NCBI GenBank assembly: GCA_023663725.1
Contig: JAMPGX010000009.1
Span: 56,584 to 120,583 of the forward strand
Length of the DNA stretch: 64,000 nucleotides
Source of the DNA: a bacterium
Lineage (GTDB): Bacteria; Bacillota; Clostridia; Lachnospirales; Lachnospiraceae
Direction of reading: 5' to 3'
Positions 1-64,000 of this stretch are shown here, one piece after another. Below the pieces are notes generated by a model that was given only the letters and a program-made list of their open reading frames with translations, searched no databases and was not told the DNA's origin. Made by a program: the position numbers and the translations under genes. The stretch's first letter is position 1, and the number at the start of each line of letters is the position of its first letter.

Positions 1-162
1 GAGACGGAGGAGGAATTTCTGGATTTCTATGACAATATCAAGGAATTGTCCCTGTATGACACGGGTGTCACGGCGGAGTATGGGGATACTTTCCTGACCC
101 TCTCCACCTGTGCTTACCACGTGCCGGATGGCAGGCTGGCTGTGGTGGCGAAGCGCATTTAG
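1..162 (+). CDS. Class B sortase, C-terminal end (partial gene)
   Basis: The gene enters from the left edge; 53 residues are visible, ending in TAG. They contain LTLSTC, the catalytic-cysteine strand of class B sortases, and GRLAVVAKR, the strand carrying the active-site arginine. Sortase B enzymes are membrane-anchored transpeptidases that attach surface proteins to peptidoglycan. The catalytic histidine and the membrane anchor lie outside the window. The stop overlaps by 4 bp the stop of the convergent lipoprotein gene. The family call is good because the Cys and Arg strands are both present at the right spacing; the substrate is unknown. Confidence 0.78.
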   Translation, partial: ETEEEFLDFYDNIKELSLYDTGVTAEYGDTFLTLSTCAYHVPDGRLAVVAKRI

Positions 163-2582
163 TCAGTGTGACTATGCTCCGCCAGATACAGCCTTATCCT
201 GCTCTGGATGATTCCCGCCACTGTAGCCGCGTCCTTGTCTCCGGCAAAGAAGCTCTCCGCCTCCTCCATCACGATCTCACCGATCATTTCGTCTCCTTGA
301 GGCAGGGGGCCGCTTTTCTCCGCCAGTTCCAGAAAGTCATCCACGCAGGAGCTTCCGTCCGGCTTCAGCATCAACATGTGATATTTTCCCTGGCCCGTGT
401 CCAGAGCCTGGTAGCCTGGATTATTCGGACTCTCCGGATGCACATACCTGTCATAGACCTCCCGGCACAGGGGGGTGTCCTGCTTCCTCTGGTATTTTGT
501 GCTGTACAGGAACTCCAGATATCCCTTTACTGTGTCCATACAGTCGGCTCCCTTCCTCACTACCAAATAATAGTCGCTGCTCCAATAGCTCCCGCAGCCG
601 CTCTCCGTCGGATATCCCACACAGTGGAAATCCTCTCCCAGACTGCCCACCCTGATGCAGAACATCTGCAAATTGCTGAAATCGTCCACATAGGCCAGCG
701 CTTTCCCTTCTTGCATGGGGACGTCTATGTTCACTGCAGGCAGGACAGTGCCATACTGTTTGCACAGCTCCAACAGGTGGATGAACTCTTCGCTGTCAAA
801 GCTGCAGGTATTCTCCTCAAGGTTCAGGAACGGGCATTGTTCGATATTCTGCAGCGTCAGATGCCAGAGGGCTCCCGCGGTCCCGAAGGGCTGCACACCC
901 ATCGCCACGACTGTCTGCAGCTTGGGCCATCTCTCTCCCTCCTCCAGCAGCGAGACCACATCCTCCAGCCGCCAGCTCTCCTTGTCCCATACCTCCCTAT
1001 TTACCAGCATCGTCCGCAGCTCCGCCTCCATCGCAAAGCCGATCTGTCTGCCGTCGATCCTGCCGCACTCCAGAACCCCCGGGAATATCCGCTCCACGGT
1101 TTCCGGCGACAGCACCTCCGTCATATCCTCCAGCAGTCCCTTCTCATACAGGCTCTCCATGTCCACGCGGGAGACATACATGACCTCCGGCCCTTTTCCC
1201 GCTGTCAGATCCAGCATCAGACGATCCCGGTAAGCCTGCGGGTCCTCGGCATCGTACTCCACAGTGATCCCCTGATCTCCGTGCTTTCTGGTATAGTCGG
1301 CCGCCGCTGCCTGCAGGAGAGTACAGTTGGAGGTCAGACTGACGACGTTCATGTTGCCCTCGGCGGATGGCTCCTCCTCCGTCAGCGTATAGAGGGAAAA
1401 GCCCTCATCTTCAATCTCATATAAGCACAGTCTGCCGGCCGAATCTGTGAGCAACCGCAGGAAGTACGTGTTTGTCGTGATATCCTCCGCCGCGATATTC
1501 ATCAGCTCAAGGATGCCTCCTGTGCAGAGATTCCATCTGTACAGAGTTCCGTCACTGCCAGATACAAAGTAACACATTCCGTCCTCGGTCATGCAGGTAT
1601 TATTCACAGACCCAAGATAGGGCAGCGGCGTCTGTCGGATCCCACCTCGCTGTTGATCATATGTAAGAAGCATACTCTCTGAACGATTGGGGTGTGGCAG
1701 ATAGAATACCGGAAAGCCATCAGGGTCTTTCATAAGACACTCAAAAGCGGTGATTTCCTGCTCCATTGCGCCCTCCAGCCCATCGGGGTACGGGTTCACG
1801 ACACAGAGCACGTGTCCATCAGGGTCCAGCACTGCCATTTTTCTGACTCCACCGCCACTGTAGGAAGCATAGTAATAGTAGTTCCCCTGACTGTCTACAT
1901 TTAATCTCTGATAATTTCCCCATCCCATGTCTGTCAGGTAGCCGCTCTCTGTCACTCCCGGATACAGATCCACGGTCTTGATCAGGTTGCCCTCCGCATC
2001 CATATGCACCGCGGTCAGGCCGCACACCTCATCATCCTCTCTCCACTCTGGTCCCCACTTATGTCCATCCTCATACTTTACCCGCAGGAAGACATACTCC
2101 TCCTCGCTGTATATATCAAATGAGATAATCTCGGCCTCGCTCTCTCCTCCGAGCAGGCTGTCCGTATCCAGTTCCGTATAGGAGGTATCTCCTGTGTCCA
2201 CATCATAGCGATACATATAATTGCCAATATTTCTATTCTCCAGCATATACTGATCCAGGCTGTAAATAAACGACTTGTATGTTGTGGTCACGGGAAATTC
2301 TATGCTATCATAGTTAAGCTCAGCTATGGGACTTAGAGCTTCGACGTATTCCCCTATATAGAGGGCGTTCCCCTTCCCTCTTGATGAGGTTCTCTTCCAT
2401 TCGGAGGTTCTCCAGTCAAAGTCAGAGTAATCCGCGGCTTCTTCCGCCTCCCCGCTTCCGGAGTCCGGCACAGAATTCGTGGCAGACTCCACAATGCTCT
2501 CTACATCTCCACAGCCGGTCAGACTAAACAATATACAGAGTAAAGTCAACGGTAATCTCAGATTTTTGCACCAATCCCTCAT
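159..2582 (-). CDS. Large lipoprotein with ABC-type extracellular solute-binding domain
   Basis: A 807-residue secreted lipoprotein. The N-terminus has basic residues, a hydrophobic stretch and the lipobox LTGC, so it should be lipid-anchored on the outer face of the membrane. The first half is rich in aromatic and Asp/Gly residues and resembles a beta-propeller. The second half, starting near NVVSLTSNCTLLQAAAADY, reads as a family-1 (sugar-type) extracellular solute-binding protein. ATGATG occurs at 2585/2582; the GGAGG at 2590-2594 fits the second ATG better. No permease or ATPase gene is adjacent, so it may be a sensor or orphan binding protein. The C-terminal end (IIQSRIRLYL) resembles the remnant at 55478-55795. 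Confidence 0.8.
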   Translation of the reverse strand: MRDWCKNLRLPLTLLCILFSLTGCGDVESIVESATNSVPDSGSGEAEEAADYSDFDWRTSEWKRTSSRGKGNALYIGEYVEALSPIAELNYDSIEFPVTTTYKSFIYSLDQYMLENRNIGNYMYRYDVDTGDTSYTELDTDSLLGGESEAEIISFDIYSEEEYVFLRVKYEDGHKWGPEWREDDEVCGLTAVHMDAEGNLIKTVDLYPGVTESGYLTDMGWGNYQRLNVDSQGNYYYYASYSGGGVRKMAVLDPDGHVLCVVNPYPDGLEGAMEQEITAFECLMKDPDGFPVFYLPHPNRSESMLLTYDQQRGGIRQTPLPYLGSVNNTCMTEDGMCYFVSGSDGTLYRWNLCTGGILELMNIAAEDITTNTYFLRLLTDSAGRLCLYEIEDEGFSLYTLTEEEPSAEGNMNVVSLTSNCTLLQAAAADYTRKHGDQGITVEYDAEDPQAYRDRLMLDLTAGKGPEVMYVSRVDMESLYEKGLLEDMTEVLSPETVERIFPGVLECGRIDGRQIGFAMEAELRTMLVNREVWDKESWRLEDVVSLLEEGERWPKLQTVVAMGVQPFGTAGALWHLTLQNIEQCPFLNLEENTCSFDSEEFIHLLELCKQYGTVLPAVNIDVPMQEGKALAYVDDFSNLQMFCIRVGSLGEDFHCVGYPTESGCGSYWSSDYYLVVRKGADCMDTVKGYLEFLYSTKYQRKQDTPLCREVYDRYVHPESPNNPGYQALDTGQGKYHMLMLKPDGSSCVDDFLELAEKSGPLPQGDEMIGEIVMEEAESFFAGDKDAATVAGIIQSRIRLYLAEHSHTD

Positions 2583-2699
2583 CATACTTCCTCCAATACA
2601 ATCATATGACAATAAGCATAGGGGGAGCATCTGTATTCTATGCCATTTAAACGGAATGCTCCCTCTACAGCTTCTGAAAATATCAATTTATTAATTTCA

Positions 2700-2733
2700 T
2701 ATCTGGTACAAATAACTTATTTTGTACCAGATA
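2700..2733. other. Perfect 13-bp dyad between two minus-strand genes
   Basis: TATCTGGTACAAA and its exact reverse complement are separated by 8 bases. It lies downstream of the small secreted protein and upstream of the large lipoprotein. There is no T-tract on either side, so an operator or RNA-processing hairpin is as likely as a terminator. Confidence 0.5.
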
Positions 2734-2784
2734 ATACGCCTGAGTTTCCATTTATTATGTTACGGCTAATCAGCAAAATATATA

Positions 2785-3054
2785 TTAGTGCGTCATAGTA
2801 TGAACCTCATTCACAATCCATGTATTACCCGTGGCAAACGATTCAAAGCAGCTATGACATGTCGCATATTCCACCATATACGTCACTTTCAGCCTGCATT
2901 TGGCATCCAAATAGCATGTCTGTGAGCCCTCCTTTGTGCCATAATTCAGCGTGACTGACGGATGCCCACATGATGCGTCTGTTGCGGCAAAAGCATTGAT
3001 TCCTGAGCATAGCATTGCTCCAATCAGGCCAAGTACCAAAATTTTTTTCTTCAT
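2785..3054 (-). CDS. Small secreted cysteine-containing protein
   Basis: An 89-residue protein beginning MKKKILVLGLIGAMLCSG, a clear signal peptide with probable cleavage after NAFAA. The mature part of about 65 residues has five cysteines (in SCG, TCY, KCR and CHSC) and histidines, suggesting disulfide bonds or metal binding. The ATG at 3054 has a strong GGAGGTG ribosome site at 3061-3066; the upstream extension of the reading frame lacks one. I do not recognise the family. It is transcribed towards the large lipoprotein with a palindrome between them. Confidence 0.7.
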   Translation of the reverse strand: MKKKILVLGLIGAMLCSGINAFAATDASCGHPSVTLNYGTKEGSQTCYLDAKCRLKVTYMVEYATCHSCFESFATGNTWIVNEVHTMTH

Positions 3055-3421
3055 AGATACACCTCCATTTGAATTGTTATTTGTTTTATATATTGAATGT
3101 GCACAACAATATACAATAGTCCATATCACAAAATAGGAAATTATGTTTCAAAACCTTACTTTTGTTTTACACAATATTTATCGCATTTTTATGCAATAAG
3201 ATTTTGTTCATTACCCTCTTGCCTTGTGCTTGATTATATAACGATACACTGTATTTGTAAATAGTTTTCAAAAGAAATTTACATTTTATACTTTTGACTT
3301 TTATATTTTTGATGGTTTATGATCTGTCATTCTCAATTTTTCTATATCTATAAATCAGAGAACCAGAGATCATATCAAAAAAGAGCTCTCAAAAAATGAA
3401 AAGATTCTGATTCGGCGGAGA
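3055..3421. other. AT-rich intergenic stretch
   Basis: About 370 bases of very AT-rich DNA between the secreted protein and the promoter of the ATPase operon. I see no reading frame with a ribosome site, no RNA gene and no repeat here. It separates divergent transcription units. Confidence 0.5.
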
Positions 3422-3450
3422 TTGACGAAAAAAACGGCAGTAGTTATAAT
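3422..3450 (+). promoter_or_regulatory. Sigma-A promoter of the MoxR/VWA operon
   Basis: TTGACG and TATAAT are separated by exactly 17 bases. The predicted start is near 3457, leaving a leader of about 90 bases before the ATPase gene. This is the only good promoter I find ahead of the five-gene set. Confidence 0.72.
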
Positions 3451-3548
3451 AGAATCAGCGTTTATAAGAGTAAACGGCCTGCGGTCGGGCGGATGGCTTT
3501 ACCGGATTACAATCTGAGCGCTGACAGGCGGAAAGGTGAGACTTACAT

Positions 3549-4664
3549 ATGGAGCAACAGAAATTGCTGCGGCCTCCGGTGGAGGTGCGCTACAGGGAGG
3601 AACTGGAGGCGTTGAAGGCTGTGGACACAGGAAAAAAGCCGGAGAACTGGCTGCTTTCTCCCAGAGCGGTTCGCACCTTTATTCTGGGAAGCCGGACGCC
3701 GCTTACCTATTCGGGAGGGTCGGTCACTGTCGAGAAAAAATATTTTGGCAATGACGCGTTGGTGGAACGGTGTATTGTCACGCTGGCGGGCAATCGGGGC
3801 TTGATGCTGGTGGGAGAGCCGGGGACGGCCAAGACCATGCTGTCTGAGCTGCTGGCGGCGGCGGTCAGCGGCGTCAGCACTAACACGATCCAGGGGACGG
3901 CTGGCACCACGGAGGACATGATCAAGTATTCCTGGAACTATGCGCTGCTGTTGGCCAAGGGCCCCAGCAGGGAAGCGCTGGTGCCTTCGCCATTGTATGT
4001 GGGTATGGAACAGGGGGTGCTGACCCGCTTTGAGGAGATCACCAGAACGCCTGCGGAGGTGCAGGACAGTCTGATCAGCGTGCTCAGCGACAAGGTGCTG
4101 AATGTGCCCGAGCTGGGGGATGAAGGGATATTGTTTGCCAGGCCGGGCTTTAACGTGATCGGCACGGCCAACACGCGGGACAAGGGCGTCAATGAGATGA
4201 GCTCCGCCCTGAAGCGCCGGTTTAATTTTGAGACGGTGACGCCAGTGAGGGAGGTTGCGCTGGAGAAGCAGATCATCATCAATGAGGTGCGCAATCTGGC
4301 GGCGGATAGCCATATGGATATACCGGTGGACGAGGATGTGGCGGAGCTGCTGGCCACCACCTATCACGAGCTGCGGGAAGGCGTCTCCTCCATGGGACAC
4401 AGGATCGACAGCCCTGGGGCCGTGATGAGTACGGCGGAGGCGGTATCCGTGTACTATCAGACCATGATCGGCGGGTACTATTACGGGGACGGACATATGG
4501 ATGTGGACAGCCTGGTACAGAATCTGGTGGGCGCACTCTCCAAAGAAAATAAAGAGGACTTGAACAAGGTGAAGGACTATTTCAACACAGTGGTCAAAGA
4601 CAGGAGCGGCAAGGAAGGCGGTCTATGGAAACGATATTACGAAGCCAGGAAATGGCTGAAATAA
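3549..4664 (+). CDS. MoxR-family AAA+ ATPase (YehL-like)
   Basis: A 371-residue cytoplasmic AAA+ ATPase. Walker A is GEPGTAKT (residues 89-96), sensor 1 is GTANTRD (Asn208), and an arginine-finger region LKRRFNFE lies near 221-228. The Walker B position reads LTRFEE (158-163) rather than the usual hydrophobic-DE. MoxR ATPases act as chaperones that remodel partners together with VWA proteins. Length and neighbours match E. coli YehL, which sits beside the DUF5682, VWA and SWIM genes yehM, yehP and yehQ. The next gene starts inside this one (40-bp overlap), implying translational coupling. Confidence 0.88.
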   Translation: MEQQKLLRPPVEVRYREELEALKAVDTGKKPENWLLSPRAVRTFILGSRTPLTYSGGSVTVEKKYFGNDALVERCIVTLAGNRGLMLVGEPGTAKTMLSELLAAAVSGVSTNTIQGTAGTTEDMIKYSWNYALLLAKGPSREALVPSPLYVGMEQGVLTRFEEITRTPAEVQDSLISVLSDKVLNVPELGDEGILFARPGFNVIGTANTRDKGVNEMSSALKRRFNFETVTPVREVALEKQIIINEVRNLAADSHMDIPVDEDVAELLATTYHELREGVSSMGHRIDSPGAVMSTAEAVSVYYQTMIGGYYYGDGHMDVDSLVQNLVGALSKENKEDLNKVKDYFNTVVKDRSGKEGGLWKRYYEARKWLK

Positions 4665-7144
4665 AGCTGCTTCCCGTGCGGCACCACAGTCCGACCTGCG
4701 CCCTGCAGGTGCGGCGGGTGATAGAGAGCTGGCAGCCTCAGGCGGTGCTGGTCGAGGGGCCGGATACGGCCTGCGGCCTGATCTCCGCCATGCTTGATCC
4801 GAGCACCAGAGCGCCCTTTGCCGTGTATTACTCCTATGACGATACCGCGGGTGCGGTGACCGAGGAAAAGGGAAAATACCGCTGCTACTATCCGTTTCTG
4901 GATTATTCTCCAGAGCTGGCGGCTCTGCGGGCAGGGAGCGCGCTGGGGGCAAAAGTGGCCTTTATCGATTTGCCCTACGGGGATATTCTGGCGGCTTCCC
5001 AGACTGGAAAGGGTCTGAGGCAGGAGGGGGAGAAGAGCAACTACAATGATGATTATCTGCTCTCCCGCAACGCCTATCTGCGGCGCCTGTGTGAGAAGAC
5101 CGGACTGCGAAGCTTTGATGAGTTCTGGGAGAAATATTTTGAGCTGGAGGGCTTGACACAGGACAGCGATACCTGGTTTGACAATCTGTTGACCTATTGC
5201 CGTCAGGCCAGGGAGAGCACGCCGCCGGAGGAGCTTATCCAGGAGGGATGCCTGGCCAGGGAAGCCTATATGACAAAGAAGATATTGGACGCGGCGGCGG
5301 AGTTGGAGGGTGCAGACCGTTCGGGGAATGACAGCGCACGGGAAAGAGCCGCAGCGGTTACTGTGCCGCAGACTGGAGAGACGGTATGGCGACGTATTCT
5401 GGTGGTGACAGGGGGCTTCCATACCCCTGCTTTGGCTCAGCGGCTGAGGGACTCCTCGCTGACCGAGCTGCCGAAAAAGCAGGTTCGTGCCGCTGATCAG
5501 GGCGCATATCTGATGCCTTATTCCATGGAGGCGGCGGATGCGCTCAACGGCTATGCCAGCGGTATGCCTTTTCCTGGATTTTATCAGGAGATATGGGAGC
5601 ATATGCAGGCGGGAGAGCCAGAGCCTGCCGGAGTATGGGGACCGTCAGCGGGTGAGGCGGATTATGCGGTCAGTCCTTATGCCCGGGCGGTGTTGGATAT
5701 GATCGTGGCCACTGGCAAGGCGGTGCGGCGAGGCGAGGGCAGCGCCTCCACCTACGATGAGATCTGCGCCTGTTCTATGGCGCAGGGATTGGCGGCTCTG
5801 CGGGGAAAACCATATCCTGGAGCCTATGAGCTTCAGGATGCGGTACTGTCCTGCTTTGTCAAGGGAGAACTGACTCTGGCTACCGATGAGCCCATGCGCT
5901 TGCTGCGGCGACAGATGACGGGCAGACAGGTGGGGGAGCTGTGCGGGGATGCCGGAGAACCGCCGCTGCTGCAGGATTTCCGCAGTCAGTGTAAGCGCCT
6001 GGGGCTGCAGGCCTCCTCCACGCTGGAGACAGAGATCACCCTGGCTGTCTTTGGCAGGAAGAAGCACAGGCAGACGAGTATGTTTTTCCACCAGCTACTT
6101 TTTTTACAGGCTCCCTTTGCCCGCAGGCTCAAGGGCCCGAACCTGCAGACCGGCAGAGACCGCAATCTGATACGGGAGATCTGGAAATATAAGTGGAACG
6201 CGCAGGTCATGGCGGCGCTGATTGACGCTTCTGTCTACGGCGGCACATTGGAGGAGGCCGCCGCGGGACTGGCGGCGGAGCGGCTGAAAAAGGCGGTGTA
6301 TGCCCGCGAGGGCGCACTGCTGTTTTCTCAGGTGTTGGAGATGGGCCTTGAGGGACAGCTGGGGCCAGTGTATGAAAGACTGTCGGAGCTGCTGGTGACG
6401 GATACCGATTTCTACTCTCTGGCGGAGGCGCTGCGTCTGCTCGACATGGTGCGGCAGCTGCTGGACCTCTACGACTTCGAGGCCGACTTGACAGTGATGC
6501 TCCTGACCTGTATCCGCAGACTGACGGGCTTATTGCCGGGCATGGCCAGGGTAAGGGACGAAGATATGGCTAGATGCATGGAGGCGGTAAAGCTGTTGTA
6601 TCAGGTCATTGGCAGGCTGGAGCGCGAGAGGGAGACAGACGAGGTGGCTCAGAACGCTCTTTCAGATAATTATTTCGAGGCGCTTCTCGCCATGAGCCAG
6701 GGGCGGGAGATACAGCCGGGCATATGCGGCTGTGTCCACGGTATCCTGTATGGCGGCGGGCGGGAGGATGTGACACATATCCAGCAGGTCTGTCAGGGGT
6801 ATCTCACGGGAACCGGAGAACAGCGGCATGGAGCGGCCATGTTTTTTCGGGGGCTGTTCTTCGCAGCTAAGGATCTGGTGTTCGTTGGAGACGCCTTTCT
6901 GCGGATGCTGGACCAATTTCTAATGCAGGTGGAAGAGCGGGATTTCATGCTGCTGCTGCCAGAGCTACATATGGCGTTCACCTACTTTACTCCTGCGGAG
7001 ACAGACCGCATCGCGCAGACAGCCGCAGGCTTTCACGGCAAAAGCCGTAAGCAGCTCCTGCAGCGCCAGGCGGTCCCCGAATCCTGGTATCTCTACGGGC
7101 GGGAACTGGAGAACTTCGCCCTGCGGGAGATGTGCGACGATTAG
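4625..7144 (+). CDS. DUF5682 family protein (YehM-like)
   Basis: An 839-residue protein with the family signature RHHSP at residues 19-23 followed by VLVEGPD, and a second conserved-looking segment VVTGGFHTP near 265. The rest is mostly helical. The start at 4625 has AAGGAAGG six bases upstream; an ATG at 4652 has a poorly spaced site. The function of DUF5682 is not established; it recurs beside MoxR ATPase, VWA and SWIM genes, so it is probably a core subunit of the same machine. No membrane segment or signal peptide is visible. Confidence 0.85.
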   Translation: METILRSQEMAEIKLLPVRHHSPTCALQVRRVIESWQPQAVLVEGPDTACGLISAMLDPSTRAPFAVYYSYDDTAGAVTEEKGKYRCYYPFLDYSPELAALRAGSALGAKVAFIDLPYGDILAASQTGKGLRQEGEKSNYNDDYLLSRNAYLRRLCEKTGLRSFDEFWEKYFELEGLTQDSDTWFDNLLTYCRQARESTPPEELIQEGCLAREAYMTKKILDAAAELEGADRSGNDSARERAAAVTVPQTGETVWRRILVVTGGFHTPALAQRLRDSSLTELPKKQVRAADQGAYLMPYSMEAADALNGYASGMPFPGFYQEIWEHMQAGEPEPAGVWGPSAGEADYAVSPYARAVLDMIVATGKAVRRGEGSASTYDEICACSMAQGLAALRGKPYPGAYELQDAVLSCFVKGELTLATDEPMRLLRRQMTGRQVGELCGDAGEPPLLQDFRSQCKRLGLQASSTLETEITLAVFGRKKHRQTSMFFHQLLFLQAPFARRLKGPNLQTGRDRNLIREIWKYKWNAQVMAALIDASVYGGTLEEAAAGLAAERLKKAVYAREGALLFSQVLEMGLEGQLGPVYERLSELLVTDTDFYSLAEALRLLDMVRQLLDLYDFEADLTVMLLTCIRRLTGLLPGMARVRDEDMARCMEAVKLLYQVIGRLERERETDEVAQNALSDNYFEALLAMSQGREIQPGICGCVHGILYGGGREDVTHIQQVCQGYLTGTGEQRHGAAMFFRGLFFAAKDLVFVGDAFLRMLDQFLMQVEERDFMLLLPELHMAFTYFTPAETDRIAQTAAGFHGKSRKQLLQRQAVPESWYLYGRELENFALREMCDD

Positions 7145-7167
7145 CAACAGTGAAACAGCTATTTACC

Positions 7168-7260
7168 AGTACCGAATTGTGCATATGGTATGTTCCATAA
7201 GCAGTGAGAACGGAGCGAGAGCGTGCTTGCGTTGGAATGTACCATGTGCACAATGACACT
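7168..7260. mobile_element. Palindromic MITE-like element, copy 1 (short form)
   Basis: A 93-bp element with imperfect terminal inverted repeats: one end begins AGTACCGAATTGTGCATA, the other ends CATGTGCACAATGACACT. Relative to copy 2 (10741-10904) it is inverted and lacks about 70 bp of the centre. It fills most of the gap between the DUF5682 and VWA genes. No coding capacity is credible, although an open frame runs from it into the VWA gene. Non-autonomous hairpin element by inference; no transposase was seen for it. Confidence 0.72.
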
Positions 7261-7326
7261 AGCAAAGTAACTCGGCTTTACAACTGCCTAAATATGTACC
7301 CACAGTTACAAGGAGATAGGGAAGTA

Positions 7327-8451
7327 ATGGACGACGGACAGGTATTGAACAGATGGCGGCTGATGTTGGGAAGACATGCAGCCGGTCAGATTTCTTACAG
7401 TGACGGCGGCGTCAACTATATGGGCATGGAGGAGGTCCTGGACTACCTGTACTCTCGGGAATACGGGGAGGAACAGGAGATGCGTCAGGAGCGTCAGGGC
7501 GGCAGCGAGGGCTCGCGGCTGACAGTACCCAAGTGGCTCCGTGAGATGAAACGGCTTTTCCCCAAAGAGACTGTGGAAATCATGGAACGTCATGCCCTGG
7601 AAAAGTACGAGATGACGGAGCTGCTCACCGACCCGGAGGTGCTGCGTCGCCTGGAGCCCAATCGGGAACTGCTCCGAACCATCCTGAGCCTGAAGCATAT
7701 GATGAAGGGCGAGGTGCTGCAGCTGGCCAGGCAGATCGTGCGCAAGGTGGCGCAGGAGATCATGGATAAACTGCGACAGGATGTGCGTCGGGCGCTGCAG
7801 GGACGGCTGTGTCGCACCAGCGGTAGCCCTGTCAGGAGCATCCGCAATCTGGATATCCACAAGACGATCCGCAAGAATCTGCAACACTATGACAGGGAGC
7901 GAGAACAGCTGGTGCTTCATCAGGTGTATTTTCACGCTCGGATGAAGCGCTATCATCAGTGGCGGGTGATCATCTGTGTGGATGAGAGCGGCTCCATGCT
8001 GGACTGTATTATCCACAGCGCTGTCATGGCGGGGATATTTGCCGAATTGCCCATGCTTGACACCCGCCTGGTCATCTTTGACACCAACGTGGTGGACTTA
8101 AGCGGCCATGTGGAGGACCCGGTGGAGACGCTGATGAGTGTGCAGCTCGGCGGCGGAACCAATATTGCGGGAGCATTGGGCTACTGTGAGACATTGATTG
8201 AGAATCCACACAGGACTCTGGTGGTATTGATCTCGGATCTGTACGAAGGTGGGGCTCGCCACAAGCTCTACAGTGTGAGCCGCAGCATCATCGAGAGCGG
8301 AGCCAGACTGATCGCGCTGACGGCGCTGGATATGAAGGCCGCACCCAACTACGACAGGCAGGCCGCGGCTATGCTGGCCCAGCTGGGGGCTTTTGTGGGG
8401 AGTATGACCCCGGAGCAGTTGGCGGAGCATGTGGCGGATATGGTGGGGTGA
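7327..8451 (+). CDS. VWA-domain protein with intact MIDAS (YehP-like)
   Basis: A 374-residue protein. The C-terminal half is a von Willebrand A domain with a complete metal-ion site: DESGS at 219-223, Thr278 in GGGTN, and Asp304 in LISDLYEGG. The N-terminal half is helical and charged. ATG 7327 has AAGGAG at 7310-7315; the frame stays open back to 7204 but that part lies in the MITE, so the longer start is rejected. VWA proteins paired with MoxR ATPases bind target proteins through the MIDAS metal. It ends one step before the SWIM gene, as in the E. coli yehP-yehQ order. Confidence 0.87.
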   Translation: MDDGQVLNRWRLMLGRHAAGQISYSDGGVNYMGMEEVLDYLYSREYGEEQEMRQERQGGSEGSRLTVPKWLREMKRLFPKETVEIMERHALEKYEMTELLTDPEVLRRLEPNRELLRTILSLKHMMKGEVLQLARQIVRKVAQEIMDKLRQDVRRALQGRLCRTSGSPVRSIRNLDIHKTIRKNLQHYDREREQLVLHQVYFHARMKRYHQWRVIICVDESGSMLDCIIHSAVMAGIFAELPMLDTRLVIFDTNVVDLSGHVEDPVETLMSVQLGGGTNIAGALGYCETLIENPHRTLVVLISDLYEGGARHKLYSVSRSIIESGARLIALTALDMKAAPNYDRQAAAMLAQLGAFVGSMTPEQLAEHVADMVG

Positions 8452-8456
8452 GGCGG

Positions 8457-10661
8457 ATGGCAGATTGGAGACAGAGCCTGGCGGAAGTAGACGAGGACTA
8501 TCTGGCAGGCATCAGCAATAAGGGAATCGTGAAGAGGGCCTACAAGGATTTGGAATCGGCGGGAGATAAGGCATCCGCAGTTACAGAAGCTATGGACTGG
8601 AGCGCCGCAGAGCTGGAGGTGGCAGTAGGGGGAGAAAAAGTAACTCTCCGCCTGCCTCTGGGAGAGAGCCGTTGCAGCTGCCCGTCCCGCAGCATCTGTC
8701 GGCATGTGATCATGGGCATTGTGCTGGCGCGGCGGGCGGCGCTGAACGCGGGAGGAGAGTCGGGGGATAGCGGCATTGTTGAGGTTGTCAGCAACGAGGA
8801 GAGCAGCGTGCCTGCGGTGGAAGGAGCCGATGACAGTGGCATGGCGAATTCGGGCAGTCTGGCGCAGCAGGTGTGGCAGGAGATCATGGCTTATCCGCGG
8901 AAGCCTCTCCTGCGGGCGCTGGGAAGCAGGGGGCTGCGACGTCTGGTGGAGGCCATGGCAGCGGGAGCGGCACCGGAGCCGGAGCGCGGCACTGTGGTGC
9001 GCGTTGAGCTGCCGGGACAGGCGACAGTGAAGCTCTTATCCCCTCTGGAGTATAGCACCTGCACCTGCCATAAGAAGGAGCTGTGCAGCCACAAGGCGGA
9101 GGCCATCCTCTGGTGTCAGTATCTGGATAAGCAACTGACCGTGGAGCAATTGGAGCAGGAAGCGGAGCAGCAGCCGGAGCTTGACCTGCATGAATTGTCG
9201 GGGGCGGCGGAGCGGGTCAGGGATTGCCTGGAACATCTGCTGGAGACGGGACTGGTGCGGAGCTCAGAAGAGCAGGCCAGAGAGCTGGAGCGTTTGGCGA
9301 TCCTCTGTCACAATGTGGGATTGGCGGGCTGGGAGGGGGACCTCAGAGCTCTGGCGAAGGGCTATGATAACTATCAGCGCAGAGTGGCAGGGCAGAGCGT
9401 GGAGAGACTGGCGGACGAACTGCAAGCGCTGTATCACAGGACAGGACAGCTCATGGAGCTGACAGAGGCGGCCCTGTCCGCCGCAGAGCCGTCCGTGGGG
9501 CATGTGGCTGGCCAGATTCAGGCGCTGGCGGGAGAATTCCGCGCACAATATCTGTCAGTGGGGGACCTGGAACTGACGGGGATTACGATGGAGCATTTTG
9601 TCAGCGACTCCGGTTACGAGGGGGATACCGTATATTTTCTGGACACGGCGGCGGGAAGCTGGTACACCTACACCCATGTCAGGCCTACCTTCTACGAGGG
9701 AAAAAAGCGTTCGGCCTATCAGGAGAAGCCCCAGGCGCCCTGGGGAATCGCCCTGCCCCTTGAGAATCTGGCCCGCATGAGGATACTGCTGCGGGGAGCA
9801 AAATGTGACAGCGGCGGACGGCTCTCCTCCAGCCAGGAGACCAGGGGAGAGATATTGGGTAAAAGCGAGCTGACGGCGGATATCTTAAAGGGCTGGTACT
9901 ACAGGGAGTATGATCGGCTTTTTGACGAACAGATACCCAGGCCGGGCAGAGCCTCCCAAGCGGAGCAGCGCCTGCGTCTGGTCTTCGTGCAGGCGGCAAG
10001 GTTTGAGCAGGGTCAGTTTGATGAGATCGCGCAAAAGCTGGAGCTGCCCATATGGGATGCGCAGGGACGTCAGGTGTCGGTGGAGTTGCCCTATTCCAAG
10101 CGGGAGGAGGGGTCTATCCGGTATCTGGAGCGCTTGAAGCAGCAGGAGGGGCTGCTCTGTTTTCTGGGAAAAATCTATCTGCGAGGCAGCCAGCTCTGCC
10201 TCTATCCGGTGGACCTGCTGGAGCGTGAGGAGCTGGAGCAGATGACTGTCTCCACAGCGGAAAAAGACGACATTGAAAATAATATAAGCTCTGCCGCGGA
10301 TACAGAGTGTGCCAGCGCAGCCTGTCAGGGCTTGCAGAGTTATCTGGAGGAGGTGCGCTGGCTGCTGCAGGATATCTATCAGGCAGGAGACGCTACTGTG
10401 CAGGACGCTACCTTGCAGGCCATGAGAAAGGCGCGGGAGCAGGGTATCACCTATGGTATGACAGCCATGTCAGATTGGCTGTGCAAGTTGGAAGAGCAGC
10501 TAGCTGGGGCGCGACACCGCCTCGACCATCCGTCTGATCAGATCATGAAGCTTTACTGCAGGCTGTGGAAATATGTGAGTCTGTGCCTTAAGCGCACAGC
10601 TTATGATATGGCACGGCTGTCATACTGCGGCGGTTCCTCAGCGGCACCGTCTGACAGTTGA
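8457..10661 (+). CDS. SWIM zinc-finger protein with two CxC...CxH motifs (YehQ-like)
   Basis: A 734-residue protein with two SWIM-type zinc-binding motifs: Cys73-x-Cys75...Cys81-x-His83 (CSCPSRSICRH) and Cys202-x-Cys204...Cys210-x-His212 (CTCHKKELCSH). SWIM domains bind DNA or proteins. The rest is alpha-helical with an acidic stretch between the motifs. ATG 8457 follows a purine-rich GGGGTGAGG; a GTG at 8448 in the same frame overlaps the VWA stop and is an alternative. The gene is E. coli YehQ-like in position and type, somewhat longer. Confidence 0.85.
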   Translation: MADWRQSLAEVDEDYLAGISNKGIVKRAYKDLESAGDKASAVTEAMDWSAAELEVAVGGEKVTLRLPLGESRCSCPSRSICRHVIMGIVLARRAALNAGGESGDSGIVEVVSNEESSVPAVEGADDSGMANSGSLAQQVWQEIMAYPRKPLLRALGSRGLRRLVEAMAAGAAPEPERGTVVRVELPGQATVKLLSPLEYSTCTCHKKELCSHKAEAILWCQYLDKQLTVEQLEQEAEQQPELDLHELSGAAERVRDCLEHLLETGLVRSSEEQARELERLAILCHNVGLAGWEGDLRALAKGYDNYQRRVAGQSVERLADELQALYHRTGQLMELTEAALSAAEPSVGHVAGQIQALAGEFRAQYLSVGDLELTGITMEHFVSDSGYEGDTVYFLDTAAGSWYTYTHVRPTFYEGKKRSAYQEKPQAPWGIALPLENLARMRILLRGAKCDSGGRLSSSQETRGEILGKSELTADILKGWYYREYDRLFDEQIPRPGRASQAEQRLRLVFVQAARFEQGQFDEIAQKLELPIWDAQGRQVSVELPYSKREEGSIRYLERLKQQEGLLCFLGKIYLRGSQLCLYPVDLLEREELEQMTVSTAEKDDIENNISSAADTECASAACQGLQSYLEEVRWLLQDIYQAGDATVQDATLQAMRKAREQGITYGMTAMSDWLCKLEEQLAGARHRLDHPSDQIMKLYCRLWKYVSLCLKRTAYDMARLSYCGGSSAAPSDS

Positions 10662-10740
10662 AGCAGGGTTATGGATGTTGTTGGCAAGAAAAATGAAAAT
10701 GCAGATATAATAGGTGATTGTGAAACTTGGTTACTATGCA

Positions 10741-10904
10741 AGTGTCATTGTGCACATTGTATATTCCAACACAAGCACGCTCTCGCTCCGTTCTCACCGT
10801 AGCGGTACTAAGCTCGTGCCGAATGAATTCGGCAGACCTCGCTAAGTACCGACGGCTCGAAAGGGCATTGCTTATGGAATATACAATATGCACAATTCGG
10901 TACT
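10741..10904. mobile_element. Palindromic MITE-like element, copy 2 (long form)
   Basis: A 164-bp element whose ends match copy 1 in the opposite orientation. Ends share ATTGTGCAYATTGTATATTC as an inverted repeat. The centre holds nested hairpins: GCCGAAT/ATTCGGC around a 2-base loop, enclosed by GGTACT...AGTACC. It sits between the SWIM and DUF4132 genes. As RNA it would form a long branched stem within the operon message. Confidence 0.75.
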
Positions 10905-10959
10905 GGCAATAAAGGGTTTTGCAATTGTCTATGCAGATACAAGAAAAAAGGAGGCAGTT

Positions 10960-13900
10960 ATGTTACGAGCGCAGCATGGACAAGGGAACAAGATGATGGA
11001 AGCTCTGGAGGGGCTGGAGCTGACGGACCGCGAGCTGGAGCTTGCGGAGAAGTATCTGAAGGGGGAGGTAGAGGAGGAAGCTCTGGCAGAGGTAACAGTG
11101 CGGGATATGAGCGGTATCCCACAGAGTAAGGCTCTGGCGGTGACAAAGCTGCTGGGGTCCCTGATGAAGAAAAAGCAATATGAGGAGACGAAGCGGCTGT
11201 TCAATCTGCTGTATGCGCTGGGCTCTCACACCTGTTTCCCGTGTCTGTATCAGGAGTTCCTGATCTTTATGGAGTTGATCAGGAATGTGGAGGCGAGAAA
11301 GTTCCGGATTGAATCATACAAGTGGCTGGCGGTATATGTGCGTTACACTTACAGCACATACGCTATGTGGGACAGATATAACCCCTATTTTCTGTCCGGA
11401 TCTATGTTAAATACGCTGAAAAAACACGCGGACGGTCTTCCGGAAACGGTCCGGCGGGCGCTGCGGGAATATGAGAGCGGTTACATCGGCGAGAGGCTGA
11501 TTCTGCTGACGCTATTGTTCTATATGAACTACGACAGCATCCCGTCTGCGGAGGCTTTTCATAAAGAATACGTTTCGTCCGCGGACGGGAGCGGCGTGCT
11601 GGGAGGAATCCGCAAGCTGTTGGGCGGCAGAGAGCCCTCGGAGGACATCGCATGGATGGGAGAGTATGAGAAGCTGTTGAAGGAGGCAATATGCCAGTCG
11701 GTCCTGCCGGGCGCACCGGGCAGAGTGATCGACATAGCTCTGTTTCTGCTGGCCGGCGGATGTGCCTTTGTCAACTACCGCTTGTCTGAGCGACTGTATG
11801 ATGTGGTAAAATTGTGCTGCATCACCGAACCGAAGCTGATGTTGTCAGCATTTTGCGCGTTGGACGCCCGTGGAGAGATCAGCCGCACGGGAGGGGACTG
11901 GGACGATCTGTTCGAAATCCCCACCGAAGAGCTGCTCAAATGGGTGGTAGAGCAGATGAAATTCGACAGTAGAAGCAGCGCCACGGGTATCAGCGCAGAG
12001 GATGGCGAAAAGATATTGCGGACACAGCTTCGCAAGCACCGCGCCGCTTTTCTGGAGTGCTACCGCAACGCGGAGATTAAGGCCGCCGGCAAGATGGCGC
12101 AGATCATGAAGGAGGAGGATCCTGCGCTGTACCGGGAGGAAGTGCTGCAAAAGGCGGAGGAACAGAAGCAGAAGCTGATCCGCCTTATGAGTACGAAAGG
12201 GGATTTTACCCAAAACACTTTTCCCAAAGAGTGCGTGGATTATCTGGAGGGCGTATCAGATCTTCAGGCCCTCTATGCCGTCAGAGATCAACTGCCCATC
12301 CCCTACTATGGGGCGTATATGTATGGAGGCAGAGGGGTACTGGAAGAGTATGTGCGAACCTATGGGGATGAGGAATTCTATGCCCGCTGTATGGCGGTGA
12401 TGGCATTGCTGGAGGACAGCTATTTCTTTAACGGGTTCAGCGCGCCGCTGTCACAGAAGGAGGAGTTCCAGAAGGAGCTTAGGCATATTTTTCAGGGTTT
12501 GACACGCGCGGGAGTAGGGCTGGCGGATCAGCTTCGGGTGGTAGGCATCATGGTGGACATCTATGAGACGAACAAAAAGGAGGCCATCACTCAGGGCTGT
12601 ATCTCCGTCTTTCAGCAATATCTGGCGCAGCGCACGCAGGAAACCGTATCGGCTCTCTCGGAGGCAGGGGCTTACGGCCGCACCTTCGCGCTGCTGGTGT
12701 ATGGCAGTGAGGCCGATCTGCAGATGATGGAGGAAAACAGGGAGGTCTGCCAGGCGGGGCTGGCTGAGTTCGCCAAGGGCAGGGACGCCTGGCGGGATCA
12801 GATACTCGCCTACAGCCAGGACAGCTCCAAACAGGTCAGGGAGGAGCTGGAGCGGATACTCACAGAGCGCCCCGGCTGGAGGGAGCAGGTGACGGATTTG
12901 CTCTCCTCGAAAAAGGCGCAGGAGCGTGAGCTGGGCATCAGGGTGCTGGCAAAGTGGAATGCGCCTCAGGACCGACAGGCCCTGGAGGAGCTCTATGGGA
13001 GAGAGAAAAGCGCCAAGATACGGACTCTTCTGGATACTGTTCTGGGACATGAGGCCGCGGGAGAGAGTGTGGGAGAAAACAGTGATGGCCAGGGAAATCC
13101 CGCGCTGGCAAGGGACAATCTGGTAAAAAATCTCCACAAGGGCGGTAAAAAGCGTACTCTTGCCTGGGCCTATGAGACGCCATTTTCTCCGGTGCGCACA
13201 AAGGGCGGGGAGCAGGCGACAGAAGAATACCTGCAGGCGCTGCTGCTCTGCTACAGCTCCATGACAAAGCCCGGTGTCAGCAAGGATGCCGCTCTGCTGG
13301 CGCAGGAGTTGGAGCCGCAGGAGTTGGCCGTCTATATGGGGGAGCTTTTTGACAAGTGGATGAGCGCAGGGGCCGAGGCCAAGAAACGCTGGGTGCTGTA
13401 CGCAGCTTCCATTCACGGCGGCAGTGATATCGTGCAGAGACTCCACCGCCAGATTCAGGAATGGCCTCAGAATGCCAGGGGAGCCATCGCCGCGGACGCG
13501 GTGCAGGCGCTGGCCTTAAGTCCCCAGCCCCAGGCGCTGCTGATCGTGGACGGCATCGCCCGCAAATTCAAATTCAAACAGATCAAGACAGCCGCGGGTC
13601 AGGCGTTGGAGTTTGCCGCCAGCCAGCTGGGACTGACAAGAGAGCAGTTGGAGGATAAGATCGTGCCCAGCCTGGGCTTTGACGAACATATGGAGAGGCG
13701 GTTCGACTATGGCAGCCGCAGCTTTACCGTGACCATCACGCCTGCTCTGGAGGTGGAGGTCTTTGATGAGAGCGGCAAAAAGCTGAAAAACATGCCAGCT
13801 CCCGGAGCGAAGGACGACGCGGAGCAGGCGGCCGCCGCCTATGCGGAGTTCAAGGATATGAAAAAACAGATGAAGGCCACCGTCACCAGCCAGAAGCAAC

Positions 13901-14649
13901 GGCTGGAGCTGGCTCTGTCCTCGGAGCGTCTGTGGACGGTATCCGCCTGGCAGGAGCTATTTGTGCGCAATCCCATTATGCATCAGTTTGCCATCGGTCT
14001 GATCTGGGGCGTTTATGAGGACCATAAGCTGACCCGGAGCTTCCGCTATATGGAGGACGGTTCCTTCAACACAGAGGACGAGGAGGAGTATATCCTGCCG
14101 GAGTCACAGACAGGGCAGATCGGCCTGGTGCATCCCATAGAGCTGACGAAAGAGAGCCTGGAGGCATGGCGACAGCAGCTGGAGGACTATGAGATCACCC
14201 AGCCCATTGAGCAGCTGAGCAGAACGGTATACTATATCACGACCGAGGAGCAGGAATCCAAGAGTCTGGAGCGTTTCGGGGGCATGGTCTTAAACGATCT
14301 GTCTCTGGGAGGCAAGCTGACAGCCCTGGGGTGGTATCGGGGGGCTGTGGAGGATGGAGGCTGTTTCGATAACTACTACCGGGAGGACGCCTCCGTGGGA
14401 CTGAGAGCGGAACTGCATTTTTCCGGCAGCTTTGTCGGCAGCGGCAGCATGGGCGGCGAGGAGATCACCGTGTATGACGTGCGCTTTTACGAGGCGGATC
14501 AGGAGGAGAGAGGAGCTTACTTTTTCGGCAAGGACGACGAGCGGTTGGCGCTGAAGGATATTCCGCTGAGATATTTCAGCGAGATTGTCTGGCAGATCAC
14601 GAAGGCGACCGCCTCCAGCAAGGAGCGGATTGAGAATTGGAGGGAGTAG
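10960..14649 (+). CDS. DUF4132 protein (YehI/MolR-like)
   Basis: A 1229-residue cytoplasmic protein, close to the length of E. coli YehI. The long N-terminal part is helical and may be a HEAT-type solenoid. The DUF4132 core is near residues 990-1170, with WQELFVRNPIMHQFAIGLIW and a YILPE segment. ATG 10960 has AAAAAAGGAGG just upstream; the frame stays open back to 10888 inside MITE copy 2, which I reject as start. The family function is unknown; the old name molR came from a molybdate phenotype in E. coli. It completes the yehI/L/M/P/Q set here. Confidence 0.87.
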   Translation: MLRAQHGQGNKMMEALEGLELTDRELELAEKYLKGEVEEEALAEVTVRDMSGIPQSKALAVTKLLGSLMKKKQYEETKRLFNLLYALGSHTCFPCLYQEFLIFMELIRNVEARKFRIESYKWLAVYVRYTYSTYAMWDRYNPYFLSGSMLNTLKKHADGLPETVRRALREYESGYIGERLILLTLLFYMNYDSIPSAEAFHKEYVSSADGSGVLGGIRKLLGGREPSEDIAWMGEYEKLLKEAICQSVLPGAPGRVIDIALFLLAGGCAFVNYRLSERLYDVVKLCCITEPKLMLSAFCALDARGEISRTGGDWDDLFEIPTEELLKWVVEQMKFDSRSSATGISAEDGEKILRTQLRKHRAAFLECYRNAEIKAAGKMAQIMKEEDPALYREEVLQKAEEQKQKLIRLMSTKGDFTQNTFPKECVDYLEGVSDLQALYAVRDQLPIPYYGAYMYGGRGVLEEYVRTYGDEEFYARCMAVMALLEDSYFFNGFSAPLSQKEEFQKELRHIFQGLTRAGVGLADQLRVVGIMVDIYETNKKEAITQGCISVFQQYLAQRTQETVSALSEAGAYGRTFALLVYGSEADLQMMEENREVCQAGLAEFAKGRDAWRDQILAYSQDSSKQVREELERILTERPGWREQVTDLLSSKKAQERELGIRVLAKWNAPQDRQALEELYGREKSAKIRTLLDTVLGHEAAGESVGENSDGQGNPALARDNLVKNLHKGGKKRTLAWAYETPFSPVRTKGGEQATEEYLQALLLCYSSMTKPGVSKDAALLAQELEPQELAVYMGELFDKWMSAGAEAKKRWVLYAASIHGGSDIVQRLHRQIQEWPQNARGAIAADAVQALALSPQPQALLIVDGIARKFKFKQIKTAAGQALEFAASQLGLTREQLEDKIVPSLGFDEHMERRFDYGSRSFTVTITPALEVEVFDESGKKLKNMPAPGAKDDAEQAAAAYAEFKDMKKQMKATVTSQKQRLELALSSERLWTVSAWQELFVRNPIMHQFAIGLIWGVYEDHKLTRSFRYMEDGSFNTEDEEEYILPESQTGQIGLVHPIELTKESLEAWRQQLEDYEITQPIEQLSRTVYYITTEEQESKSLERFGGMVLNDLSLGGKLTALGWYRGAVEDGGCFDNYYREDASVGLRAELHFSGSFVGSGSMGGEEITVYDVRFYEADQEERGAYFFGKDDERLALKDIPLRYFSEIVWQITKATASSKERIENWRE

Positions 14650-14702
14650 AGATAGGTGCAGACAGATACCAGAGTAAGGTTCAAATACGAGGAGGAGACG
14701 GT

Positions 14703-15725
14703 ATGAAAAGGGATTCTACCGATAATCTCCAGCATGAGGTTGTATTTTACCAGGTGGATGAAACGAATATATGTGTAAGTGTTTTTTTTAAGGATGAAAC
14801 ATTCTGGCTGTCACAGAAAGCGATGGCGGAATTGTTTGATTGCACTGCGGATAATATTTCGTTGCATTTAAAAAATATTTATACAGAGGAAGAATTAATG
14901 GAAGAGTCAACTACCGAGTTTTTCTCGGTAGTTCAAAAAGAGGGTAGCAGGGAGGTGACAAGGAATATCCGGTGCTATAATCTGGATGCCATTATCGCTG
15001 TTGGATACCGCGTTAATTCTAGAAAAGCAACTCGCTTTCGCCAGTGGGCGACCAAAACGCTGAGAGAATATATTACTAAGGGTTTTGTTCTCAATGATGA
15101 TATGTTAAAAAATGGCAGACCGTTTGGAAAAGACTATTTTGATGAATTGCTGGAGCGGATTCGTGAAATTCGTGCCAGCGAGCGAAGAGCATATCAGAAG
15201 ATAGCGGATATTTTCGAGCAATGCAGTTATGATTATGACAAGAACAGTGATATCACCAGACAGTTCTACGCTTTTGTGCAGAATAAGCTGCACTATGCAG
15301 TGACCGGAAAGACTGCTGCACAGTTGATCTTCGAGCGAGCGGATGCAGAAAAGCCAGCTATGGGCTTAACTACATGGAAAGATGCACCCAATGGGAAGAT
15401 TTATAAGAAAGACATCGGTGTGGCAAAAAACTATCTGAATGAGAAAGAACTGTCCCGTCTTAACCGTCTGGTAACAATGTTCATTGACTATGCTGAGCTA
15501 ATGGCAGAGGATGGGGTTCTTATGAGCATGCAGGACTGGGTTGAGCAGACAGATACTTTTCTGAAGAATAACCGTCGGAATGTTCTGGGAGGAGGGGGAT
15601 ATATTTCGCACGAGCAGGCCATAGAAAAGGCAAATAGGGAATATGAGACGTTCCGTGTACGACAAGATGAAGAATATGTGTCTGAATTTGATAAACAGAC
15701 TGAAAAATATTTAAGGGGAGAATGA
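14703..15725 (+). CDS. RhuM-family (virulence RhuM) protein
   Basis: A 340-residue protein of the RhuM family: an N-terminal segment VSVFFKDETFWLSQKAMAEL, then SREVTRNIRCYNLDAIIAVGYRV, a typical RhuM signature, and TRFRQWATKTLREYI. RhuM proteins carry a KilA/Bro-like DNA-binding fold in mobile and defence-associated settings; their activity is unclear. The start has GGAGGAG at 14691-14697; 53 bases separate it from DUF4132 and 41 from lacL, so read-through from the Yeh-like operon is likely. Its base composition is more AT-rich than the preceding genes, suggesting separate acquisition. Confidence 0.85.
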   Translation: MKRDSTDNLQHEVVFYQVDETNICVSVFFKDETFWLSQKAMAELFDCTADNISLHLKNIYTEEELMEESTTEFFSVVQKEGSREVTRNIRCYNLDAIIAVGYRVNSRKATRFRQWATKTLREYITKGFVLNDDMLKNGRPFGKDYFDELLERIREIRASERRAYQKIADIFEQCSYDYDKNSDITRQFYAFVQNKLHYAVTGKTAAQLIFERADAEKPAMGLTTWKDAPNGKIYKKDIGVAKNYLNEKELSRLNRLVTMFIDYAELMAEDGVLMSMQDWVEQTDTFLKNNRRNVLGGGGYISHEQAIEKANREYETFRVRQDEEYVSEFDKQTEKYLRGE

Positions 15726-15766
15726 TACAACATAACATTTTGACGATTTGAGAAGGAGGATTGACA

Positions 15767-17824
15767 ATGCAGGCAGATATCAGATGGCTGGATGATCCCC
15801 GGGTGTTTCGGGTGGGACAGGTTCCAGCCCACAGCGATCATAAGTATTATCAAGACAGGGAGAGCATGGCTGCGGAGGACTGTGCGCTGCGGCAGTGCCT
15901 GGACGGAGAATGGCAGTTCTGTTTTTCCGTCAATGCGGGCAGCAGGCCCGTGGATTTTTACAGGGAGAGCTACGACAGGACGGGATGGGACAGTATCCCC
16001 GTCCCCATGCATATCGAGATGGCGGGTTATGACAAGATCCATTATATCAATGTGATGTATCCCTGGGAGGGGAAAATGTTCCGGCGTCCCGCCTGTACGA
16101 TAGAGGGGACATGGCCCGACGGGGAGACGGATACGGCGGAAGGATGCAGAGAGTCCGGCAGCGGAACAGGCGGCGCGGCGGCATGGGCGGGGGACGGCAG
16201 CTTCAGTCAGGCGTCCCACAATCCGGTGGGCTCCTATGTGAAGATATTTGACCTGGAGCCGGCGCTGCAGGGCAAGCCTGTGAGAGTCTGCTTTGAGGGC
16301 GTGGAACAGGCCATGTACCTGTGGCTGAACGGCGAGTTCATCGGCTATGCGGAGGACAGCTTTACCCCCTCGGAGTTTGATCTGACGCCCTACATTCGGG
16401 AGCGGGGCAATGTGCTGGCGGTGGAGGTACATAAGCGCAGCACCGCCAGTTATCTGGAGGATCAGGATTTCTTCCGGTTCTCTGGCATCTTCAGGAGCGT
16501 GTATCTGTACGCTCGGCCCAAGCTGCACGTCGAGGATATGTGGGCCAGGCCCAGACTATATGAGGACAATGCCACCGGCAGCCTGGAGCTGGAGCTGCAG
16601 CTTGACGCGCGCGGAGAGGCGGCGGCTGCCTTGGAGGAGGATGGCGCGACCGCTCTCTGGATCGGCAGAGATGTGCCGGCATTCACCGCCTCCAATATGG
16701 CGGAGCATGCCAAAGGCTCTTACCGCGTGGAGATATCGCTGCAGGATATGACAGGGCAATCGCTCTGGTCGATCACGCTTCCCGCCGCGCGCAGCATACA
16801 CATGGAGGCGCAGCGAGTGGGCGGCGTGACGCCCTGGGACAATCACAACCCCTGCCTCTACCGGCTGCTGTTGACACTGCTGGGGCCGAAGAATGAGATA
16901 TTGGAATTGGTGCCCTATGACATAGGATTCCGTCGGCTTGAGATCGTGGACAGGGTAATTCGTCTCAACGGGAAACGACTTGTGTTTACCGGCGTGAACC
17001 GTCATGAGTGGAGCGCTGTGGGAGGCAGGGTCATCACGGTGCAGGATATGGAGCGGGATATCCAAGTATTTGAGGAGAACCATATCAATGCGGTGCGCAC
17101 CAGCCATTATCCCAATCAGATTCCCTGGTATTACCTGTGCGACCGCCATGGAATCTATATGATCTCCGAGACCAATCTGGAGACTCATGGCTCCTGGCAG
17201 AAGCCGCTGGGGGATGACCCCTCCTGGAATATTCCCGGCAGCTTCCCCGCCTGGCGTGAGGCAGTGCTGGATCGGGCCAGAACGCATTTTGAGACCCTGA
17301 AAAATCATACGGCCATATTGATGTGGTCTCTGGGCAATGAGTCCTACGCGGGGGATAATATAGCTGCCATGCATGAATTTTTCAAGGAAAAAGATCCCGA
17401 CAGACTGGTACACTATGAGGGTGTGGTCCACAATCGGGAATATGAGGACCGGATCTCGGACGTGGAGAGCCAGATGTACACCCCGCCGGAGGGTATTGCC
17501 CAATATCTGTCTGCCAATCCGAAAAAACCCTTTATCCTCTGCGAGTATATGCATGATATGGGCAATTCCCTGGGCGGCATGAAATCTTATATGGATCTGC
17601 TGGATCAGTTTGAGATGTATCAGGGCGGCTTTATCTGGGACTATATAGACCAGGCCATCGAGGTGGAGGATGCGGTGACGGGCAGAAAAGTGCTGCGCTA
17701 CGGCGGAGATTTTGAGGACCGGCCAGCGGACTACGAATTTTCAGGCGACGGTATTATGTTCGCGGACAGAACGCCCAAACCGGCATTACAGGAAGTGAGG
17801 TATTACTATGGGAAATATCAATAA
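15767..17824 (+). CDS. lacL: Beta-galactosidase large subunit (GH2, LacL type)
   Basis: A 685-residue glycoside hydrolase family 2 enzyme: sugar-binding jelly-roll, immunoglobulin-like and TIM-barrel parts in order. The acid/base glutamate is Glu525 in WSLGNES and the nucleophile is Glu593 in LCEYMHDMGNS. It ends right after the barrel, lacking the C-terminal domain, which is the next gene. This is the two-subunit LacLM arrangement of lactobacilli. AAGGAGGA lies 6 bases before ATG 15767; a TTG at 15761 is rejected. It probably hydrolyses lactose or related beta-galactosides in the cytoplasm, since no signal peptide is seen. An insertion rich in Gly, Ala and Glu occurs near residues 110-140. 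Confidence 0.92.
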   Translation: MQADIRWLDDPRVFRVGQVPAHSDHKYYQDRESMAAEDCALRQCLDGEWQFCFSVNAGSRPVDFYRESYDRTGWDSIPVPMHIEMAGYDKIHYINVMYPWEGKMFRRPACTIEGTWPDGETDTAEGCRESGSGTGGAAAWAGDGSFSQASHNPVGSYVKIFDLEPALQGKPVRVCFEGVEQAMYLWLNGEFIGYAEDSFTPSEFDLTPYIRERGNVLAVEVHKRSTASYLEDQDFFRFSGIFRSVYLYARPKLHVEDMWARPRLYEDNATGSLELELQLDARGEAAAALEEDGATALWIGRDVPAFTASNMAEHAKGSYRVEISLQDMTGQSLWSITLPAARSIHMEAQRVGGVTPWDNHNPCLYRLLLTLLGPKNEILELVPYDIGFRRLEIVDRVIRLNGKRLVFTGVNRHEWSAVGGRVITVQDMERDIQVFEENHINAVRTSHYPNQIPWYYLCDRHGIYMISETNLETHGSWQKPLGDDPSWNIPGSFPAWREAVLDRARTHFETLKNHTAILMWSLGNESYAGDNIAAMHEFFKEKDPDRLVHYEGVVHNREYEDRISDVESQMYTPPEGIAQYLSANPKKPFILCEYMHDMGNSLGGMKSYMDLLDQFEMYQGGFIWDYIDQAIEVEDAVTGRKVLRYGGDFEDRPADYEFSGDGIMFADRTPKPALQEVRYYYGKYQ

Positions 17825-18830
17825 AGAAGATGTCGCAGGCGATATGCGGGCAGAGAAAAATATGTGTGAGGAGACAAAAATGCGGGTAGTGTATGGAGAC
17901 TGCACCCTGGGGCTGCACGGCCAGGGCTATGACTATATCTTTAACTATGGTATCAAGGGGCTGGAATCTCTGGTAAAAAATGGCAGGGAGTGGATGTACA
18001 GGGGGCCGCTGCCCACCTTCTGGCGGGCGCTGACCGACAATGATCGGGGCAACGGCTTCCATCTGCGCAGCGGGATGTGGCTGGCGGCGGACCAGTTTAT
18101 CTGCTACAAGGGGGTAAAGGTCCTGGTGGACGGCGAGGATAAACACCAGCCAGATCCCAAGGGTAACAATCGCTATACCGGAACGGAAACGGCTGGGACT
18201 GCGGAGATCATCTATACTTACGCCACGATCACCGTTCCTGCGACAACTGTGGAGGTGAGCTACCGGGTGGACGCAGAGGGACAGATACTGGTCAGCGTAC
18301 ACTATCACGGGCTGGAGGGCCTGCCGGAGCTGCCGGTGTTCGGTGTGCGCTTTGTGCTGCCCACGTTGGCGCGGGGCTACACCTATGAGGGCCTGTCGGG
18401 GGAGACCTACCCTGACCGCATGGCCGGAGGCGTACAGGGCATCTATGAGGTGGAGGGTCTGCCGATGACGCCCTATCTGGTGCCTCAGGACTGCGGTGTG
18501 CATATGGAGACAAAATGGGTGCGGGTCCGTGCGGGTGCAAGCACAAGCAATGTGACCAGAGGACCTCTGGCCCTGCAAAGCAAGGAGGACTGTCTGGAGA
18601 TCCGCATGGATGAAGCTCCCTTTGCATTCTCCTGCCTGCCCTACACGGCGCTGGAGCTGGAGAACGCCACCCACCAGGAGGAGCTGCCTCCAGCCAGACG
18701 CACCGTACTCTGTGTGCTGGGCGCAGTGCGGGGCCTGGGCGGACGGGACAGCTGGGGCGCTCAGCCGGAAAGCCCCTACCACATAGACGCCGCGCAGGAT
18801 ATCCGGTACAGCTTTCGGATTGGTGTCTAA
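17808..18830 (+). CDS. lacM: Beta-galactosidase small subunit (Bgal small chain, LacM type)
   Basis: A 340-residue protein matching the C-terminal beta-galactosidase domain: GPLPTFWRALTDNDRGNG is the hallmark near residues 65-82, and LPELPVFGVRF follows. The small chain completes the active site and binds the LacL chain. It starts 17 bp inside lacL with a GGAAGTGAGG ribosome site, so the subunits are probably made in equal amounts by coupling. The first 25 residues are charged and not conserved-looking. The stop overlaps the convergent ATPase gene by 4 bp. Confidence 0.9.
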   Translation: MGNINKEDVAGDMRAEKNMCEETKMRVVYGDCTLGLHGQGYDYIFNYGIKGLESLVKNGREWMYRGPLPTFWRALTDNDRGNGFHLRSGMWLAADQFICYKGVKVLVDGEDKHQPDPKGNNRYTGTETAGTAEIIYTYATITVPATTVEVSYRVDAEGQILVSVHYHGLEGLPELPVFGVRFVLPTLARGYTYEGLSGETYPDRMAGGVQGIYEVEGLPMTPYLVPQDCGVHMETKWVRVRAGASTSNVTRGPLALQSKEDCLEIRMDEAPFAFSCLPYTALELENATHQEELPPARRTVLCVLGAVRGLGGRDSWGAQPESPYHIDAAQDIRYSFRIGV

Positions 18831-20041
18831 TTCCATTCCTCCATCAGAAGGAAATCACGGATATTTCGATGCTTGATACCGTTGCGGCTCATATCGAACT
18901 CGTCCAGCGAGACAACATATTTCGGAAAGTTATCGCGTATGCGTTCATATGTTCCAAACTCACGGGCGACGGTTTCATCCGATGCAAGCAGATAGGCGAC
19001 CTGAACATACAGCTTTTCTCCGCCCTTTTCGCAGACAAAGTCGATCTCTCTGTCGCCTATTCTGCCAACGGTAACCTCGTAGCCTCTGCGAAGCAGCTCC
19101 AGATAGACGATGTTTTCAAGTATGAGATTGATATCCCTTGCATTGCCGCCAAAGACGGCCTCGCGGATGCCGTGATCCGCAATATAGTATTTTTCGTTGG
19201 ACGCAAGAATCTGTTTGCCTTGCAAGTCCTGGCGCTTCACCTGATAAAACAGATAAGCGTCACAGCAGTATTTGGTGTAGTTCAGGATCGTCTCCGGAGC
19301 GACAGTGCGCAATTCGCTTTTTAAAAGCTTCGCCAGAGAGGTTGCAGAAAAGATGGTTCCCACATTTGCGATAACATAGGTGATGATGCGTTCCAATAAG
19401 TCGACATCACGGATTTTGTTTCGCTTTACAATGTCCTTGAGTTGAACAGAGTTAAAGAGATCATGGAGATACTGTCTGGACGGCTCATCCTCATATCGGA
19501 TGTTGGCAAGGTAGGGCATACCGCCAGCCAGAAGATATTTCTGAAAACATTTTTGGACAGACTCATCCGGTGCGATAGGGCGGTACAGTTCCATGAATTC
19601 TGCAAAAGAGAACGGGTAGATCACGAATTCCACATAGCGTCCTCCCAGATAAGTTGCCAGTTCACCGGAAAGTAGCCTGGCATTGGAGCCGGTGATGTAG
19701 ATATCGCAATCCAGCGCGATACGAAGGGAGTTGACGCACTTTTCCCACTCCATAACCTCCTGGATTTCATCGAAGAACAGAAAGACCTTGCCGCCGATTG
19801 CGGAGGCTCTTTGTATAATCTCTTCATGGAGAGCCTTTGCTGTCTGTAAATGGGCATATCTCATATCCTCAAAGTTGATCGAGATGAATTGGGATGGACT
19901 GATGCCGGACGCTGTCAGCTCTTGCTTGATCAATTCCAACATGACCGATTTCCCAGAGCGTCGTAAACCGGTCATTACTTTTATCAGATCTGAGCCGATA
20001 AACGGACGGATGCGTCTCATATAAATTTCACGCTTAATCAT
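18827..20041 (-). CDS. AAA ATPase of the ATP-binding/DUF4143 family
   Basis: A 404-residue P-loop protein. Walker A is GLRRSGKS near residue 24, Walker B is VFLFFDEIQ, and ITGSNARLLSGE is the sensor-like motif of this archaeal-type ATPase family. The C-terminal half (REIDFVCEKGGEKLYVQVAY) is a DUF4143-like, nuclease-fold part. Such proteins are common in gut Firmicutes and Bacteroidota; the role is unknown, perhaps defence or DNA transactions. ATG 20041 is chosen because conserved MxxRIRPF follows; an ATG at 20086 is possible. It is convergent with lacM. Confidence 0.85.
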   Translation of the reverse strand: MIKREIYMRRIRPFIGSDLIKVMTGLRRSGKSVMLELIKQELTASGISPSQFISINFEDMRYAHLQTAKALHEEIIQRASAIGGKVFLFFDEIQEVMEWEKCVNSLRIALDCDIYITGSNARLLSGELATYLGGRYVEFVIYPFSFAEFMELYRPIAPDESVQKCFQKYLLAGGMPYLANIRYEDEPSRQYLHDLFNSVQLKDIVKRNKIRDVDLLERIITYVIANVGTIFSATSLAKLLKSELRTVAPETILNYTKYCCDAYLFYQVKRQDLQGKQILASNEKYYIADHGIREAVFGGNARDINLILENIVYLELLRRGYEVTVGRIGDREIDFVCEKGGEKLYVQVAYLLASDETVAREFGTYERIRDNFPKYVVSLDEFDMSRNGIKHRNIRDFLLMEEWN

Positions 20042-20254
20042 GGATTTAATGGTTTCCTTTCTTTGGTTGACTACAGTATAACGCATATACAGTTGACACA
20101 CAATACTTGAGCGGGAAAAATATAAGATATAACTGATAAAATCCATAATTCGACAAAATGTGTAGACATACTTGACGTGAGCAGCATTACTTATAGTCTC
20201 ACCACAACCGTTTGCCTATGTAGCAGGTAACTACATATTATGCAAGAAAAGTAT

Positions 20255-20283
20255 TTGCCATATTTCCAATTAAATGGTATACT
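20255..20283 (+). promoter_or_regulatory. Promoter of the amino-acid ABC transporter operon
   Basis: TTGCCA and TATACT with a 17-base spacer. The start site would be near 20290, within the adjacent dyad region, about 60 bases before the permease gene. Confidence 0.68.
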
Positions 20284-20284
20284 T

Positions 20285-20314
20285 CATAGAGTCAAACCCT
20301 ATGACTTTTATAGG
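20285..20314. promoter_or_regulatory. Overlapping dyads at the transporter start site
   Basis: CATAG-N9-CTATG (20285-20303) and CCTAT-N7-ATAGG (20298-20314) share their middle arm. They lie at and just after the predicted transcription start, a typical repressor position. The binding protein is not identified; regulation by cystine or amino-acid supply is inference from the operon. Confidence 0.45.
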
Positions 20315-20349
20315 AAAGGTTTTATGCAACAGGGGAGTAACAGGCGACA

Positions 20350-21072
20350 ATGAGTGAAAGGCTGCTGGGAATTATCATAGATTCCTTTACCAAAATCTTA
20401 ATACCGGGCATCAAGGTGACGATACCACTGACAGTACTGTCATTTTCCTTTGCGATGGTGATCGCTGTAGTGGTGGCTATGATCCAATTTGCCAATGTAA
20501 AAGTGTTAAAGCAGATTAGTCGTTTCTATATCTGGGTAGTCAGGGGAACGCCGCTGCTGGTGCAGCTATATGTGATCTTCTACGGCCTGCCCAATCTGGG
20601 GATCATTATAGATCCCTTTCCCTGTGCGGTGTTGGTGTTCTCTATCAATGAGGGGGCCTACTGCGCGGAGACGATGCGGGCGGCGCTGGAATCCGTGCCC
20701 AAGGGACAGATCGAGGCTGGATACTGTGTGGGGATGAGCTATCTGCAGATCATGCGGCGCATTGTGCTGCCCCAGGCGTTCCGCATCGCCTTTCCGCCTC
20801 TGTCCAACTCTCTGATCAGCATGGTTAAGGACACCTCCCTGGCGGCCAATATCACAGTCGTGGAGATGTTTATGGCCACCCAGCGCATCGTGGCCAGGAC
20901 CTATGAACCGTTGGCGCTGTATATCGAGGTGGGACTGATCTATCTGCTGTTCTGCACGGTGCTGACCGGACTGCAGCATTTGGGTGAGCGCAAGCTGAGC
21001 GTGACAACGGAGAGGAGGAAGGACCCGTGGTACAGGCATGTAATATCACAAAGTCGTTTCAGACGCAGGTAG
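20350..21072 (+). CDS. Amino-acid ABC transporter permease (HAAT family)
   Basis: A 240-residue membrane protein with about five helices. It has the amino-acid permease signature VVRGTPLLVQLY near residues 62-73 and the EAA loop EAGYCVGMSYLQIMRRIVLP at about 120-139, which docks the ATPase. It is the first gene of a permease-ATPase-binding protein operon and overlaps the ATPase gene by 46 bp. Similarity is to cystine and polar amino-acid importers (TcyL/TcyB-like). The substrate cannot be fixed from sequence. Confidence 0.9.
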   Translation: MSERLLGIIIDSFTKILIPGIKVTIPLTVLSFSFAMVIAVVVAMIQFANVKVLKQISRFYIWVVRGTPLLVQLYVIFYGLPNLGIIIDPFPCAVLVFSINEGAYCAETMRAALESVPKGQIEAGYCVGMSYLQIMRRIVLPQAFRIAFPPLSNSLISMVKDTSLAANITVVEMFMATQRIVARTYEPLALYIEVGLIYLLFCTVLTGLQHLGERKLSVTTERRKDPWYRHVISQSRFRRR

Positions 21073-21767
21073 TCCTGAGGGGGGTGGATCTCTCTGTGGA
21101 AAAAGGGGATGTGGTGGCTATCCTGGGGCCCAGCGGTTCGGGCAAGACCACGCTGCTGCGCTGTCTGAACTTCCTGGAGACGGCGGACGGCGGTACGCTT
21201 ACGTTTGACGGGGAGACCTTTCAGATGGGCCATGTGTCCAAAAAGGATATCGCCCGACTGCGCAAAAAGACGGCCTTTGTATTTCAGAGCTACAATCTCT
21301 TCAGCAATAAGACGGCCCTGCAGAATGTGACGGAGGGCTTGATTATAGGGCGCAGGATGGATAAGGCGCAGGCCATGGAGATCGGCAGGCGCGCGCTGGA
21401 TAAGGTGGGTCTGTCTGACCGCTATGACTATTACCCCCACCAGCTGTCAGGGGGACAACAGCAGCGGGTGGGAATCGCCCGTGCTCTGGCCACAGATCCG
21501 GAGATCATCTATTTTGACGAACCCACTTCCGCGCTGGACCCGGAGCTGATCGGAGAGGTGCTGACTGTGATGCGTCAGCTCGCCGAGGAGGGTATGACGA
21601 TGCTGGTAGTCACTCATGAGATGAGCTTTGCCCGCAATGTTTCCAACAAGGTGGTCTTCATGGAGGACGGTCAGATACTGGCGCAGTGCGGCTCCAGGGA
21701 ATTTTTTGAAAATCCCAGAGAGGAGCGGATTAAAGCTTTTCTTAAGACCTTGGGCGGAGAAGAGTGA
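21027..21767 (+). CDS. Amino-acid ABC transporter ATP-binding protein
   Basis: A 246-residue ATPase with Walker A GPSGSGKTT, Q-loop VFQSYNLF, signature LSGGQQQR and Walker B IIYFDEPTSALD, all intact. The start is GTG at 21027, with AGAGGAGGAAGGA just upstream, inside the permease gene. It powers the importer formed with the permease before it and the lipoprotein after it. Confidence 0.92.
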   Translation: MVQACNITKSFQTQVVLRGVDLSVEKGDVVAILGPSGSGKTTLLRCLNFLETADGGTLTFDGETFQMGHVSKKDIARLRKKTAFVFQSYNLFSNKTALQNVTEGLIIGRRMDKAQAMEIGRRALDKVGLSDRYDYYPHQLSGGQQQRVGIARALATDPEIIYFDEPTSALDPELIGEVLTVMRQLAEEGMTMLVVTHEMSFARNVSNKVVFMEDGQILAQCGSREFFENPREERIKAFLKTLGGEE

Positions 21768-21818
21768 AGCTTTACCCTTTAGAGTTATTGTGCTGCTATT
21801 AATTAGGAGGAAAAGATT

Positions 21819-22622
21819 ATGAGAAAGAAGCTGAGATGTTTTGTAACAGCCGCAATCATGGCGCTGGCGCTTGCAGCCTGCGGAAACGGCGGCCAGGAGG
21901 CACAGGGCCAGGACCTGTTGCAGCAGATTCAGGAAAAAGGCACGCTGACTGTGGCCATGGAGGGCACCTGGGCGCCCTGGACCTATCACGACGAGAATGA
22001 CAAGCTGGTGGGCTTTGACGTGGAGGTAGCGCAGAAGATCGCCGAGAAGCTGGGCGTGGAGGTGACCTTTGTGGAGGGCGAGTGGGACGGTCTGTTCGCC
22101 GGACTGGACAGCGGCAGATATGACATGGTTGTCAACGGCGTGGAGATCACTGACGAGCGGGCGGAGAAATATGATTTCAGCGAGCCCTACGGCTATATTC
22201 GCACCGCGCTGATCGTGGCCGAGGACAACGAGGAGATCAAGACCTTCGAGGATTTAAACGGTAAGACCACCACCAACAGCATGGCCAGCACCTATATGAC
22301 GCTGGCGGAGAGCTACGGCGCGACAGTGACGCCGGTGGATTCTCTGGATCAGACACTGGACCTGGTGGTGGCGGGCAGAGTGGACGCCACCCTCAATGCG
22401 GAGGTATCCTTCTACGACTATATGAATGTACATCCCGACGCGCCGGTAAAGATCGTGGCGCTCACTGATGACGCTTCCCATGTGTCCATCCCCATCCGCA
22501 AAGAGGAGGCGACGGCATCCTTCAGGGAAGCGGTGAACCAGGCTATACGAGAATTGAAGGAATCCGGAGAGCTGGCGGAGATATCCATCAAGTATTTTGG
22601 CAGCGATATCACCCGGGAATAA
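21819..22622 (+). CDS. Amino-acid ABC transporter substrate-binding lipoprotein
   Basis: A 267-residue family-3 solute-binding protein. Signal peptide with lipobox LAAC (Cys near 21), then GTLTVAMEGTWAPWTYHD and LVGFDVEVAQKIAEKLG, the classic start of polar amino-acid binding proteins. It is most like the cystine-binding TcyA/TcyJ/FliY group, as judged by WAPWTYHD and YDMVVNGVEIT. The strong AGGAGG site precedes ATG 21819. It delivers ligand to the permease encoded two genes upstream. Confidence 0.9.
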   Translation: MRKKLRCFVTAAIMALALAACGNGGQEAQGQDLLQQIQEKGTLTVAMEGTWAPWTYHDENDKLVGFDVEVAQKIAEKLGVEVTFVEGEWDGLFAGLDSGRYDMVVNGVEITDERAEKYDFSEPYGYIRTALIVAEDNEEIKTFEDLNGKTTTNSMASTYMTLAESYGATVTPVDSLDQTLDLVVAGRVDATLNAEVSFYDYMNVHPDAPVKIVALTDDASHVSIPIRKEEATASFREAVNQAIRELKESGELAEISIKYFGSDITRE

Positions 22623-22661
22623 TCTGCGCGACATGCGGCATTGCAGACAGAGAGGAAGCAT

Positions 22662-24440
22662 ATGCGAGAGAAAAGGCATGATATTGTGATAAATCTGGCG
22701 GTAATTGTCCTGATTGGTCTGACTTTTCTGGCTTTTGTCAAGGCAATATGGATAAGTCTGGACATAGATGAGTCATATGCCGTGGCCTGTGCATACCGTA
22801 TGGTGCGGGGAGATAAGCTTGTCAGAGATATGTGGGAGCCACATCAGCTCAGTGCGTTTTTAGCCGCTCTGCTTGCGGCTCCCTATATCTGGATACGGGG
22901 GAATACCGATTATCTGGTGATCTACCTGAGATTGGTGGGCATCCTGATTCATACGGGTATGGGTGTACTGCTATACAGACAGATGAAGAGAAATGTGGAT
23001 CCCCGTTTTGCCGTCTGCATCTTGCTGCTGCATCTGAATTATCTGCCCAAATGGGTGCAGATGCCGGAATTTGAGCTGATGCACTATTGGTGTCTGCTGG
23101 GAATCTTTCTTGTGTTACACATGTATTTTACGGGAGAAAAACACAAGCTGTTCCTCCCGTTTATAGGAGGCTGCCTCTTGACAGGCAGTATCATGTGTTA
23201 CCCCACGATGATCCTGCTGTGGCCCTTCTATCTGCTGGCGTTGCGCCTGCTGGAGAGGCAGTACTGTCAGAGGACAGGCATAGCGGCGTGGAGGAGCGGC
23301 TTCCTGTTTACTTTGGGGGCTTTTGTGTCGGGGGCGGCTTTTCTGGCCTATCTGTTTAGTTATCTGTCCCTTGATGAGATAATGAGGTATGTCTCTTATA
23401 TTTTTCTGGATACTTCTCACAATGTTTATTCCATGGGCGAGAAATGGGCGATTTATATGGGGCAGATGTGGGAACAGGCATTATGGTGCGGCGGTTGTCT
23501 ATTGTTGGCAACAGGGATTGTTTTGGCGGTATCGAGAAAGATTTTTAAGGACAGATTGTTAACCGCAGTGGCTATTGCGGTGACAGCGGGCGTGCTGATG
23601 CAGGTCAGAGCCATATATGGCTTTCTGCTTGGCGACGAGAATCAGTTCTTTTTTCAGATACGCTATATGGCGGTGCTGCTGCCAGCCGTGATCCTGTGCG
23701 TCTGCCATTACAGGAGGATGGCTCTTTGGCTGCATCTGTGTATCATTCCCAGCCTTGTGTCACTGACAGCAGTGCTCCTGGTGACTAATATGGATACGAA
23801 TACAGCCTACACAAAAGTTTTTTTGGGTGTGCTGGCAAGTCTTCTGGTCCTATATCAATATGCGAGGGAGAGCGTCGAGGATGATTTCTGGAAAGGCTTT
23901 ATGAGAGCGCTCTGTTACGCCGTGGGAGGATTGATACTGGCGGGGCTGTTAATATGTCGATTAATACTGATCAGAGTGTCCGGCTGTCTGCCAGTCACGA
24001 TTCTGGCGCCTTTGGTGAGGATGGAAAATGGACCGGAAAAAGGGGTTTATGTTTTGGCGGATACAGCGCAAATCTGGAATGACAACTATCGCGAGCTGGA
24101 AGAGCTTGTGAGTGGGGAAGACAGAGTGCTGTATATAGGAGCGGAGAGTTTGGTGTATGTGAAAATGGAAGCAGTGCCTGCCACCCCCTCCACGCATAGC
24201 ACTGTCGTGTACAACGAGATGTTTTTGCGCTATTATGAAGAACATCCCGAACGTATCCCCAATGTCGTTGTGTATGACAAGAGCTTTGCGGAAAATCCGG
24301 TGTATGCGCTGTATTACGGCTATTCTCTCCAATATCCCGAGTTCTTGGACTGGCTTGAGGAGAACTACTGTGACGGGCAAAAAACCGAAACAGCGCATAT
24401 GATTGTCGTGAGAAAGGAAGAGACCGGATTTCCCGACTGA
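22662..24440 (+). CDS. Multi-spanning membrane protein, GT-C glycosyltransferase-like
   Basis: A 592-residue protein with about ten to twelve hydrophobic segments. Near the N-terminus ISLDIDESYAVACAYRM resembles the first extracytoplasmic loop of GT-C enzymes (DxDE type) that use lipid-linked sugars. The C-terminal 150 residues are soluble. ATG 22662 has AGAGGAAG upstream; a TTG at 22641 is rejected. It follows the ABC operon on the same strand and converges with the 24443 gene. A role in modifying cell-surface polymers is inference from the fold. Confidence 0.65.
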   Translation: MREKRHDIVINLAVIVLIGLTFLAFVKAIWISLDIDESYAVACAYRMVRGDKLVRDMWEPHQLSAFLAALLAAPYIWIRGNTDYLVIYLRLVGILIHTGMGVLLYRQMKRNVDPRFAVCILLLHLNYLPKWVQMPEFELMHYWCLLGIFLVLHMYFTGEKHKLFLPFIGGCLLTGSIMCYPTMILLWPFYLLALRLLERQYCQRTGIAAWRSGFLFTLGAFVSGAAFLAYLFSYLSLDEIMRYVSYIFLDTSHNVYSMGEKWAIYMGQMWEQALWCGGCLLLATGIVLAVSRKIFKDRLLTAVAIAVTAGVLMQVRAIYGFLLGDENQFFFQIRYMAVLLPAVILCVCHYRRMALWLHLCIIPSLVSLTAVLLVTNMDTNTAYTKVFLGVLASLLVLYQYARESVEDDFWKGFMRALCYAVGGLILAGLLICRLILIRVSGCLPVTILAPLVRMENGPEKGVYVLADTAQIWNDNYRELEELVSGEDRVLYIGAESLVYVKMEAVPATPSTHSTVVYNEMFLRYYEEHPERIPNVVVYDKSFAENPVYALYYGYSLQYPEFLDWLEENYCDGQKTETAHMIVVRKEETGFPD

Positions 24441-24442
24441 TA

Positions 24443-25405
24443 TTATAATAAAAATCGGATTCGTTGCGCAAGCTCAGGCAGATCATGAGACAGGGCATAC
24501 TCCTCTGTCAGCTTTAACGCGTTCTGCCTCTCGGGAGACACGCCCTTGCTGGCAGCGCAGCTCACAAAAGCATCCAACAGTGCCGCGCTGTTCTCCACCT
24601 GCGAGATACCCTCCACAGGGCCTTCATCCAACAAAGCGATCAACATTTTACAGGCGCAGGAGAAATCATTCTCTCCCATACCGTCCTCCAGCCGCCTATG
24701 CAGCCCGGCCTTGCGGCAGCATTCCAGGGCGGAGTAGGCGGGCAGCACCTTGTTGTTCCAGCCCTCTCTGAAGAGCCAGTCTTCAATCTCCTGCGTCTCC
24801 GGCTCCAGAGCGAGCACGGCGTGTATCCTGCCCCAGCCATGTACGTTTTTGGCAATGCGCAGAATCTCCTGAGAGGATTTGGTCCAATTCGCCGCGATCT
24901 GCAACACATACAACGTGAATTCGTCTGACAGCGCCAGTATCCGCAGAGCGTTTTTCAGAGGCTCGTTCTGATCTGTGTCAAAGTTCATCAGCAGTGTCAG
25001 ACCGAATTTGACTTCCTCCCTGTGCATTCCCTTCAGCGCGCACTCCGCCGCCAGGCGGTAGATGTCTGAGGGAGGCAGCTGGGGTCTGTGTTCATCTACA
25101 TAGCGCAGAAGCTTGTTCCAGGCGGAGATGATATGGCCATCCTCCGCCACCCACCGACGAACCAGCTCGTGCGCCTGATTCATATCCGTGGCGGCAGTGT
25201 TTACAGCCTGCTCCAGCAGAGCGATATCCTGATCAGGAATGCCCATGTGATAGAGCGCAATGCCATCCAGGGCGCCATCGGCAAAGCGGGTCTCGTCCGG
25301 TCGGGAATTCTCTTCTCTGGGAAGGTGATATTCCATCTGCTGCGTCTCCAGCTCATTGCGCACGCGGCAGAGCTTTTCATAGATGCTGTCGGTTGTATTG
25401 TCCAT
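24443..25405 (-). CDS. Uncharacterised helical-repeat protein
   Basis: A 320-residue soluble protein, almost entirely alpha-helical, with leucine- and alanine-rich segments that look like a HEAT/TPR-type solenoid. No catalytic motif or signal peptide is visible and I do not recognise a family. It starts with ATG 25405 behind AAGGAGACCC. It has its own promoter at 25438-25466 and is downstream of, and co-directional with, the GT-C-like pair. Confidence 0.7.
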   Translation of the reverse strand: MDNTTDSIYEKLCRVRNELETQQMEYHLPREENSRPDETRFADGALDGIALYHMGIPDQDIALLEQAVNTAATDMNQAHELVRRWVAEDGHIISAWNKLLRYVDEHRPQLPPSDIYRLAAECALKGMHREEVKFGLTLLMNFDTDQNEPLKNALRILALSDEFTLYVLQIAANWTKSSQEILRIAKNVHGWGRIHAVLALEPETQEIEDWLFREGWNNKVLPAYSALECCRKAGLHRRLEDGMGENDFSCACKMLIALLDEGPVEGISQVENSAALLDAFVSCAASKGVSPERQNALKLTEEYALSHDLPELAQRIRFLL

Positions 25406-25437
25406 AAGGGTCTCCTTGATTTCATGCGTTTTTGTTT

Positions 25438-25466
25438 AGTATACTATGTTTTTCACGCTGTGCCAA
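25438..25466 (-). promoter_or_regulatory. Promoter of the helical-repeat protein gene
   Basis: On the minus strand TTGGCA and TATACT are 17 bases apart, giving a start about 25 bases before the ATG. Confidence 0.65.
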
Positions 25467-25490
25467 GAAAAAATTGACTGGCTGTACTGC

Positions 25491-27110
25491 CTATTTCCTG
25501 TATATCTCGCATATGACGTTTCCGTAGGAGGAGAGGGAAGCTGTCAGATGATAATTCTGTTTGACCCAATCATAGTCGTTCCTGCCATATAGATAAGCGT
25601 ACATGGGATTGACAATGAGGTATTGAGCGTCCTTCCAGCTCTCGCACAGGACAATATGCATTCGGTCCTTTCCCCGTATGCCAAATAGCTGGGCTTCGAG
25701 TCCCCAATAGGCTGGGTTGCTTATGGTTCCCACCGTGACATATTCCGCGGTGGAGTCCTTCAGTATATGCAGATATGCCTGTCTAAAGGACATATCCCAG
25801 TAGTCCAGCTCATAGTTGCTCTCAACGGAGCGTCCGGCGAGAGGGGTGTAATGGGCATACTGATAGGGATGATTAACCAGAATACCCACTGCCAGCAACA
25901 GCACATAGGCTTCCAGTGCCACTCTGATCCAGATCATTCTCCTGCGCTCTTCTGCACGGCCCAGCAGAAAAAAGATTCCATATGCCGCCAGAATCACAAT
26001 TGCGCCATAGCAGAAATAGAAGTGCCGCCATCCGTTGTATGCGGGGGTTCCCGACAGGATGGCATAGCCCAGTGGCAGCAATCCGGCCACAGCAGTCGCG
26101 CAGATGAACCCGACAGGCCCCCAAAAGCCGGAGGGCTTCCTGATGAACTGGAGAAGCAGGCTTGCAAGTCCAAGCATGGCCAGGATAAGTATTCCTGCGG
26201 GTACCGACAGCAGAATCATGACGGGCAGATACCGGCGGGGTATACCAGTTGTTTCTTTGTTATACAGCTTTCCCGCAAAGAGAATGTAGTCGTTCCAGCG
26301 GAAGTTTTTCGCGCTCTCAATCTGATATCGGATAAACTCCATTGGCCCCGTCCAACAGGCGGGGGTAAGAAGCACATATAGAAGGATGGTCAGTGAGATG
26401 CACGCCAGTACCTTTCCCCAGAGCTTTCTGTTCATTTGGCGGGTAAAAATCATTGCGCACAGGATGAACAACCCCACAATTCCCCAGATATAGATGCCGA
26501 TCACCTTCATATTGGCGGCAAGACTGCCGGCAAGGGAAAAGGCAAAGAGGTATCTCCAGGACAGCTTTTTCCAAAGCATCCAGCCAAAGTAAAAGATGCA
26601 CAGAGTCAGGGCAAGCAGCGCCATATCCTTGTTGTTATAATGGCTCTCCGCGAACATCCGTGGGGTAAAAAAGAACAGGGATGTGCCGAGAGCCGCAACG
26701 CGAAAGCTGCCAAGCATCTCCCGAAGCAATCCAAACAATGCCAGAACGCCGCAGAATACCAGCAGGTAGATATAGATATGCCATACGATATTCCCGATAT
26801 AGGGGGATGTCCGGTTGACGTAAAATATCCAAAATATCGGATAATAGGCAGCCATGCCGTGATCCCGCTCTATGCTGTCGGCGATATTCACGATATTGCT
26901 TTCGTCCAGCAAACGATACAGGGAACTCTCTGTACCGCCCAGACAGTGAAGGTACATTTTCACATTGGAATACAGAATCTCCTGCTCTGATTTCTGATCC
27001 AGTGGAGCGCCATAGGAAAAGACGGTCAGCAGCCCCAGCAAAAATATGCCGATAATAAATATTTGACTTCTATGCTTGCGAACGGCTTCAGACCATAAAC
27101 CTCCATTCAT
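25491..27110 (-). CDS. GT-C/GT39-like membrane glycosyltransferase
   Basis: A 539-residue protein with about ten membrane helices and a soluble C-terminal tail. The part after the first helix (YGAPLDQKSEQEIL) and the segment RMFAESHYNNKDMALLALT resemble GT39-type mannosyltransferases, which have acidic residues in the first loop and a later loop facing the outside. It overlaps the upstream membrane-protein gene by 4 bp (ATGA), so both are translated together. Likely acts on a lipid-linked sugar at the membrane; the acceptor is unknown. Confidence 0.68.
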   Translation of the reverse strand: MNGGLWSEAVRKHRSQIFIIGIFLLGLLTVFSYGAPLDQKSEQEILYSNVKMYLHCLGGTESSLYRLLDESNIVNIADSIERDHGMAAYYPIFWIFYVNRTSPYIGNIVWHIYIYLLVFCGVLALFGLLREMLGSFRVAALGTSLFFFTPRMFAESHYNNKDMALLALTLCIFYFGWMLWKKLSWRYLFAFSLAGSLAANMKVIGIYIWGIVGLFILCAMIFTRQMNRKLWGKVLACISLTILLYVLLTPACWTGPMEFIRYQIESAKNFRWNDYILFAGKLYNKETTGIPRRYLPVMILLSVPAGILILAMLGLASLLLQFIRKPSGFWGPVGFICATAVAGLLPLGYAILSGTPAYNGWRHFYFCYGAIVILAAYGIFFLLGRAEERRRMIWIRVALEAYVLLLAVGILVNHPYQYAHYTPLAGRSVESNYELDYWDMSFRQAYLHILKDSTAEYVTVGTISNPAYWGLEAQLFGIRGKDRMHIVLCESWKDAQYLIVNPMYAYLYGRNDYDWVKQNYHLTASLSSYGNVICEIYRK

Positions 27111-28372
27111 TTCGGCACACTCCTTCTCTCAGCGCATGCCGCGTATATCGCAAATACACTGCACGCAAATATTCTGCAGGTAAACTGCCAGTGCTGCTCC
27201 GAATGGTTCTGTGTGACGAAGAACCAGAACAGGGGATACAGCGCCAGCAGAATGAAGGGAATCAACTCTTCGAGTTTTCTGCCCTTGATTTCTCTTCGCA
27301 CTACCCCGCGAAGCAGTAAGGCCAGGCCAATGCCCACGAGGACGATAAAGCACCAGTTGCCATAGGGCCGTATGTTTTTGCCGAGCACGCTGATGAAGCC
27401 GCCTATTCGGGAATGTCCCTCGGCGCTGTAGGTCCTGGTGTGGAGAGTGCTGAATGCGTCGCTGATCGCGGAGCTGTCGGTGAGAAGATCGGTGAGCACC
27501 CACTTTGACGCCCACAGGCCCATATATCCCACAAACCACTGCACACTGTACCCCAGCACTGCGCGCATGCGGCGGCCCAGGTCTCCCCCGTGAAGATACA
27601 GGAACACAGTCAGCGGGAATACCAATGTGATCAGGGGATAGGTCAGGAAATCAAAATACGAGGTGGCCATTCCGATTGTCAGGAAAAATGCCCCGTACAG
27701 TTCCTTTGAGGCAAGGCGCGAGTCCCATTTCAACTGTATCAACAGGGAGAAGGCCATAATATAGAAACAGATGCTCAGGGACAGAGAGGCGTAAGTGCTG
27801 ACCCAGAACAGAAAGGGAAGCGACAGCAGGAAGCCCATCGCCAGCTGCGATGCATCCCTTCGGCAGAGGCTTATGATGACGCAGCCGATCAGCAGAAGCT
27901 GGATGGCAGAGTTCAGAAGTCTCAGGGTATTGACGGAGGTCAGCAGCAACAGGGGCTTTAATATTACCAGGTATCCGTGCCAGTAACGGGCGTAGCTGGC
28001 CTCCCTCGGCTGTGAGACTCCCTCCAGATAATCTCTCAGAGATTGGCCGGGCCACCAGCCGTCCTCTTCGCAGGATTCGCCGCGGTACATATGCAGGACC
28101 TGTTCCAGCAGCCCATGGTTCTCCGACCGATATACCGCATGCTCCAGCATCAGACAATCCGTGAAATTCCCTGTCATCGTGGACGGATATCCGTCTACCA
28201 GCACCTCATCGGTAAACTCCTTCTCGATCATTCCCAGAGACCAGTAGACATGCGTCTGCATGGGGCCTAAGGGGAGTAAGAACACCAGCAGCAGCGCGGT
28301 GAGCCCCAGTATGCTTCCTCCCAGAAGCAGCAATATATCATTTCTGACAATACACAACAGTTGTTTTTTCAT
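27107..28372 (-). CDS. Multi-spanning membrane protein partnered with the GT39-like gene
   Basis: A 421-residue protein with an N-terminal helix, an outside loop of about 100 residues with several Trp and Tyr, then eight or so helices. The layout is that of GT-C-type proteins, but I see no definite catalytic motif. ATG 28372 is used; only a weak GGGG lies upstream, and GTG 28387 is an alternative. It is the first gene of the pair ending at 25491. Confidence 0.62.
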   Translation of the reverse strand: MKKQLLCIVRNDILLLLGGSILGLTALLLVFLLPLGPMQTHVYWSLGMIEKEFTDEVLVDGYPSTMTGNFTDCLMLEHAVYRSENHGLLEQVLHMYRGESCEEDGWWPGQSLRDYLEGVSQPREASYARYWHGYLVILKPLLLLTSVNTLRLLNSAIQLLLIGCVIISLCRRDASQLAMGFLLSLPFLFWVSTYASLSLSICFYIMAFSLLIQLKWDSRLASKELYGAFFLTIGMATSYFDFLTYPLITLVFPLTVFLYLHGGDLGRRMRAVLGYSVQWFVGYMGLWASKWVLTDLLTDSSAISDAFSTLHTRTYSAEGHSRIGGFISVLGKNIRPYGNWCFIVLVGIGLALLLRGVVRREIKGRKLEELIPFILLALYPLFWFFVTQNHSEQHWQFTCRIFACSVFAIYAACAERRSVPK

Positions 28373-28622
28373 ATATATACCCCACACATCGCAAGCCTGT
28401 TTGCGATACTGCTTTTCATTCCCGCGGGCAATGAGCCAAGCGGCTGCGAAGCAGACATCTCAAGGCAGCTCCCTACGGGATAGTTAACTCATTAGATAAT
28501 TACTAAATTATCTTTTGCCAGTACTGACTAAAAAAACCTTATTTTAGCATTTATTATATATGATTTGTTTTCAGTTGTCTACCTCCTGTGGAAGCACGCT
28601 GCACAAGGGCTGAAAAATGCTG
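28373..28622. other. Divergent intergenic region
   Basis: About 250 bases between the membrane-protein pair and the GH130 promoter. A small dyad ATCGCAA...TTGCGAT lies at about 28389-28409. No gene, RNA or repeat family could be supported. Confidence 0.4.
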
Positions 28623-28651
28623 TTGCAATGCCCTGGCTTTTGCAGTAAACT
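28623..28651 (+). promoter_or_regulatory. Promoter of the GH130 gene
   Basis: TTGCAA and TAAACT with a 17-base spacer, about 50 bases before the GH130 ATG. Confidence 0.55.
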
Positions 28652-28707
28652 GGTACTAAAGAACATCCGTGATTAGCCATGAGGCTACAGGAGAATGGGA
28701 GGTTGCT

Positions 28708-29730
28708 ATGAGTGAGATTAAGATGATTGCCCCAGCTGTGAAGAATGTTCCCTGGCAGGATAAGCCCGAGGGGATTAAGGGCGCCCCGATCTGGAGGTAT
28801 TCCGAGAACCCGATTATCGGACGGAATCCTGTGGAGGGTGTGGCCCGTATCTTTAACAGTGCGGTCATGCCCTATGGAGACGCGTTTATCGGCGTGTTCA
28901 GGGGAGAGCAGACCAATGGTATCCCCTATATTTATCTGGGGAGAAGCAAGGACGCTATCCACTGGGAATTTGACAAGGAGAAGATTCCCTTTGTGGACGA
29001 GGAGGGCAATCCGTTTATGCCCGTGTACGCCTATGATCCCAGGCTGGTCAAGGTGGAGGATACCTACTACATTATCTGGTGTCAGGATTTCTATGGAGCG
29101 TCGATTGGTATGGCGAAGACAACCGATTTCAAGACCTTTGTCCGGTTGGAGAACCCCTTTATTCCCTTTAACCGGAATGCGGTTCTGTTCCCCCGCAAGA
29201 TCGGCGGCAATTTCGTGATGCTGTCTCGGCCTTCCGACAGCGGACATACGCCATTTGGCGATATCTTCCTGAGCGAGAGCCCCGACATGGTGTACTGGGG
29301 CAAGCACAGGCATGTGATGGGCCGCGGCAGCGAATGGTGGGAGTCTGTAAAAATCGGCGGCGGCGCAGCGCCCATTGAGACCAGCGAGGGATGGCTGTTG
29401 TTCTATCACGGCGTAAGCGGTACCTGCAACGGGTTGGTGTACAGTATCGGCGGGGCCATTCTGGATCTGGATAATCCCTCGATTGTCAAATACCGCTGCG
29501 AGACCTTCCTGTTGACGCCTGAGGAGTGGTACGAGGAGAGAGGTTTTGTGCCCAATGTGACCTTCCCCTGCGCTACCATCCATGACCCGGAAAGCGGCAA
29601 GATCGCCATCTACTATGGCTGCGCGGACAGCTATGTGGGTCTGGCCTTCTGTTATTTTGATGAGATCATGGCGTATATCAAGGACCACAGCGTAGTGACG
29701 GAGAGCGATACGGAGATAGGGAAAAGATAG
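28708..29730 (+). CDS. GH130 family beta-mannoside (manno-oligosaccharide) phosphorylase
   Basis: A 340-residue five-bladed beta-propeller enzyme. GH130 phosphorylases cleave beta-mannosides with inorganic phosphate, releasing mannose 1-phosphate. The family acid is the Asp of YAYDPRLVK; NPIIGRN, RGEQTNG, and SRPSDSGHTPFG are other conserved-looking segments. ATG 28708 has GGGAGG at 28697-28702. It is cytoplasmic, since no signal peptide is present. The next gene starts 28 bases downstream and encodes a sugar-binding-domain GGDEF protein, suggesting a glycan-use locus. Confidence 0.88.
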   Translation: MSEIKMIAPAVKNVPWQDKPEGIKGAPIWRYSENPIIGRNPVEGVARIFNSAVMPYGDAFIGVFRGEQTNGIPYIYLGRSKDAIHWEFDKEKIPFVDEEGNPFMPVYAYDPRLVKVEDTYYIIWCQDFYGASIGMAKTTDFKTFVRLENPFIPFNRNAVLFPRKIGGNFVMLSRPSDSGHTPFGDIFLSESPDMVYWGKHRHVMGRGSEWWESVKIGGGAAPIETSEGWLLFYHGVSGTCNGLVYSIGGAILDLDNPSIVKYRCETFLLTPEEWYEERGFVPNVTFPCATIHDPESGKIAIYYGCADSYVGLAFCYFDEIMAYIKDHSVVTESDTEIGKR

Positions 29731-29758
29731 AGCAGGTCGGCGAGAAGAGGAGTGAGGA

Positions 29759-31711
29759 ATGGCAAAGAGACGTAAGACCATCGGAGTGATTACCTCCGAT
29801 ATCTATGAGTCATATCAGCAGAGTGTCATACGGGGGATTCAGAGGGAGGCACATGCCAGAGACTATGACGTAGTCGTTTTCTCTCCTTTTATGAAGGGAG
29901 GAATGTGGCTGGGCTATCTGAATGCGGAGCAGAATATCTACTCGATGATTCCGTTTGAGAAGCTGGATGGATTTATTCTGGCGCCTGATCGAATCATGGA
30001 ATTCGAGGAGAGTCGGGGCCTGCCTGAGATGATCAGAGAGAGATGTCGGGGACCGGTGGTGGTGCTGGATTACAAGATTGGGGATTTTCCCTCTGTCATG
30101 GAGTCAGGGGGCGGTCAGCTGGAGCCGGTGTTGGAGCACTTGTATCATGAACATGGTATTACGGACATTGCGTGCATGACGGGTCCCCGAGAGCATCTCC
30201 ATGCGCAGAAGCGCCTGCAGTCCTATCTGGACTTTATGAAAAAGCATCATCTGCCGGTGAGGGAGAACCGCATTTTTTACGGAGACTTCTGGTATCGCAA
30301 GGGCGAGGAGGTGCTGGAGGCGCTGCTTGGCAGCCCCGAGGGGCTCCCTCAGGCGATCTGTTGCGCCTCTGACAGTATGGGAATCAGTGTGTATATCGCT
30401 TGCCGCAGGAGAGGAATCAAGGTGCCGGAGGATCTGGTGATAACGGGGTACGATGCCAATTACGGAGGGAGTATCATGCCCCATTATCTCACCTCTGTGG
30501 TGAAGGATTGTGACAGCCTGGGAATGAATGCCATGCGCAGGCTTTACAATCTGATGGAGGGAACGGACTGTCCTCTGACAGAGCAACAGGATCAACTGCT
30601 GGTGGGAAGCACCTGCCCATGTGGAAGGGGCTGGGAGGAAAATCAGACGGAGGACCTGGAGAAGAAATTCGAGTTGGAAGGCTATGGCTTTTATCATGAG
30701 TGCAATTTCATGATGGAGGATGGCATCGGTATGCGGAGCCTTGAGGAGTGTCTGTGGAAGATCGACTGGTATCTCTGCTTCCTGGGAGAGATCAGCGGTT
30801 ATTCCATCTGTCTGTGTGATGACTGGCAGGGCTCTGCGAGAGAGGATGAGAAGTACCGCACGAGGGGCTACAGCGACCGGATGAAGCTGATCTACCACAA
30901 GTACCATGACAGCAAATCGGTGGACCTGCAAAGAGAGTTTCCGCTGGAGGAGATGCTGCCGTCCCTGTGGGATGAGAGAGAAGAGACGGCTATTTATTTT
31001 GTCACCCCGCTTCACTTTATGGATCGCTGTATGGGCTACAGCGTCATGATGTGCGAGGGAGAGCAAAGCGAGATTCCCAATTATTATTGGGACTGGCTGC
31101 GCAATTTATGCAATATTCTGGAGTCCATGCGCCGGTATCTGAATCTGGAGAAGTTGAACAAGAGCTTGACAGAGGCTTATCTGTTGATGGAGAAGCAGGC
31201 GGTGACCGACGAGCTGACAGGGCTGTATAACCGCAAGGGGTTTGTGATCTACACAGAGCGGCAGATGGAGTTGGCAGCGCGCGAGGGCAAGGAGCTGGTA
31301 GTGTTGGTGGCGGACCTCAACGATTTAAAGGGAATCAATGACTGCTATGGACATATGGAGGGGGACTACGCCATCCGGCATGCGGCCCATGCTATCAGGG
31401 CATTTCTCGGACAGGAGAACAGCTGCTATGCCAGAGGATATCGCACAGGCGGAGACGAGTTTGCCGCTGTGCTGGTCATGAATCTGGAAGACGGGGAGTT
31501 GGCAGAGCGCAAGAAGGCTCTGGAAGACTATCTGAACGGGCAGAACAGTCAATCGGGCAAGGAATATCGAATATCGGTCAGCTATGGCGTAAGCCGTGAG
31601 AATCCGAATGATATTGATCAGAATCATTTGCTTCAGCATGCGGATCATCTGATGTATGCGGCGAAGCAAGAATATAAAACAAAGAAAAAGCAGTGTCAGG
31701 AGAGGAGTTAG
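29759..31711 (+). CDS. LacI-type sugar-sensor domain fused to GGDEF diguanylate cyclase
   Basis: A 650-residue cytoplasmic protein. Residues 1-290 are a periplasmic-binding fold of LacI/XylR type (KTIGVITSDIYESYQQSVIRG at the start; CCASDSMGISVYIACRRRGI; ITGYDA), but no helix-turn-helix precedes it. A middle part of about 190 residues is unassigned. The C-terminal GGDEF domain has LTGLYNRKGF and intact GGDEF at 564-568, so it should make cyclic di-GMP. No RxxD inhibitory site is seen five residues before GGDEF. Probably a sugar controls cyclic di-GMP synthesis; the ligand may be a manno-oligosaccharide given the GH130 neighbour. Confidence 0.85.
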   Translation: MAKRRKTIGVITSDIYESYQQSVIRGIQREAHARDYDVVVFSPFMKGGMWLGYLNAEQNIYSMIPFEKLDGFILAPDRIMEFEESRGLPEMIRERCRGPVVVLDYKIGDFPSVMESGGGQLEPVLEHLYHEHGITDIACMTGPREHLHAQKRLQSYLDFMKKHHLPVRENRIFYGDFWYRKGEEVLEALLGSPEGLPQAICCASDSMGISVYIACRRRGIKVPEDLVITGYDANYGGSIMPHYLTSVVKDCDSLGMNAMRRLYNLMEGTDCPLTEQQDQLLVGSTCPCGRGWEENQTEDLEKKFELEGYGFYHECNFMMEDGIGMRSLEECLWKIDWYLCFLGEISGYSICLCDDWQGSAREDEKYRTRGYSDRMKLIYHKYHDSKSVDLQREFPLEEMLPSLWDEREETAIYFVTPLHFMDRCMGYSVMMCEGEQSEIPNYYWDWLRNLCNILESMRRYLNLEKLNKSLTEAYLLMEKQAVTDELTGLYNRKGFVIYTERQMELAAREGKELVVLVADLNDLKGINDCYGHMEGDYAIRHAAHAIRAFLGQENSCYARGYRTGGDEFAAVLVMNLEDGELAERKKALEDYLNGQNSQSGKEYRISVSYGVSRENPNDIDQNHLLQHADHLMYAAKQEYKTKKKQCQERS

Positions 31712-31796
31712 TGTGAAAAATGAATTTTTCACACGGCGATTTGTGTCTGCGCGCTGCTTGCCACAAAGTCGCTTATGCGCAAAGAGCAGCGCAGAA
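31711..31796. other. Two consecutive hairpins between the GGDEF and deacetylase genes
   Basis: A perfect 11-bp stem with GA loop (31711-31734) starts at the last base of the GGDEF stop codon, followed by a second dyad CTGCGCGCTGCT...AGCAGCGCAG (31747-31796). There is no T-tract. They could pause or process the message between the two genes, or be remnants of a small repeat. Confidence 0.45.
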
Positions 31797-31808
31797 ATGA
31801 GGATTAAT

Positions 31809-32621
31809 ATGAGATTTATTTATCCTGAGGGAAAGGAGAAGGCTTTGACCTTCAGCTATGATGACGGGCAGATTCATGACAGGAGGCTGGTGGATATCCT
31901 GAACAGGCATGGCCTGAGAGGAACCTTTCACCTCAATTCCGGAACGCTGGCCCAGGACAGGCAGCATGATATATTTATTAGCTGCGACGAGGTGGCGGAG
32001 CTGTATGCGGGACACGAGGTGGCTGTTCACGGGGTACAGCACAGGAATCTTCCCACGTTGACAGGACCTCAGGTTGTCAATGAGATATTGGAGGACAGAA
32101 GGGCGTTGGAGAAGCTCACCGGCGGTATGGTGCAGGGTATGTCCTATGCGTTTGGCAACTATTCTGAGGAAGTCATTCATATCATTAAGAATCTTGGCAT
32201 TAAATATTCTCGTACTGTTGTATCCACCAACGGTTTTTTCCCACCGTCGGATTTTATGGCATGGCATCCCACCTGCCACCACAACGGTAATCTGACAGAG
32301 CTGGGCAGGAGCTTCCTGACGGGGCTCGGATATGTCGAGCTACCGATTATGTATGTATGGGGACATAGCTTTGAATTTGACAGAAATGATGACTGGAACG
32401 TGATTGAGGAGTTCGCCGAGCTGATGGAGGGCAAGGAAGATATATGGTATGCCACCAACGGCGAGATATGCGATTACGTTATGGCTGTGCGCAGTCTGGA
32501 ATACAGCGGAGATGGACTGACACTGAGAAATCCTACAGCCACTGTTATCTGGCTCAGAAAGGACGGCAGGGAAGTGATGAAGATTCACCCCGGAGAGACA
32601 GTATATATCGGAGAAAGATAA
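31809..32621 (+). CDS. Polysaccharide deacetylase (NodB fold, CE4-like)
   Basis: A 270-residue protein. FSYDDG supplies the catalytic Asp and metal Asp, and HGVQHRNL carries the His pair of the metal site; the NodB barrel covers residues 10-220. There is no signal peptide, unusual for an enzyme acting on wall polysaccharide, so an intracellular oligosaccharide substrate is likely. ATG 31809 has GAGGA six bases upstream; ATG 31797 is an alternative. It ends before a strong bidirectional terminator and probably belongs with the GH130 and GGDEF genes. Confidence 0.82.
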   Translation: MRFIYPEGKEKALTFSYDDGQIHDRRLVDILNRHGLRGTFHLNSGTLAQDRQHDIFISCDEVAELYAGHEVAVHGVQHRNLPTLTGPQVVNEILEDRRALEKLTGGMVQGMSYAFGNYSEEVIHIIKNLGIKYSRTVVSTNGFFPPSDFMAWHPTCHHNGNLTELGRSFLTGLGYVELPIMYVWGHSFEFDRNDDWNVIEEFAELMEGKEDIWYATNGEICDYVMAVRSLEYSGDGLTLRNPTATVIWLRKDGREVMKIHPGETVYIGER

Positions 32622-32627
32622 AAATGG

Positions 32628-32676
32628 AATCCCTATGACAGAAAAGCGAAGCTCGGTTGTCATAGGGATTTATTTT
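32628..32676. terminator. Bidirectional terminator between deacetylase and murG
   Basis: A perfect 13-bp stem (AATCCCTATGACA and its complement) with a 17-base loop, followed by TATTTTT on the plus strand and preceded by an A-run that serves the minus strand. It lies between two convergent genes. Confidence 0.75.
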
Positions 32677-32685
32677 TGATATGTT

Positions 32686-33756
32686 TTACCGATCTGAGAC
32701 AGCTTCCTCAATCAGGCGCATGATGGTGCGGATGGAGTCCATCTGACCGCTGCGTCCCATGGCGTCGCAAAACAACTGGCGGTTGCAGAATAGCTCATGC
32801 ACCCTGTCCATCAGCAGCTCCGTTGTCAGGTCATCCTCATTGATGACGATGGAGAAGCCCTGGGCCTCAAAAGACTGAGCGTTGAGCAACTGATCCCCTC
32901 TGCTGCTGGCCGCGGGCAGAGGAATGAGGATGTTGGGCTTTCTCAGCGCCAGCAGCTCGCAGATCGCATTGGCGCCTGCGCGGGAGATCACGATGTCCGC
33001 CATGGCAAAGAGATCTTTCAGCTCCGCCTTGACATACTCAAACTGACAGTATCCTGGGGTAGTGAGCAGCAGATTGTCGATCTTATCCTTGCCACAGAGA
33101 TGTACCACCTGAAAATCCTCCAGAAGCAGGGGGAGAGCGTCGCGGATGGCCTTATTCACATTGGCGGCGCCCAGGCTGCCGCCGATGACCATGATGACGG
33201 GTTTGTTAGCTGTGAAACCGCACATATCCAGTCCGGCGATCTTGTTGCCCTGGGTCAGCTCGATGCGGATAGGCGAACCGGTGAGCACAGCCTTCCCCTC
33301 CGGTAGCAGCTTCAGCGTCTCCGGAAAATTGCAGCATATCTTCTTGGCCACAGGAAAGCAAAGCTTATTGGCCAGCCCTGGCGTCATATCAGACTCATGG
33401 ATGATGCAGGGAATGTTCAGCGCTCCTGCCGCTCGAACCACCGGCACACTGACGAATCCTCCCTTGGAGAACACAACGTCCGGTTGATATTCTTTCAGAT
33501 ATTTACGAGCTTCTGAAAACCCCTTAATCACCCGAAATGGGTCAGTCAGATTTTTGATATCCAGATAACGGCGCAGCTTGCCGGTCGATATTCCCGTATA
33601 GGGGATATCGAAATCCGCCATCAGCTTTTTCTCTATGCCGTCATAGGACCCCACATAGGAAATCTCATATCCGGCTCGGCGCAGTGACGGCAACATCGCG
33701 ATATTGGGAGTCACATGACCCGCCGTGCCGCCTCCGGTCAAAACGATCTTCTTCAT
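32686..33756 (-). CDS. murG: UDP-GlcNAc:muramyl-pentapeptide lipid transferase MurG
   Basis: A 356-residue GT28 glycosyltransferase that makes lipid II from lipid I at the inner face of the membrane. N-terminal GGGTAGHVTPN is the glycine-rich acceptor loop, SKGGFVSVPVVRAA and HESDMTPGLANKL are family signatures, and IPLPAASSRGDQLLNA is the C-terminal nucleotide-sugar site. Length is normal. The start overlaps the TSCPD gene stop by 4 bp. It is not inside a dcw cluster here, so it may be a relocated or second copy. Confidence 0.93.
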   Translation of the reverse strand: MKKIVLTGGGTAGHVTPNIAMLPSLRRAGYEISYVGSYDGIEKKLMADFDIPYTGISTGKLRRYLDIKNLTDPFRVIKGFSEARKYLKEYQPDVVFSKGGFVSVPVVRAAGALNIPCIIHESDMTPGLANKLCFPVAKKICCNFPETLKLLPEGKAVLTGSPIRIELTQGNKIAGLDMCGFTANKPVIMVIGGSLGAANVNKAIRDALPLLLEDFQVVHLCGKDKIDNLLLTTPGYCQFEYVKAELKDLFAMADIVISRAGANAICELLALRKPNILIPLPAASSRGDQLLNAQSFEAQGFSIVINEDDLTTELLMDRVHELFCNRQLFCDAMGRSGQMDSIRTIMRLIEEAVSDR

Positions 33757-33992
33757 CCCAGCGTTTCCTCCAATGCGTGGGCCAGCTGATCCGGGCAGGA
33801 GGTGGACTTAAAACCACAGCGGATGCCCTTGAGCTTGTCGATCACTTCTTCCACTTTCATTCCCTGCACCAGAGCGCATATGCCCTTCAGGTTGCCATTG
33901 CATCCGCCAGTGAACTGCACGGACTTGACGATACCGTCTTCAACCTCGAAATCTATAGCGCTGGAACAGGTTCCCTTTGTATGATATGTCAT
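33753..33992 (-). CDS. TSCPD-domain protein (TIGR03905 family)
   Basis: A 79-residue protein consisting of one TSCPD domain: MTYHTKGTCSSAIDFEV, then FTGGCNGNLKGI, and the signature TSCPDQLA near residues 65-72. Conserved Cys are present. The domain is related to a part of some ribonucleotide reductases; the free-standing form has no assigned function. ATG 33992 has GGAGGCGATAC upstream. It is the first gene of a two-gene unit with murG. Confidence 0.85.
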   Translation of the reverse strand: MTYHTKGTCSSAIDFEVEDGIVKSVQFTGGCNGNLKGICALVQGMKVEEVIDKLKGIRCGFKSTSCPDQLAHALEETLG

Positions 33993-34025
33993 ATGTATCG
34001 CCTCCATTCCCTTTTCATGAAATAT

Positions 34026-34054
34026 AGTATAGCAGATTTTTCCTGTTGTTTCAA
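34026..34054 (-). promoter_or_regulatory. Promoter of the TSCPD-murG unit
   Basis: TTGAAA and TATACT separated by 17 bases on the minus strand, 34 bases before the TSCPD ATG. Confidence 0.7.
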
Positions 34055-34098
34055 GGCAATTTGAGACAGTGATTATCAATGGTTTTATCACAAATAGA

Positions 34099-34126
34099 TT
34101 GTAAATCGCGGACAGTTTGGTATATT
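34099..34126 (+). promoter_or_regulatory. Promoter of the lipoprotein gene
   Basis: TTGTAA and TATATT with a 16-base spacer. It stands back to back with the TSCPD-murG promoter. Confidence 0.45.
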
Positions 34127-34157
34127 TATAGTAGGGATATATTGGGGAGGCGGGCAG

Positions 34158-35453
34158 ATGACAATACGAAGGACAACTATGGTGTTATGGGGGGCGGCAT
34201 TATGCGCCGCGCTCATCGGATGCGGAGGAGAGGAGTCAGCGGGTTGGGGGACGAAATCCTCCTCCCCTGCGGAATCACCCGTGGAGATACAGGAGCGGGA
34301 AGAGGATGCTCTGGCCGCGAATGCGCGACTGCCCGGCGCTTATCAGCAGATGCTGATGTATATTCAGGAGGGCTTTCGCACATATCATGTGGAGGGTGAG
34401 TATGCAGCGTATTTTGGCCCCATAAATGGCGGTGCATCGGGAAGCTGGGTGGATGGCCGTTATACGGGTATGCAGGAGGAGAATATCGATGATCCTTTTG
34501 TGTGTGATATCCTGTTGGAGGGGGAGAGCGGCCGGTGGAGGGAGCAGATAGCGTTTACCTATGATGCGCAGGAGGACTGGTATGCGTTTGAAGGTCAGTA
34601 TGAACCGCTTTTTACCGGAGATTCCTCCTATGCGGAGTGGGGGGAATCCTCCTATGCGGCAGATATTCTGAGCACTTATGTCTGTCAGACCACAATCGCC
34701 CGCGATACGGATATCTCCGCCCCCATCCGGTATGACTCCGAAAACGGTCCTCTGGAGAGGGAGCTGTACCTGGACCCTCCATGGCATTTTCGGGGAGAAA
34801 ATAGCGGGCTTGCCTATCAGATTCTTCTCAGGGGGTATGCTTACTGGGATGACAGGATGGATGTCTATATCGATATTCAGTATCCTCAGATAGAATTGGA
34901 GGATGACAGGGAGGAGATGGAGGAGGGGATCAATGAGAGACTAAGGGAGGCTTTTTTCTATGGGTATGACTGGGAGGAAAAAACGATGCTGGTTCCCGAC
35001 AGGGAGATGCATGCGAGTATCGAGCGCAGCTATATGATTACCAGGGAGGATGAGCGATATCTCTCTATGCGCATCTATGAGTTCAATGCGGGTTGGGGGG
35101 CGCATCCGAACGAATGGGAGACAGGGATCACCCTGGATATGCAGACAGGAGAAATCGTACAGCTGAAGGATGTGCTGGGAGAAAGTGCAGCGCAGGAGGA
35201 ACGAACGCTGGGAGAGCTGCTTGACAGCGGCGCCTTTCGCTGCCTGTGGATCTGGATGCCAGGAGGCGAGGATTGGATCGAGGAGTTGAAGGCGGAAAGA
35301 GGCAATGATCCCCTGAGCAGGTATGAGTCACTATTCTATCTGACGGATACGGGAATGGGTCTGATTACCTCTCTGGACAGATATTATACCTGTCTGGAGG
35401 CGGACTATCTGACCTTGGGAATGGAAGATTTCCTGGAGCTTTCTGTCAAATAA
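34158..35453 (+). CDS. Lipoprotein with a DUF3298/RsiV-like C-terminal domain
   Basis: A 431-residue protein with signal peptide and lipobox LIGC (Cys22), so anchored outside the cell. The linker is rich in Ser, Pro and Glu. The part from about residue 220 (YLSMRIYEFNAGWGAHPNEW, then ITLDMQTGEIVQLKDVLG) resembles the DUF3298/DUF4163 domain found in RsiV-type anti-sigma factors and other surface proteins. No sigma factor gene is adjacent. The role is unknown; sensing or binding a ligand outside the cell is inferred. Confidence 0.7.
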   Translation: MTIRRTTMVLWGAALCAALIGCGGEESAGWGTKSSSPAESPVEIQEREEDALAANARLPGAYQQMLMYIQEGFRTYHVEGEYAAYFGPINGGASGSWVDGRYTGMQEENIDDPFVCDILLEGESGRWREQIAFTYDAQEDWYAFEGQYEPLFTGDSSYAEWGESSYAADILSTYVCQTTIARDTDISAPIRYDSENGPLERELYLDPPWHFRGENSGLAYQILLRGYAYWDDRMDVYIDIQYPQIELEDDREEMEEGINERLREAFFYGYDWEEKTMLVPDREMHASIERSYMITREDERYLSMRIYEFNAGWGAHPNEWETGITLDMQTGEIVQLKDVLGESAAQEERTLGELLDSGAFRCLWIWMPGGEDWIEELKAERGNDPLSRYESLFYLTDTGMGLITSLDRYYTCLEADYLTLGMEDFLELSVK

Positions 35454-35519
35454 TCACACATAGGCAGGAAAATGCGCGGAATGCGCCGCAAAAAAACGGC
35501 GAGTATACACTTGAAAATA

Positions 35520-35549
35520 TTGCAATATCGTGGGCTTAAGAGATATGAT
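35520..35549 (+). promoter_or_regulatory. Probable promoter of the 35612 gene
   Basis: TTGCAA and TATGAT with an 18-base spacer, about 60 bases before the ATG. Confidence 0.45.
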
Positions 35550-35611
35550 GGAGCCAGGAGAATGATTCACAGCTCTCAAACAGATTCTGAATTAAGAAAG
35601 GGACGATCGCA

Positions 35612-36382
35612 ATGTTTTCGATATTTGAACAAGAAAAAGCCGCCTCCATAGTTATGCTGGTCTGTATGGCAGGCAGTATTCTGATACGGGTAGGACTGGG
35701 GCTGATGTATCTGCATCTGATTCGCGAGGCAGACAACATGGCCAGCACCCGCAGCAGGCAGCTAAAGCAATGTAAGCTGAAGTTCGCCAACTGTTATCAA
35801 CTCAACCGCGGGATGCCCAATGTGCCGATCTTTGTGGACAAGTTTATAAGCAGGATGAGCCTGGGACCGCTTTCACCGCATATGCTGGAGAACCTGTCTG
35901 GCCAACTGATGCTGCTGTCGGTGGTCAGCGCCGGAATCGGCGTATGCAGACGAATCATCGCGGGCAGTACTCTGGGTCAGATTCTGCCCTTTTATATCGT
36001 AAGCCTGTTGGGGTTGTATCTCTACTTCTCTGTGTCCGCTATTGTGGATCTCAAGGGAAAAAGGCGGGTGCTGAAGATCAATCTGGTGGACTATCTGGAG
36101 AACCATCTGTCCAGCCGCATGGAAGTGACGCAGGAGGATATGGAGATGTTATACGGCGAGGACGCGGCTGGAAAAGGGGGGCGGCGCAGAAGAGGCGTGA
36201 GAACTGGCGTGGACGTGATACCTGTGGGCAGCAGGGGAGTGGACCCTGCCAGAAATATTCGCGAGTCCAGGCCAGAGCCGGAGGCGATGCAGAAAGCCGC
36301 CGGTGAGAGCTACAGGCCGGAGTTCACCGCCTCCCAGGAGCAGGAGCTGGAACAGCTGCTAAAGGAATTCCTGACCTCCTAA
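35612..36382 (+). CDS. Uncharacterised membrane protein
   Basis: A 256-residue protein with three or four hydrophobic segments: one near residues 10-35 and two near 93-145. A charged cytoplasmic tail of about 110 residues is rich in Arg/Gly then Glu. I do not recognise a family. ATG 35612 has a GAAAGGGACGA site upstream. It has its own candidate promoter and stands alone on this strand. Confidence 0.65.
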   Translation: MFSIFEQEKAASIVMLVCMAGSILIRVGLGLMYLHLIREADNMASTRSRQLKQCKLKFANCYQLNRGMPNVPIFVDKFISRMSLGPLSPHMLENLSGQLMLLSVVSAGIGVCRRIIAGSTLGQILPFYIVSLLGLYLYFSVSAIVDLKGKRRVLKINLVDYLENHLSSRMEVTQEDMEMLYGEDAAGKGGRRRRGVRTGVDVIPVGSRGVDPARNIRESRPEPEAMQKAAGESYRPEFTASQEQELEQLLKEFLTS

Positions 36383-36434
36383 ACCATCTTTTCTCTTGAA
36401 TATAGAACACTATTTTGCTACACTGAGATGAGAA

Positions 36435-36481
36435 GCCGTCGCGCAGTGACTTCGCCCTTTAGAGCCGTCGCGCAGCGACTT
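36435..36481 (+). repeat. Two direct repeats before the dehydrogenase gene
   Basis: GCCGTCGCGCAGYGACTT occurs at 36435-36452 and 36464-36481, 17 of 18 bases identical. Each includes the small dyad GTCGC-GCA-GCGAC, with one mismatch in the first. They end 18 bases before the ATG and so lie in the leader or operator region. Confidence 0.6.
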
Positions 36482-36499
36482 AATTTAGGAGGAAACGCA

Positions 36500-37459
36500 A
36501 TGAAGATCGTTGTGCTGGAAAGACACAGTGTGGGAACAGATGTGCCGGTGCAGTATGAGCATTTGGGAGAAGTGACCTATTACCGCAATACTACCACGAT
36601 AGAGGAAGTGAGGGAACGGGTCAAGGACGCGCATATCATCGTGGCAAACAAGGCGCCACTGCGTGAGGATACCCTTAAGGATGCATCGCAGGTCCAACTG
36701 ATCTGCGAGCTGGCCACCGGCTATGACAATGTGGATCTGGCCTATTGCAGCAGCCGTGGCATTCGGGTGTGCAATGTGGTGGACTACAGTTCCGCCATGG
36801 TTGCACAGCATACCTTTGCGCTGGCTCTGGCGCTGCTGGAAAAGCTTCCGCATTATGACGAGTATGTCAAGTCTGGCGCCTACAGCGCCCAGGACCGTTT
36901 CTCCAATTTTGATATTCCTTTTCACGAATTGGATGGCATGACATGGGGCATCATTGGCATGGGAAACATTGGCCGCAGGGTGGCGCGGATTGCCACCGCT
37001 TTTGGCTGCAGAGTGATCTTTACCTCAGTTACAGGCAGGAGCACTTGCACAGAATATCCTCAGGTTGATCGGGAGACACTGCTGGCACAGAGCGATATTC
37101 TGTCATTGCACTGTCCCCTGAGCGAGTTGACCAGAGGAATCATTGATTCCCATGCCCTGCGCAGGATGAAGAAGACAGCGATCCTGGTGAATGTGGCCAG
37201 AGGCGCTGTGGTAGACAATCAGGCCTTATATGAGGCGTTGACTGCGGGAGAGATAGCTGCCGCCGGACTGGACGTAGTGGACGGCGAACCCCTGCAGCTC
37301 ACCAATCCCCTAAGCCTCTTAAAGGACAGCAATCAGCTCATCATTACCCCACATCTGGCCTGGGCCAGCGTGGAAGCGCGCACCCGCTGCGTGGAGGAGG
37401 TGGCCAGGAATATCGAGGCCTTCCAGCGGGGAGAACCTCGCAATGTGGTCAATGCATAG
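36500..37459 (+). CDS. D-2-hydroxyacid dehydrogenase (NAD-dependent)
   Basis: A 319-residue oxidoreductase that interconverts D-2-hydroxyacids and 2-oxoacids, of the glycerate/hydroxypyruvate type. The nucleotide-binding motif is GMGNIGRRVA near residue 152; catalytic Arg is in NVARGAVVD, Glu in GLDVVDGEP, and His in ITPHLAW. ATG 36500 has TAGGAGGAAACGC upstream. The physiological substrate cannot be read from the sequence. The leader has two direct repeats that may regulate it. Confidence 0.87.
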   Translation: MKIVVLERHSVGTDVPVQYEHLGEVTYYRNTTTIEEVRERVKDAHIIVANKAPLREDTLKDASQVQLICELATGYDNVDLAYCSSRGIRVCNVVDYSSAMVAQHTFALALALLEKLPHYDEYVKSGAYSAQDRFSNFDIPFHELDGMTWGIIGMGNIGRRVARIATAFGCRVIFTSVTGRSTCTEYPQVDRETLLAQSDILSLHCPLSELTRGIIDSHALRRMKKTAILVNVARGAVVDNQALYEALTAGEIAAAGLDVVDGEPLQLTNPLSLLKDSNQLIITPHLAWASVEARTRCVEEVARNIEAFQRGEPRNVVNA

Positions 37460-37514
37460 ACCTCATCGCGGCATATCTTGAGACGACTCATTCCCTGGAA
37501 AACTTGAAAGGTAC

Positions 37515-37543
37515 TTGACAAGCCCAGTCTCCCATAGTAAAGT
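37515..37543 (+). promoter_or_regulatory. Promoter of the gtrA-like gene
   Basis: Consensus TTGACA, a 17-base spacer and TAAAGT, about 30 bases before the start codon. Confidence 0.65.
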
Positions 37544-37580
37544 TAGGAAAGTACGATAAAACGCTTGTTGGGAAAAGAGG

Positions 37581-38033
37581 ATGTCAATGATAGGGAAGAT
37601 AAAAGCTTTGCTGAAGAAATATGAGGAGATGATCGCTTACCTGATTGTGGGGGGACTCACAACCATCGTATCCTGGGTAGCCATGTATCTGGCAAGCTGG
37701 CTGCTGTTTGGCAATCCCCTGCATCCTACGCCGTTTCAGAATGTAGTGATGAGCATTGTCAACTGGGTGGCCGGCGTGATCTTTGCCTACTTCACTAACA
37801 GGCGGTTCGTGTTCAAGAGCCATGAGCCCATGGTAAAGGAGGCTCCCAAGTTTGTCCTCTCCAGGGTTTCCACCTTTTTTCTGGAGCTTGTAACCCGCCA
37901 GCTTTTTGGTTGGATGGGTATCAACACCTATATAACGACCTTTGTGGCGGCTGTGTTGGTATTTCTTGGCAATTACATCCTCAGCAAGCTGCTGGTGTTC
38001 AAAAAGAATCCTCAGAATCATGATTTAATGTAG
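37581..38033 (+). CDS. GtrA family membrane protein
   Basis: A 150-residue protein with four membrane helices. The family pattern is present: YLIVGGLTTIVSW in helix 1, FTNRRFVFKS after helix 2, and LGNYILSKLLVFKK at the end. GtrA proteins help move undecaprenyl-linked sugars across the membrane or otherwise support surface glycosylation. No glycosyltransferase is adjacent, but three GT-C-like proteins lie between 22.6 and 28.4 kb. GGGAAAAGAGG precedes the start. Confidence 0.87.
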   Translation: MSMIGKIKALLKKYEEMIAYLIVGGLTTIVSWVAMYLASWLLFGNPLHPTPFQNVVMSIVNWVAGVIFAYFTNRRFVFKSHEPMVKEAPKFVLSRVSTFFLELVTRQLFGWMGINTYITTFVAAVLVFLGNYILSKLLVFKKNPQNHDLM

Positions 38034-38210
38034 AAAGAACAAGATAAGGAAAATTGTATACCCAAGTGTCCTATTTGTGGCTCAACAAATATAAATAAAA
38101 TTACTGTTGGTAATCGAGCGGTTAAAACAGTGTTCTTTGGAGTTGTTGGCGCAGTAGATGATGCTGGAAAAACTTATAAGTGTTTTGATATCTTGAATCA
38201 GTGTATATGA
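38034..38210 (+). pseudogene. Zinc-ribbon protein remnant in frame after gtrA
   Basis: Directly after the gtrA TAG the same frame reads on to CPICGSTNI, NRAVKTVFFGVVGA and GKTYKCFD, the pattern of a small zinc-ribbon membrane protein. It has no start codon, and the second cysteine pair is not intact. A decayed partial second copy (CLICRSTNV) follows at about 38228-38310. These look like debris of a duplicated small gene. Confidence 0.5.
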
Positions 38211-38344
38211 AAAGGATAAGGTAATAGTATACCCATATGTCTCATTTGTAGATCGACAAATGTAATTAATTCTACTGTTAGAGTTTACACAGAAGACAGC
38301 TTTGAACGGTGTTTTTTAATTCCCTCGAATTCGGGGGAATTAAA

Positions 38345-38977
38345 TCATTTTAAGACCTTTGTATTCTGTTCTTCTAAAATAGACATTTGATGTATTGCGA
38401 TTTTGTTAAGTTTTATTAAGCGCTCTTTTTGGCTTAACCCATCTTCAATCAGCACTGCATTTATATTTTCCATATTGGATATGCATATCAACTCATTTAT
38501 ACTTACGTAATCACGAATATTGCCTTTTTTATCTGGATTCTTATCCCGCCATTGTTTAGCTGTCATGCCAAATAGTGCCATATTCAGCACATCAGCCTCA
38601 GATGCGTAAATAACTGAGGTTTGCTTTGATGTAAGTTCTGGCGGAATAAGATTAAGCCTGATTGCATCTGTATGTATCTGATAGTTAATTTTGGCTAATT
38701 CTCTTTTAGCGCTCCATCCAAGTAGAGCCTGTTCTTCTTTTTTTAACCGCTCAAATTCTTTGATGAGGTATAATTTGAATTGTGGAGATACCCAACTCGC
38801 AAATTCAAACGCAATATCTTTATATGCATATGTTCCCCCATACCGTCCCGCCTTTGCTACAATGCCATTTGAATTTGTGCGTAATCCCCATTGTTTAACA
38901 GACATAATAAATCGGTTTAATCCTGCTTCTAACATTATTTCTTCATAGGCGGCAGTATTAAAATCTGCGTTATACAT
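38345..38977 (-). CDS. KilA-N domain protein, apparently N-terminally shortened
   Basis: A 210-residue protein. IVAKAGRYGGTYAYKDIAFEFASWVSPQFKLYLIKEF-type sequence (here residues 39-74, key residues GRYGGT and FEFASW) is the C-terminal part of a KilA-N DNA-binding domain. Family members usually begin 50-60 residues earlier; that part is missing here and the upstream DNA runs into MITE copy 3. The C-terminal region resembles those of other KilA-N proteins. KilA-N proteins occur in phage and mobile islands. Low GC. It may be a still-translated fragment. Confidence 0.75.
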   Translation of the reverse strand: MYNADFNTAAYEEIMLEAGLNRFIMSVKQWGLRTNSNGIVAKAGRYGGTYAYKDIAFEFASWVSPQFKLYLIKEFERLKKEEQALLGWSAKRELAKINYQIHTDAIRLNLIPPELTSKQTSVIYASEADVLNMALFGMTAKQWRDKNPDKKGNIRDYVSINELICISNMENINAVLIEDGLSQKERLIKLNKIAIHQMSILEEQNTKVLK

Positions 38978-39046
38978 TTATTCCCATATGCAAAATCCTT
39001 TCGTTTAGTATATATCATCACGTGATGAGATGTTTTCAAATTGAAA

Positions 39047-39200
39047 ATTGTGCACATTGTATATCCTATAATTAGGCTTTGTGTTACGGTAGGAAACTGT
39101 AACACCACTCACCGTCAATCCTTAGATGTTGTAGTACCCTAAGTTCCACTGCGGTGAGAATGCCGCCCACGTTGGAGTATACAATGTGCACAATGACACT
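39047..39200. mobile_element. Palindromic MITE-like element, copy 3 (divergent)
   Basis: Terminal inverted repeats ATTGTGCACATTGTATA and TATACAATGTGCACAAT match copies 1 and 2; the end GACACTTGCAT also matches the flank of copy 2. The centre is different and holds its own hairpins (GTGTTAC...GTAACAC and CTCACCG...CGGTGAG). It lies between the truncated KilA-N gene and the end of the luxS operon. Confidence 0.7.
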
Positions 39201-39225
39201 TGCATAAAATAGACTATGCAAATAC

Positions 39226-40392
39226 TTAAGAATTATTTCCCATATTCTGATTCTGGTCAGCAAACATATCGTTGAAGCCCGGATTCATCTCCGCCTCCTT
39301 CTGACGGCGCAGACGGGTAAACTCGTCATAATTCTTGTTGAATAGCTGTTTGAGCTGATCGCTGTAGCCGAAGATGCCGGCAGGACATTTGCGGTTTAAC
39401 TCGTCGATAAACTGATTGCAGGCATCCTTGGAGGGCATATACAGCTGGTGCTGCTTCTTGTCCTCAGTATACAGCATGATATTGTAGGTGGTGCTGACCG
39501 TGCGGCCGTATTTCTGATGGTTGGTCTGATGCATATACGCCCATGCCACTTCGCGCAGAGGAATCACGACGGTCTTGGCGCCCGAGCAGTTGAACAGATA
39601 GCTGCGACCTACCTTGAGACCCTTGACCGGTTCAGCGGCAGTCTGATAGTCCGCATCAGCCCTCTCGAGCTCCATCTCCCCACGAGCCTTGAGCGTCTTG
39701 ATCAGCTTGCTCTGATAGCCGCCGGTAAGCGCCCTGATCAACATATACAGAGCGATGACGAGCAGCGCTGCTCCGAGAACGATTCCCGCTATCACAAAAT
39801 CCACATGACCGTGGGAGAGGTGATCGACTTTGATATAGTAGGGAACACAATACCTGGCATATTCCTCATCGCTGTAGTCGTTATACCGGAAGAAATCTCT
39901 GTAGTAGCCCTCCATCTCCTCATCCAGAGGAAGAATCTTGCCAGTTACCTGCAAAGTGGTATTTAATTCCCTCAGATCATAAGTCTCAAAGAACCTATCG
40001 CTGTTGCGGTCAATAGTCTTGACGGTGTCGAAATATTTGGAGGGTACGGCTAAACCGACATACTCAAACATTTTTTCTCCGCTCAAATAGGGATCCAGAC
40101 CACCGACCAATACGGCATGATACTGCATGGTCTCGGTCTCGGATACCTTGCGGCCATTTCGGGTGGTAACGCTGGTCTCAGTGGCAAAGGTGCCAAAAGA
40201 CAGCTCAAAGGTCATAGTGACGTACTGATCCTTGAGTTCGTCAATGGTCAGGTCCTCGAACTTGACAGGTCCCTTCACATAGGTGATAAAATCAGGCCCC
40301 AGGTAGATGAACAGGGCCACCGCAGCAATTAACAGAATAATGACTGCTGGCAATTTTTTCTTGATGGATGCTTTCTTCAGTTGTTCTAACAT
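39226..40392 (-). CDS. Two-helix membrane protein of unknown function
   Basis: A 388-residue protein. One membrane helix is near residues 14-32 and a second near 203-225; the 170 residues between them should be outside, and the last 160 inside, with a PH-like or beta-rich look (SYLFNCSGAKTVVIPLREVAW). The C-terminus is Asn/Met/Gln-rich. I do not recognise the family with confidence. It is 25 bases downstream of mtnN and co-directional, so probably the third gene of the luxS operon. Confidence 0.7.
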   Translation of the reverse strand: MLEQLKKASIKKKLPAVIILLIAAVALFIYLGPDFITYVKGPVKFEDLTIDELKDQYVTMTFELSFGTFATETSVTTRNGRKVSETETMQYHAVLVGGLDPYLSGEKMFEYVGLAVPSKYFDTVKTIDRNSDRFFETYDLRELNTTLQVTGKILPLDEEMEGYYRDFFRYNDYSDEEYARYCVPYYIKVDHLSHGHVDFVIAGIVLGAALLVIALYMLIRALTGGYQSKLIKTLKARGEMELERADADYQTAAEPVKGLKVGRSYLFNCSGAKTVVIPLREVAWAYMHQTNHQKYGRTVSTTYNIMLYTEDKKQHQLYMPSKDACNQFIDELNRKCPAGIFGYSDQLKQLFNKNYDEFTRLRRQKEAEMNPGFNDMFADQNQNMGNNS

Positions 40393-40417
40393 GATACTTT
40401 CTCCTCCGCCATAAAAA

Positions 40418-41116
40418 TTATATTTTCCTTACCAGAATCTCAACCAGACGGGCACAATGATCAGCAGCCTTTCGCTCGAAGGTTGGATAATCCATCTCCG
40501 CGCTGTCGTCCGCCTTATCCGAGATGGCGCGGATCACCACAAAGGGAATGCCGTTCAGATATGCGGCATGAGCTATGGCTGCGCCCTCCATCTCTGTGCA
40601 GTCTGCATGAAATTCTGTAATTAACCGATTCTTGGTCTCCCTGTCGGAGACAAACTGGTCGCCGCTGACAATGCGGCCCACTGTCGTATGTAAGCCGGGA
40701 TTGGCCTCCTCACAGGAGCTGAGGGCCAGGCGAATCAACTCCTCATCGCCGGGAAATGCCAGCGTATCAAGCTGAGGCACCTGTCCGGGCGCATAGCCTA
40801 ACGCGCGAACATCCATGTCGTGATGGATGACGTCCCGCGAGATAACGATGTCGCCGATGTCCAAAGCGGCGTTGAGAGAACCGCCCACACCGGTATTGAT
40901 TACATGGGTAACATGAAACAGGTCAATCAATATCTGCACGCACATGGCGGCATTGACCTTCCCGATACCGCAACGGACAATCACCACCTGGGCCTGCCCC
41001 AGAGTACCCTCAAAGAATTCCATGCCGGCTCTGGTGGTTTGACCTGTAACGAGCATCTGCGTTTTCAGGGTGTTGACCTCCAGCTCCATGGCGCCGATAA
41101 TACCAATTTTACTCAT
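40418..41116 (-). CDS. mtnN: 5'-methylthioadenosine/S-adenosylhomocysteine nucleosidase
   Basis: A 232-residue enzyme that removes adenine from S-adenosylhomocysteine and methylthioadenosine. IGIIGAMELEV is the start signature, GIGKVNAA and INTGVGGS follow, EMEGAAIAHAA holds the ribose-binding Met-Glu, and ISDKAD has the catalytic Asp. Its product, S-ribosylhomocysteine, is the substrate of LuxS encoded 23 bases upstream. The two form the detoxification branch of the activated methyl cycle and make autoinducer 2. Confidence 0.93.
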   Translation of the reverse strand: MSKIGIIGAMELEVNTLKTQMLVTGQTTRAGMEFFEGTLGQAQVVIVRCGIGKVNAAMCVQILIDLFHVTHVINTGVGGSLNAALDIGDIVISRDVIHHDMDVRALGYAPGQVPQLDTLAFPGDEELIRLALSSCEEANPGLHTTVGRIVSGDQFVSDRETKNRLITEFHADCTEMEGAAIAHAAYLNGIPFVVIRAISDKADDSAEMDYPTFERKAADHCARLVEILVRKI

Positions 41117-41139
41117 ATGTATACTCCCTTCCTCAGCGG

Positions 41140-41619
41140 CTATTGTGGATAGACCAAACGACTATCGTCGATAACGTACAATACCTGATCCAGATAACGC
41201 CTGGCCAGATAATTGGCCATGTTCAGATTCATATCCAGATAGTTGCCGCAATCCATGGGCGAGGCCCCTGGCACTTCGCCGCGGTAATCTCGGATGAACT
41301 CAAACATCCTTGTGACCAGAGGAACAATCTCCCGCGAACTGTAATCTCCCGCCAACAGCAGATAGAAACCGGTGCGGCAGCCCATGGGACCAAAATAGAT
41401 GATCCTGTCCCTGTAGTCGGGATCATTGCGCAGGTAAGTGGCTCCCAGGTGCTCGATGGTATGAACCTCCGCGGTGTTCATAACAGGTTCGTCATTGGGG
41501 CTGGTCATGCGCAGGTCAAAGGTGGTGATTATCTCCTGACCTACCGTGTCCCTGCGAGACACATAGACGCCGGGGACGAGACGGATGTGATCAATGGTAA
41601 AGCTTGCTATTTTCTCCAT
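41140..41619 (-). CDS. luxS: S-ribosylhomocysteine lyase LuxS
   Basis: A 159-residue metalloenzyme that splits S-ribosylhomocysteine to homocysteine and the autoinducer-2 precursor. The metal site is HTIEH (53-57) with a further Cys in MDCGNY, and the catalytic Cys81 is in GPMGCRTGFY. ATG 41619 has AAGGA eleven bases upstream; the longer open frame to 41673 has no ribosome site. First gene of the luxS-mtnN-membrane protein unit. Confidence 0.95.
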   Translation of the reverse strand: MEKIASFTIDHIRLVPGVYVSRRDTVGQEIITTFDLRMTSPNDEPVMNTAEVHTIEHLGATYLRNDPDYRDRIIYFGPMGCRTGFYLLLAGDYSSREIVPLVTRMFEFIRDYRGEVPGASPMDCGNYLDMNLNMANYLARRYLDQVLYVIDDSRLVYPQ

Positions 41620-41678
41620 GACGCATTGATTCCTTTCCAGATATTTTCCTTCGATATAAGATATATGAATCAATTTTT

Positions 41679-41707
41679 AGTATAAACCATTTTCCTGTAA
41701 ATTTCAA
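41679..41707 (-). promoter_or_regulatory. Promoter of the luxS operon
   Basis: TTGAAA, a 17-base spacer and TATACT on the minus strand, about 55 bases before the luxS ATG. Confidence 0.7.
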
Positions 41708-41755
41708 AGATTTTTTACAGATTTATCAGGCTGGGGGACAGGTTCTAATATCTCG

Positions 41756-41784
41756 TTGATTCTTTATGTAATTCATGCTATCAT
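41756..41784 (+). promoter_or_regulatory. Promoter of the cardiolipin synthase gene
   Basis: TTGATT, a 17-base spacer and TATCAT, about 60 bases before the ATG. Confidence 0.5.
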
Positions 41785-41845
41785 AGCAAGCAGGACAGGC
41801 AGGCCTGACAGGGGCCTGGGCCTGGTATAAGGAGGTAGGTCGGAT

Positions 41846-43426
41846 ATGACAAATGAGGAAAATCAGAGTATGGGTATCCGTCTTCTGAAGCGGGGCCAGA
41901 AAGGACTGGTGCATGCGCTGTTCAGTCGCTTTGGCGTGATCCTGCTGTTGTTTCTGCTGCAGGTGTTCTTCCTCTTCAGCGTCTTTATGAAATTTAAAAA
42001 CCTTCAAATTTATATATCGGGGGTGACGGCTCTGTTCACTGTGATTATGGTGCTATATCTATTGAACAGTCGTTTTGACCCTACGGCCAAGATCACATGG
42101 CTGGTTATTATCATGCTGATGCCGGTGCTCGGGGCCTTCTTGCTCTGGTTCACCAAGAGCGAGATTGGCCATCGTCTGATAAAAGCGCGGGTAGATCAGA
42201 TTATCACTCAGGCGAGAGGCTGTATCGCACAGGATGCCCAGGTGATGGATTCGCTGAAGCGGGAGAACCCGGGAGCTGCAGCTCTGGCGCATTATGTGAG
42301 CAGGAGCGGCTGCTTTCCAGTATTTGACAGGACGGCTGTAACCTATTTTCCTGTGGGAGAGAAAAAGTGGGAGGAGATGTTGCGCCAGCTGGAGCAGGCG
42401 CAGAACTATATCTTTCTGGAATATTTTATCGTGGATGAGGGACTCATGTGGGGCAAGGTGCTGGAGATACTTGCGAGGAAAGCGGAGGAGGGTGTGGATG
42501 TGCGGGTGATGTACGACGGCACCTGCGAATTTACTACTCTGTCGCACAATTATCCGCAGAGATTGAAAAAATTGGGTATAAAATGCAAGATGTTCGCGCC
42601 GCTCACCCCCTTTGTATCCACGCATTACAACTATCGAGACCACCGCAAGATACTGGTCATCGACGGTCACACGGCCTTTACAGGCGGAGTAAATCTGGCG
42701 GATGAGTATATCAATCACAATCACAAGCACGGGCATTGGAAGGACACGGCCATTATGCTGAAAGGGCCGGCAGCCAGAAGCTTTGCGCTGATGTTTCTGG
42801 AGATGTGGGGCATTGAGGAAAAGGAGATGGAATTCGAGCGCTTCCTGTCCTATCCCGCGCCGCCCTGTGAGGACGCGCCCGGCTACGTGATGCCTTACGG
42901 CGACTGTCCGCTCGACAATGATCTTGTGGGAGAGCGGGTGTATATGGATATTCTGAACCGCGCTCAGAAGTATGTACATATCATGACCCCCTATCTGATT
43001 CTGGACGGGGAGATGGAGACGGCGCTGAAGTTCGCCGCAGAGCGCGGTGTGGATGTGAAACTGATTCTGCCCGGTATTCCTGACAAGGAGGCGGCCTACG
43101 CCCTGGCCAAGACGCACTACCGCTCCCTGCTGGATTCCGGTGTTGAGATATATGAGTACAGTCCGGGCTTCGTACACGCCAAGCTCTTTGTCAGCGACGA
43201 CAGGGAAGGAGTTGTGGGCACCATCAATCTGGACTATCGCAGCCTGTATCACCATTTTGAATGCGCGGCCTATCTCTGTGGCGTGCCCTGCCTGGCGGAT
43301 ATGGAGGAGGATTATCAGGCTACGCTGGCGCAGTGTCGGCGGGTGACCTATGAGACGGTCAAGGCGGAGCGCCGGAGCAGAAAGCTGCTGGGTTGCATCA
43401 TGAAGGTCGTGGCTCCGCTGATGTAG
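41846..43426 (+). CDS. cls: Cardiolipin synthase
   Basis: A 526-residue phospholipase-D family enzyme that joins two phosphatidylglycerols to cardiolipin at the membrane. Two or three N-terminal helices lie near residues 28-110. Two HKD motifs are intact: HRKILVID near 273 and HAKLFVSD near 450. A PLD nuclease-type N-terminal motif (TAKITWLVIIMLMPVLG) is typical of Cls. TAAGGAGGTAGG precedes ATG 41846. The gene is monocistronic and ends in a hairpin shared with blaR1. Confidence 0.92.
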   Translation: MTNEENQSMGIRLLKRGQKGLVHALFSRFGVILLLFLLQVFFLFSVFMKFKNLQIYISGVTALFTVIMVLYLLNSRFDPTAKITWLVIIMLMPVLGAFLLWFTKSEIGHRLIKARVDQIITQARGCIAQDAQVMDSLKRENPGAAALAHYVSRSGCFPVFDRTAVTYFPVGEKKWEEMLRQLEQAQNYIFLEYFIVDEGLMWGKVLEILARKAEEGVDVRVMYDGTCEFTTLSHNYPQRLKKLGIKCKMFAPLTPFVSTHYNYRDHRKILVIDGHTAFTGGVNLADEYINHNHKHGHWKDTAIMLKGPAARSFALMFLEMWGIEEKEMEFERFLSYPAPPCEDAPGYVMPYGDCPLDNDLVGERVYMDILNRAQKYVHIMTPYLILDGEMETALKFAAERGVDVKLILPGIPDKEAAYALAKTHYRSLLDSGVEIYEYSPGFVHAKLFVSDDREGVVGTINLDYRSLYHHFECAAYLCGVPCLADMEEDYQATLAQCRRVTYETVKAERRSRKLLGCIMKVVAPLM

Positions 43427-43455
43427 CGGCTGTGGAGGGATAACCTGTAGCTATC
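43427..43455. terminator. Convergent hairpin after cls and blaR1-like gene
   Basis: GTGGAGGGATA pairs with TATCCCTCCAC around a 9-base loop, with CGGC/GCCG extending the stem past a one-base bulge. It covers the end of both convergent genes. No long T-run is present, so termination strength is uncertain. Confidence 0.55.
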
Positions 43456-45331
43456 CCTCCACGCCGTAAAACTGGATTTTCCAGCTGCTGTCCCTGAATT
43501 CCAATGAGACGGTATATTTTCCGTCCTTGATTTTCCTGGCGCCAGCATCAGACAGGCCCTTCACAGTGTAATCACTGATTGCGCCTGTGCTCTCATAAGT
43601 ATCAGGTTCCTCCCCATAGTTGCTCACCAGATATTTTTTGATCGCGTCAATGTTGCCGTCAAAGTATGCTCTTGCAAACTCGTCCACGATCTCTCTGATT
43701 TCCTGACAATCCGCAGCTCCCAGATACTCGTTTATATCCGCATCGCCGACAGACGGCGCGAAGGTATCCGCAATCACGAGCAGTTCTCGGCCCCAGCCCT
43801 CCTCGCAGTCAGTCGGATAGGAGTAGAATACTCCCCATAAGTCATTGTCAAATTGCTTCAATTTGACATAATATAGGGTGTCTTCCACCTGCTTCCACAG
43901 ATAACCGTCCTCTATCGCTTCATACCCATCAGCCGTCAGATTTCGGTTGACGGATTGCATCGAACTGCCTTCAAAGTGCGTTACCCAGAGCGCAACCTGT
44001 TCATGGCGCGGCGTTATCCACAGGTCAGGTCCCGATAGACGCCATTCTGCATCATCGGGAAAAAAGAGGGAATACCCGTCCCCTATGGCAAGCGAAGCCA
44101 GCTTTTGCTCCTGCTCGCCCTCTTTGTAAAAGGTAAGTATTTTCGAAAATACAATTGTGTCTACGTTCTCCAATGACATATCTGAAGACATATCCTCCAA
44201 CAGATAACGGTCAGATGAAGAACTGTCAACAGGCATCGGCTCAGTTGGAAGCTTTGTCAGCTCCGACTGGGCAGACACACTCCCAGTATCTTCCTTCACA
44301 AAGGAATAGCCCATCAGTGTCCCCAGACCGATTGATGCCATCACTGCGCCGATCAATATGGATATGCCATTTTTCCTGGCATGTTTTGTCAAAATATGGA
44401 TAAAGCGTTTTTTCATTATCCGAGTTCCTCCATAAAATTGCGTCGATAGGGCGGTTCTCCTGGCGCACCGCTTGTGGAGCATAGACAGCAGGGTCTCTGT
44501 ATAGGCCTTCCGCACGCCGTAATCCGCGCCCTGCGTCACTCTCTCGTCACAGGACAGTTCGATATCGATATTGGCCTCTTTCCGCATCATCCAGATCAAA
44601 GGATTAAACCAGTGAACCGCATTTGCTGTCACAAACAGCAATTTAATATACACATCTCCCCGTTTCAGATGAACCAGCTCATGTTTTACGATAAAATACA
44701 GCTCCTCTGGGCTGTAATGCTCCTGCGGCAAGATTAGAAGAGGCCTAAAGAAGCCGATTATCATGGGACTTTCAGCTTTGCAGTACTCTATCGCCTGTAT
44801 GGTACGGCGGAGCTGCAATTCATGCTTCAGCTCATATATCTGTTTTAATATATGTACATCCTCTATCCTATTTCCCCGCTTCAGCACTTCTCGTTTATAG
44901 TGAAAATAACTGATGAGATGAGTGGATATCAGGACCAAGCCGCCAAGCATCCAGATAAAAGCCATCAGTTCAAGGACGCTGACTCCGATATCGCTTTTAC
45001 CGGTCTGCACGGTAATAGGGGTGGTCATCTGTGCCGGTATCTCGACAATAATCCGTCGGGCTGACACGGTAATATCAGTTGGAGCGCCGGCAGATTGTCT
45101 TTCCGACTCAGGTACAGCTTGCATGTTTATCTGTGACGGCGTACCCGCAGCCGACGGCCCGTTCATTCCACTGTAGGGTACGAGCAGTCTCAATGCAAAA
45201 AATATCCAGATCAGGTATTTCCATTTTGCGGCATATCTCTTATTTAAGAACGGTGTGAGCGTCATCAACAGAATAACCGTCAGCCCAACAGACAGGGAAA
45301 CTCCCACAACGGATAAAAATAACTTTGCCAT
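43451..45331 (-). CDS. BlaR1/MecR1-type M56 metallopeptidase with sensor tail
   Basis: A 626-residue membrane protein. Helices lie near residues 3-25, 36-52, 117-142 and 315-340. The zinc protease motif HELVH is at 217-221 in the cytoplasmic loop, with a downstream ELSCDE. In BlaR1 proteins an outside signal activates this protease, which cleaves the BlaI repressor. The outside part here (about 280 residues) is not a penicillin-binding domain; its last 100 residues look like a DUF4829-type NTF2 fold. So the signal is probably not a beta-lactam. It starts 2 bases after blaI. Confidence 0.85.
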   Translation of the reverse strand: MAKLFLSVVGVSLSVGLTVILLMTLTPFLNKRYAAKWKYLIWIFFALRLLVPYSGMNGPSAAGTPSQINMQAVPESERQSAGAPTDITVSARRIIVEIPAQMTTPITVQTGKSDIGVSVLELMAFIWMLGGLVLISTHLISYFHYKREVLKRGNRIEDVHILKQIYELKHELQLRRTIQAIEYCKAESPMIIGFFRPLLILPQEHYSPEELYFIVKHELVHLKRGDVYIKLLFVTANAVHWFNPLIWMMRKEANIDIELSCDERVTQGADYGVRKAYTETLLSMLHKRCARRTALSTQFYGGTRIMKKRFIHILTKHARKNGISILIGAVMASIGLGTLMGYSFVKEDTGSVSAQSELTKLPTEPMPVDSSSSDRYLLEDMSSDMSLENVDTIVFSKILTFYKEGEQEQKLASLAIGDGYSLFFPDDAEWRLSGPDLWITPRHEQVALWVTHFEGSSMQSVNRNLTADGYEAIEDGYLWKQVEDTLYYVKLKQFDNDLWGVFYSYPTDCEEGWGRELLVIADTFAPSVGDADINEYLGAADCQEIREIVDEFARAYFDGNIDAIKKYLVSNYGEEPDTYESTGAISDYTVKGLSDAGARKIKDGKYTVSLEFRDSSWKIQFYGVEG

Positions 45332-45333
45332 CG

Positions 45334-45723
45334 TTATACCTCCGTCTCCTCCAGCTTATCCAGAAAATCTCTCAGCTCCTCAAGATCAGAAGCCTTGATC
45401 TCCCGATTGCTGTATAGGGTAGCGATCATATTTTGCAGAGAATTGTTGTACAATCTCTCCAGAAAATGTCTGCTCGCTCCAGCCTTATATTCATTTTCCG
45501 AAACAATCGGGCTATACAGATTGGTTCCCGTTGAGCGGTCACAGTGGATAAATCCCTTATCCGCCAGTCTTGCCAGAGATGTCATTAACGTGGAGAGAGG
45601 CCATTGTCTTCGCCCCTGCAATTGCTTCAGGATATAGCTTGAGGTCACAGGATTTTCGCAGTCCCAGATCACCTGCATGATCTCCAGCTCCGCCTCCCCT
45701 AACTTTTTTCGCGTAGTCCCCAT
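45334..45723 (-). CDS. blaI: BlaI/MecI/CopY-family transcriptional repressor
   Basis: A 129-residue winged-helix repressor: LGEAELEIMQVIWDCENPVTS starts the DNA-binding domain, LSTLMTSLARLADKGFI is the recognition part, and the C-terminal half dimerises. ATG 45723 has TAAGGAGGAATCC upstream; the longer open frame to 45873 runs through the promoter and is rejected. It likely represses its own operon through the two dyads at 45740-45777 until cleaved by the M56 protease encoded next. Confidence 0.9.
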   Translation of the reverse strand: MGTTRKKLGEAELEIMQVIWDCENPVTSSYILKQLQGRRQWPLSTLMTSLARLADKGFIHCDRSTGTNLYSPIVSENEYKAGASRHFLERLYNNSLQNMIATLYSNREIKASDLEELRDFLDKLEETEV

Positions 45724-45739
45724 AGATGGATTCCTCCTT

Positions 45740-45777
45740 ACTATACGATTGTATAATTGATTATACGGCCGTATAGT
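45740..45777. promoter_or_regulatory. Two BlaI-type operators
   Basis: Two 18-bp dyads, ACTATACGATTGTATAAT (45740-45757) and ATTATACGGCCGTATAGT (45760-45777), have centres 20 bp apart, about two helical turns. One overlaps the -10 element and the other lies downstream of the start, ideal for repression. Confidence 0.78.
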
Positions 45778-45788
45778 GAATCTGTCAA
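45760..45788 (-). promoter_or_regulatory. Consensus promoter of blaI-blaR1
   Basis: On the minus strand a perfect TTGACA, 17-base spacer and perfect TATAAT. The upstream operator covers the spacer and -10. Confidence 0.8.
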
Positions 45789-46000
45789 GTGTGAATTTAT
45801 CTAGACTTGTTCGACGTATTGACATACAGTCCACTACAAAGTAAAATTTTAATATAAACTTACCAGATAACAACTACAGCCTCCAATGTGGCAGACAAAC
45901 GATATACGACATAAAAGTGGCGGTCTCTTTTTGCCACTACGAATTGGAGGAACATAGGCGGGAGGAGTGTAAACGATGAAGGAAAAGATAAAACAGTAGG

Positions 46001-46219
46001 ACAGTCAGGATTAATGATGAGCTAAGCTCGATGCATAAAGAAGTTCTTGAAAATCTGGAATGCATACAAGGGGCATTGTTGCGAATGAACCGGTCGATTC
46101 AGGCAGAGGGAACTTTTGGCATCATAAAATATGACTGCTGGTATAAGAGAATTGTGAGAAGAGGCCTGGACTGCAAGCGGTTAGAGCTTTTACTGGTTTC
46201 TATAGGATATAGCCTATAG
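46001..46219 (+). pseudogene. C-terminal remnant of an IS1182-type transposase
   Basis: The frame reads RINDELSSMHKEVLENLEC, then LRMNRSIQAEGTFGIIK and VRRGLDCKRLELLLVSIGY, the characteristic C-terminal end of IS1182-family DDE transposases. Only about 70 residues remain, with no N-terminal catalytic domain upstream. It marks a past insertion at the edge of an AT-rich island. Confidence 0.75.
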
Positions 46220-46351
46220 AAATTTCACAATAAACAGAAGAGATTCGCAGATGCCGCATAAACCTGCAAAGAGTGCGTTTAAATGAGGGTAAGGGGGAGT
46301 TGTCGTCTCTTTTCGATTTTTTGTTTGAACTTTTTTGTAATGAAAAGGGGC

Positions 46352-46387
46352 TGTGAAAATGAGAGTTTTTCAACTCTCATTTTCACA
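46352..46387. terminator. Perfect 16-bp hairpin
   Basis: TGTGAAAATGAGAGTT and its exact complement around a TTTC loop, flanked by AAGGGGC/GCTCCTT that extends the stem imperfectly. It lies after the transposase remnant on the plus strand and after the small peptide frame on the minus strand. It could terminate either, or be the end structure of the lost insertion element. Confidence 0.5.
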
Positions 46388-46464
46388 TAGCTCCTTATAA
46401 AATAGAATTATTTGTCTAGTATACAATGCTTTGCTTTTACAATATATCTTATTCCAATAATGCT

Positions 46465-46575
46465 TTATTTGTGTTTGCCTTTTTTATGTTTCTTGATAAT
46501 TCTACATATAAAATCGATGAAAGAAATCAATAAATCCAAAACATCGATTAATAGCTTTAAGGCACCATAGTCCAT
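46465..46575 (-). CDS. Possible 36-residue amphipathic peptide
   Basis: MDYGALKLLIDVLDLLISFI then a stretch ending KKHKKGKHK: an acidic-hydrophobic helix followed by a strongly basic tail, with one Cys. AAAGGAGGTG lies upstream, with 12 bases from GGAGG to ATG. The form recalls leaderless bacteriocins, phenol-soluble modulins or type I toxins, but no immunity or export gene is adjacent. The surrounding DNA is much more AT-rich than its neighbours. A second weaker frame (46649-46738, 29 residues) lies upstream with a G-rich site. Both are predictions only. Confidence 0.42.
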   Translation of the reverse strand: MDYGALKLLIDVLDLLISFIDFICRIIKKHKKGKHK

Positions 46576-47000
46576 AATTATAATACACCTCCTTTGTTTT
46601 TTGTATAGTTTTTGCCTAAATATAGTACTTTGCTATCCTCCTTTCCATTCAAAATAATTTTTTACCTCCATTAATAGAGCATACGAAGCCGTGTTAAAAT
46701 TTTTGCAACTTAATAGGTTATGGTAATTCTCATACATACACTTTCTTCCCCCCCTTTTTTTCTTAATAAATAAGATTAGAATTTTTCACAAAGCAACTTG
46801 TCTTTCTAAGCTACATACGCATATGAAAAATATATTTTAACTTTTTTGGCTTAGATAGCATGAGTACGAAAACTATGCAGGAAAATTCATTTACACTCAT
46901 AAGTGAAAAAACTTTCTGACTTTTTAATGAGGGTTTGAAAAGATTAACTAAAATTTTTAGATTTTTAAGAACGGCAGACTGTTTATCTTACGGCGCAAAT
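46576..47000. other. AT-rich island between transposase remnant and ABC-F gene
   Basis: About 420 bases, AT-rich, with a C7 run near 46750. Apart from the possible 29-residue frame at 46649-46738 on the minus strand, I see no gene, RNA or repeat. Confidence 0.4.
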
Positions 47001-47029
47001 TTGACAAAGCGAATTCATTGTGCTAGAAT
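47001..47029 (+). promoter_or_regulatory. Promoter of the ABC-F operon
   Basis: TTGACA, 17-base spacer, TAGAAT. The message starts near 47036, giving a leader of about 280 bases before the ABC-F gene. Confidence 0.72.
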
Positions 47030-47035
47030 AGCTCT

Positions 47036-47238
47036 ATCTTGAGGAGAGGGGTGAAAGGATGAGAATTTAGTTCGCTTTTGCTTGCATGAAGTTCAGAGAC
47101 AGCATCGGGGAGAGTCCCTGTGCTGCCTGAGTCGTGTTGCCAAAAGTGGATTATGTTCTCATAACCTCTCTTTTTGTGTGGCTATTTTTATAGTATCAGC
47201 GATGGGTTTGTGCCATATGCAATAGGGACTTTGGGAAT
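47036..47238 (+). promoter_or_regulatory. Attenuator-like leader of the ABC-F gene with mini-ORFs
   Basis: A strong ribosome site (GAGGAGAGGGGTGAAAGG) precedes a three-codon frame, ATG AGA ATT TAG, at 47059-47070. A second frame of 14 codons is at 47086-47130. Then a hairpin GGATTATG-TTCT-CATAACC (47148-47167) is followed by TCTCTTTTT, resembling an intrinsic terminator. GAGAGG near the first frame could pair with CCTCTC of the terminator region. Such leaders let antibiotic-stalled ribosomes induce ABC-F genes; for this one it is inference. Confidence 0.55.
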
Positions 47239-47313
47239 ATGATGGAGCTGTTTGGCAGCAAACGGTGCCGTCTGCGGGGAAAGAGCGCGGTATTCTGGAA
47301 GGGAGAGATGTAT

Positions 47314-48843
47314 ATGGCACAAATCAATGTAAGTCACCTTACATTTTGCTATGAAGGGAGTTTTGAAAATATTTTTGAGGATGTTTCCATTTCCGTTGAC
47401 ACGGATTGGAAGCTAGGGCTGCTGGGGCGTAACGGCAAAGGGAAGACCACGTTCCTGCGGCTGTTACAGGGCAAATATCCCTACCGGGGAACGATCAGCA
47501 CCCAGACGGTGTTTGACTATTTTCCCTATCCCGTCAGTGAAGGGCAGATGCTGATGCCTGCGGCGGAGTTTATGGAAGAGCTAAAACCCGGATGCGAGGC
47601 GTGGCGTGTGATCTGTGAACTGGAATTACTGGGGCAGGAGGCGGAGATCCTGTATAGGCCCTTTGGGGGCTTAAGCCCGGGGGAACAGACCAAAATACTG
47701 CTGGCAATCCTGTTTTCGGGGGAGAATGATTTCCTGCTGATCGACGAGCCGACCAACCATCTGGATCAGACGTCCAGAGAGACGGTGAAACGCTATCTGG
47801 CGTCCAAGAGAGGCTTTATTCTGGTGTCTCATGATCGGGATTTGCTGGACTTTTGCGTGAATCATGTGCTGGTGCTAAATCGGCGGAGTATCGAGCTGCA
47901 GAGCGGGAATTTTTCCACATGGCAGGAAAACAAGCAACGCAGGGATCAATTTGAACAGGCGGAGAATGAAAAGCATCTGAGGGAGATCGGGAAACTCAGA
48001 CAGGCGGCGGCCCGCACCGCTGCCTGGGCCGACAAAAACGAGGGCACGAAGATCGGTTTTGACCCGATAGCGGAACATGACAGGAGTAAGGATACCAGAG
48101 CCTTTCTGGGGGCTAAGACCAAGAAGATGCAGAGTCGGGTAAAGCAGATGGAGAGACGCATCCATCGGGAGATCGAGGAGAAAGAGGGCCTTTTGGCGGA
48201 CCTGGAGCAGCCGGCGGAGCTGAAGCTGCTGCCTCTTAGACATCACCGGGAAACGCTGGTGAATATTCGGGAGTATGCTGCGAAATATAAGAACGCTAGG
48301 GAACCGCTTTTCACAGGGCTTACCTTTAGCGTCAGCCGTGGTCAGCGGATTGCCCTGCACGGCAGCAATGGGTGTGGAAAATCAACATTGCTGAAAATGA
48401 TTCTGTGGAAAGCAGGGGTGATACAGGAACCTTTGCCTATAGGGGAGACCGGAATCTGCGAGACTGCCTCAGGGCTGGTCATTTCTTATGTGAGTCAGGA
48501 TACCTCCATGCTCAGGGGTAGCATCTCCGATTTCTGTGCGGAGCGAGAGCTGAAAGAGAGTCTGTTCTGCGCGATACTCCGGCAGCTCGATATGGAGCGG
48601 ACGCAGTTCCAGAAGGGTATGGAGGAGTATTCCGAGGGCCAGAAAAAGAAGGTGCTGATCGCGGCCAGTCTGCTCACTCCAGCCCATCTGTATATATGGG
48701 ATGAGCCGCTGAACTATGTGGATGTGTTCTCCAGAATGCAGATCGAAAAACTGATTCTGGATTATGGACCGACAATGCTGTTTGTGGAACATGACGCCAG
48801 GTTCAGAGAAAAAATTGCGACGGGGACGGTGAAATTATCTTGA
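47314..48843 (+). CDS. Lsa-type ABC-F ribosomal protection protein
   Basis: A 509-residue protein with two ABC domains and no membrane part. Walker A motifs are GRNGKGKTT and GSNGCGKST, signatures are GGLSPGEQTK and YSEGQKKK, and Walker B motifs are LLIDEPTNHLD and YIWDEPLNYVD. The linker (about residues 190-280) has the length and charge of Lsa/CplR factors, which bind the ribosomal E site and dislodge lincosamides, pleuromutilins and streptogramin A. AAGGGAG precedes ATG 47314; the longer frame to 47239 is rejected. It is followed by a coupled P-loop gene. Confidence 0.85.
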   Translation: MAQINVSHLTFCYEGSFENIFEDVSISVDTDWKLGLLGRNGKGKTTFLRLLQGKYPYRGTISTQTVFDYFPYPVSEGQMLMPAAEFMEELKPGCEAWRVICELELLGQEAEILYRPFGGLSPGEQTKILLAILFSGENDFLLIDEPTNHLDQTSRETVKRYLASKRGFILVSHDRDLLDFCVNHVLVLNRRSIELQSGNFSTWQENKQRRDQFEQAENEKHLREIGKLRQAAARTAAWADKNEGTKIGFDPIAEHDRSKDTRAFLGAKTKKMQSRVKQMERRIHREIEEKEGLLADLEQPAELKLLPLRHHRETLVNIREYAAKYKNAREPLFTGLTFSVSRGQRIALHGSNGCGKSTLLKMILWKAGVIQEPLPIGETGICETASGLVISYVSQDTSMLRGSISDFCAERELKESLFCAILRQLDMERTQFQKGMEEYSEGQKKKVLIAASLLTPAHLYIWDEPLNYVDVFSRMQIEKLILDYGPTMLFVEHDARFREKIATGTVKLS

Positions 48844-49634
48844 GAGACAATATTTTTATCGAGGGCTTGCAGGGCATGGGAAAGTCCACTCTGCTGCAGG
48901 AGATTGCCAGACGTAGGCCGGAGTACAAGGTCTGTCGGGAGGGAGATTACTCGCCGGTGGAGCTGGCCTGGTGCGCGTGGATGGACGGGGAGCAGTACGC
49001 CGCGGCGCTGGAGAGATACGCGCCCATCCGCAGTCAGATCGAGGCGGGCACATTCCGAGAGGGAGATCATTATATCGTGACCTACACCAAGATACTCACA
49101 GATATATCGGGATTTCACAAGGATTTGGAGCAGTACGAGATATATAATGGCAGGAAGACGCTGCGGGAGTTGGAGGAGATCGTCACTGCCAGATACAGGA
49201 GTTTTCATGACAGCGGTTATCTGTTTGAGTGCGCTTTTATGCAGAATATCGTGGAGGATCTGATCCTGTTTCACCAGTTAAACGACGAGGAGATTCTGGA
49301 ATTTTACCGAAGGCTTTATGCAGTCATCCCCAGAGAACACTTTCGACTGCTGTATCTGTACAGTGATAAGATCGAGGAAAATATACGGGTCATCCAAAAG
49401 GAGCGCTCCGACGAGGAGGGAAAACAGATGTGGTATCCTGTGATGATGGAGTACTTGGTGAATTCACCCTATGGGAAGGCGCACGGATATCGGGGATTTG
49501 AGGACCTGATAGGACATCTGAGGCACAGGCAGCAGGTGGAGCTGCGCATAGTCCGTGAGATCGTGGGAGACAGAGTGAGGATTCTTCCGGCAAAGGAGAA
49601 GCCCGATGCCTTATATCATGATATTTGGCAGTAA
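48840..49634 (+). CDS. P-loop nucleotide-binding protein coupled to ABC-F
   Basis: A 264-residue protein with Walker A GLQGMGKST at residues 9-17, of the nucleoside/thymidylate-kinase-like or ATP-binding type. The next Met lies in the P-loop, so the start must be upstream; a TTG at 48840 overlaps the ABC-F stop as TTGA. A helical middle and GYRGFEDLIGH-like C-terminal part are not assigned. Linked translation suggests a role in the same response, perhaps modifying a drug or nucleotide, but there is no direct evidence. Confidence 0.72.
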   Translation: MRDNIFIEGLQGMGKSTLLQEIARRRPEYKVCREGDYSPVELAWCAWMDGEQYAAALERYAPIRSQIEAGTFREGDHYIVTYTKILTDISGFHKDLEQYEIYNGRKTLRELEEIVTARYRSFHDSGYLFECAFMQNIVEDLILFHQLNDEEILEFYRRLYAVIPREHFRLLYLYSDKIEENIRVIQKERSDEEGKQMWYPVMMEYLVNSPYGKAHGYRGFEDLIGHLRHRQQVELRIVREIVGDRVRILPAKEKPDALYHDIWQ

Positions 49635-49714
49635 TACAGATATTGTGGACGGGACACGGCATAAACAGAAAAACGGTGAGAACACAAAATAAACGCATGG
49701 AGGATTAGACGGAT

Positions 49715-50155
49715 ATGGTAAGGGAAGCCAGGAGAGAGGACTTACAGGAAATATTGGAATTGTATCTGTGTCTGCACGAGGAGACTGTACCGGAGCAGTC
49801 AGATCGCCTGCTAAATACCTGGAGGCAGATTTTGGAGGATGAACACCATCATTTGATTGTAAATGAGATATCAGAGAAAATCGTTTCCTCCTGCGTATGT
49901 GTGATTATTCCTAATCTGACAAGAAATGTACGTCCCTACGCTTTTGTGGAAAATGTTGTCACCCACACAGATTTCAGAGGCCGAGGTCTGGCCTCTGAAT
50001 GCCTTGAATACGCGAAGCAGATAGCTGTCTCCCATAATTGTTATAAGATGATGCTGCTCACAGGGAGCCGGAATCAGGAGACGCTTGATTTTTATAGAAA
50101 AGCAGGGTATAACAGTGCGGATAAAATGGCGTTTATCCAGTGGCTTGACAGATAA
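49715..50155 (+). CDS. GNAT-family N-acetyltransferase
   Basis: A 146-residue acetyltransferase. VENVVTHTDFRGRGLASECL is motif A (strand plus acetyl-CoA phosphate loop RGRGLA), and LDFYRKAGY is motif B. It transfers acetyl from acetyl-CoA to an amine; the substrate is unknown. GGAGGA at about 49699-49704 serves ATG 49715. It is 80 bases downstream of the P-loop gene on the same strand and could belong to a resistance or stress cluster. Confidence 0.85.
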   Translation: MVREARREDLQEILELYLCLHEETVPEQSDRLLNTWRQILEDEHHHLIVNEISEKIVSSCVCVIIPNLTRNVRPYAFVENVVTHTDFRGRGLASECLEYAKQIAVSHNCYKMMLLTGSRNQETLDFYRKAGYNSADKMAFIQWLDR

Positions 50156-50401
50156 ATTTTTGTCGGATAATTTCAGCAAATTTTTCTTGCTTTTTTCAGT
50201 AAGCCATGTTAAACTCAACTTACATCCATCTATCGGATGATCTGAGTATGGTATCTGATTCCCGGTTCTGCCGGGATGTACGGGGTATTTCTCCCCAAGT
50301 TTACCTAACACTTGATTTGGCAGACGGGCGGGGAGAGTTTGTGTCTTTTTGGCATATGGTTCCACTGCTTTTCTGCAGCCAATGGGCAGAAGGGAGTCAT
50401 T

Positions 50402-51646
50402 ATGACCGAAAAAGAGCAGGGCGGCGCAAATGCCGCGATCATCAGCAACAGGAAACTGCGGGACAGCAGCAGTAAGGTAATATTTGAGGACAACACCCTC
50501 AGTTCCCAATTCCTTCGGGATTATGCCGATCTGGATATCCTGCGCCATATCCAGCCGGAGGACGTAGAGGATGTGTCCGGCCGTTATGTGCCGCTCTACA
50601 GTGTGGAGCGCAACAGTGATACGGTGAAAAGAGTGGATATATCCAGATATCTGCCGGTGCAGGAGAGTGAAAAGAAGCAAGAACTGCCGCTTTACATCAT
50701 TTCTCTGGTTGAACATAAAACCAGGGTCGAGTATAATGTAATCATGCAGATTCTCCGCTATGTGATACATATATGGGAAGACTATGAGAGGGAAATGGAA
50801 AAGCTACATCCCGGTATCAGCAGACGCAAAGATTTCCGATATCCGCCGATCCTGCCCATTGTATACTATGAAGGGACGGAGAACTGGACTGCGTCAAACG
50901 ATCTCGCGGAAAAGATTTTACACGGAGAATTATTGGGCAAATATCTGCCTCACTTTCGCTATCAACTTGTGATGCTGCATGATTACAGCAATGAGGAGCT
51001 TCTTGCAAAAAGCGATGAGATTTCCCTGGCCATGCTAATCAACAAAATGCAGACCTTTGAGGATGTGTCGGCCTTTACCGATCTTCCAGCCAAAGGGCTG
51101 GAGATCATTTTGAGGGAAACGCCTGATTACCTGCTGGGAAAGATTGCGGATGTGCTGCGGGCATTGCTCTATCGGATGGAGCTGCCTGAAAATACAGTAG
51201 AGGACACAGTGGCTAAGATAAAGGAGCGCAAAATGGGTATACTGTTTGAAAACATCAAAATGAATATTCCGGAGGAAAAGAGGAAAGCGGAGGTAGCCCG
51301 CCAGGAGAAAGAGAGAATTGAGCGGGAGATTGAGGTGATCCAGCAGGAGAAAGAGGTAATCGAACAGGAGAAAGAGGCAATCGAACAGGAGAAAAAGGTC
51401 GTCGAACAGGAGAAAGAGGCAATCGAACAGGAGAAAAAGGTCGTCGAGCAGGAGAAAGAGGCAATCGAACAGGAGAAAAAGGTCGTCGAACAGGAGAAAG
51501 AGACTATCCAACAGGAACGTGATCTATATAAGTATGCTTTCGATATGACACGGCAGGGACATTCCGATGAAGCGATAATGAAATCTTTGATGCTGAAGTT
51601 TTCTCTGGATGAAGAACGGGCAAGACAGATCGTGTATCTTCAGTAG
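50402..51646 (+). CDS. Rpn-family PD-(D/E)XK nuclease with coiled-coil repeat
   Basis: A 414-residue protein. The N-terminal part matches the Rpn/transposase_31 nuclease: DSSSKVIFED, LDILRHIQPEDVED, VDI, and SLVEHKT, which supplies the E-x-K active site. Rpn proteins cut DNA and promote recombination or defend against phages. From about residue 300 a coiled coil is made of EQEKEAIEQEKKVV units, encoded by 42-bp tandem repeats. The last 40 residues (YAFDMTRQGHSDEAIMKSL) are the usual Rpn tail. AAGGGAGTCATT precedes ATG 50402. Confidence 0.85.
   Translation: MTEKEQGGANAAIISNRKLRDSSSKVIFEDNTLSSQFLRDYADLDILRHIQPEDVEDVSGRYVPLYSVERNSDTVKRVDISRYLPVQESEKKQELPLYIISLVEHKTRVEYNVIMQILRYVIHIWEDYEREMEKLHPGISRRKDFRYPPILPIVYYEGTENWTASNDLAEKILHGELLGKYLPHFRYQLVMLHDYSNEELLAKSDEISLAMLINKMQTFEDVSAFTDLPAKGLEIILRETPDYLLGKIADVLRALLYRMELPENTVEDTVAKIKERKMGILFENIKMNIPEEKRKAEVARQEKERIEREIEVIQQEKEVIEQEKEAIEQEKKVVEQEKEAIEQEKKVVEQEKEAIEQEKKVVEQEKETIQQERDLYKYAFDMTRQGHSDEAIMKSLMLKFSLDEERARQIVYLQ
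51362..51502 (+). repeat. 42-bp tandem repeat inside the Rpn gene
   Basis: Three near-identical 42-bp units (51362-51403, 51404-51445, 51446-51487) and a partial fourth of 15 bp; a single base differs in the third. Each encodes 14 residues, two coiled-coil heptads, so gain or loss of units keeps frame and changes only coil length. Confidence 0.85.
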
Positions 51647-51726
51647 AGTACTGTAGCATGGACACACAGCTTTTTACAGTTCCCTTTGGCAGTTGTCCGT
51701 CAGGGCAATCTGCCTGCTATGGAGGC

Positions 51727-51755
51727 TTGACTTTTCTCGATCACAGTGCTATACT
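51727..51755 (+). promoter_or_regulatory. Promoter of the T-box/alaS unit
   Basis: TTGACT, 17-base spacer, TATACT. The transcript begins near 51762, just before the T-box leader. Confidence 0.75.
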
Positions 51756-51789
51756 TTGCCTAATTCAAAACAAAAAGGCTTTGACGAGG

Positions 51790-52046
51790 AATAGTAGATA
51801 GCAGGGAGATTACAGAGAGAAGATGGCTGGTGCGAATCTTCATCAAACTGATATTGAAGCAGCCTCCGAGCCGTGAACCGAACAGAGCATCTCAGTAGGC
51901 TTCAACGGAGTTCCCCCGTTAACACAGGAAGCAATATCGGAGCGATCCCGTATTGACAGAGTGCAGAGTAATCTGAAATTAGGTGGTAACACGGACAGAA
52001 AGGTTCGCCCTAAGTTGATCAATATATCAGCTTGGGGCGTTTTGTT
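51790..52046 (+). ncRNA. T-box riboswitch (alanine) with terminator
   Basis: A 250-base leader with T-box parts in order: an AGAGAGA-containing stem I, a likely specifier in TTGAAGCAGCC (GCA or GCC, both Ala codons), the T-box AATTAGGTGGTAACACGG at 51977-51994, and a terminator stem CGCCCTAAGTTGAT/ATCAGCTTGGGGCG (52006-52039) followed by TTTTGTTTT. Uncharged tRNA-Ala should favour read-through into the synthetase gene. Confidence 0.82.
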
Positions 52047-52076
52047 TTGGAGAAATTGCAGAAAGGAGAAGGAACT

Positions 52077-53852
52077 ATGACGGCAAAGGAATTGAGAACA
52101 ATGTATGTAAGCTTTTTTAAGGAAAGGGGGCACAAAGAGATCGCGTCGGCATCACTTCTCCCGGAGAATGATCCGACAGTTCTGTTCACGACGGCGGGTA
52201 TGCATCCGCTCGTTCCCTATCTGCTGGGCGAGAAGCATCCCGCTGGAAAGCGGCTGACGGGCATTCAGAAATGCGTTAGAACGGACGACATTGATGAAGT
52301 TGGAGATGATACGCATCTGACTTTCTTTGAGATGATGGGAAATTGGTCGCTGGGAGATTATTTTAAGCAGGAAGCGATCTCCATGAGCTATGAGTTCCTG
52401 ACGGACTATCTTCATATTCCGGCTGAACGGTTAGCCGTGACTGTCTTTGAGGGAGACAACCTGGTGCCTGCTGATCTTGAGGCGGAGCGGATATGGAAGG
52501 GATTGGGACTTAGGGATGAGCAGATATACCGCTATGGCAGAGAGGAAAACTGGTGGGGACCGGCAGGTCAGACAGGTCCCTGCGGTCCGGATACAGAGAT
52601 ATTTTACGATCTGGGGAAGCCAAAGTGCGGGCTGGACTGCGGACCGTCGTGCAAATGCGGAAAGTTTGTGGAGATATGGAACAACGTCTTTATGCAGTTC
52701 AACCAGGGGGCTGACGGCGGCTTTACGGAGCTGACACAGAAAAATATTGACACTGGCATGGGATTTGAGCGTGTACTGACCATTTTTAACGGAAAAAACA
52801 GTGTCTATGAAACGGAACTGTTTGTACCAGTTATGACCAAGCTCGAAGAAATTCTCAGCGATCATGGAAAAAACATGCCGGAGAGAGATAAGCGGATTAT
52901 CTGCGAACATATCAGGGCGGTAACCTTTATTTTGGGAGATCCCAGAAAAATCACGCCCTCAAACACTGAGCAGGGCTATATCCTGAGGAGATTCATTCGA
53001 AGGATGATCCGGTTATGGAAGAAAGCGGATATCCATGAGAATCATTTGTGTATGCTGTCAGAAGTAATCATTCACCAATATCAGGAGACGTATCCGGAGC
53101 TCGGAGAGAATCGGTCCTTTATTCTGGAGCAGTTGGAAAAAGAGTACCGTTTATTCTCCAAGACTCTGGATGAGGGCTTGAAAAAGACCAACAGATATCT
53201 CGATCAGCTCGGCAGTAATGAGGTTTTAAGCGGAGAACTTGCATTTCGACTATACGACACCTATGGATTCCCCATCGAGTTCACATCCGAGCTTGCGCAG
53301 GAGAGAGGATATCTGGTGGACATGGAGGGTTTTCAGCGGAAATATCAGGAGCATCAGGAGAAGTCTCGACAGGGCGCCGCGGGAAAGTTTGCCGGCGGAC
53401 TTGCCGACCACAATGAACAGACGGAAAGGCTTCATACGGCAACACATCTGCTGAACGGCGCCTTGCGAAAGGTTCTGGGGGATCAGGTCAGTCAGCGGGG
53501 AAGCAATATCACGTCAGAGCGTCTGCGGTTTGATTTCTCCTTTGACCGAAAGATGACGCGCGAGGAATTGGAGCAGGTTGCCCGCCTCGTGAATGAGGCG
53601 ATAGAAAAGCAGATTGATGTGGTGATGGAGGAGCTCCCGCTGCAGGAGGCATATGAATCCGGTGCAGTCGGCGTTTTTACCGGTAAATATGAGGACATCG
53701 TAAAGGTATATACGATCCCGGGATATTCCAGGGAGATATGCGGAGGCCCTCACGCCAAAAACACCCGCGAGCTGGTATCGTTCAAAATCGTAAAAGAGGA
53801 AGCCTCCTCCGCGGGCGTGAGAAGAATCAAGGCCGTGATCGGCGCCAAATAG
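52077..53852 (+). CDS. alaS: Alanyl-tRNA synthetase, short form lacking the C-Ala/DHHA1 part
   Basis: A 591-residue class II synthetase that charges tRNA-Ala. Motifs include [32 protein letters not shown] and GMGFERVL in the catalytic core. The editing domain has HTATH and CGGPHAKNT (the zinc His/Cys). It stops right after this domain; usual bacterial AlaRS has about 870 residues including DHHA1 and dimerisation parts. So this may be a paralogue or stress form rather than the housekeeping enzyme. A T-box and its own promoter control it. AAAGGAGAAGG precedes ATG 52077. Confidence 0.88.
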
Positions 53853-53877
53853 CAGGGCAGCCTGATCGCATACAACA

Positions 53878-53907
53878 GGGGCATGTCAGATTGCTCTGGC
53901 ATGCCCC
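53878..53907. terminator. Hairpin between alaS and rubrerythrin
   Basis: GGGGCATGTCAGA pairs with TCTGGCATGCCCC (one G-U) around TTGC. It lies between two convergent genes; no long T-run. Confidence 0.58.
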
Positions 53908-53927
53908 CATGAAGGTAAGTATCTGCA

Positions 53928-54467
53928 TTAACCAAAATATCTCTTAAGAAGTCCTTCAAACGCCTTGCCGTGTCTCGCCTCGTCGCGGGCCATCTCATGT
54001 ACGGTATCATGGATGGCATCCAGACCCAGCTCCTTGGCTCTCTTAGCCAGATCGGTCTTACCGGCGGTGGCGCCATTCTCTGCGGCAACTCTCATCTCCA
54101 GATTCTTCTTCGTGGAGTCGGTCACTACCTCGCCCAGCAGCTCCGCGAATTTCGCGGCATGCTCCGCTTCCTCGTAGGCAGCCTTCTCCCAGTACATGCC
54201 GATCTCGGGATAACCCTCGCGGAAAGCGACTCTGGCCATAGCCAGATACATGCCAACCTCGGAGCACTCTCCGTTAAAGTTGGCGCGCAGATCCTCGATG
54301 ATATCCTCTCTGACGCCCTGCGCCACGCCTACCACATGCTCTGCAGCCCAGGATCTCTCCTCGCTCTGCGCCGTGAACTTGGAAGCGTCTACACCGCACT
54401 GAGGGCATTTCTCGGGAGGATTGTCTCCCTCGTGAACATAACCGCATACTTGACATACATACTTCAT
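53928..54467 (-). CDS. rbr: Reverse rubrerythrin (rubredoxin-ferritin-like peroxidase)
   Basis: A 179-residue iron protein that reduces hydrogen peroxide in anaerobes. The rubredoxin domain is N-terminal ([10 protein letters not shown] and CPQCG, residues 5-27), and the diiron ferritin-like domain follows with EEAEHAAKF and DEARHGKAF ligands. This order is the reverse of classical rubrerythrin. It lies 63 bases downstream of perR on the same strand, consistent with peroxide control. GGAGAGAGAAAAGT precedes the start. Confidence 0.93.
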
Positions 54468-54530
54468 ACTTTTCTCTCTCCTTTATAATATGATATATCA
54501 GGCATATAAAATATGCCGGAATTCCTGTAA

Positions 54531-54929
54531 TTATATGTTCTGTCCGCCACCTTGTGAACAACTGTCGCATGTCCCATAAAAATAGGTCATATGTCCTGTA
54601 ATCTGTCCGTCAAAATGTTTTCTGGCGGTATCCAGAATGTCGTCAATGCAGTCCATCTGCAAGTCCTGCACACAGCCGCACTCGTTGCAGATAAAATGAT
54701 AATGCGGAGAAATATCCGCGTCAAAGTGATCGGTTCCATCCCCCAGCCTCAACCGCTGGATATCTCCCCTGTCCGCAAGCAGGGTGAGATTACGGTATAC
54801 TGTGCCAAGGCTGATATGCGGAAGCTGCTGACGGACATTCATATATACAATATCCGCAGTGGGATGATCGCGGCGTCCAATGAGAAATTCCCTGATCAAT
54901 TCCCGCTGCCTGCTGTACTTCATAGACAT
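54531..54929 (-). CDS. perR: Fur-family peroxide-type regulator (PerR-like)
   Basis: A 132-residue repressor. The winged helix includes HISLGTVYRNLTLLADRGDI; HYHFICNECG and CDSCSQ supply metal His and the structural zinc Cys pairs. Fur family members of this small size next to rubrerythrin are usually PerR-type peroxide sensors. ATG 54929 has GGAAGGA upstream; a TTG further up is rejected. A PerR-type box covers its start site, suggesting autoregulation together with rbr. Confidence 0.86.
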   Translation of the reverse strand: MSMKYSRQRELIREFLIGRRDHPTADIVYMNVRQQLPHISLGTVYRNLTLLADRGDIQRLRLGDGTDHFDADISPHYHFICNECGCVQDLQMDCIDDILDTARKHFDGQITGHMTYFYGTCDSCSQGGGQNI

Positions 54930-54952
54930 GGCAGTTCCTTCCAAAACGATAT

Positions 54953-54967
54953 TAATAATGATTACTG
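54953..54967. promoter_or_regulatory. Fur/PerR-type box at the perR start site
   Basis: TAATAATGATTACTG matches the PerR consensus TTATAATNATTATAA at 11 of 15 positions, including ATAATNATTA. It lies just downstream of the -10 element. Confidence 0.62.
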
Positions 54968-54971
54968 ATTC

Positions 54972-54999
54972 AGTATAGCATATATAAATGCATTGTCAA
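54972..54999 (-). promoter_or_regulatory. Promoter of perR-rbr
   Basis: TTGACA, a 16-base spacer and TATACT on the minus strand. The -35 lies in one arm of a perfect 12-bp inverted repeat (54989-55000 and 55020-55031) whose other arm has TTGACA facing away. Confidence 0.72.
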
Positions 55000-55290
55000 G
55001 AGAAAAATAGGTTTTCTGACTTGACAATGCATTATAGCTGTTTACAAAATAAGGAAAAAATGCATATGCACAAACATACAAGTGTAATTATCGAAACTTC
55101 GATATATTTTTAATATGTTTTTAAAGAAAAAGGAAGATATATTTAAGTTTATTGCAGGGCAGCGTACCGATATGCTAAATTTATTTTGTGGCAGTAAGCA
55201 CATATTACTGGTTCATGGAAGCTCTAAACTATCAATCAGGGTTCACTACTGGTCATGAGATTCCATGGATGAGAAAGGAGTTATTGCAGC

Positions 55291-55795
55291 ATGAACAGAT
55301 ACAAGATTTATTTAGGTGGACTTTGCGCCGCATGCATGTTGTTTGCGGGATGCTGCCTGGGCTCTGATCGAATTCATATTGACTCAACCGTTTGCGGATC
55401 GCAGCTCTGATCGCGATAATAATATCATATATTTCTCCGCCTTGGAGTCTCTGTTTGCTTTTCAGATGAAGTAAGCTATGGTCAAGAAATATCAGCTTGA
55501 CGACTATTATGATGTGACCTATGATGAGGAAGGACAGCCTATCGAGGTCAGCAAGTACAAGGCCTACGACCAGGAGGGGCATGTGACAGCGGAGAGCCTT
55601 GCTGCCCGCGCGGAGGATGTGGAAGCCCTGCGCCGCGTGATAGATGCTGCACATTCGCCTGCCACCGGCATTGACAGGCTTCGTCAGATTGTCCTGGAGG
55701 AGATGAGCGCCCTTCTGGACAGTCAGCGGGATGTGGACAGGACAATAGAGGTTATACAGAGCAGAACTCAACTCTTTCTGGATGAGAATAATTGA
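55291..55795 (+). pseudogene. Internally deleted lipoprotein gene (paralogue of the 159-2582 gene)
   Basis: Positions 55291-55410 encode a signal peptide with lipobox (MNRYKIYLGGLCAACMLFAG, then C) behind AAAGGAG. After the stop, 55478-55795 encodes 105 residues ending VIQSRTQLFLDENN, which resembles the C-terminus IIQSRIRLYLAEHS of the large lipoprotein at the left edge. The middle 600 residues are missing. The simplest reading is one lipoprotein gene with a large internal deletion. The second part might still be translated from ATG 55478. Confidence 0.55.
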
Positions 55796-55812
55796 CAGTT
55801 TGACAGTTGAAA

Positions 55813-55841
55813 TTGACTTTATGCCATGCATCTGATAAAAT
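55813..55841 (+). promoter_or_regulatory. Promoter of mecA
   Basis: TTGACT, 17-base spacer and TAAAAT, about 30 bases before the start codon. Confidence 0.7.
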
Positions 55842-55869
55842 ATCTCATAGAAAGGTATGGCATAAGCGT

Positions 55870-56622
55870 ATGAAGATTGAGAGAGTGGATGAAAAAACGG
55901 TAAAATGCTTTATCTCCAATGAGGAACTGGAGGAGTATGATATTTCCTATAAAGACTTTATGACGCGCAGCGACAAGGCCAGAGAGATTGTGGAGGAGAT
56001 CATGGCTCAGGCGGTGGAGGAAGTGGATTACAAGCCGCCGCAGTATGCCTTTGACCTGCAGATCATGATGATGCCGGACAAGGGCATGATCCTGACCTTT
56101 ACCGAGCGGTCGCCGGAGGATGTGAAGAATGGTTTGGACCTCATGCACTATCTGAGGGAGATGCGGAGAATCCTGAAGGAGAGGCTGGGTCTGGACGCAC
56201 CGACGATCGCGAGCCTGTTGGCTCAGGCCATGGTGATGGCTGCGGCGGGAGGAGATGCAGCTGGTCAGAGCGTTATCGGCCAGGATGTCACAGAGGCTAC
56301 TCCCCCCGTACATAACGTTCAGCCAGAGGTTTCTCGGCCACGGTTTGCCATCTTCCGTTTTGACCATATGAGGCAGTTGTGCGACTATGCCAGGGCGCTT
56401 CCCAGGAACCTGCGGGTGGTCAGTCGGCTCTATCGGGACGGTCAGGCGTATTATCTGTATCTGGAACGGGGCGGCGCGTCCTATGAGCGCTACAGCAGAG
56501 CAAGCATACAGGCTTTGGAATTTGGTGAGCTGTATGCCGCTTCGGAGGATAAGCTCGTATATCTGGAGGAACACGGGGAATGCCTGATCGATGAGAAAGC
56601 AGTGGCCAAGTTACGGTTATAG
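55870..56622 (+). CDS. mecA: Adaptor protein MecA
   Basis: A 250-residue adaptor that delivers substrates such as competence or sporulation regulators to the ClpC-ClpP protease. MKIERVDEKTVKCFISNEEL is the typical N-terminal substrate-binding domain; the C-terminal domain (FRFDHMRQLCDYARAL... LYRDGQAYYLYLE) binds ClpC. The linker in between is Ala/Gly-rich. The frame stays open to 55807, but the ATG at 55870 is the family start. It follows its own promoter. The name is unrelated to the resistance gene mecA of staphylococci. Confidence 0.9.
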   Translation: MKIERVDEKTVKCFISNEELEEYDISYKDFMTRSDKAREIVEEIMAQAVEEVDYKPPQYAFDLQIMMMPDKGMILTFTERSPEDVKNGLDLMHYLREMRRILKERLGLDAPTIASLLAQAMVMAAAGGDAAGQSVIGQDVTEATPPVHNVQPEVSRPRFAIFRFDHMRQLCDYARALPRNLRVVSRLYRDGQAYYLYLERGGASYERYSRASIQALEFGELYAASEDKLVYLEEHGECLIDEKAVAKLRL

Positions 56623-56725
56623 TGAGGATAACAGGAATGTGATTCTTTTTTAGGGAACGCATTCCTGTAACTTTTTGACTGGTTTTTAGCGGGAACATCA
56701 AGGGAATGCATTGGACGGTAATAGA

Positions 56726-56751
56726 AAAAAGCCCTGAAAATTGGGCTTTTT
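56726..56751. terminator. Bidirectional terminator between mecA and tRNA-Pro
   Basis: AAAAAGCCC-N8-GGGCTTTTT forms a hairpin with T-runs on both strands, serving mecA on plus and the tRNA on minus. Confidence 0.8.
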
Positions 56752-56756
56752 GTCAA

Positions 56757-56830
<74 letters not shown>

Positions 56831-56849
56831 CTCTGTGATGAACATTAAA

Positions 56850-56878
56850 ATAATACACTATCCGTTAAGGAATGTCAA
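56850..56878 (-). promoter_or_regulatory. Promoter of tRNA-Pro
   Basis: TTGACA, 17-base spacer, TATTAT on the minus strand, 19 bases before the mature tRNA 5' end. Confidence 0.78.
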
Positions 56879-56939
56879 GTAGGAAATTGTCCGCGCCTTA
56901 GGGTATCAGGCGCTGAACGGCAGAGATGGGAGTATGAAG

Positions 56940-58142
56940 ATGAGTCAGGCAGCAGTAATCTTGAAAAAGGGAGAGGGCCGCACCCTCAAGGCCGGAGGCA
57001 TGTGGGTCTATGACAACGAGATAGACTGTATTAGAGGGAGCTTTGAGAATGGCGGTATCGTGGAAGTGGAGGATTTTGACGGATACTGTATGGGCTGCGG
57101 CTTTATCAATACGAATTCCCGAATACGGGTCAGGATGTTGTCGCGCAAGAAGGACACAGTTATAGATGAGGCATTTTTCCGCAGGCGCGTACAGGATGCA
57201 TGGACTTACCGTCGGGAGACTGTCGATACCTCCAGCTGCAGGGTGATTTTTGGAGAGGCGGATTTTCTGCCCGGCATCGTGGTGGACAAGTTCTCCGATG
57301 TGCTGGTGGTGGAGTCTCTGGCGCTGGGCATAGACAGATGGAAGCTGACGATCGTGAATTGTCTGAAGGAGATCCTGCTGGAGGACGGTATTGACATCCG
57401 CGGCGTCTATGAGCGCAGCGACGCTAAGGTGCGTCTGCAGGAGGGCATGGAGCGAAGCAAGGGATTTATCGGTGAACCCTTCGACACCAAGGTGGAGATA
57501 CAGGAGAATGGCGTGCGCTATATCGTGGATGTGGAGGATGGACAGAAGACGGGCTTTTTCCTGGATCAGAAAAATAATCGGGCGGCAATTCATCGTTTCT
57601 GCAAGGGGAAAAAGGTGTTGGATTGTTTCACGCATACGGGCTCCTTTGCGTTGAACGCCGGCATTGCCGGAGCGACGAGTGTGCTGGGCGTGGACGCCTC
57701 CCAGCTGGCAGTGGAGCAGGCCAGGGAGAATGCGGCGCTGAACGACATGCAGGAGAGGGTTCGCTTTCAGTGCGCGGACGTGTTCGAACTGCTGCCCGAG
57801 CTGGAGGCTCAGGGGGAGCAATATGACGTGGTCATTCTGGACCCGCCCGCCTTTACAAAATCCCGCAATTCCATTAAAAATGCGGTCAAGGGCTATCGGG
57901 AGATCAATCTGCGGGGGTTGAAGCTGGTGCGGGACGGCGGCTATCTGGTCACCTGCTCCTGCTCTCACTTCATGGATCCGGAGCTGTTCGCCAGAACGAT
58001 ACGGGAGGCGGCCACGGGCGCCCATAAGCGTCTGCGCCAGGTGGAATTCCGCACCCAGGCCTGCGACCACCCTATTCTGTGGGCGGCGGATCAGAGTTAT
58101 TATCTGAAGTTCTACATCTTTCAGGTGTGCGTGGAACGGTAG
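56940..58142 (+). CDS. RlmI-like 23S rRNA (cytosine-C5) methyltransferase
   Basis: A 400-residue SAM-dependent methyltransferase. An N-terminal PUA-like domain (KKGEGRTLKAGGMWVYDNEI) is followed by a middle domain and a Rossmann domain with VLDCFTHTGSFALNA (SAM loop) and ILDPPAFTKS (the DPPAF motif). The RlmI family methylates C1962 of 23S rRNA. ATG 56940 has GGGAG seven bases upstream; ATG 56934 is too close to it. The function as rRNA methylase is family inference. Confidence 0.9.
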   Translation: MSQAAVILKKGEGRTLKAGGMWVYDNEIDCIRGSFENGGIVEVEDFDGYCMGCGFINTNSRIRVRMLSRKKDTVIDEAFFRRRVQDAWTYRRETVDTSSCRVIFGEADFLPGIVVDKFSDVLVVESLALGIDRWKLTIVNCLKEILLEDGIDIRGVYERSDAKVRLQEGMERSKGFIGEPFDTKVEIQENGVRYIVDVEDGQKTGFFLDQKNNRAAIHRFCKGKKVLDCFTHTGSFALNAGIAGATSVLGVDASQLAVEQARENAALNDMQERVRFQCADVFELLPELEAQGEQYDVVILDPPAFTKSRNSIKNAVKGYREINLRGLKLVRDGGYLVTCSCSHFMDPELFARTIREAATGAHKRLRQVEFRTQACDHPILWAADQSYYLKFYIFQVCVER

Positions 58143-58209
58143 AATTTTGGATCATCTGGTTTGTCGTGATATCACGGTAACTGTAATAAGAACAGGGGGG
58201 AAATGCAAG

Positions 58210-58713
58210 ATGCTTTACCGATTAGCGAATGAGAACGACATAGATACGATTTGCTCTATGATTGAAAATGCTATCAAACAAATGGAAAATCAAAAAATAT
58301 ATCAGTGGGACAGCTTATATCCAACTAAGGAAGATTTCCTTGAGGATATTCAAAAACAACAGCTTTTTGTGGGGACAGTCAACGACGATATCGCGGTAAC
58401 ATACGCGCTGAACAAGGACAGCGAAGAGCAATATCAAAATGGCGCCTGGAAATATCCCGACAGCGAATATTGTATCATACATAGACTATGCGTTAATCCC
58501 AGATATCAAAACAGAGGCGTGGGGAGAGATACCCTGCTGCACATTGAAAAAGAATTAAGGGAAATCGGCGTTGAGACGATACGTCTTGATGTATTTAGCA
58601 ACAATCCGTTCGCCTTATCCCTATATCAAAATAATGGATATGAAAAAGTCGGCAGCGCTGACTGGCGAAAGGGAAGATTTTATTTGATGGAAAAAAGCCT
58701 GCTCCATGGATAA
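58210..58713 (+). CDS. GNAT-family N-acetyltransferase
   Basis: A 167-residue acetyltransferase. HRLCVNPRYQNRGVGRDTL is motif A with the acetyl-CoA loop, and NPFALSLYQNNGYEKVG is motif B. The GC content is lower than that of the methylase before it, consistent with acquired DNA. A GGGGGG run precedes ATG 58210. The left repeat of the recombinase cassette begins 28 bases after the stop. Confidence 0.85.
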   Translation: MLYRLANENDIDTICSMIENAIKQMENQKIYQWDSLYPTKEDFLEDIQKQQLFVGTVNDDIAVTYALNKDSEEQYQNGAWKYPDSEYCIIHRLCVNPRYQNRGVGRDTLLHIEKELREIGVETIRLDVFSNNPFALSLYQNNGYEKVGSADWRKGRFYLMEKSLLHG

Positions 58714-58741
58714 AAATCGGTCTGACGGGCAAAATAAAAAT

Positions 58742-58773
58742 ACAACATTTTATTGCAAAATGTTGTATCCTGT
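58742..58773 (-). repeat. Left inverted repeat of the recombinase cassette
   Basis: The 32-bp sequence is the reverse complement of 59463-59494 with one mismatch. It is itself a crossover-type site: 8-bp perfect arms ACAACATT/AATGTTGT (10 here) around a 9-base spacer TTGCAATAA, the form bound by tyrosine recombinases. Confidence 0.85.
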
Positions 58774-58840
58774 CTGGTTATTCTATATATCGGCACATAT
58801 TTTATTCACTTAACCCCTTTTATAAAAAATTTTAAATTTC

Positions 58841-59419
58841 TTATAAACGAATATTGGTAAAGACATCATCCTTATCGTCCTGATCAATGCAGAGATAGCG
58901 CATGGTGATCCGGTACGAGGAGTGATTATAGATATTCATCAGGACTGCGGGCGGTACTCCGCTCTTCCAGGCGTGATAGCCAAAGGTTTTGCGAAGGGAA
59001 TGACAGCTGATATGGTCAGGCAGATCGGACTTGGCCGCTGCTTCTCGAATGATACGGTAGGCCTGGTGCCGATCAATAGGCCTTTTTCCCCTTACACTCT
59101 CAAAGATATAATCAGCCGGAGCCGGACACTTTGATCTGTACCAGCAGATAAGCGCCTCTCTCAGAGCCGCATTGATAATCACCATTGTGGTCTTTCCAGT
59201 CTTTTGCTCTGTGATTTCAACATGTGACTTCAAGTGATGTCTGTCAAAATCATATACCGTATTCCAACGTAAATGCAAGATGTCGGTGATTCGAAATGCC
59301 GTGTTCAACCCCATGATGATAAGCAGCCGGTTGCGCTGGGCAAGGGGAGTGGAACAGGTATAGTAATTCTTCAGGCGGGACAATTCTTCCAGGGTTCTGA
59401 TAGGCTGCGTAGTACTCAT
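58841..59419 (-). CDS. FimB/FimE-sized tyrosine recombinase
   Basis: A 192-residue site-specific recombinase. Catalytic residues are Arg43, Lys76, His140, Arg143 (HSLRKTF), His166 (YNHSSY) and Tyr175, all present and spaced almost as in E. coli FimB. This small size, with little N-terminal arm domain, is typical of invertases such as FimB, FimE and HbiF. AGGAGGTTTTT precedes ATG 59419. The gene is enclosed by inverted repeats at 58742 and 59463, so it may flip its own segment. A phage integrase is less likely given the size and lack of neighbouring phage genes. Confidence 0.88.
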   Translation of the reverse strand: MSTTQPIRTLEELSRLKNYYTCSTPLAQRNRLLIIMGLNTAFRITDILHLRWNTVYDFDRHHLKSHVEITEQKTGKTTMVIINAALREALICWYRSKCPAPADYIFESVRGKRPIDRHQAYRIIREAAAKSDLPDHISCHSLRKTFGYHAWKSGVPPAVLMNIYNHSSYRITMRYLCIDQDDKDDVFTNIRL

Positions 59420-59462
59420 AAAAACCTCCTTTTTGGTCAAAGCCAGTTTCATTTGCAATTCT

Positions 59463-59494
59463 ACAGGATACAACATTTTGCAATACAATGTTGT
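59463..59494 (+). repeat. Right inverted repeat of the recombinase cassette
   Basis: Matches the left repeat at 31 of 32 bases in opposite orientation: arms ACAACATT/AATGTTGT with spacer TTGCAATAC. It lies 44 bases before the recombinase start and 58 bases before csrA. Confidence 0.85.
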
Positions 59495-59552
59495 GTGACA
59501 CTCAGAAGTATAGCAGGGAGTGCTGGAAATAGGAAGCAGGGAGGTTTATGTT

Positions 59553-59822
59553 ATGTTAAGAATGTCTGTGAGTACAGAGGAATACTTGATGATCGGTGAT
59601 AACGTCAAGCTGATCTTTCTGGGAGGCACCGGAAATCATCTGCGGATTATGGTGGACGCTCCCAGGGATATCAACATCGTCAGAAGCTCTGTACTGGAAA
59701 AAAATATGACGCCGCAGGAGCGGGAGAGGATGCCCAGATATTATGCGGAGCCCAAACCCGCAGGCAGGTATCTGAAGCCCCGATCACAAAGTGCAGGGTG
59801 CAAAAAGGCCGGAGCAGAGTAA
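59553..59822 (+). CDS. csrA: CsrA translational regulator with C-terminal extension
   Basis: An 89-residue RNA-binding protein. The CsrA core is clear: MIGDNVKLIFLGGTGNHLRI and VDAPRDINIVRSSVLEKN, though the first strand (MLRMSVSTEEYL) differs from the usual MLVLTRK. About 25 extra residues follow. In Gram-positive motile bacteria CsrA represses flagellin translation; a consensus site covers the flagellin ribosome site here. GGGAGG precedes ATG 59553. fliW, its usual antagonist, is not in the window. Confidence 0.88.
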   Translation: MLRMSVSTEEYLMIGDNVKLIFLGGTGNHLRIMVDAPRDINIVRSSVLEKNMTPQERERMPRYYAEPKPAGRYLKPRSQSAGCKKAGAE

Positions 59823-59845
59823 AACGGCACGGCAAAATCTGATAA
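59820..59845 (+). promoter_or_regulatory. Sigma-28-type promoter of flagellin
   Basis: TAAA, 14-base spacer and TCTGATAA (consensus GCCGATAA, 6 of 8). The -35 is the csrA stop codon itself. The leader to the flagellin ATG is about 130 bases. Confidence 0.58.
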
Positions 59846-59968
59846 TAACCGTTGGCAGGGAGATATCTGTCAGGGCCCGATGGAGGAACCCCGCGATGGT
59901 TACTATAAAACACAATTGAATAGGGAACTCGTAGACAAAGCAGCTGACGCAAACGGATTTGCGCAGTA

Positions 59969-59980
59969 ATACAAGGAGGT
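59969..59980 (+). promoter_or_regulatory. CsrA-binding site over the flagellin ribosome site
   Basis: ATACAAGGAGGT matches the CsrA consensus RUACARGGAUGU at 11 of 12 positions and contains the Shine-Dalgarno. Another GGGA lies upstream near 59859, giving the two-site layout common in flagellin leaders. Confidence 0.65.
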
Positions 59981-59985
59981 AAACT

Positions 59986-60807
59986 ATGGTAGTACAACAC
60001 AATCTCAGAGCAGTGAATTCCAACAGAATGCTTGGCCTGACAGCTTCTTCTCAGTCCAAGTCCACCGAGAAGCTTTCTTCCGGCTATAAGGTGAACCGCG
60101 CGGCGGATGATGCGGCGGGCCTGGCCATATCCGAGAAGATGAGGAGACAGATCAGAGGTCTTACTCAGGCATCCCTGAATGCCCAGGACGGCATCTCCTG
60201 CGTGCAGACGGCGGAGGGCGCTCTCAACGAAGTGCATGATATGCTGCAGAGAATGAACGAGCTGGCAGTTAAGGCGGCTAACGGCACGAACCAGTCAGAG
60301 GATCGGGATTATATCCAGAAAGAGATCACCGCTCTGACAACGGAGGTTGACAGAGTTGCCAAGACAACAACCTTCAATGAGAGAATGCTGTTAGACGGCA
60401 GCCTGAATGTCGATCTGCAGGTAGGTGCAGAAGGCGCAGAAGGCAATCAGATCAATCTGACGATTACAGCGATGGACGCGGCTGGATTGGGTATTGAGGG
60501 ATTGGATATCAGTGGTGATGACGGCGAGAACGGTAAGGGCGCTATCGATACCATCAAGACGGCTATTACTAAATTGAATGAACAGCGTGCCGATCTGGGC
60601 GCAATCCAGAACCGTCTGGAGCACACCATCAACAATCTGGACAATGTTGTGGAGAACACCACAGCGGCGGAGAGCCAGATCCGTGACACGGATATGGCCA
60701 CCGAGATGGTGAAGTATTCCAACAACAATATCCTGGCACAGGCTGGTCAGGCGATGCTGGCACAGTCCAACCAGGCGAACCAGGGTGTGCTGTCTCTGCT
60801 CCAGTAA
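59986..60807 (+). CDS. hag: Flagellin
   Basis: A 273-residue filament protein. The N-terminal D0/D1 part (MVVQHNLRAVNSNRMLGL, KLSSGYKVNRAADDAAGLAI) and C-terminal part (ATEMVKYSNNNILAQAGQAM, ending SLLQ) are complete; the variable middle is short. LQRMNELAVKAANGT overlaps the segment recognised by TLR5. Translation is probably controlled by CsrA and transcription by sigma-28. The assembly genes are not in the window. Confidence 0.95.
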   Translation: MVVQHNLRAVNSNRMLGLTASSQSKSTEKLSSGYKVNRAADDAAGLAISEKMRRQIRGLTQASLNAQDGISCVQTAEGALNEVHDMLQRMNELAVKAANGTNQSEDRDYIQKEITALTTEVDRVAKTTTFNERMLLDGSLNVDLQVGAEGAEGNQINLTITAMDAAGLGIEGLDISGDDGENGKGAIDTIKTAITKLNEQRADLGAIQNRLEHTINNLDNVVENTTAAESQIRDTDMATEMVKYSNNNILAQAGQAMLAQSNQANQGVLSLLQ

Positions 60808-60840
60808 GTATGAAAGGAGCTTCTATCTGAGGACAGTTGT

Positions 60841-61458
60841 ATGAATCAAACACAGCCGGCGCATGGAGAAATCATGCGCCGAGCCTGTAGAAGATGGGAA
60901 GGGCTCGATATTTTGAAAACCGTACAGAACACACAGGGATCAAAGAAAAATGTGTCAATTATTTTGGCAGTCATCATCCTGTTGATCGCGATTATTGTCG
61001 CCATGGGAATATTGTTGCTGCGCTCTACGGGAGAGGAAGGCAGTGATCCTGGGCGGGAGAGCGGCGGTATGGCATATGAAGCCAATGTCATTGCGGATGA
61101 TGCGGAGGGACTTCAGGATGCCGTTGACCGTCTGATTGAAAAGGCGAAGGAAGGGCAGATGTCCCTGCAGATGCAGACGGCAGCTATCAGTGAGGATGGC
61201 GTGAACTTTACCTGCTATCTGGCGAATTCCGCAAAGAATAATTATGATATGTTTATGGTTCTGTATCTGGATGACAGCAGGCAGGAGATCTATCGTACCG
61301 GTTTGATTCCCGTGGGAGGGAGGATAGAGACATTTGCGCTTGAGGAAGCTTTGCTCCCGGGAACATATGAAGCGACAGTTGTCTACAATCAGGTAGAAGA
61401 GGACAGAGAGACGATTCACGCTCAGGTGAATGTGGGCCTGACACTTATTGTCAGGTAA
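60841..61458 (+). CDS. Single-helix membrane protein downstream of flagellin
   Basis: A 205-residue protein with one hydrophobic segment (SIILAVIILLIAIIVAMGIL) near residues 39-58 and an outside domain of about 145 residues with beta-rich character (LPGTYEATVVYN). It looks like a membrane-anchored surface or pilus-accessory protein; no family is certain. GAGGA lies 7 bases before ATG 60841, but later starts are possible. No terminator separates it from flagellin. Confidence 0.65.
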   Translation: MNQTQPAHGEIMRRACRRWEGLDILKTVQNTQGSKKNVSIILAVIILLIAIIVAMGILLLRSTGEEGSDPGRESGGMAYEANVIADDAEGLQDAVDRLIEKAKEGQMSLQMQTAAISEDGVNFTCYLANSAKNNYDMFMVLYLDDSRQEIYRTGLIPVGGRIETFALEEALLPGTYEATVVYNQVEEDRETIHAQVNVGLTLIVR

Positions 61459-61502
61459 AGAGAAAACAATGAAAATAATAACTCAGAAGGGAGTATTTTT
61501 GT

Positions 61503-62228
61503 ATGAAAAAGAGATTAGCAGCATTGGCATTGGCGGCAACCATGGTAATTGGCAGTGGTTTAACCGTATGTGCATCATCGGCATCGATCAGTGACATGGC
61601 TGGCGCGGCCGCAGGACAGGAAATCACAGGCGACGCAAGCATGAACCTGCCCACTATTTCCGTGACAGTACCTACCACGGCCAACATTGTTATCAATCCG
61701 TTTCAGATGGAGTATGAGGACGGCGACGGAAACAAAAACAGCAATCAGATCATCTGTGTGCCGCAGGATATCGTGAATGATAGCAATGTGGCGATAGCGG
61801 TAAATGTGGCAGAGCTCACGGCCAAAAATGTCAGTGATGGCATTTTGATCTCAACCACGGCATTGACAGATAAGACCACCACAAAATCTGCCTTTTTATA
61901 TGTAGAGGTAAAAGAGGATGGAAAAGATTTTGCGGCTAAGTACGATGCAAAGAGCACGAATCAGGTGGTGGTTCCCTATGTCAAGGATGGCGATACCAAG
62001 ACGAAAAAGGGCGCTAAGGATGCGGTTGTAGTATTGGGTGCAAAACCAGCGGATGGAGATGGCACCAAGGCACAGTTTACAATCAACGGCGCTGTAGTTG
62101 CCAATCCTACGCAGGTGAACACAGATAAAACAGTGAGTCCGGCTCCCTGGCTGGCTTCGGATACCCTGACAGTATCTTTTAAGTTCACCTTTACCCCTCA
62201 GATCGTGACAAAGACAGCAACACCGTAA
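61503..62228 (+). CDS. Secreted structural-type protein
   Basis: A 241-residue protein with a clear signal peptide (MKKRLAALALAATMVIGSGL, cleavage near VCAS). The mature part has VTVPTTANIVINPFQMEY and a Thr/Val/Lys-rich beta domain; it has no cysteine and no LPXTG. It resembles Lachnospiraceae surface or fimbrial proteins. The next gene product has a matching segment (VPDHLDFVIDPWNL), so they are related. AGAAGGGAG precedes the start. A strong terminator follows. Confidence 0.68.
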   Translation: MKKRLAALALAATMVIGSGLTVCASSASISDMAGAAAGQEITGDASMNLPTISVTVPTTANIVINPFQMEYEDGDGNKNSNQIICVPQDIVNDSNVAIAVNVAELTAKNVSDGILISTTALTDKTTTKSAFLYVEVKEDGKDFAAKYDAKSTNQVVVPYVKDGDTKTKKGAKDAVVVLGAKPADGDGTKAQFTINGAVVANPTQVNTDKTVSPAPWLASDTLTVSFKFTFTPQIVTKTATP

Positions 62229-62251
62229 CAAAGAGAATCCATTGAAACACG

Positions 62252-62297
62252 CAGGCAGCATCAAAGAGCTCAGGAGCCCTGGATGCTGCCTGTTTTT
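62252..62297 (+). terminator. Intrinsic terminator after the secreted protein
   Basis: CAGGCAGCATC and GATGCTGCCTG form a perfect 11-bp stem followed by TTTTT. It lies before the next gene of the set and may lower its expression. Confidence 0.82.
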
Positions 62298-62351
62298 CGA
62301 CGGAAACCGCAGCTGTCATATGCTGCCAAACCGTCAAGGGAGGATGCAGGG

Positions 62352-62987
62352 ATGAGAAATGCTCTCTTATATATAGTGATAATGAATCTTATCGTTTTGT
62401 CCATTGTATTTTCCATAAATATGGGACCGGCTGTCGCAAAGACGAGAGCAGCGGCTGCTGTGAGTGGCGGTGATGGTGCGTTGGCGTCCGTTTCAGGAGG
62501 GGATGCCGGCGAGATGACGGAACCGGGGGGCTCTCCCAAGGATTCCGACTTAACGCCAATTATCAGCCTTCAGGTGCCGGACCACCTGGATTTTGTCATA
62601 GATCCCTGGAATCTGGCGGGCCATGGACAGATCTATTCAGAGCGCTTTACCATCAAGAACACAGGGGATACGGCGTGTGCAATCTCTCTGCGGGATATCA
62701 CCTGCTGGGGAATTGGAGGAGCGGTAGTGGTGGACAGCACGCAGGAAATATATGCGCAGGATGTGGCCGCGGTATATCTGGAGATGCAGTTTGAAGACGG
62801 AGAGAGCCTGGCGCTTTCCAGGGAACAGAGTGAATACTCCGCCGTTCTTCTGCCGGGCGGAGAGTTGGTATTCTGGCTCGGCGGGGCAGTGAACGAGAAG
62901 ACATCGGAGTCCTGGGCGGGTAAGGGCTTGTCTGTGTCATTGAAATACTCTGTTTTCTTGGCGCAGGAGCCAGACACCACAAGGTAG
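62352..62987 (+). CDS. Membrane-anchored relative of the secreted protein
   Basis: A 211-residue protein with an N-terminal hydrophobic segment (ALLYIVIMNLIVLSIVFSI) acting as anchor or signal. A linker rich in Gly, Ala and Ser follows. The rest is a beta domain with LDFVIDPWNLAGHGQIYSE, matching ANIVINPFQMEY of the preceding gene. GGGAGG lies 8 bases before ATG 62352; the longer frame to 62283 runs into the terminator stem and is rejected. Probably part of the same surface structure. Confidence 0.66.
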   Translation: MRNALLYIVIMNLIVLSIVFSINMGPAVAKTRAAAAVSGGDGALASVSGGDAGEMTEPGGSPKDSDLTPIISLQVPDHLDFVIDPWNLAGHGQIYSERFTIKNTGDTACAISLRDITCWGIGGAVVVDSTQEIYAQDVAAVYLEMQFEDGESLALSREQSEYSAVLLPGGELVFWLGGAVNEKTSESWAGKGLSVSLKYSVFLAQEPDTTR

Positions 62988-63053
62988 GGAGAATGAGCAG
63001 AGCATATTCGCGACGAAAATGATGTAGCCACTATAAATATTTGATGACATTTG

Positions 63054-63086
63054 GTGCACGATTTTTTGTATTTCGTGCACTTTTTT
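63054..63086 (+). terminator. Intrinsic terminator
   Basis: GTGCACGA-N11-TCGTGCAC followed by TTTTTT, downstream of the membrane-anchored surface protein. Confidence 0.82.
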
Positions 63087-63134
63087 ATTTTTTTAGAAAA
63101 TAATCTGTATACTGGTATTACAGAGAATTTCCCG

Positions 63135-63176
63135 CCGCCTCTGGTCAAATTCCGGGTGGCCAGAGGCGGATTTTTT
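63135..63176 (+). terminator. Second intrinsic terminator, possibly of a small RNA
   Basis: CCGCCTCTGG and CCAGAGGCGG form a 10-bp stem followed by ATTTTTTT. A TATACT element at 63108-63113 lies between the two terminators, with only a weak TTATTT at -35, so a transcript of about 60 bases is possible. Confidence 0.6.
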
Positions 63177-63282
63177 TCAACAGCAGGTTGAACTGATGAA
63201 ACATATATTAAACTTATTGTATATTGCGAATTCGATTTATGTTCTGTAAGATAGAGATGTCAGGCTGAGAATCAGGAAGGAG

Positions 63283-63987
63283 ATGATATGGGTGGAGAAC
63301 CAGAATATATTGCAGGATGCGACATGCCCTTCAGGGGCTTTTTTGCCTGTTTCCTTACATTTTATCGGGAGTGGCGCTCCTCTGGGCAACGATCCTGCCG
63401 AGGGAGCGCGGCGTATTCTGACTCAAAGCTTGCTCTTCCGGTGTCGAAGCAGGGCAAAGACAGCCGGAGAACTGGCAGAGGAGATGAATTTACCGCTTGT
63501 GTGCGTTGAGGAAGAGCTGGCGGAACAGTGTCGGGGCGCGAATGGGCAGTATGGTGTGCTGCGCAGGATAAAGCAGGACAAATACATAGCCAATATTTTG
63601 ATCGTGGATCGTGATGAATATGGGGCGGCCTGTGGTATATACCGCAGATACGCTTCCGCTTACTGTGGATTGCTGTCAGAGGTCATTGCCGCAGGACAGG
63701 AGGAGCTTCGTTCCTTCTTGCGTCAAAATACGCAGGGAAATGTAAATCAGGGAGTGCTACTCTGGTCTCTGCTGCCGGATATTCTGGGCAATTTTATCGG
63801 GCAGGTTGGGGCGGAGCTTGACTCAATTTTTGCGGAGCTGAAGCCCCAAGAGCGTTCCTTTACCACTGTGGCTGTGGCGGAGCTGCCTGAACCGGATTCT
63901 GTCTATGGCTGTGACAGCATTGTCGCCCACAATCTCTGTGGGTATTGCTGGTGGTATAATAGGACTAAATTAAGAGAAGCCCAGTAA
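63283..63987 (+). CDS. Uncharacterised protein with winged-helix-like N-terminal part
   Basis: A 234-residue protein. Residues 45-95 (RSRAKTAGELAEEMNLPLVC, LRRIKQDKYIANILIVDRDEY) look like a winged helix followed by a beta-hairpin, as in some Lachnospiraceae regulators that accompany sigma-70-type factors. The last residues (CGYCWWYNRTKLREAQ) are Trp/Tyr-rich. AGGAAGGAG at 63274-63282 fits GTG 63292 better than ATG 63283, so the start is uncertain. A regulatory role is inference. Confidence 0.6.
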   Translation: MIWVENQNILQDATCPSGAFLPVSLHFIGSGAPLGNDPAEGARRILTQSLLFRCRSRAKTAGELAEEMNLPLVCVEEELAEQCRGANGQYGVLRRIKQDKYIANILIVDRDEYGAACGIYRRYASAYCGLLSEVIAAGQEELRSFLRQNTQGNVNQGVLLWSLLPDILGNFIGQVGAELDSIFAELKPQERSFTTVAVAELPEPDSVYGCDSIVAHNLCGYCWWYNRTKLREAQ

Positions 63988-64000
63988 ACATAAGGGTTTG

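Follow-up and report, generated by a model that had tools for sequence, protein, structure and literature searches.

The Salmonella H segment holds within itself the gene for Hin, a serine recombinase that works with an enhancer, and its outward promoter drives fljBA, in which FljA is a post-transcriptional regulator. In the fim switch of Escherichia coli, the FimB and FimE recombinase genes lie outside the invertible promoter segment. Flagellin in Bacillus subtilis is under CsrA–FliW–hag control, and CsrA sites typically take the shape of a hairpin with GGA in its loop. The flagellins of Lachnospiraceae are abundant gut antigens. Hin is treated in PMC11868660, CsrA–FliW–hag control is cited in PMC3720852, and the latter text gives TAAA-N15-CCGATAT as a general consensus for flagellin promoters in related gut bacteria. 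According to PMC7446863, the RecV flagellar switch of Clostridioides difficile is an element of 154 bp, located upstream of the flgB operon, that acts after transcription initiation. How Lachnospiraceae commensals vary their flagellins is little described in the open-access papers searched; among the matches listed we found no prior description of the module reported here in the open-access literature, which is not proof of its absence in print.

Here, we describe a short segment bounded by inverted repeats, located before a csrA-family gene and a flagellin gene in a 64,000-nt stretch of a Lachnospiraceae genome (assembly GCA_023663725.1, contig JAMPGX010000009.1; this whole stretch is the window). 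We consider it very probably an autonomous, OFF-biased phase switch of a flagellin operon, in which a segment-borne recombinase would move a sigma28 promoter. The features of the locus are as follows.

58742..59494, no strand: predicted invertible segment, 753 bp, bounded by inverted repeats
58742..58773, + strand: csrA-distal putative recombination site (left inverted repeat, from the repeat search); an outward (- strand) hairpin is possible, followed by a U-rich tract
58787..58813, - strand: putative sigma28 (FliA) promoter, TTAA-N16-CCGATAT, close to the inner edge of the csrA-distal repeat and directed left, out of the segment and away from csrA-flagellin
58841..59419, - strand: tyrosine recombinase of 192 aa inside the segment, from the ATG at 59419 to the stop at 58841
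59463..59494, - strand: csrA-proximal putative recombination site (right inverted repeat), with a weaker hairpin and without a U tract
59553..59822, + strand: CsrA-family paralogue with a C-terminal extension (89 aa; Pfam CsrA)
59840..59911, + strand: stem-loop in the csrA-flagellin leader, the window copy placed by eye
59948..59963, + strand: hairpin CGCAAA-CGGA-TTTGCG, a CsrA-type site (GGA in the loop), its GGA 31 nt before the flagellin ATG
59986..60807, + strand: flagellin (273 aa; Pfam)

For the recombinase, the ATG was taken from our reading of the sequence; the list of open reading frames gives an upstream TTG. The protein matches Pfam Phage_integrase (PF00589) with an E value of 4e-24, and the solved structures that best match its sequence are Xer-type enzymes. 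R43, K76, H140, R143, H166 and Y175, which we take to be the catalytic residues of a tyrosine recombinase, are invariant in the 17 proteins aligned, and in this respect the preliminary description, which had credited the protein with all of its catalytic residues, holds. Against the two NCBIfam subfamilies of tyrosine-type DNA invertases (PRK09871 and PRK09870, presumably corresponding to FimE and FimB) it scores 51.6 and 38.5 bits, below the cut-offs of 222 and 221. The recombinase is a member of the tyrosine family by its Pfam profile, and by these cut-offs not one of FimB/FimE.

The two repeats are 32 nt long, complementary at 31 of 32 positions (97%) and separated by 689 nt; the repeat search found two other inverted pairs within 3.3 kb, each of 16 nt. 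The U-rich tract of the distal site corresponds to A-rich bases 58731–58741 on the + strand. With this match and with the Pfam assignments of Phage_integrase, CsrA and flagellin, the arrangement first described, a recombinase between near-perfect inverted repeats before csrA and flagellin, is borne out, as is the distance of 58 bases from the end of the right repeat (59494) to the csrA ATG (59553). An Rfam search gave one match, below the gathering score, and none that was credible.

The sigma28 promoter within the segment was absent from the preliminary description. Under a weight matrix built without it (leave-one-out), this site ranks first in the 64 kb, at 18.8 bits versus 12.9 for the next. 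Its CCGATAT is exact; the -35 element, read as TAAG with N15 or as TTAA with N16, differs from TAAA by one base. The strict TAAA pattern at N15–17 spacing has no match in the window, and a loose pattern was uninformative genome-wide (105 matches versus 73 for the reversed pattern). Beyond the segments, matches of at least 14 bits number 14 in 667 kb, and the genome of the window contains a FliA/WhiG sigma factor gene above the curated cut-off. Since the promoter points left, csrA-flagellin would be in the OFF orientation, and inversion would set the promoter directly before csrA; the present orientation of the window thus reads as OFF.

The mechanism that we propose has few steps. The recombinase encoded within the segment would recombine the two flanking core sites and so produce the 753-bp inversion. 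In the OFF state, that of the window, the sigma28 promoter would fire away from the operon and into the distal site, where the hairpin and U tract may end the transcript. In the ON state, the promoter would adjoin the proximal site and transcribe csrA-fliC, and the CsrA paralogue made in this state would tune flagellin translation via GGA hairpins in flagellin leaders. The genes, the sites, the promoter motif, the terminator-like asymmetry and the opposite orientations of homologues are read in sequence, and the recombination by this enzyme, the transcription and the target of CsrA are inferred.

Orientation was scored among relatives by a script whose input was 184 stretches (L031–L053, L095–L174, L255–L334 and the window), with shorter loci left out. 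Once exact-duplicate segments had been removed, a step that did not extend to entries lacking a repeat pair, there were 155 recombinase entries, comprising 104 that were classified, 32 that had no repeat pair at the threshold, 15 with a repeat pair but without an outward sigma28 match of at least 14 bits, and four without csrA or flagellin in reach. For several of the 15, the chosen pair is probably not the true site; among them, L132, L136, L281 and L313 adjoin csrA and flagellin, and L048, read by hand, is a case with two flagellins. Of the distinct classified segments, 99 are OFF, with the promoter pointing away, four are ON (L127, L139, L143 and L149), and one (L300) lies between head-to-head flagellins; with a stricter filter on the sites, an earlier run had given 93 OFF and four ON. 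When orientation is mapped onto a tree of the 104 recombinases, ON requires at least four changes among OFF rows; L143 sits on a poorly resolved branch, and the other three ON loci stand beside OFF relatives.

In two comparisons the whole segment is inverted, namely L127 versus L114/L135/L124 and L139 versus L174, at approximately 73–75% identity over 745–789 bases. The csrA-flagellin side is unturned, and so is a stretch of approximately 40–50 nt extending some 23 nt past the distal site; farther out, the distal outer flanks do not align convincingly. These pairs are from different species, so the inversion that their alignments show is evolutionary and not one within a culture. Opposite orientations occur at homologous loci, between species. 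As the ratio of ON to OFF is very skewed, switching may be rare or mostly locked. We also considered contig ends as a sign of mixed populations and rejected them: nine of 91 fall within 300 bp of the gene versus 2.2 expected, a figure that is confounded by the repeated flagellin genes.

A tyrosine recombinase between inverted repeats, with a PHROG integrase match, might also be a simple mobile element that landed by chance before flagellin operons, and some relatives do lie elsewhere, with no csrA or flagellin in reach. Nevertheless, repeat pairs of the same kind span the recombinase in many relatives, so that the repeats around its orthologues are more than chance, and 108 segments with such a spanning pair have csrA or flagellin as a neighbour. 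A single outward sigma28 match is found at an end of 104 of these, with none in the other four. Together with the whole-segment inversion between relatives, this makes a chance landing extremely unlikely.

The preliminary description had placed the coupling elsewhere, in the recombinase's own transcript, which on inversion would turn toward csrA with no separate promoter. Most segments would allow this, since in 90 of the 99 OFF segments the recombinase runs parallel to sigma28 and would also read toward csrA when ON. The remaining loci argue otherwise: one clade of nine OFF loci and one ON has the recombinase in the opposite direction and keeps the sigma28 promoter. This clade is one supported group (100/95), arises by one change on the tree and holds both states. 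Within the genome of the window itself, the first of two copies on contig 16 has its recombinase toward csrA and its sigma28 promoter away, so that the direction of the recombinase and that of the promoter are separable. Because the direction within the segment is not fixed, we rejected the recombinase transcript as the main driver, and regard it as a very unlikely explanation of the switch; the conserved feature is the outward sigma28 promoter. Of the original interpretation, the self-carried invertible segment upstream of csrA-flagellin stands, supported by conservation and by the opposite orientations in relatives, and the transcript as the main coupling does not.

Returning to a segment that would switch by moving its promoter, we compared the two putative recombination sites at 72 loci, these being 70 of the 80 named relatives and three of the window's own genome, minus one at a contig edge. 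Each of six central positions is identical between both sites in 71–72 of the 72 loci, with palindromic arms around them; the form first described, 8-bp arms around a 9-base spacer, is therefore approximate, with about six central bases identical in both sites. Identity of the centres within a locus is partly built in, as the repeats were found by exact seeds, but this does not apply to the asymmetry between half-sites. Among the 72 loci there are 47 different 7-nt centres, three different ones occurring in the window's own genome. Most mismatches are carried by the outer half-site, where 38, 49 and 50 of the 72 loci match at three positions, and inner half-site positions +3 to +10 match in 67–71 of 72. 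Of the two sites, the distal one is closer to a perfect palindrome in 48 of the 72 loci and further from it in six, with 18 ties; it is the outer half of the proximal site that deviates more often.

The same asymmetry appears in the predicted RNA, compared at 68 of these 72 loci. The outward hairpin has a mean of -10.3 kcal/mol at the distal site versus -6.7 at the proximal site, being more stable at the distal site in 50 loci, less so in eight and tied in ten, and more U follows the distal than the proximal site in 68 of 68. A scan for consensus terminators, which required at least three G-C pairs, called no terminator in the window, the distal site included. In our reading, the distal site would end the misdirected sigma28 transcript in the OFF state, and the proximal site would be kept permissive for ON.

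A rival account is that of a relic, a segment that flipped in the past and is now locked OFF in most lineages, its repeats persisting for some other reason, such as a terminator-like distal site. The outer half of one site does differ from that of the other at several positions, OFF outnumbers ON by 99 to four, and a copy on contig 13 of the window's own genome has decayed and has a truncated csrA. Several findings make this account unlikely: among the matches listed, a single row in the genus search and a single row in the family search lack an open recombinase frame; the presumed catalytic residues do not vary among the 17 proteins aligned; the centres match within loci and differ between them; and the tree has four separate origins of ON. 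We further considered whether a sigma70 promoter located immediately beyond the distal site, by which the recombinase would be expressed only in ON, might explain the OFF bias. This candidate was not supported: the mean best score was 8.04 versus 7.75 for shuffled sequences, and scores of at least 10 of 12 outside the distal site occurred in one of 72 loci versus 2.3% of shuffles.

By sequence, the putative switch is a recurrent Lachnospiraceae module and not a single case. The window's own genome has three intact modules, one in the window and a further two on contig 16 (L031 1293–2201 and 4644–6669), all OFF, with sigma28 pointing away from csrA. Around the decayed copy on contig 13, no flagellin was seen within the 14 kb fetched. 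Another observation is that the decayed module at L032 6336–7250 has its sigma28 promoter toward the truncated csrA and adjoins, by eye, glycan or LicD-type genes. Within the window's genus, 45 of the 138 genomes searched encode such a recombinase (E ≤ 1e-25); the family sample gave 30 of 397 genomes (E ≤ 1e-60; 29 of 334 genera), and the class sample 23 of 391 (E ≤ 1e-40). The genome of the window is part of all three tallies, which refer to recombinases and not to complete modules. The named relatives (the best 80 of 450) are mostly Lachnospiraceae, for example Acetatifactor, Petralouisia muris (its strain NM01_1-7b, a cultured commensal, carries the module at locus L129) and Eubacterium sp. 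14-2, and the recombinases nearest to that of the window on the tree are from uncultured Acetatifactor. These genus and family counts, with the 108 segments beside csrA or flagellin, make phase variation of commensal flagellins directly testable, since reads can be mapped at known coordinates.

Several loci depart from the arrangement of the window. Tandem csrA-flagellin-csrA-flagellin arrays stand next to one switch in L124, L127 and L135. In L048 (6620–7800) and L300, a sigma28 segment lies between two head-to-head flagellins, with no csrA seen; there, inversion would swap flagellins and not switch one off. One invertible segment contains a 336-aa ORF (L031 4939–5949), of which a 91% identical copy follows the next flagellin (L031 8982–10022); it has no Pfam or NCBIfam match at E ≤ 0.001, its 'rpn' label being by eye only.

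The module CsrA scores 56.5 bits against Pfam CsrA, above the cut-off of 27, and stays below the NCBIfam CsrA equivalog cut-offs (37 versus 73 and 28.8 versus 70.1). Its C-terminal extension is relative to two canonical CsrA proteins encoded beside fliW elsewhere in the genome. A GGA-loop hairpin occurs in 76 of 86 flagellin leaders, with a median distance of 36 nt to the start codon downstream, versus a mean of six and a maximum of 11 in shuffles. By the same definition, within the window's own genome, the window leader has the hairpin, and two contig-16 leaders and one contig-30 leader do not. The CsrA product may repress flagellin, and the flagellin leader does have a CsrA-type hairpin.

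The leader also contains a stem-loop, GGUAAUAA...UUAUUAUA (window 59840–59911; leaders L095–L174), the loop of which often contains CCUAGG, CCUGGG or GGGCCC, each capable of self-pairing, perhaps as a kissing loop. It was collected in 49 of 80 leaders (47 unique) by a regular expression that required such loops, so the constancy of the loop is partly by construction. RNAalifold on 21 of these stem-loops gave two-sided changes in four of ten pairs, with a weak consensus energy.

The cell probably has, in addition, a flagellin independent of the switch. On contig 5 (L213, G000), a flagellin gene 88% identical to that of the window in the N-terminal region has two fixed sigma28 matches upstream and a leader with a GGA hairpin; no recombinase or csrA was seen within the stretch fetched.

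A wider reading, which we put forward tentatively and with more doubt than conviction, is that of a selector like Hin/FljBA, evolved independently in Lachnospiraceae from unrelated parts: a tyrosine recombinase, site centres mostly specific to one locus, a sigma28 promoter that moves, a recombination site serving also as a terminator in one orientation, and a CsrA paralogue dedicated to the module that would repress the translation of other flagellins when the module is ON. If this were true, a gut cell would bear one filament type at a time.

Compared with described systems, the locus has by sequence the features of an inverton, with flanking inverted repeats, an outward sigma28 motif inside and opposite orientations at homologous loci. 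With the FimB/FimE switch it has in common the small size of its tyrosine recombinase and the use of an invertible promoter to control a surface structure; the fim recombinase genes, however, lie outside their switch, and the window protein is far under the NCBIfam invertase cut-offs. As in B. subtilis, there is a CsrA-type GGA hairpin with a Shine-Dalgarno sequence in flagellin leaders, but fliW does not adjoin the module csrA, and the canonical fliW-csrA pairs are located elsewhere in the genome. The C. difficile RecV switch is alike in its tyrosine recombinase, its imperfect inverted repeats and its flagellar control in a clostridium; at 154 bp, that element is too short for a recombinase gene, and it controls a flagellar operon and not one flagellin.

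The likeness to Hin/fljBA is in the layout, with the recombinase within the segment and an outward promoter before a flagellin operon that includes a post-transcriptional regulator, FljA there and a CsrA paralogue here, where the drive is predicted from sequence. There are also differences. The first concerns the enzyme: Hin belongs to the serine recombinases and uses an enhancer, whereas the recombinase here is of the tyrosine (Phage_integrase) family and the promoter is, by its motif, of the sigma28 type. The second is in the organization, as here the regulator gene comes first, three modules are present in one genome and the switch is OFF-biased. The module would therefore work like Hin/fljBA without being a member, its recombinase being of another chemistry; it looks like a separately evolved counterpart to the classic flagellar switch and an instructive convergence with the Salmonella system.
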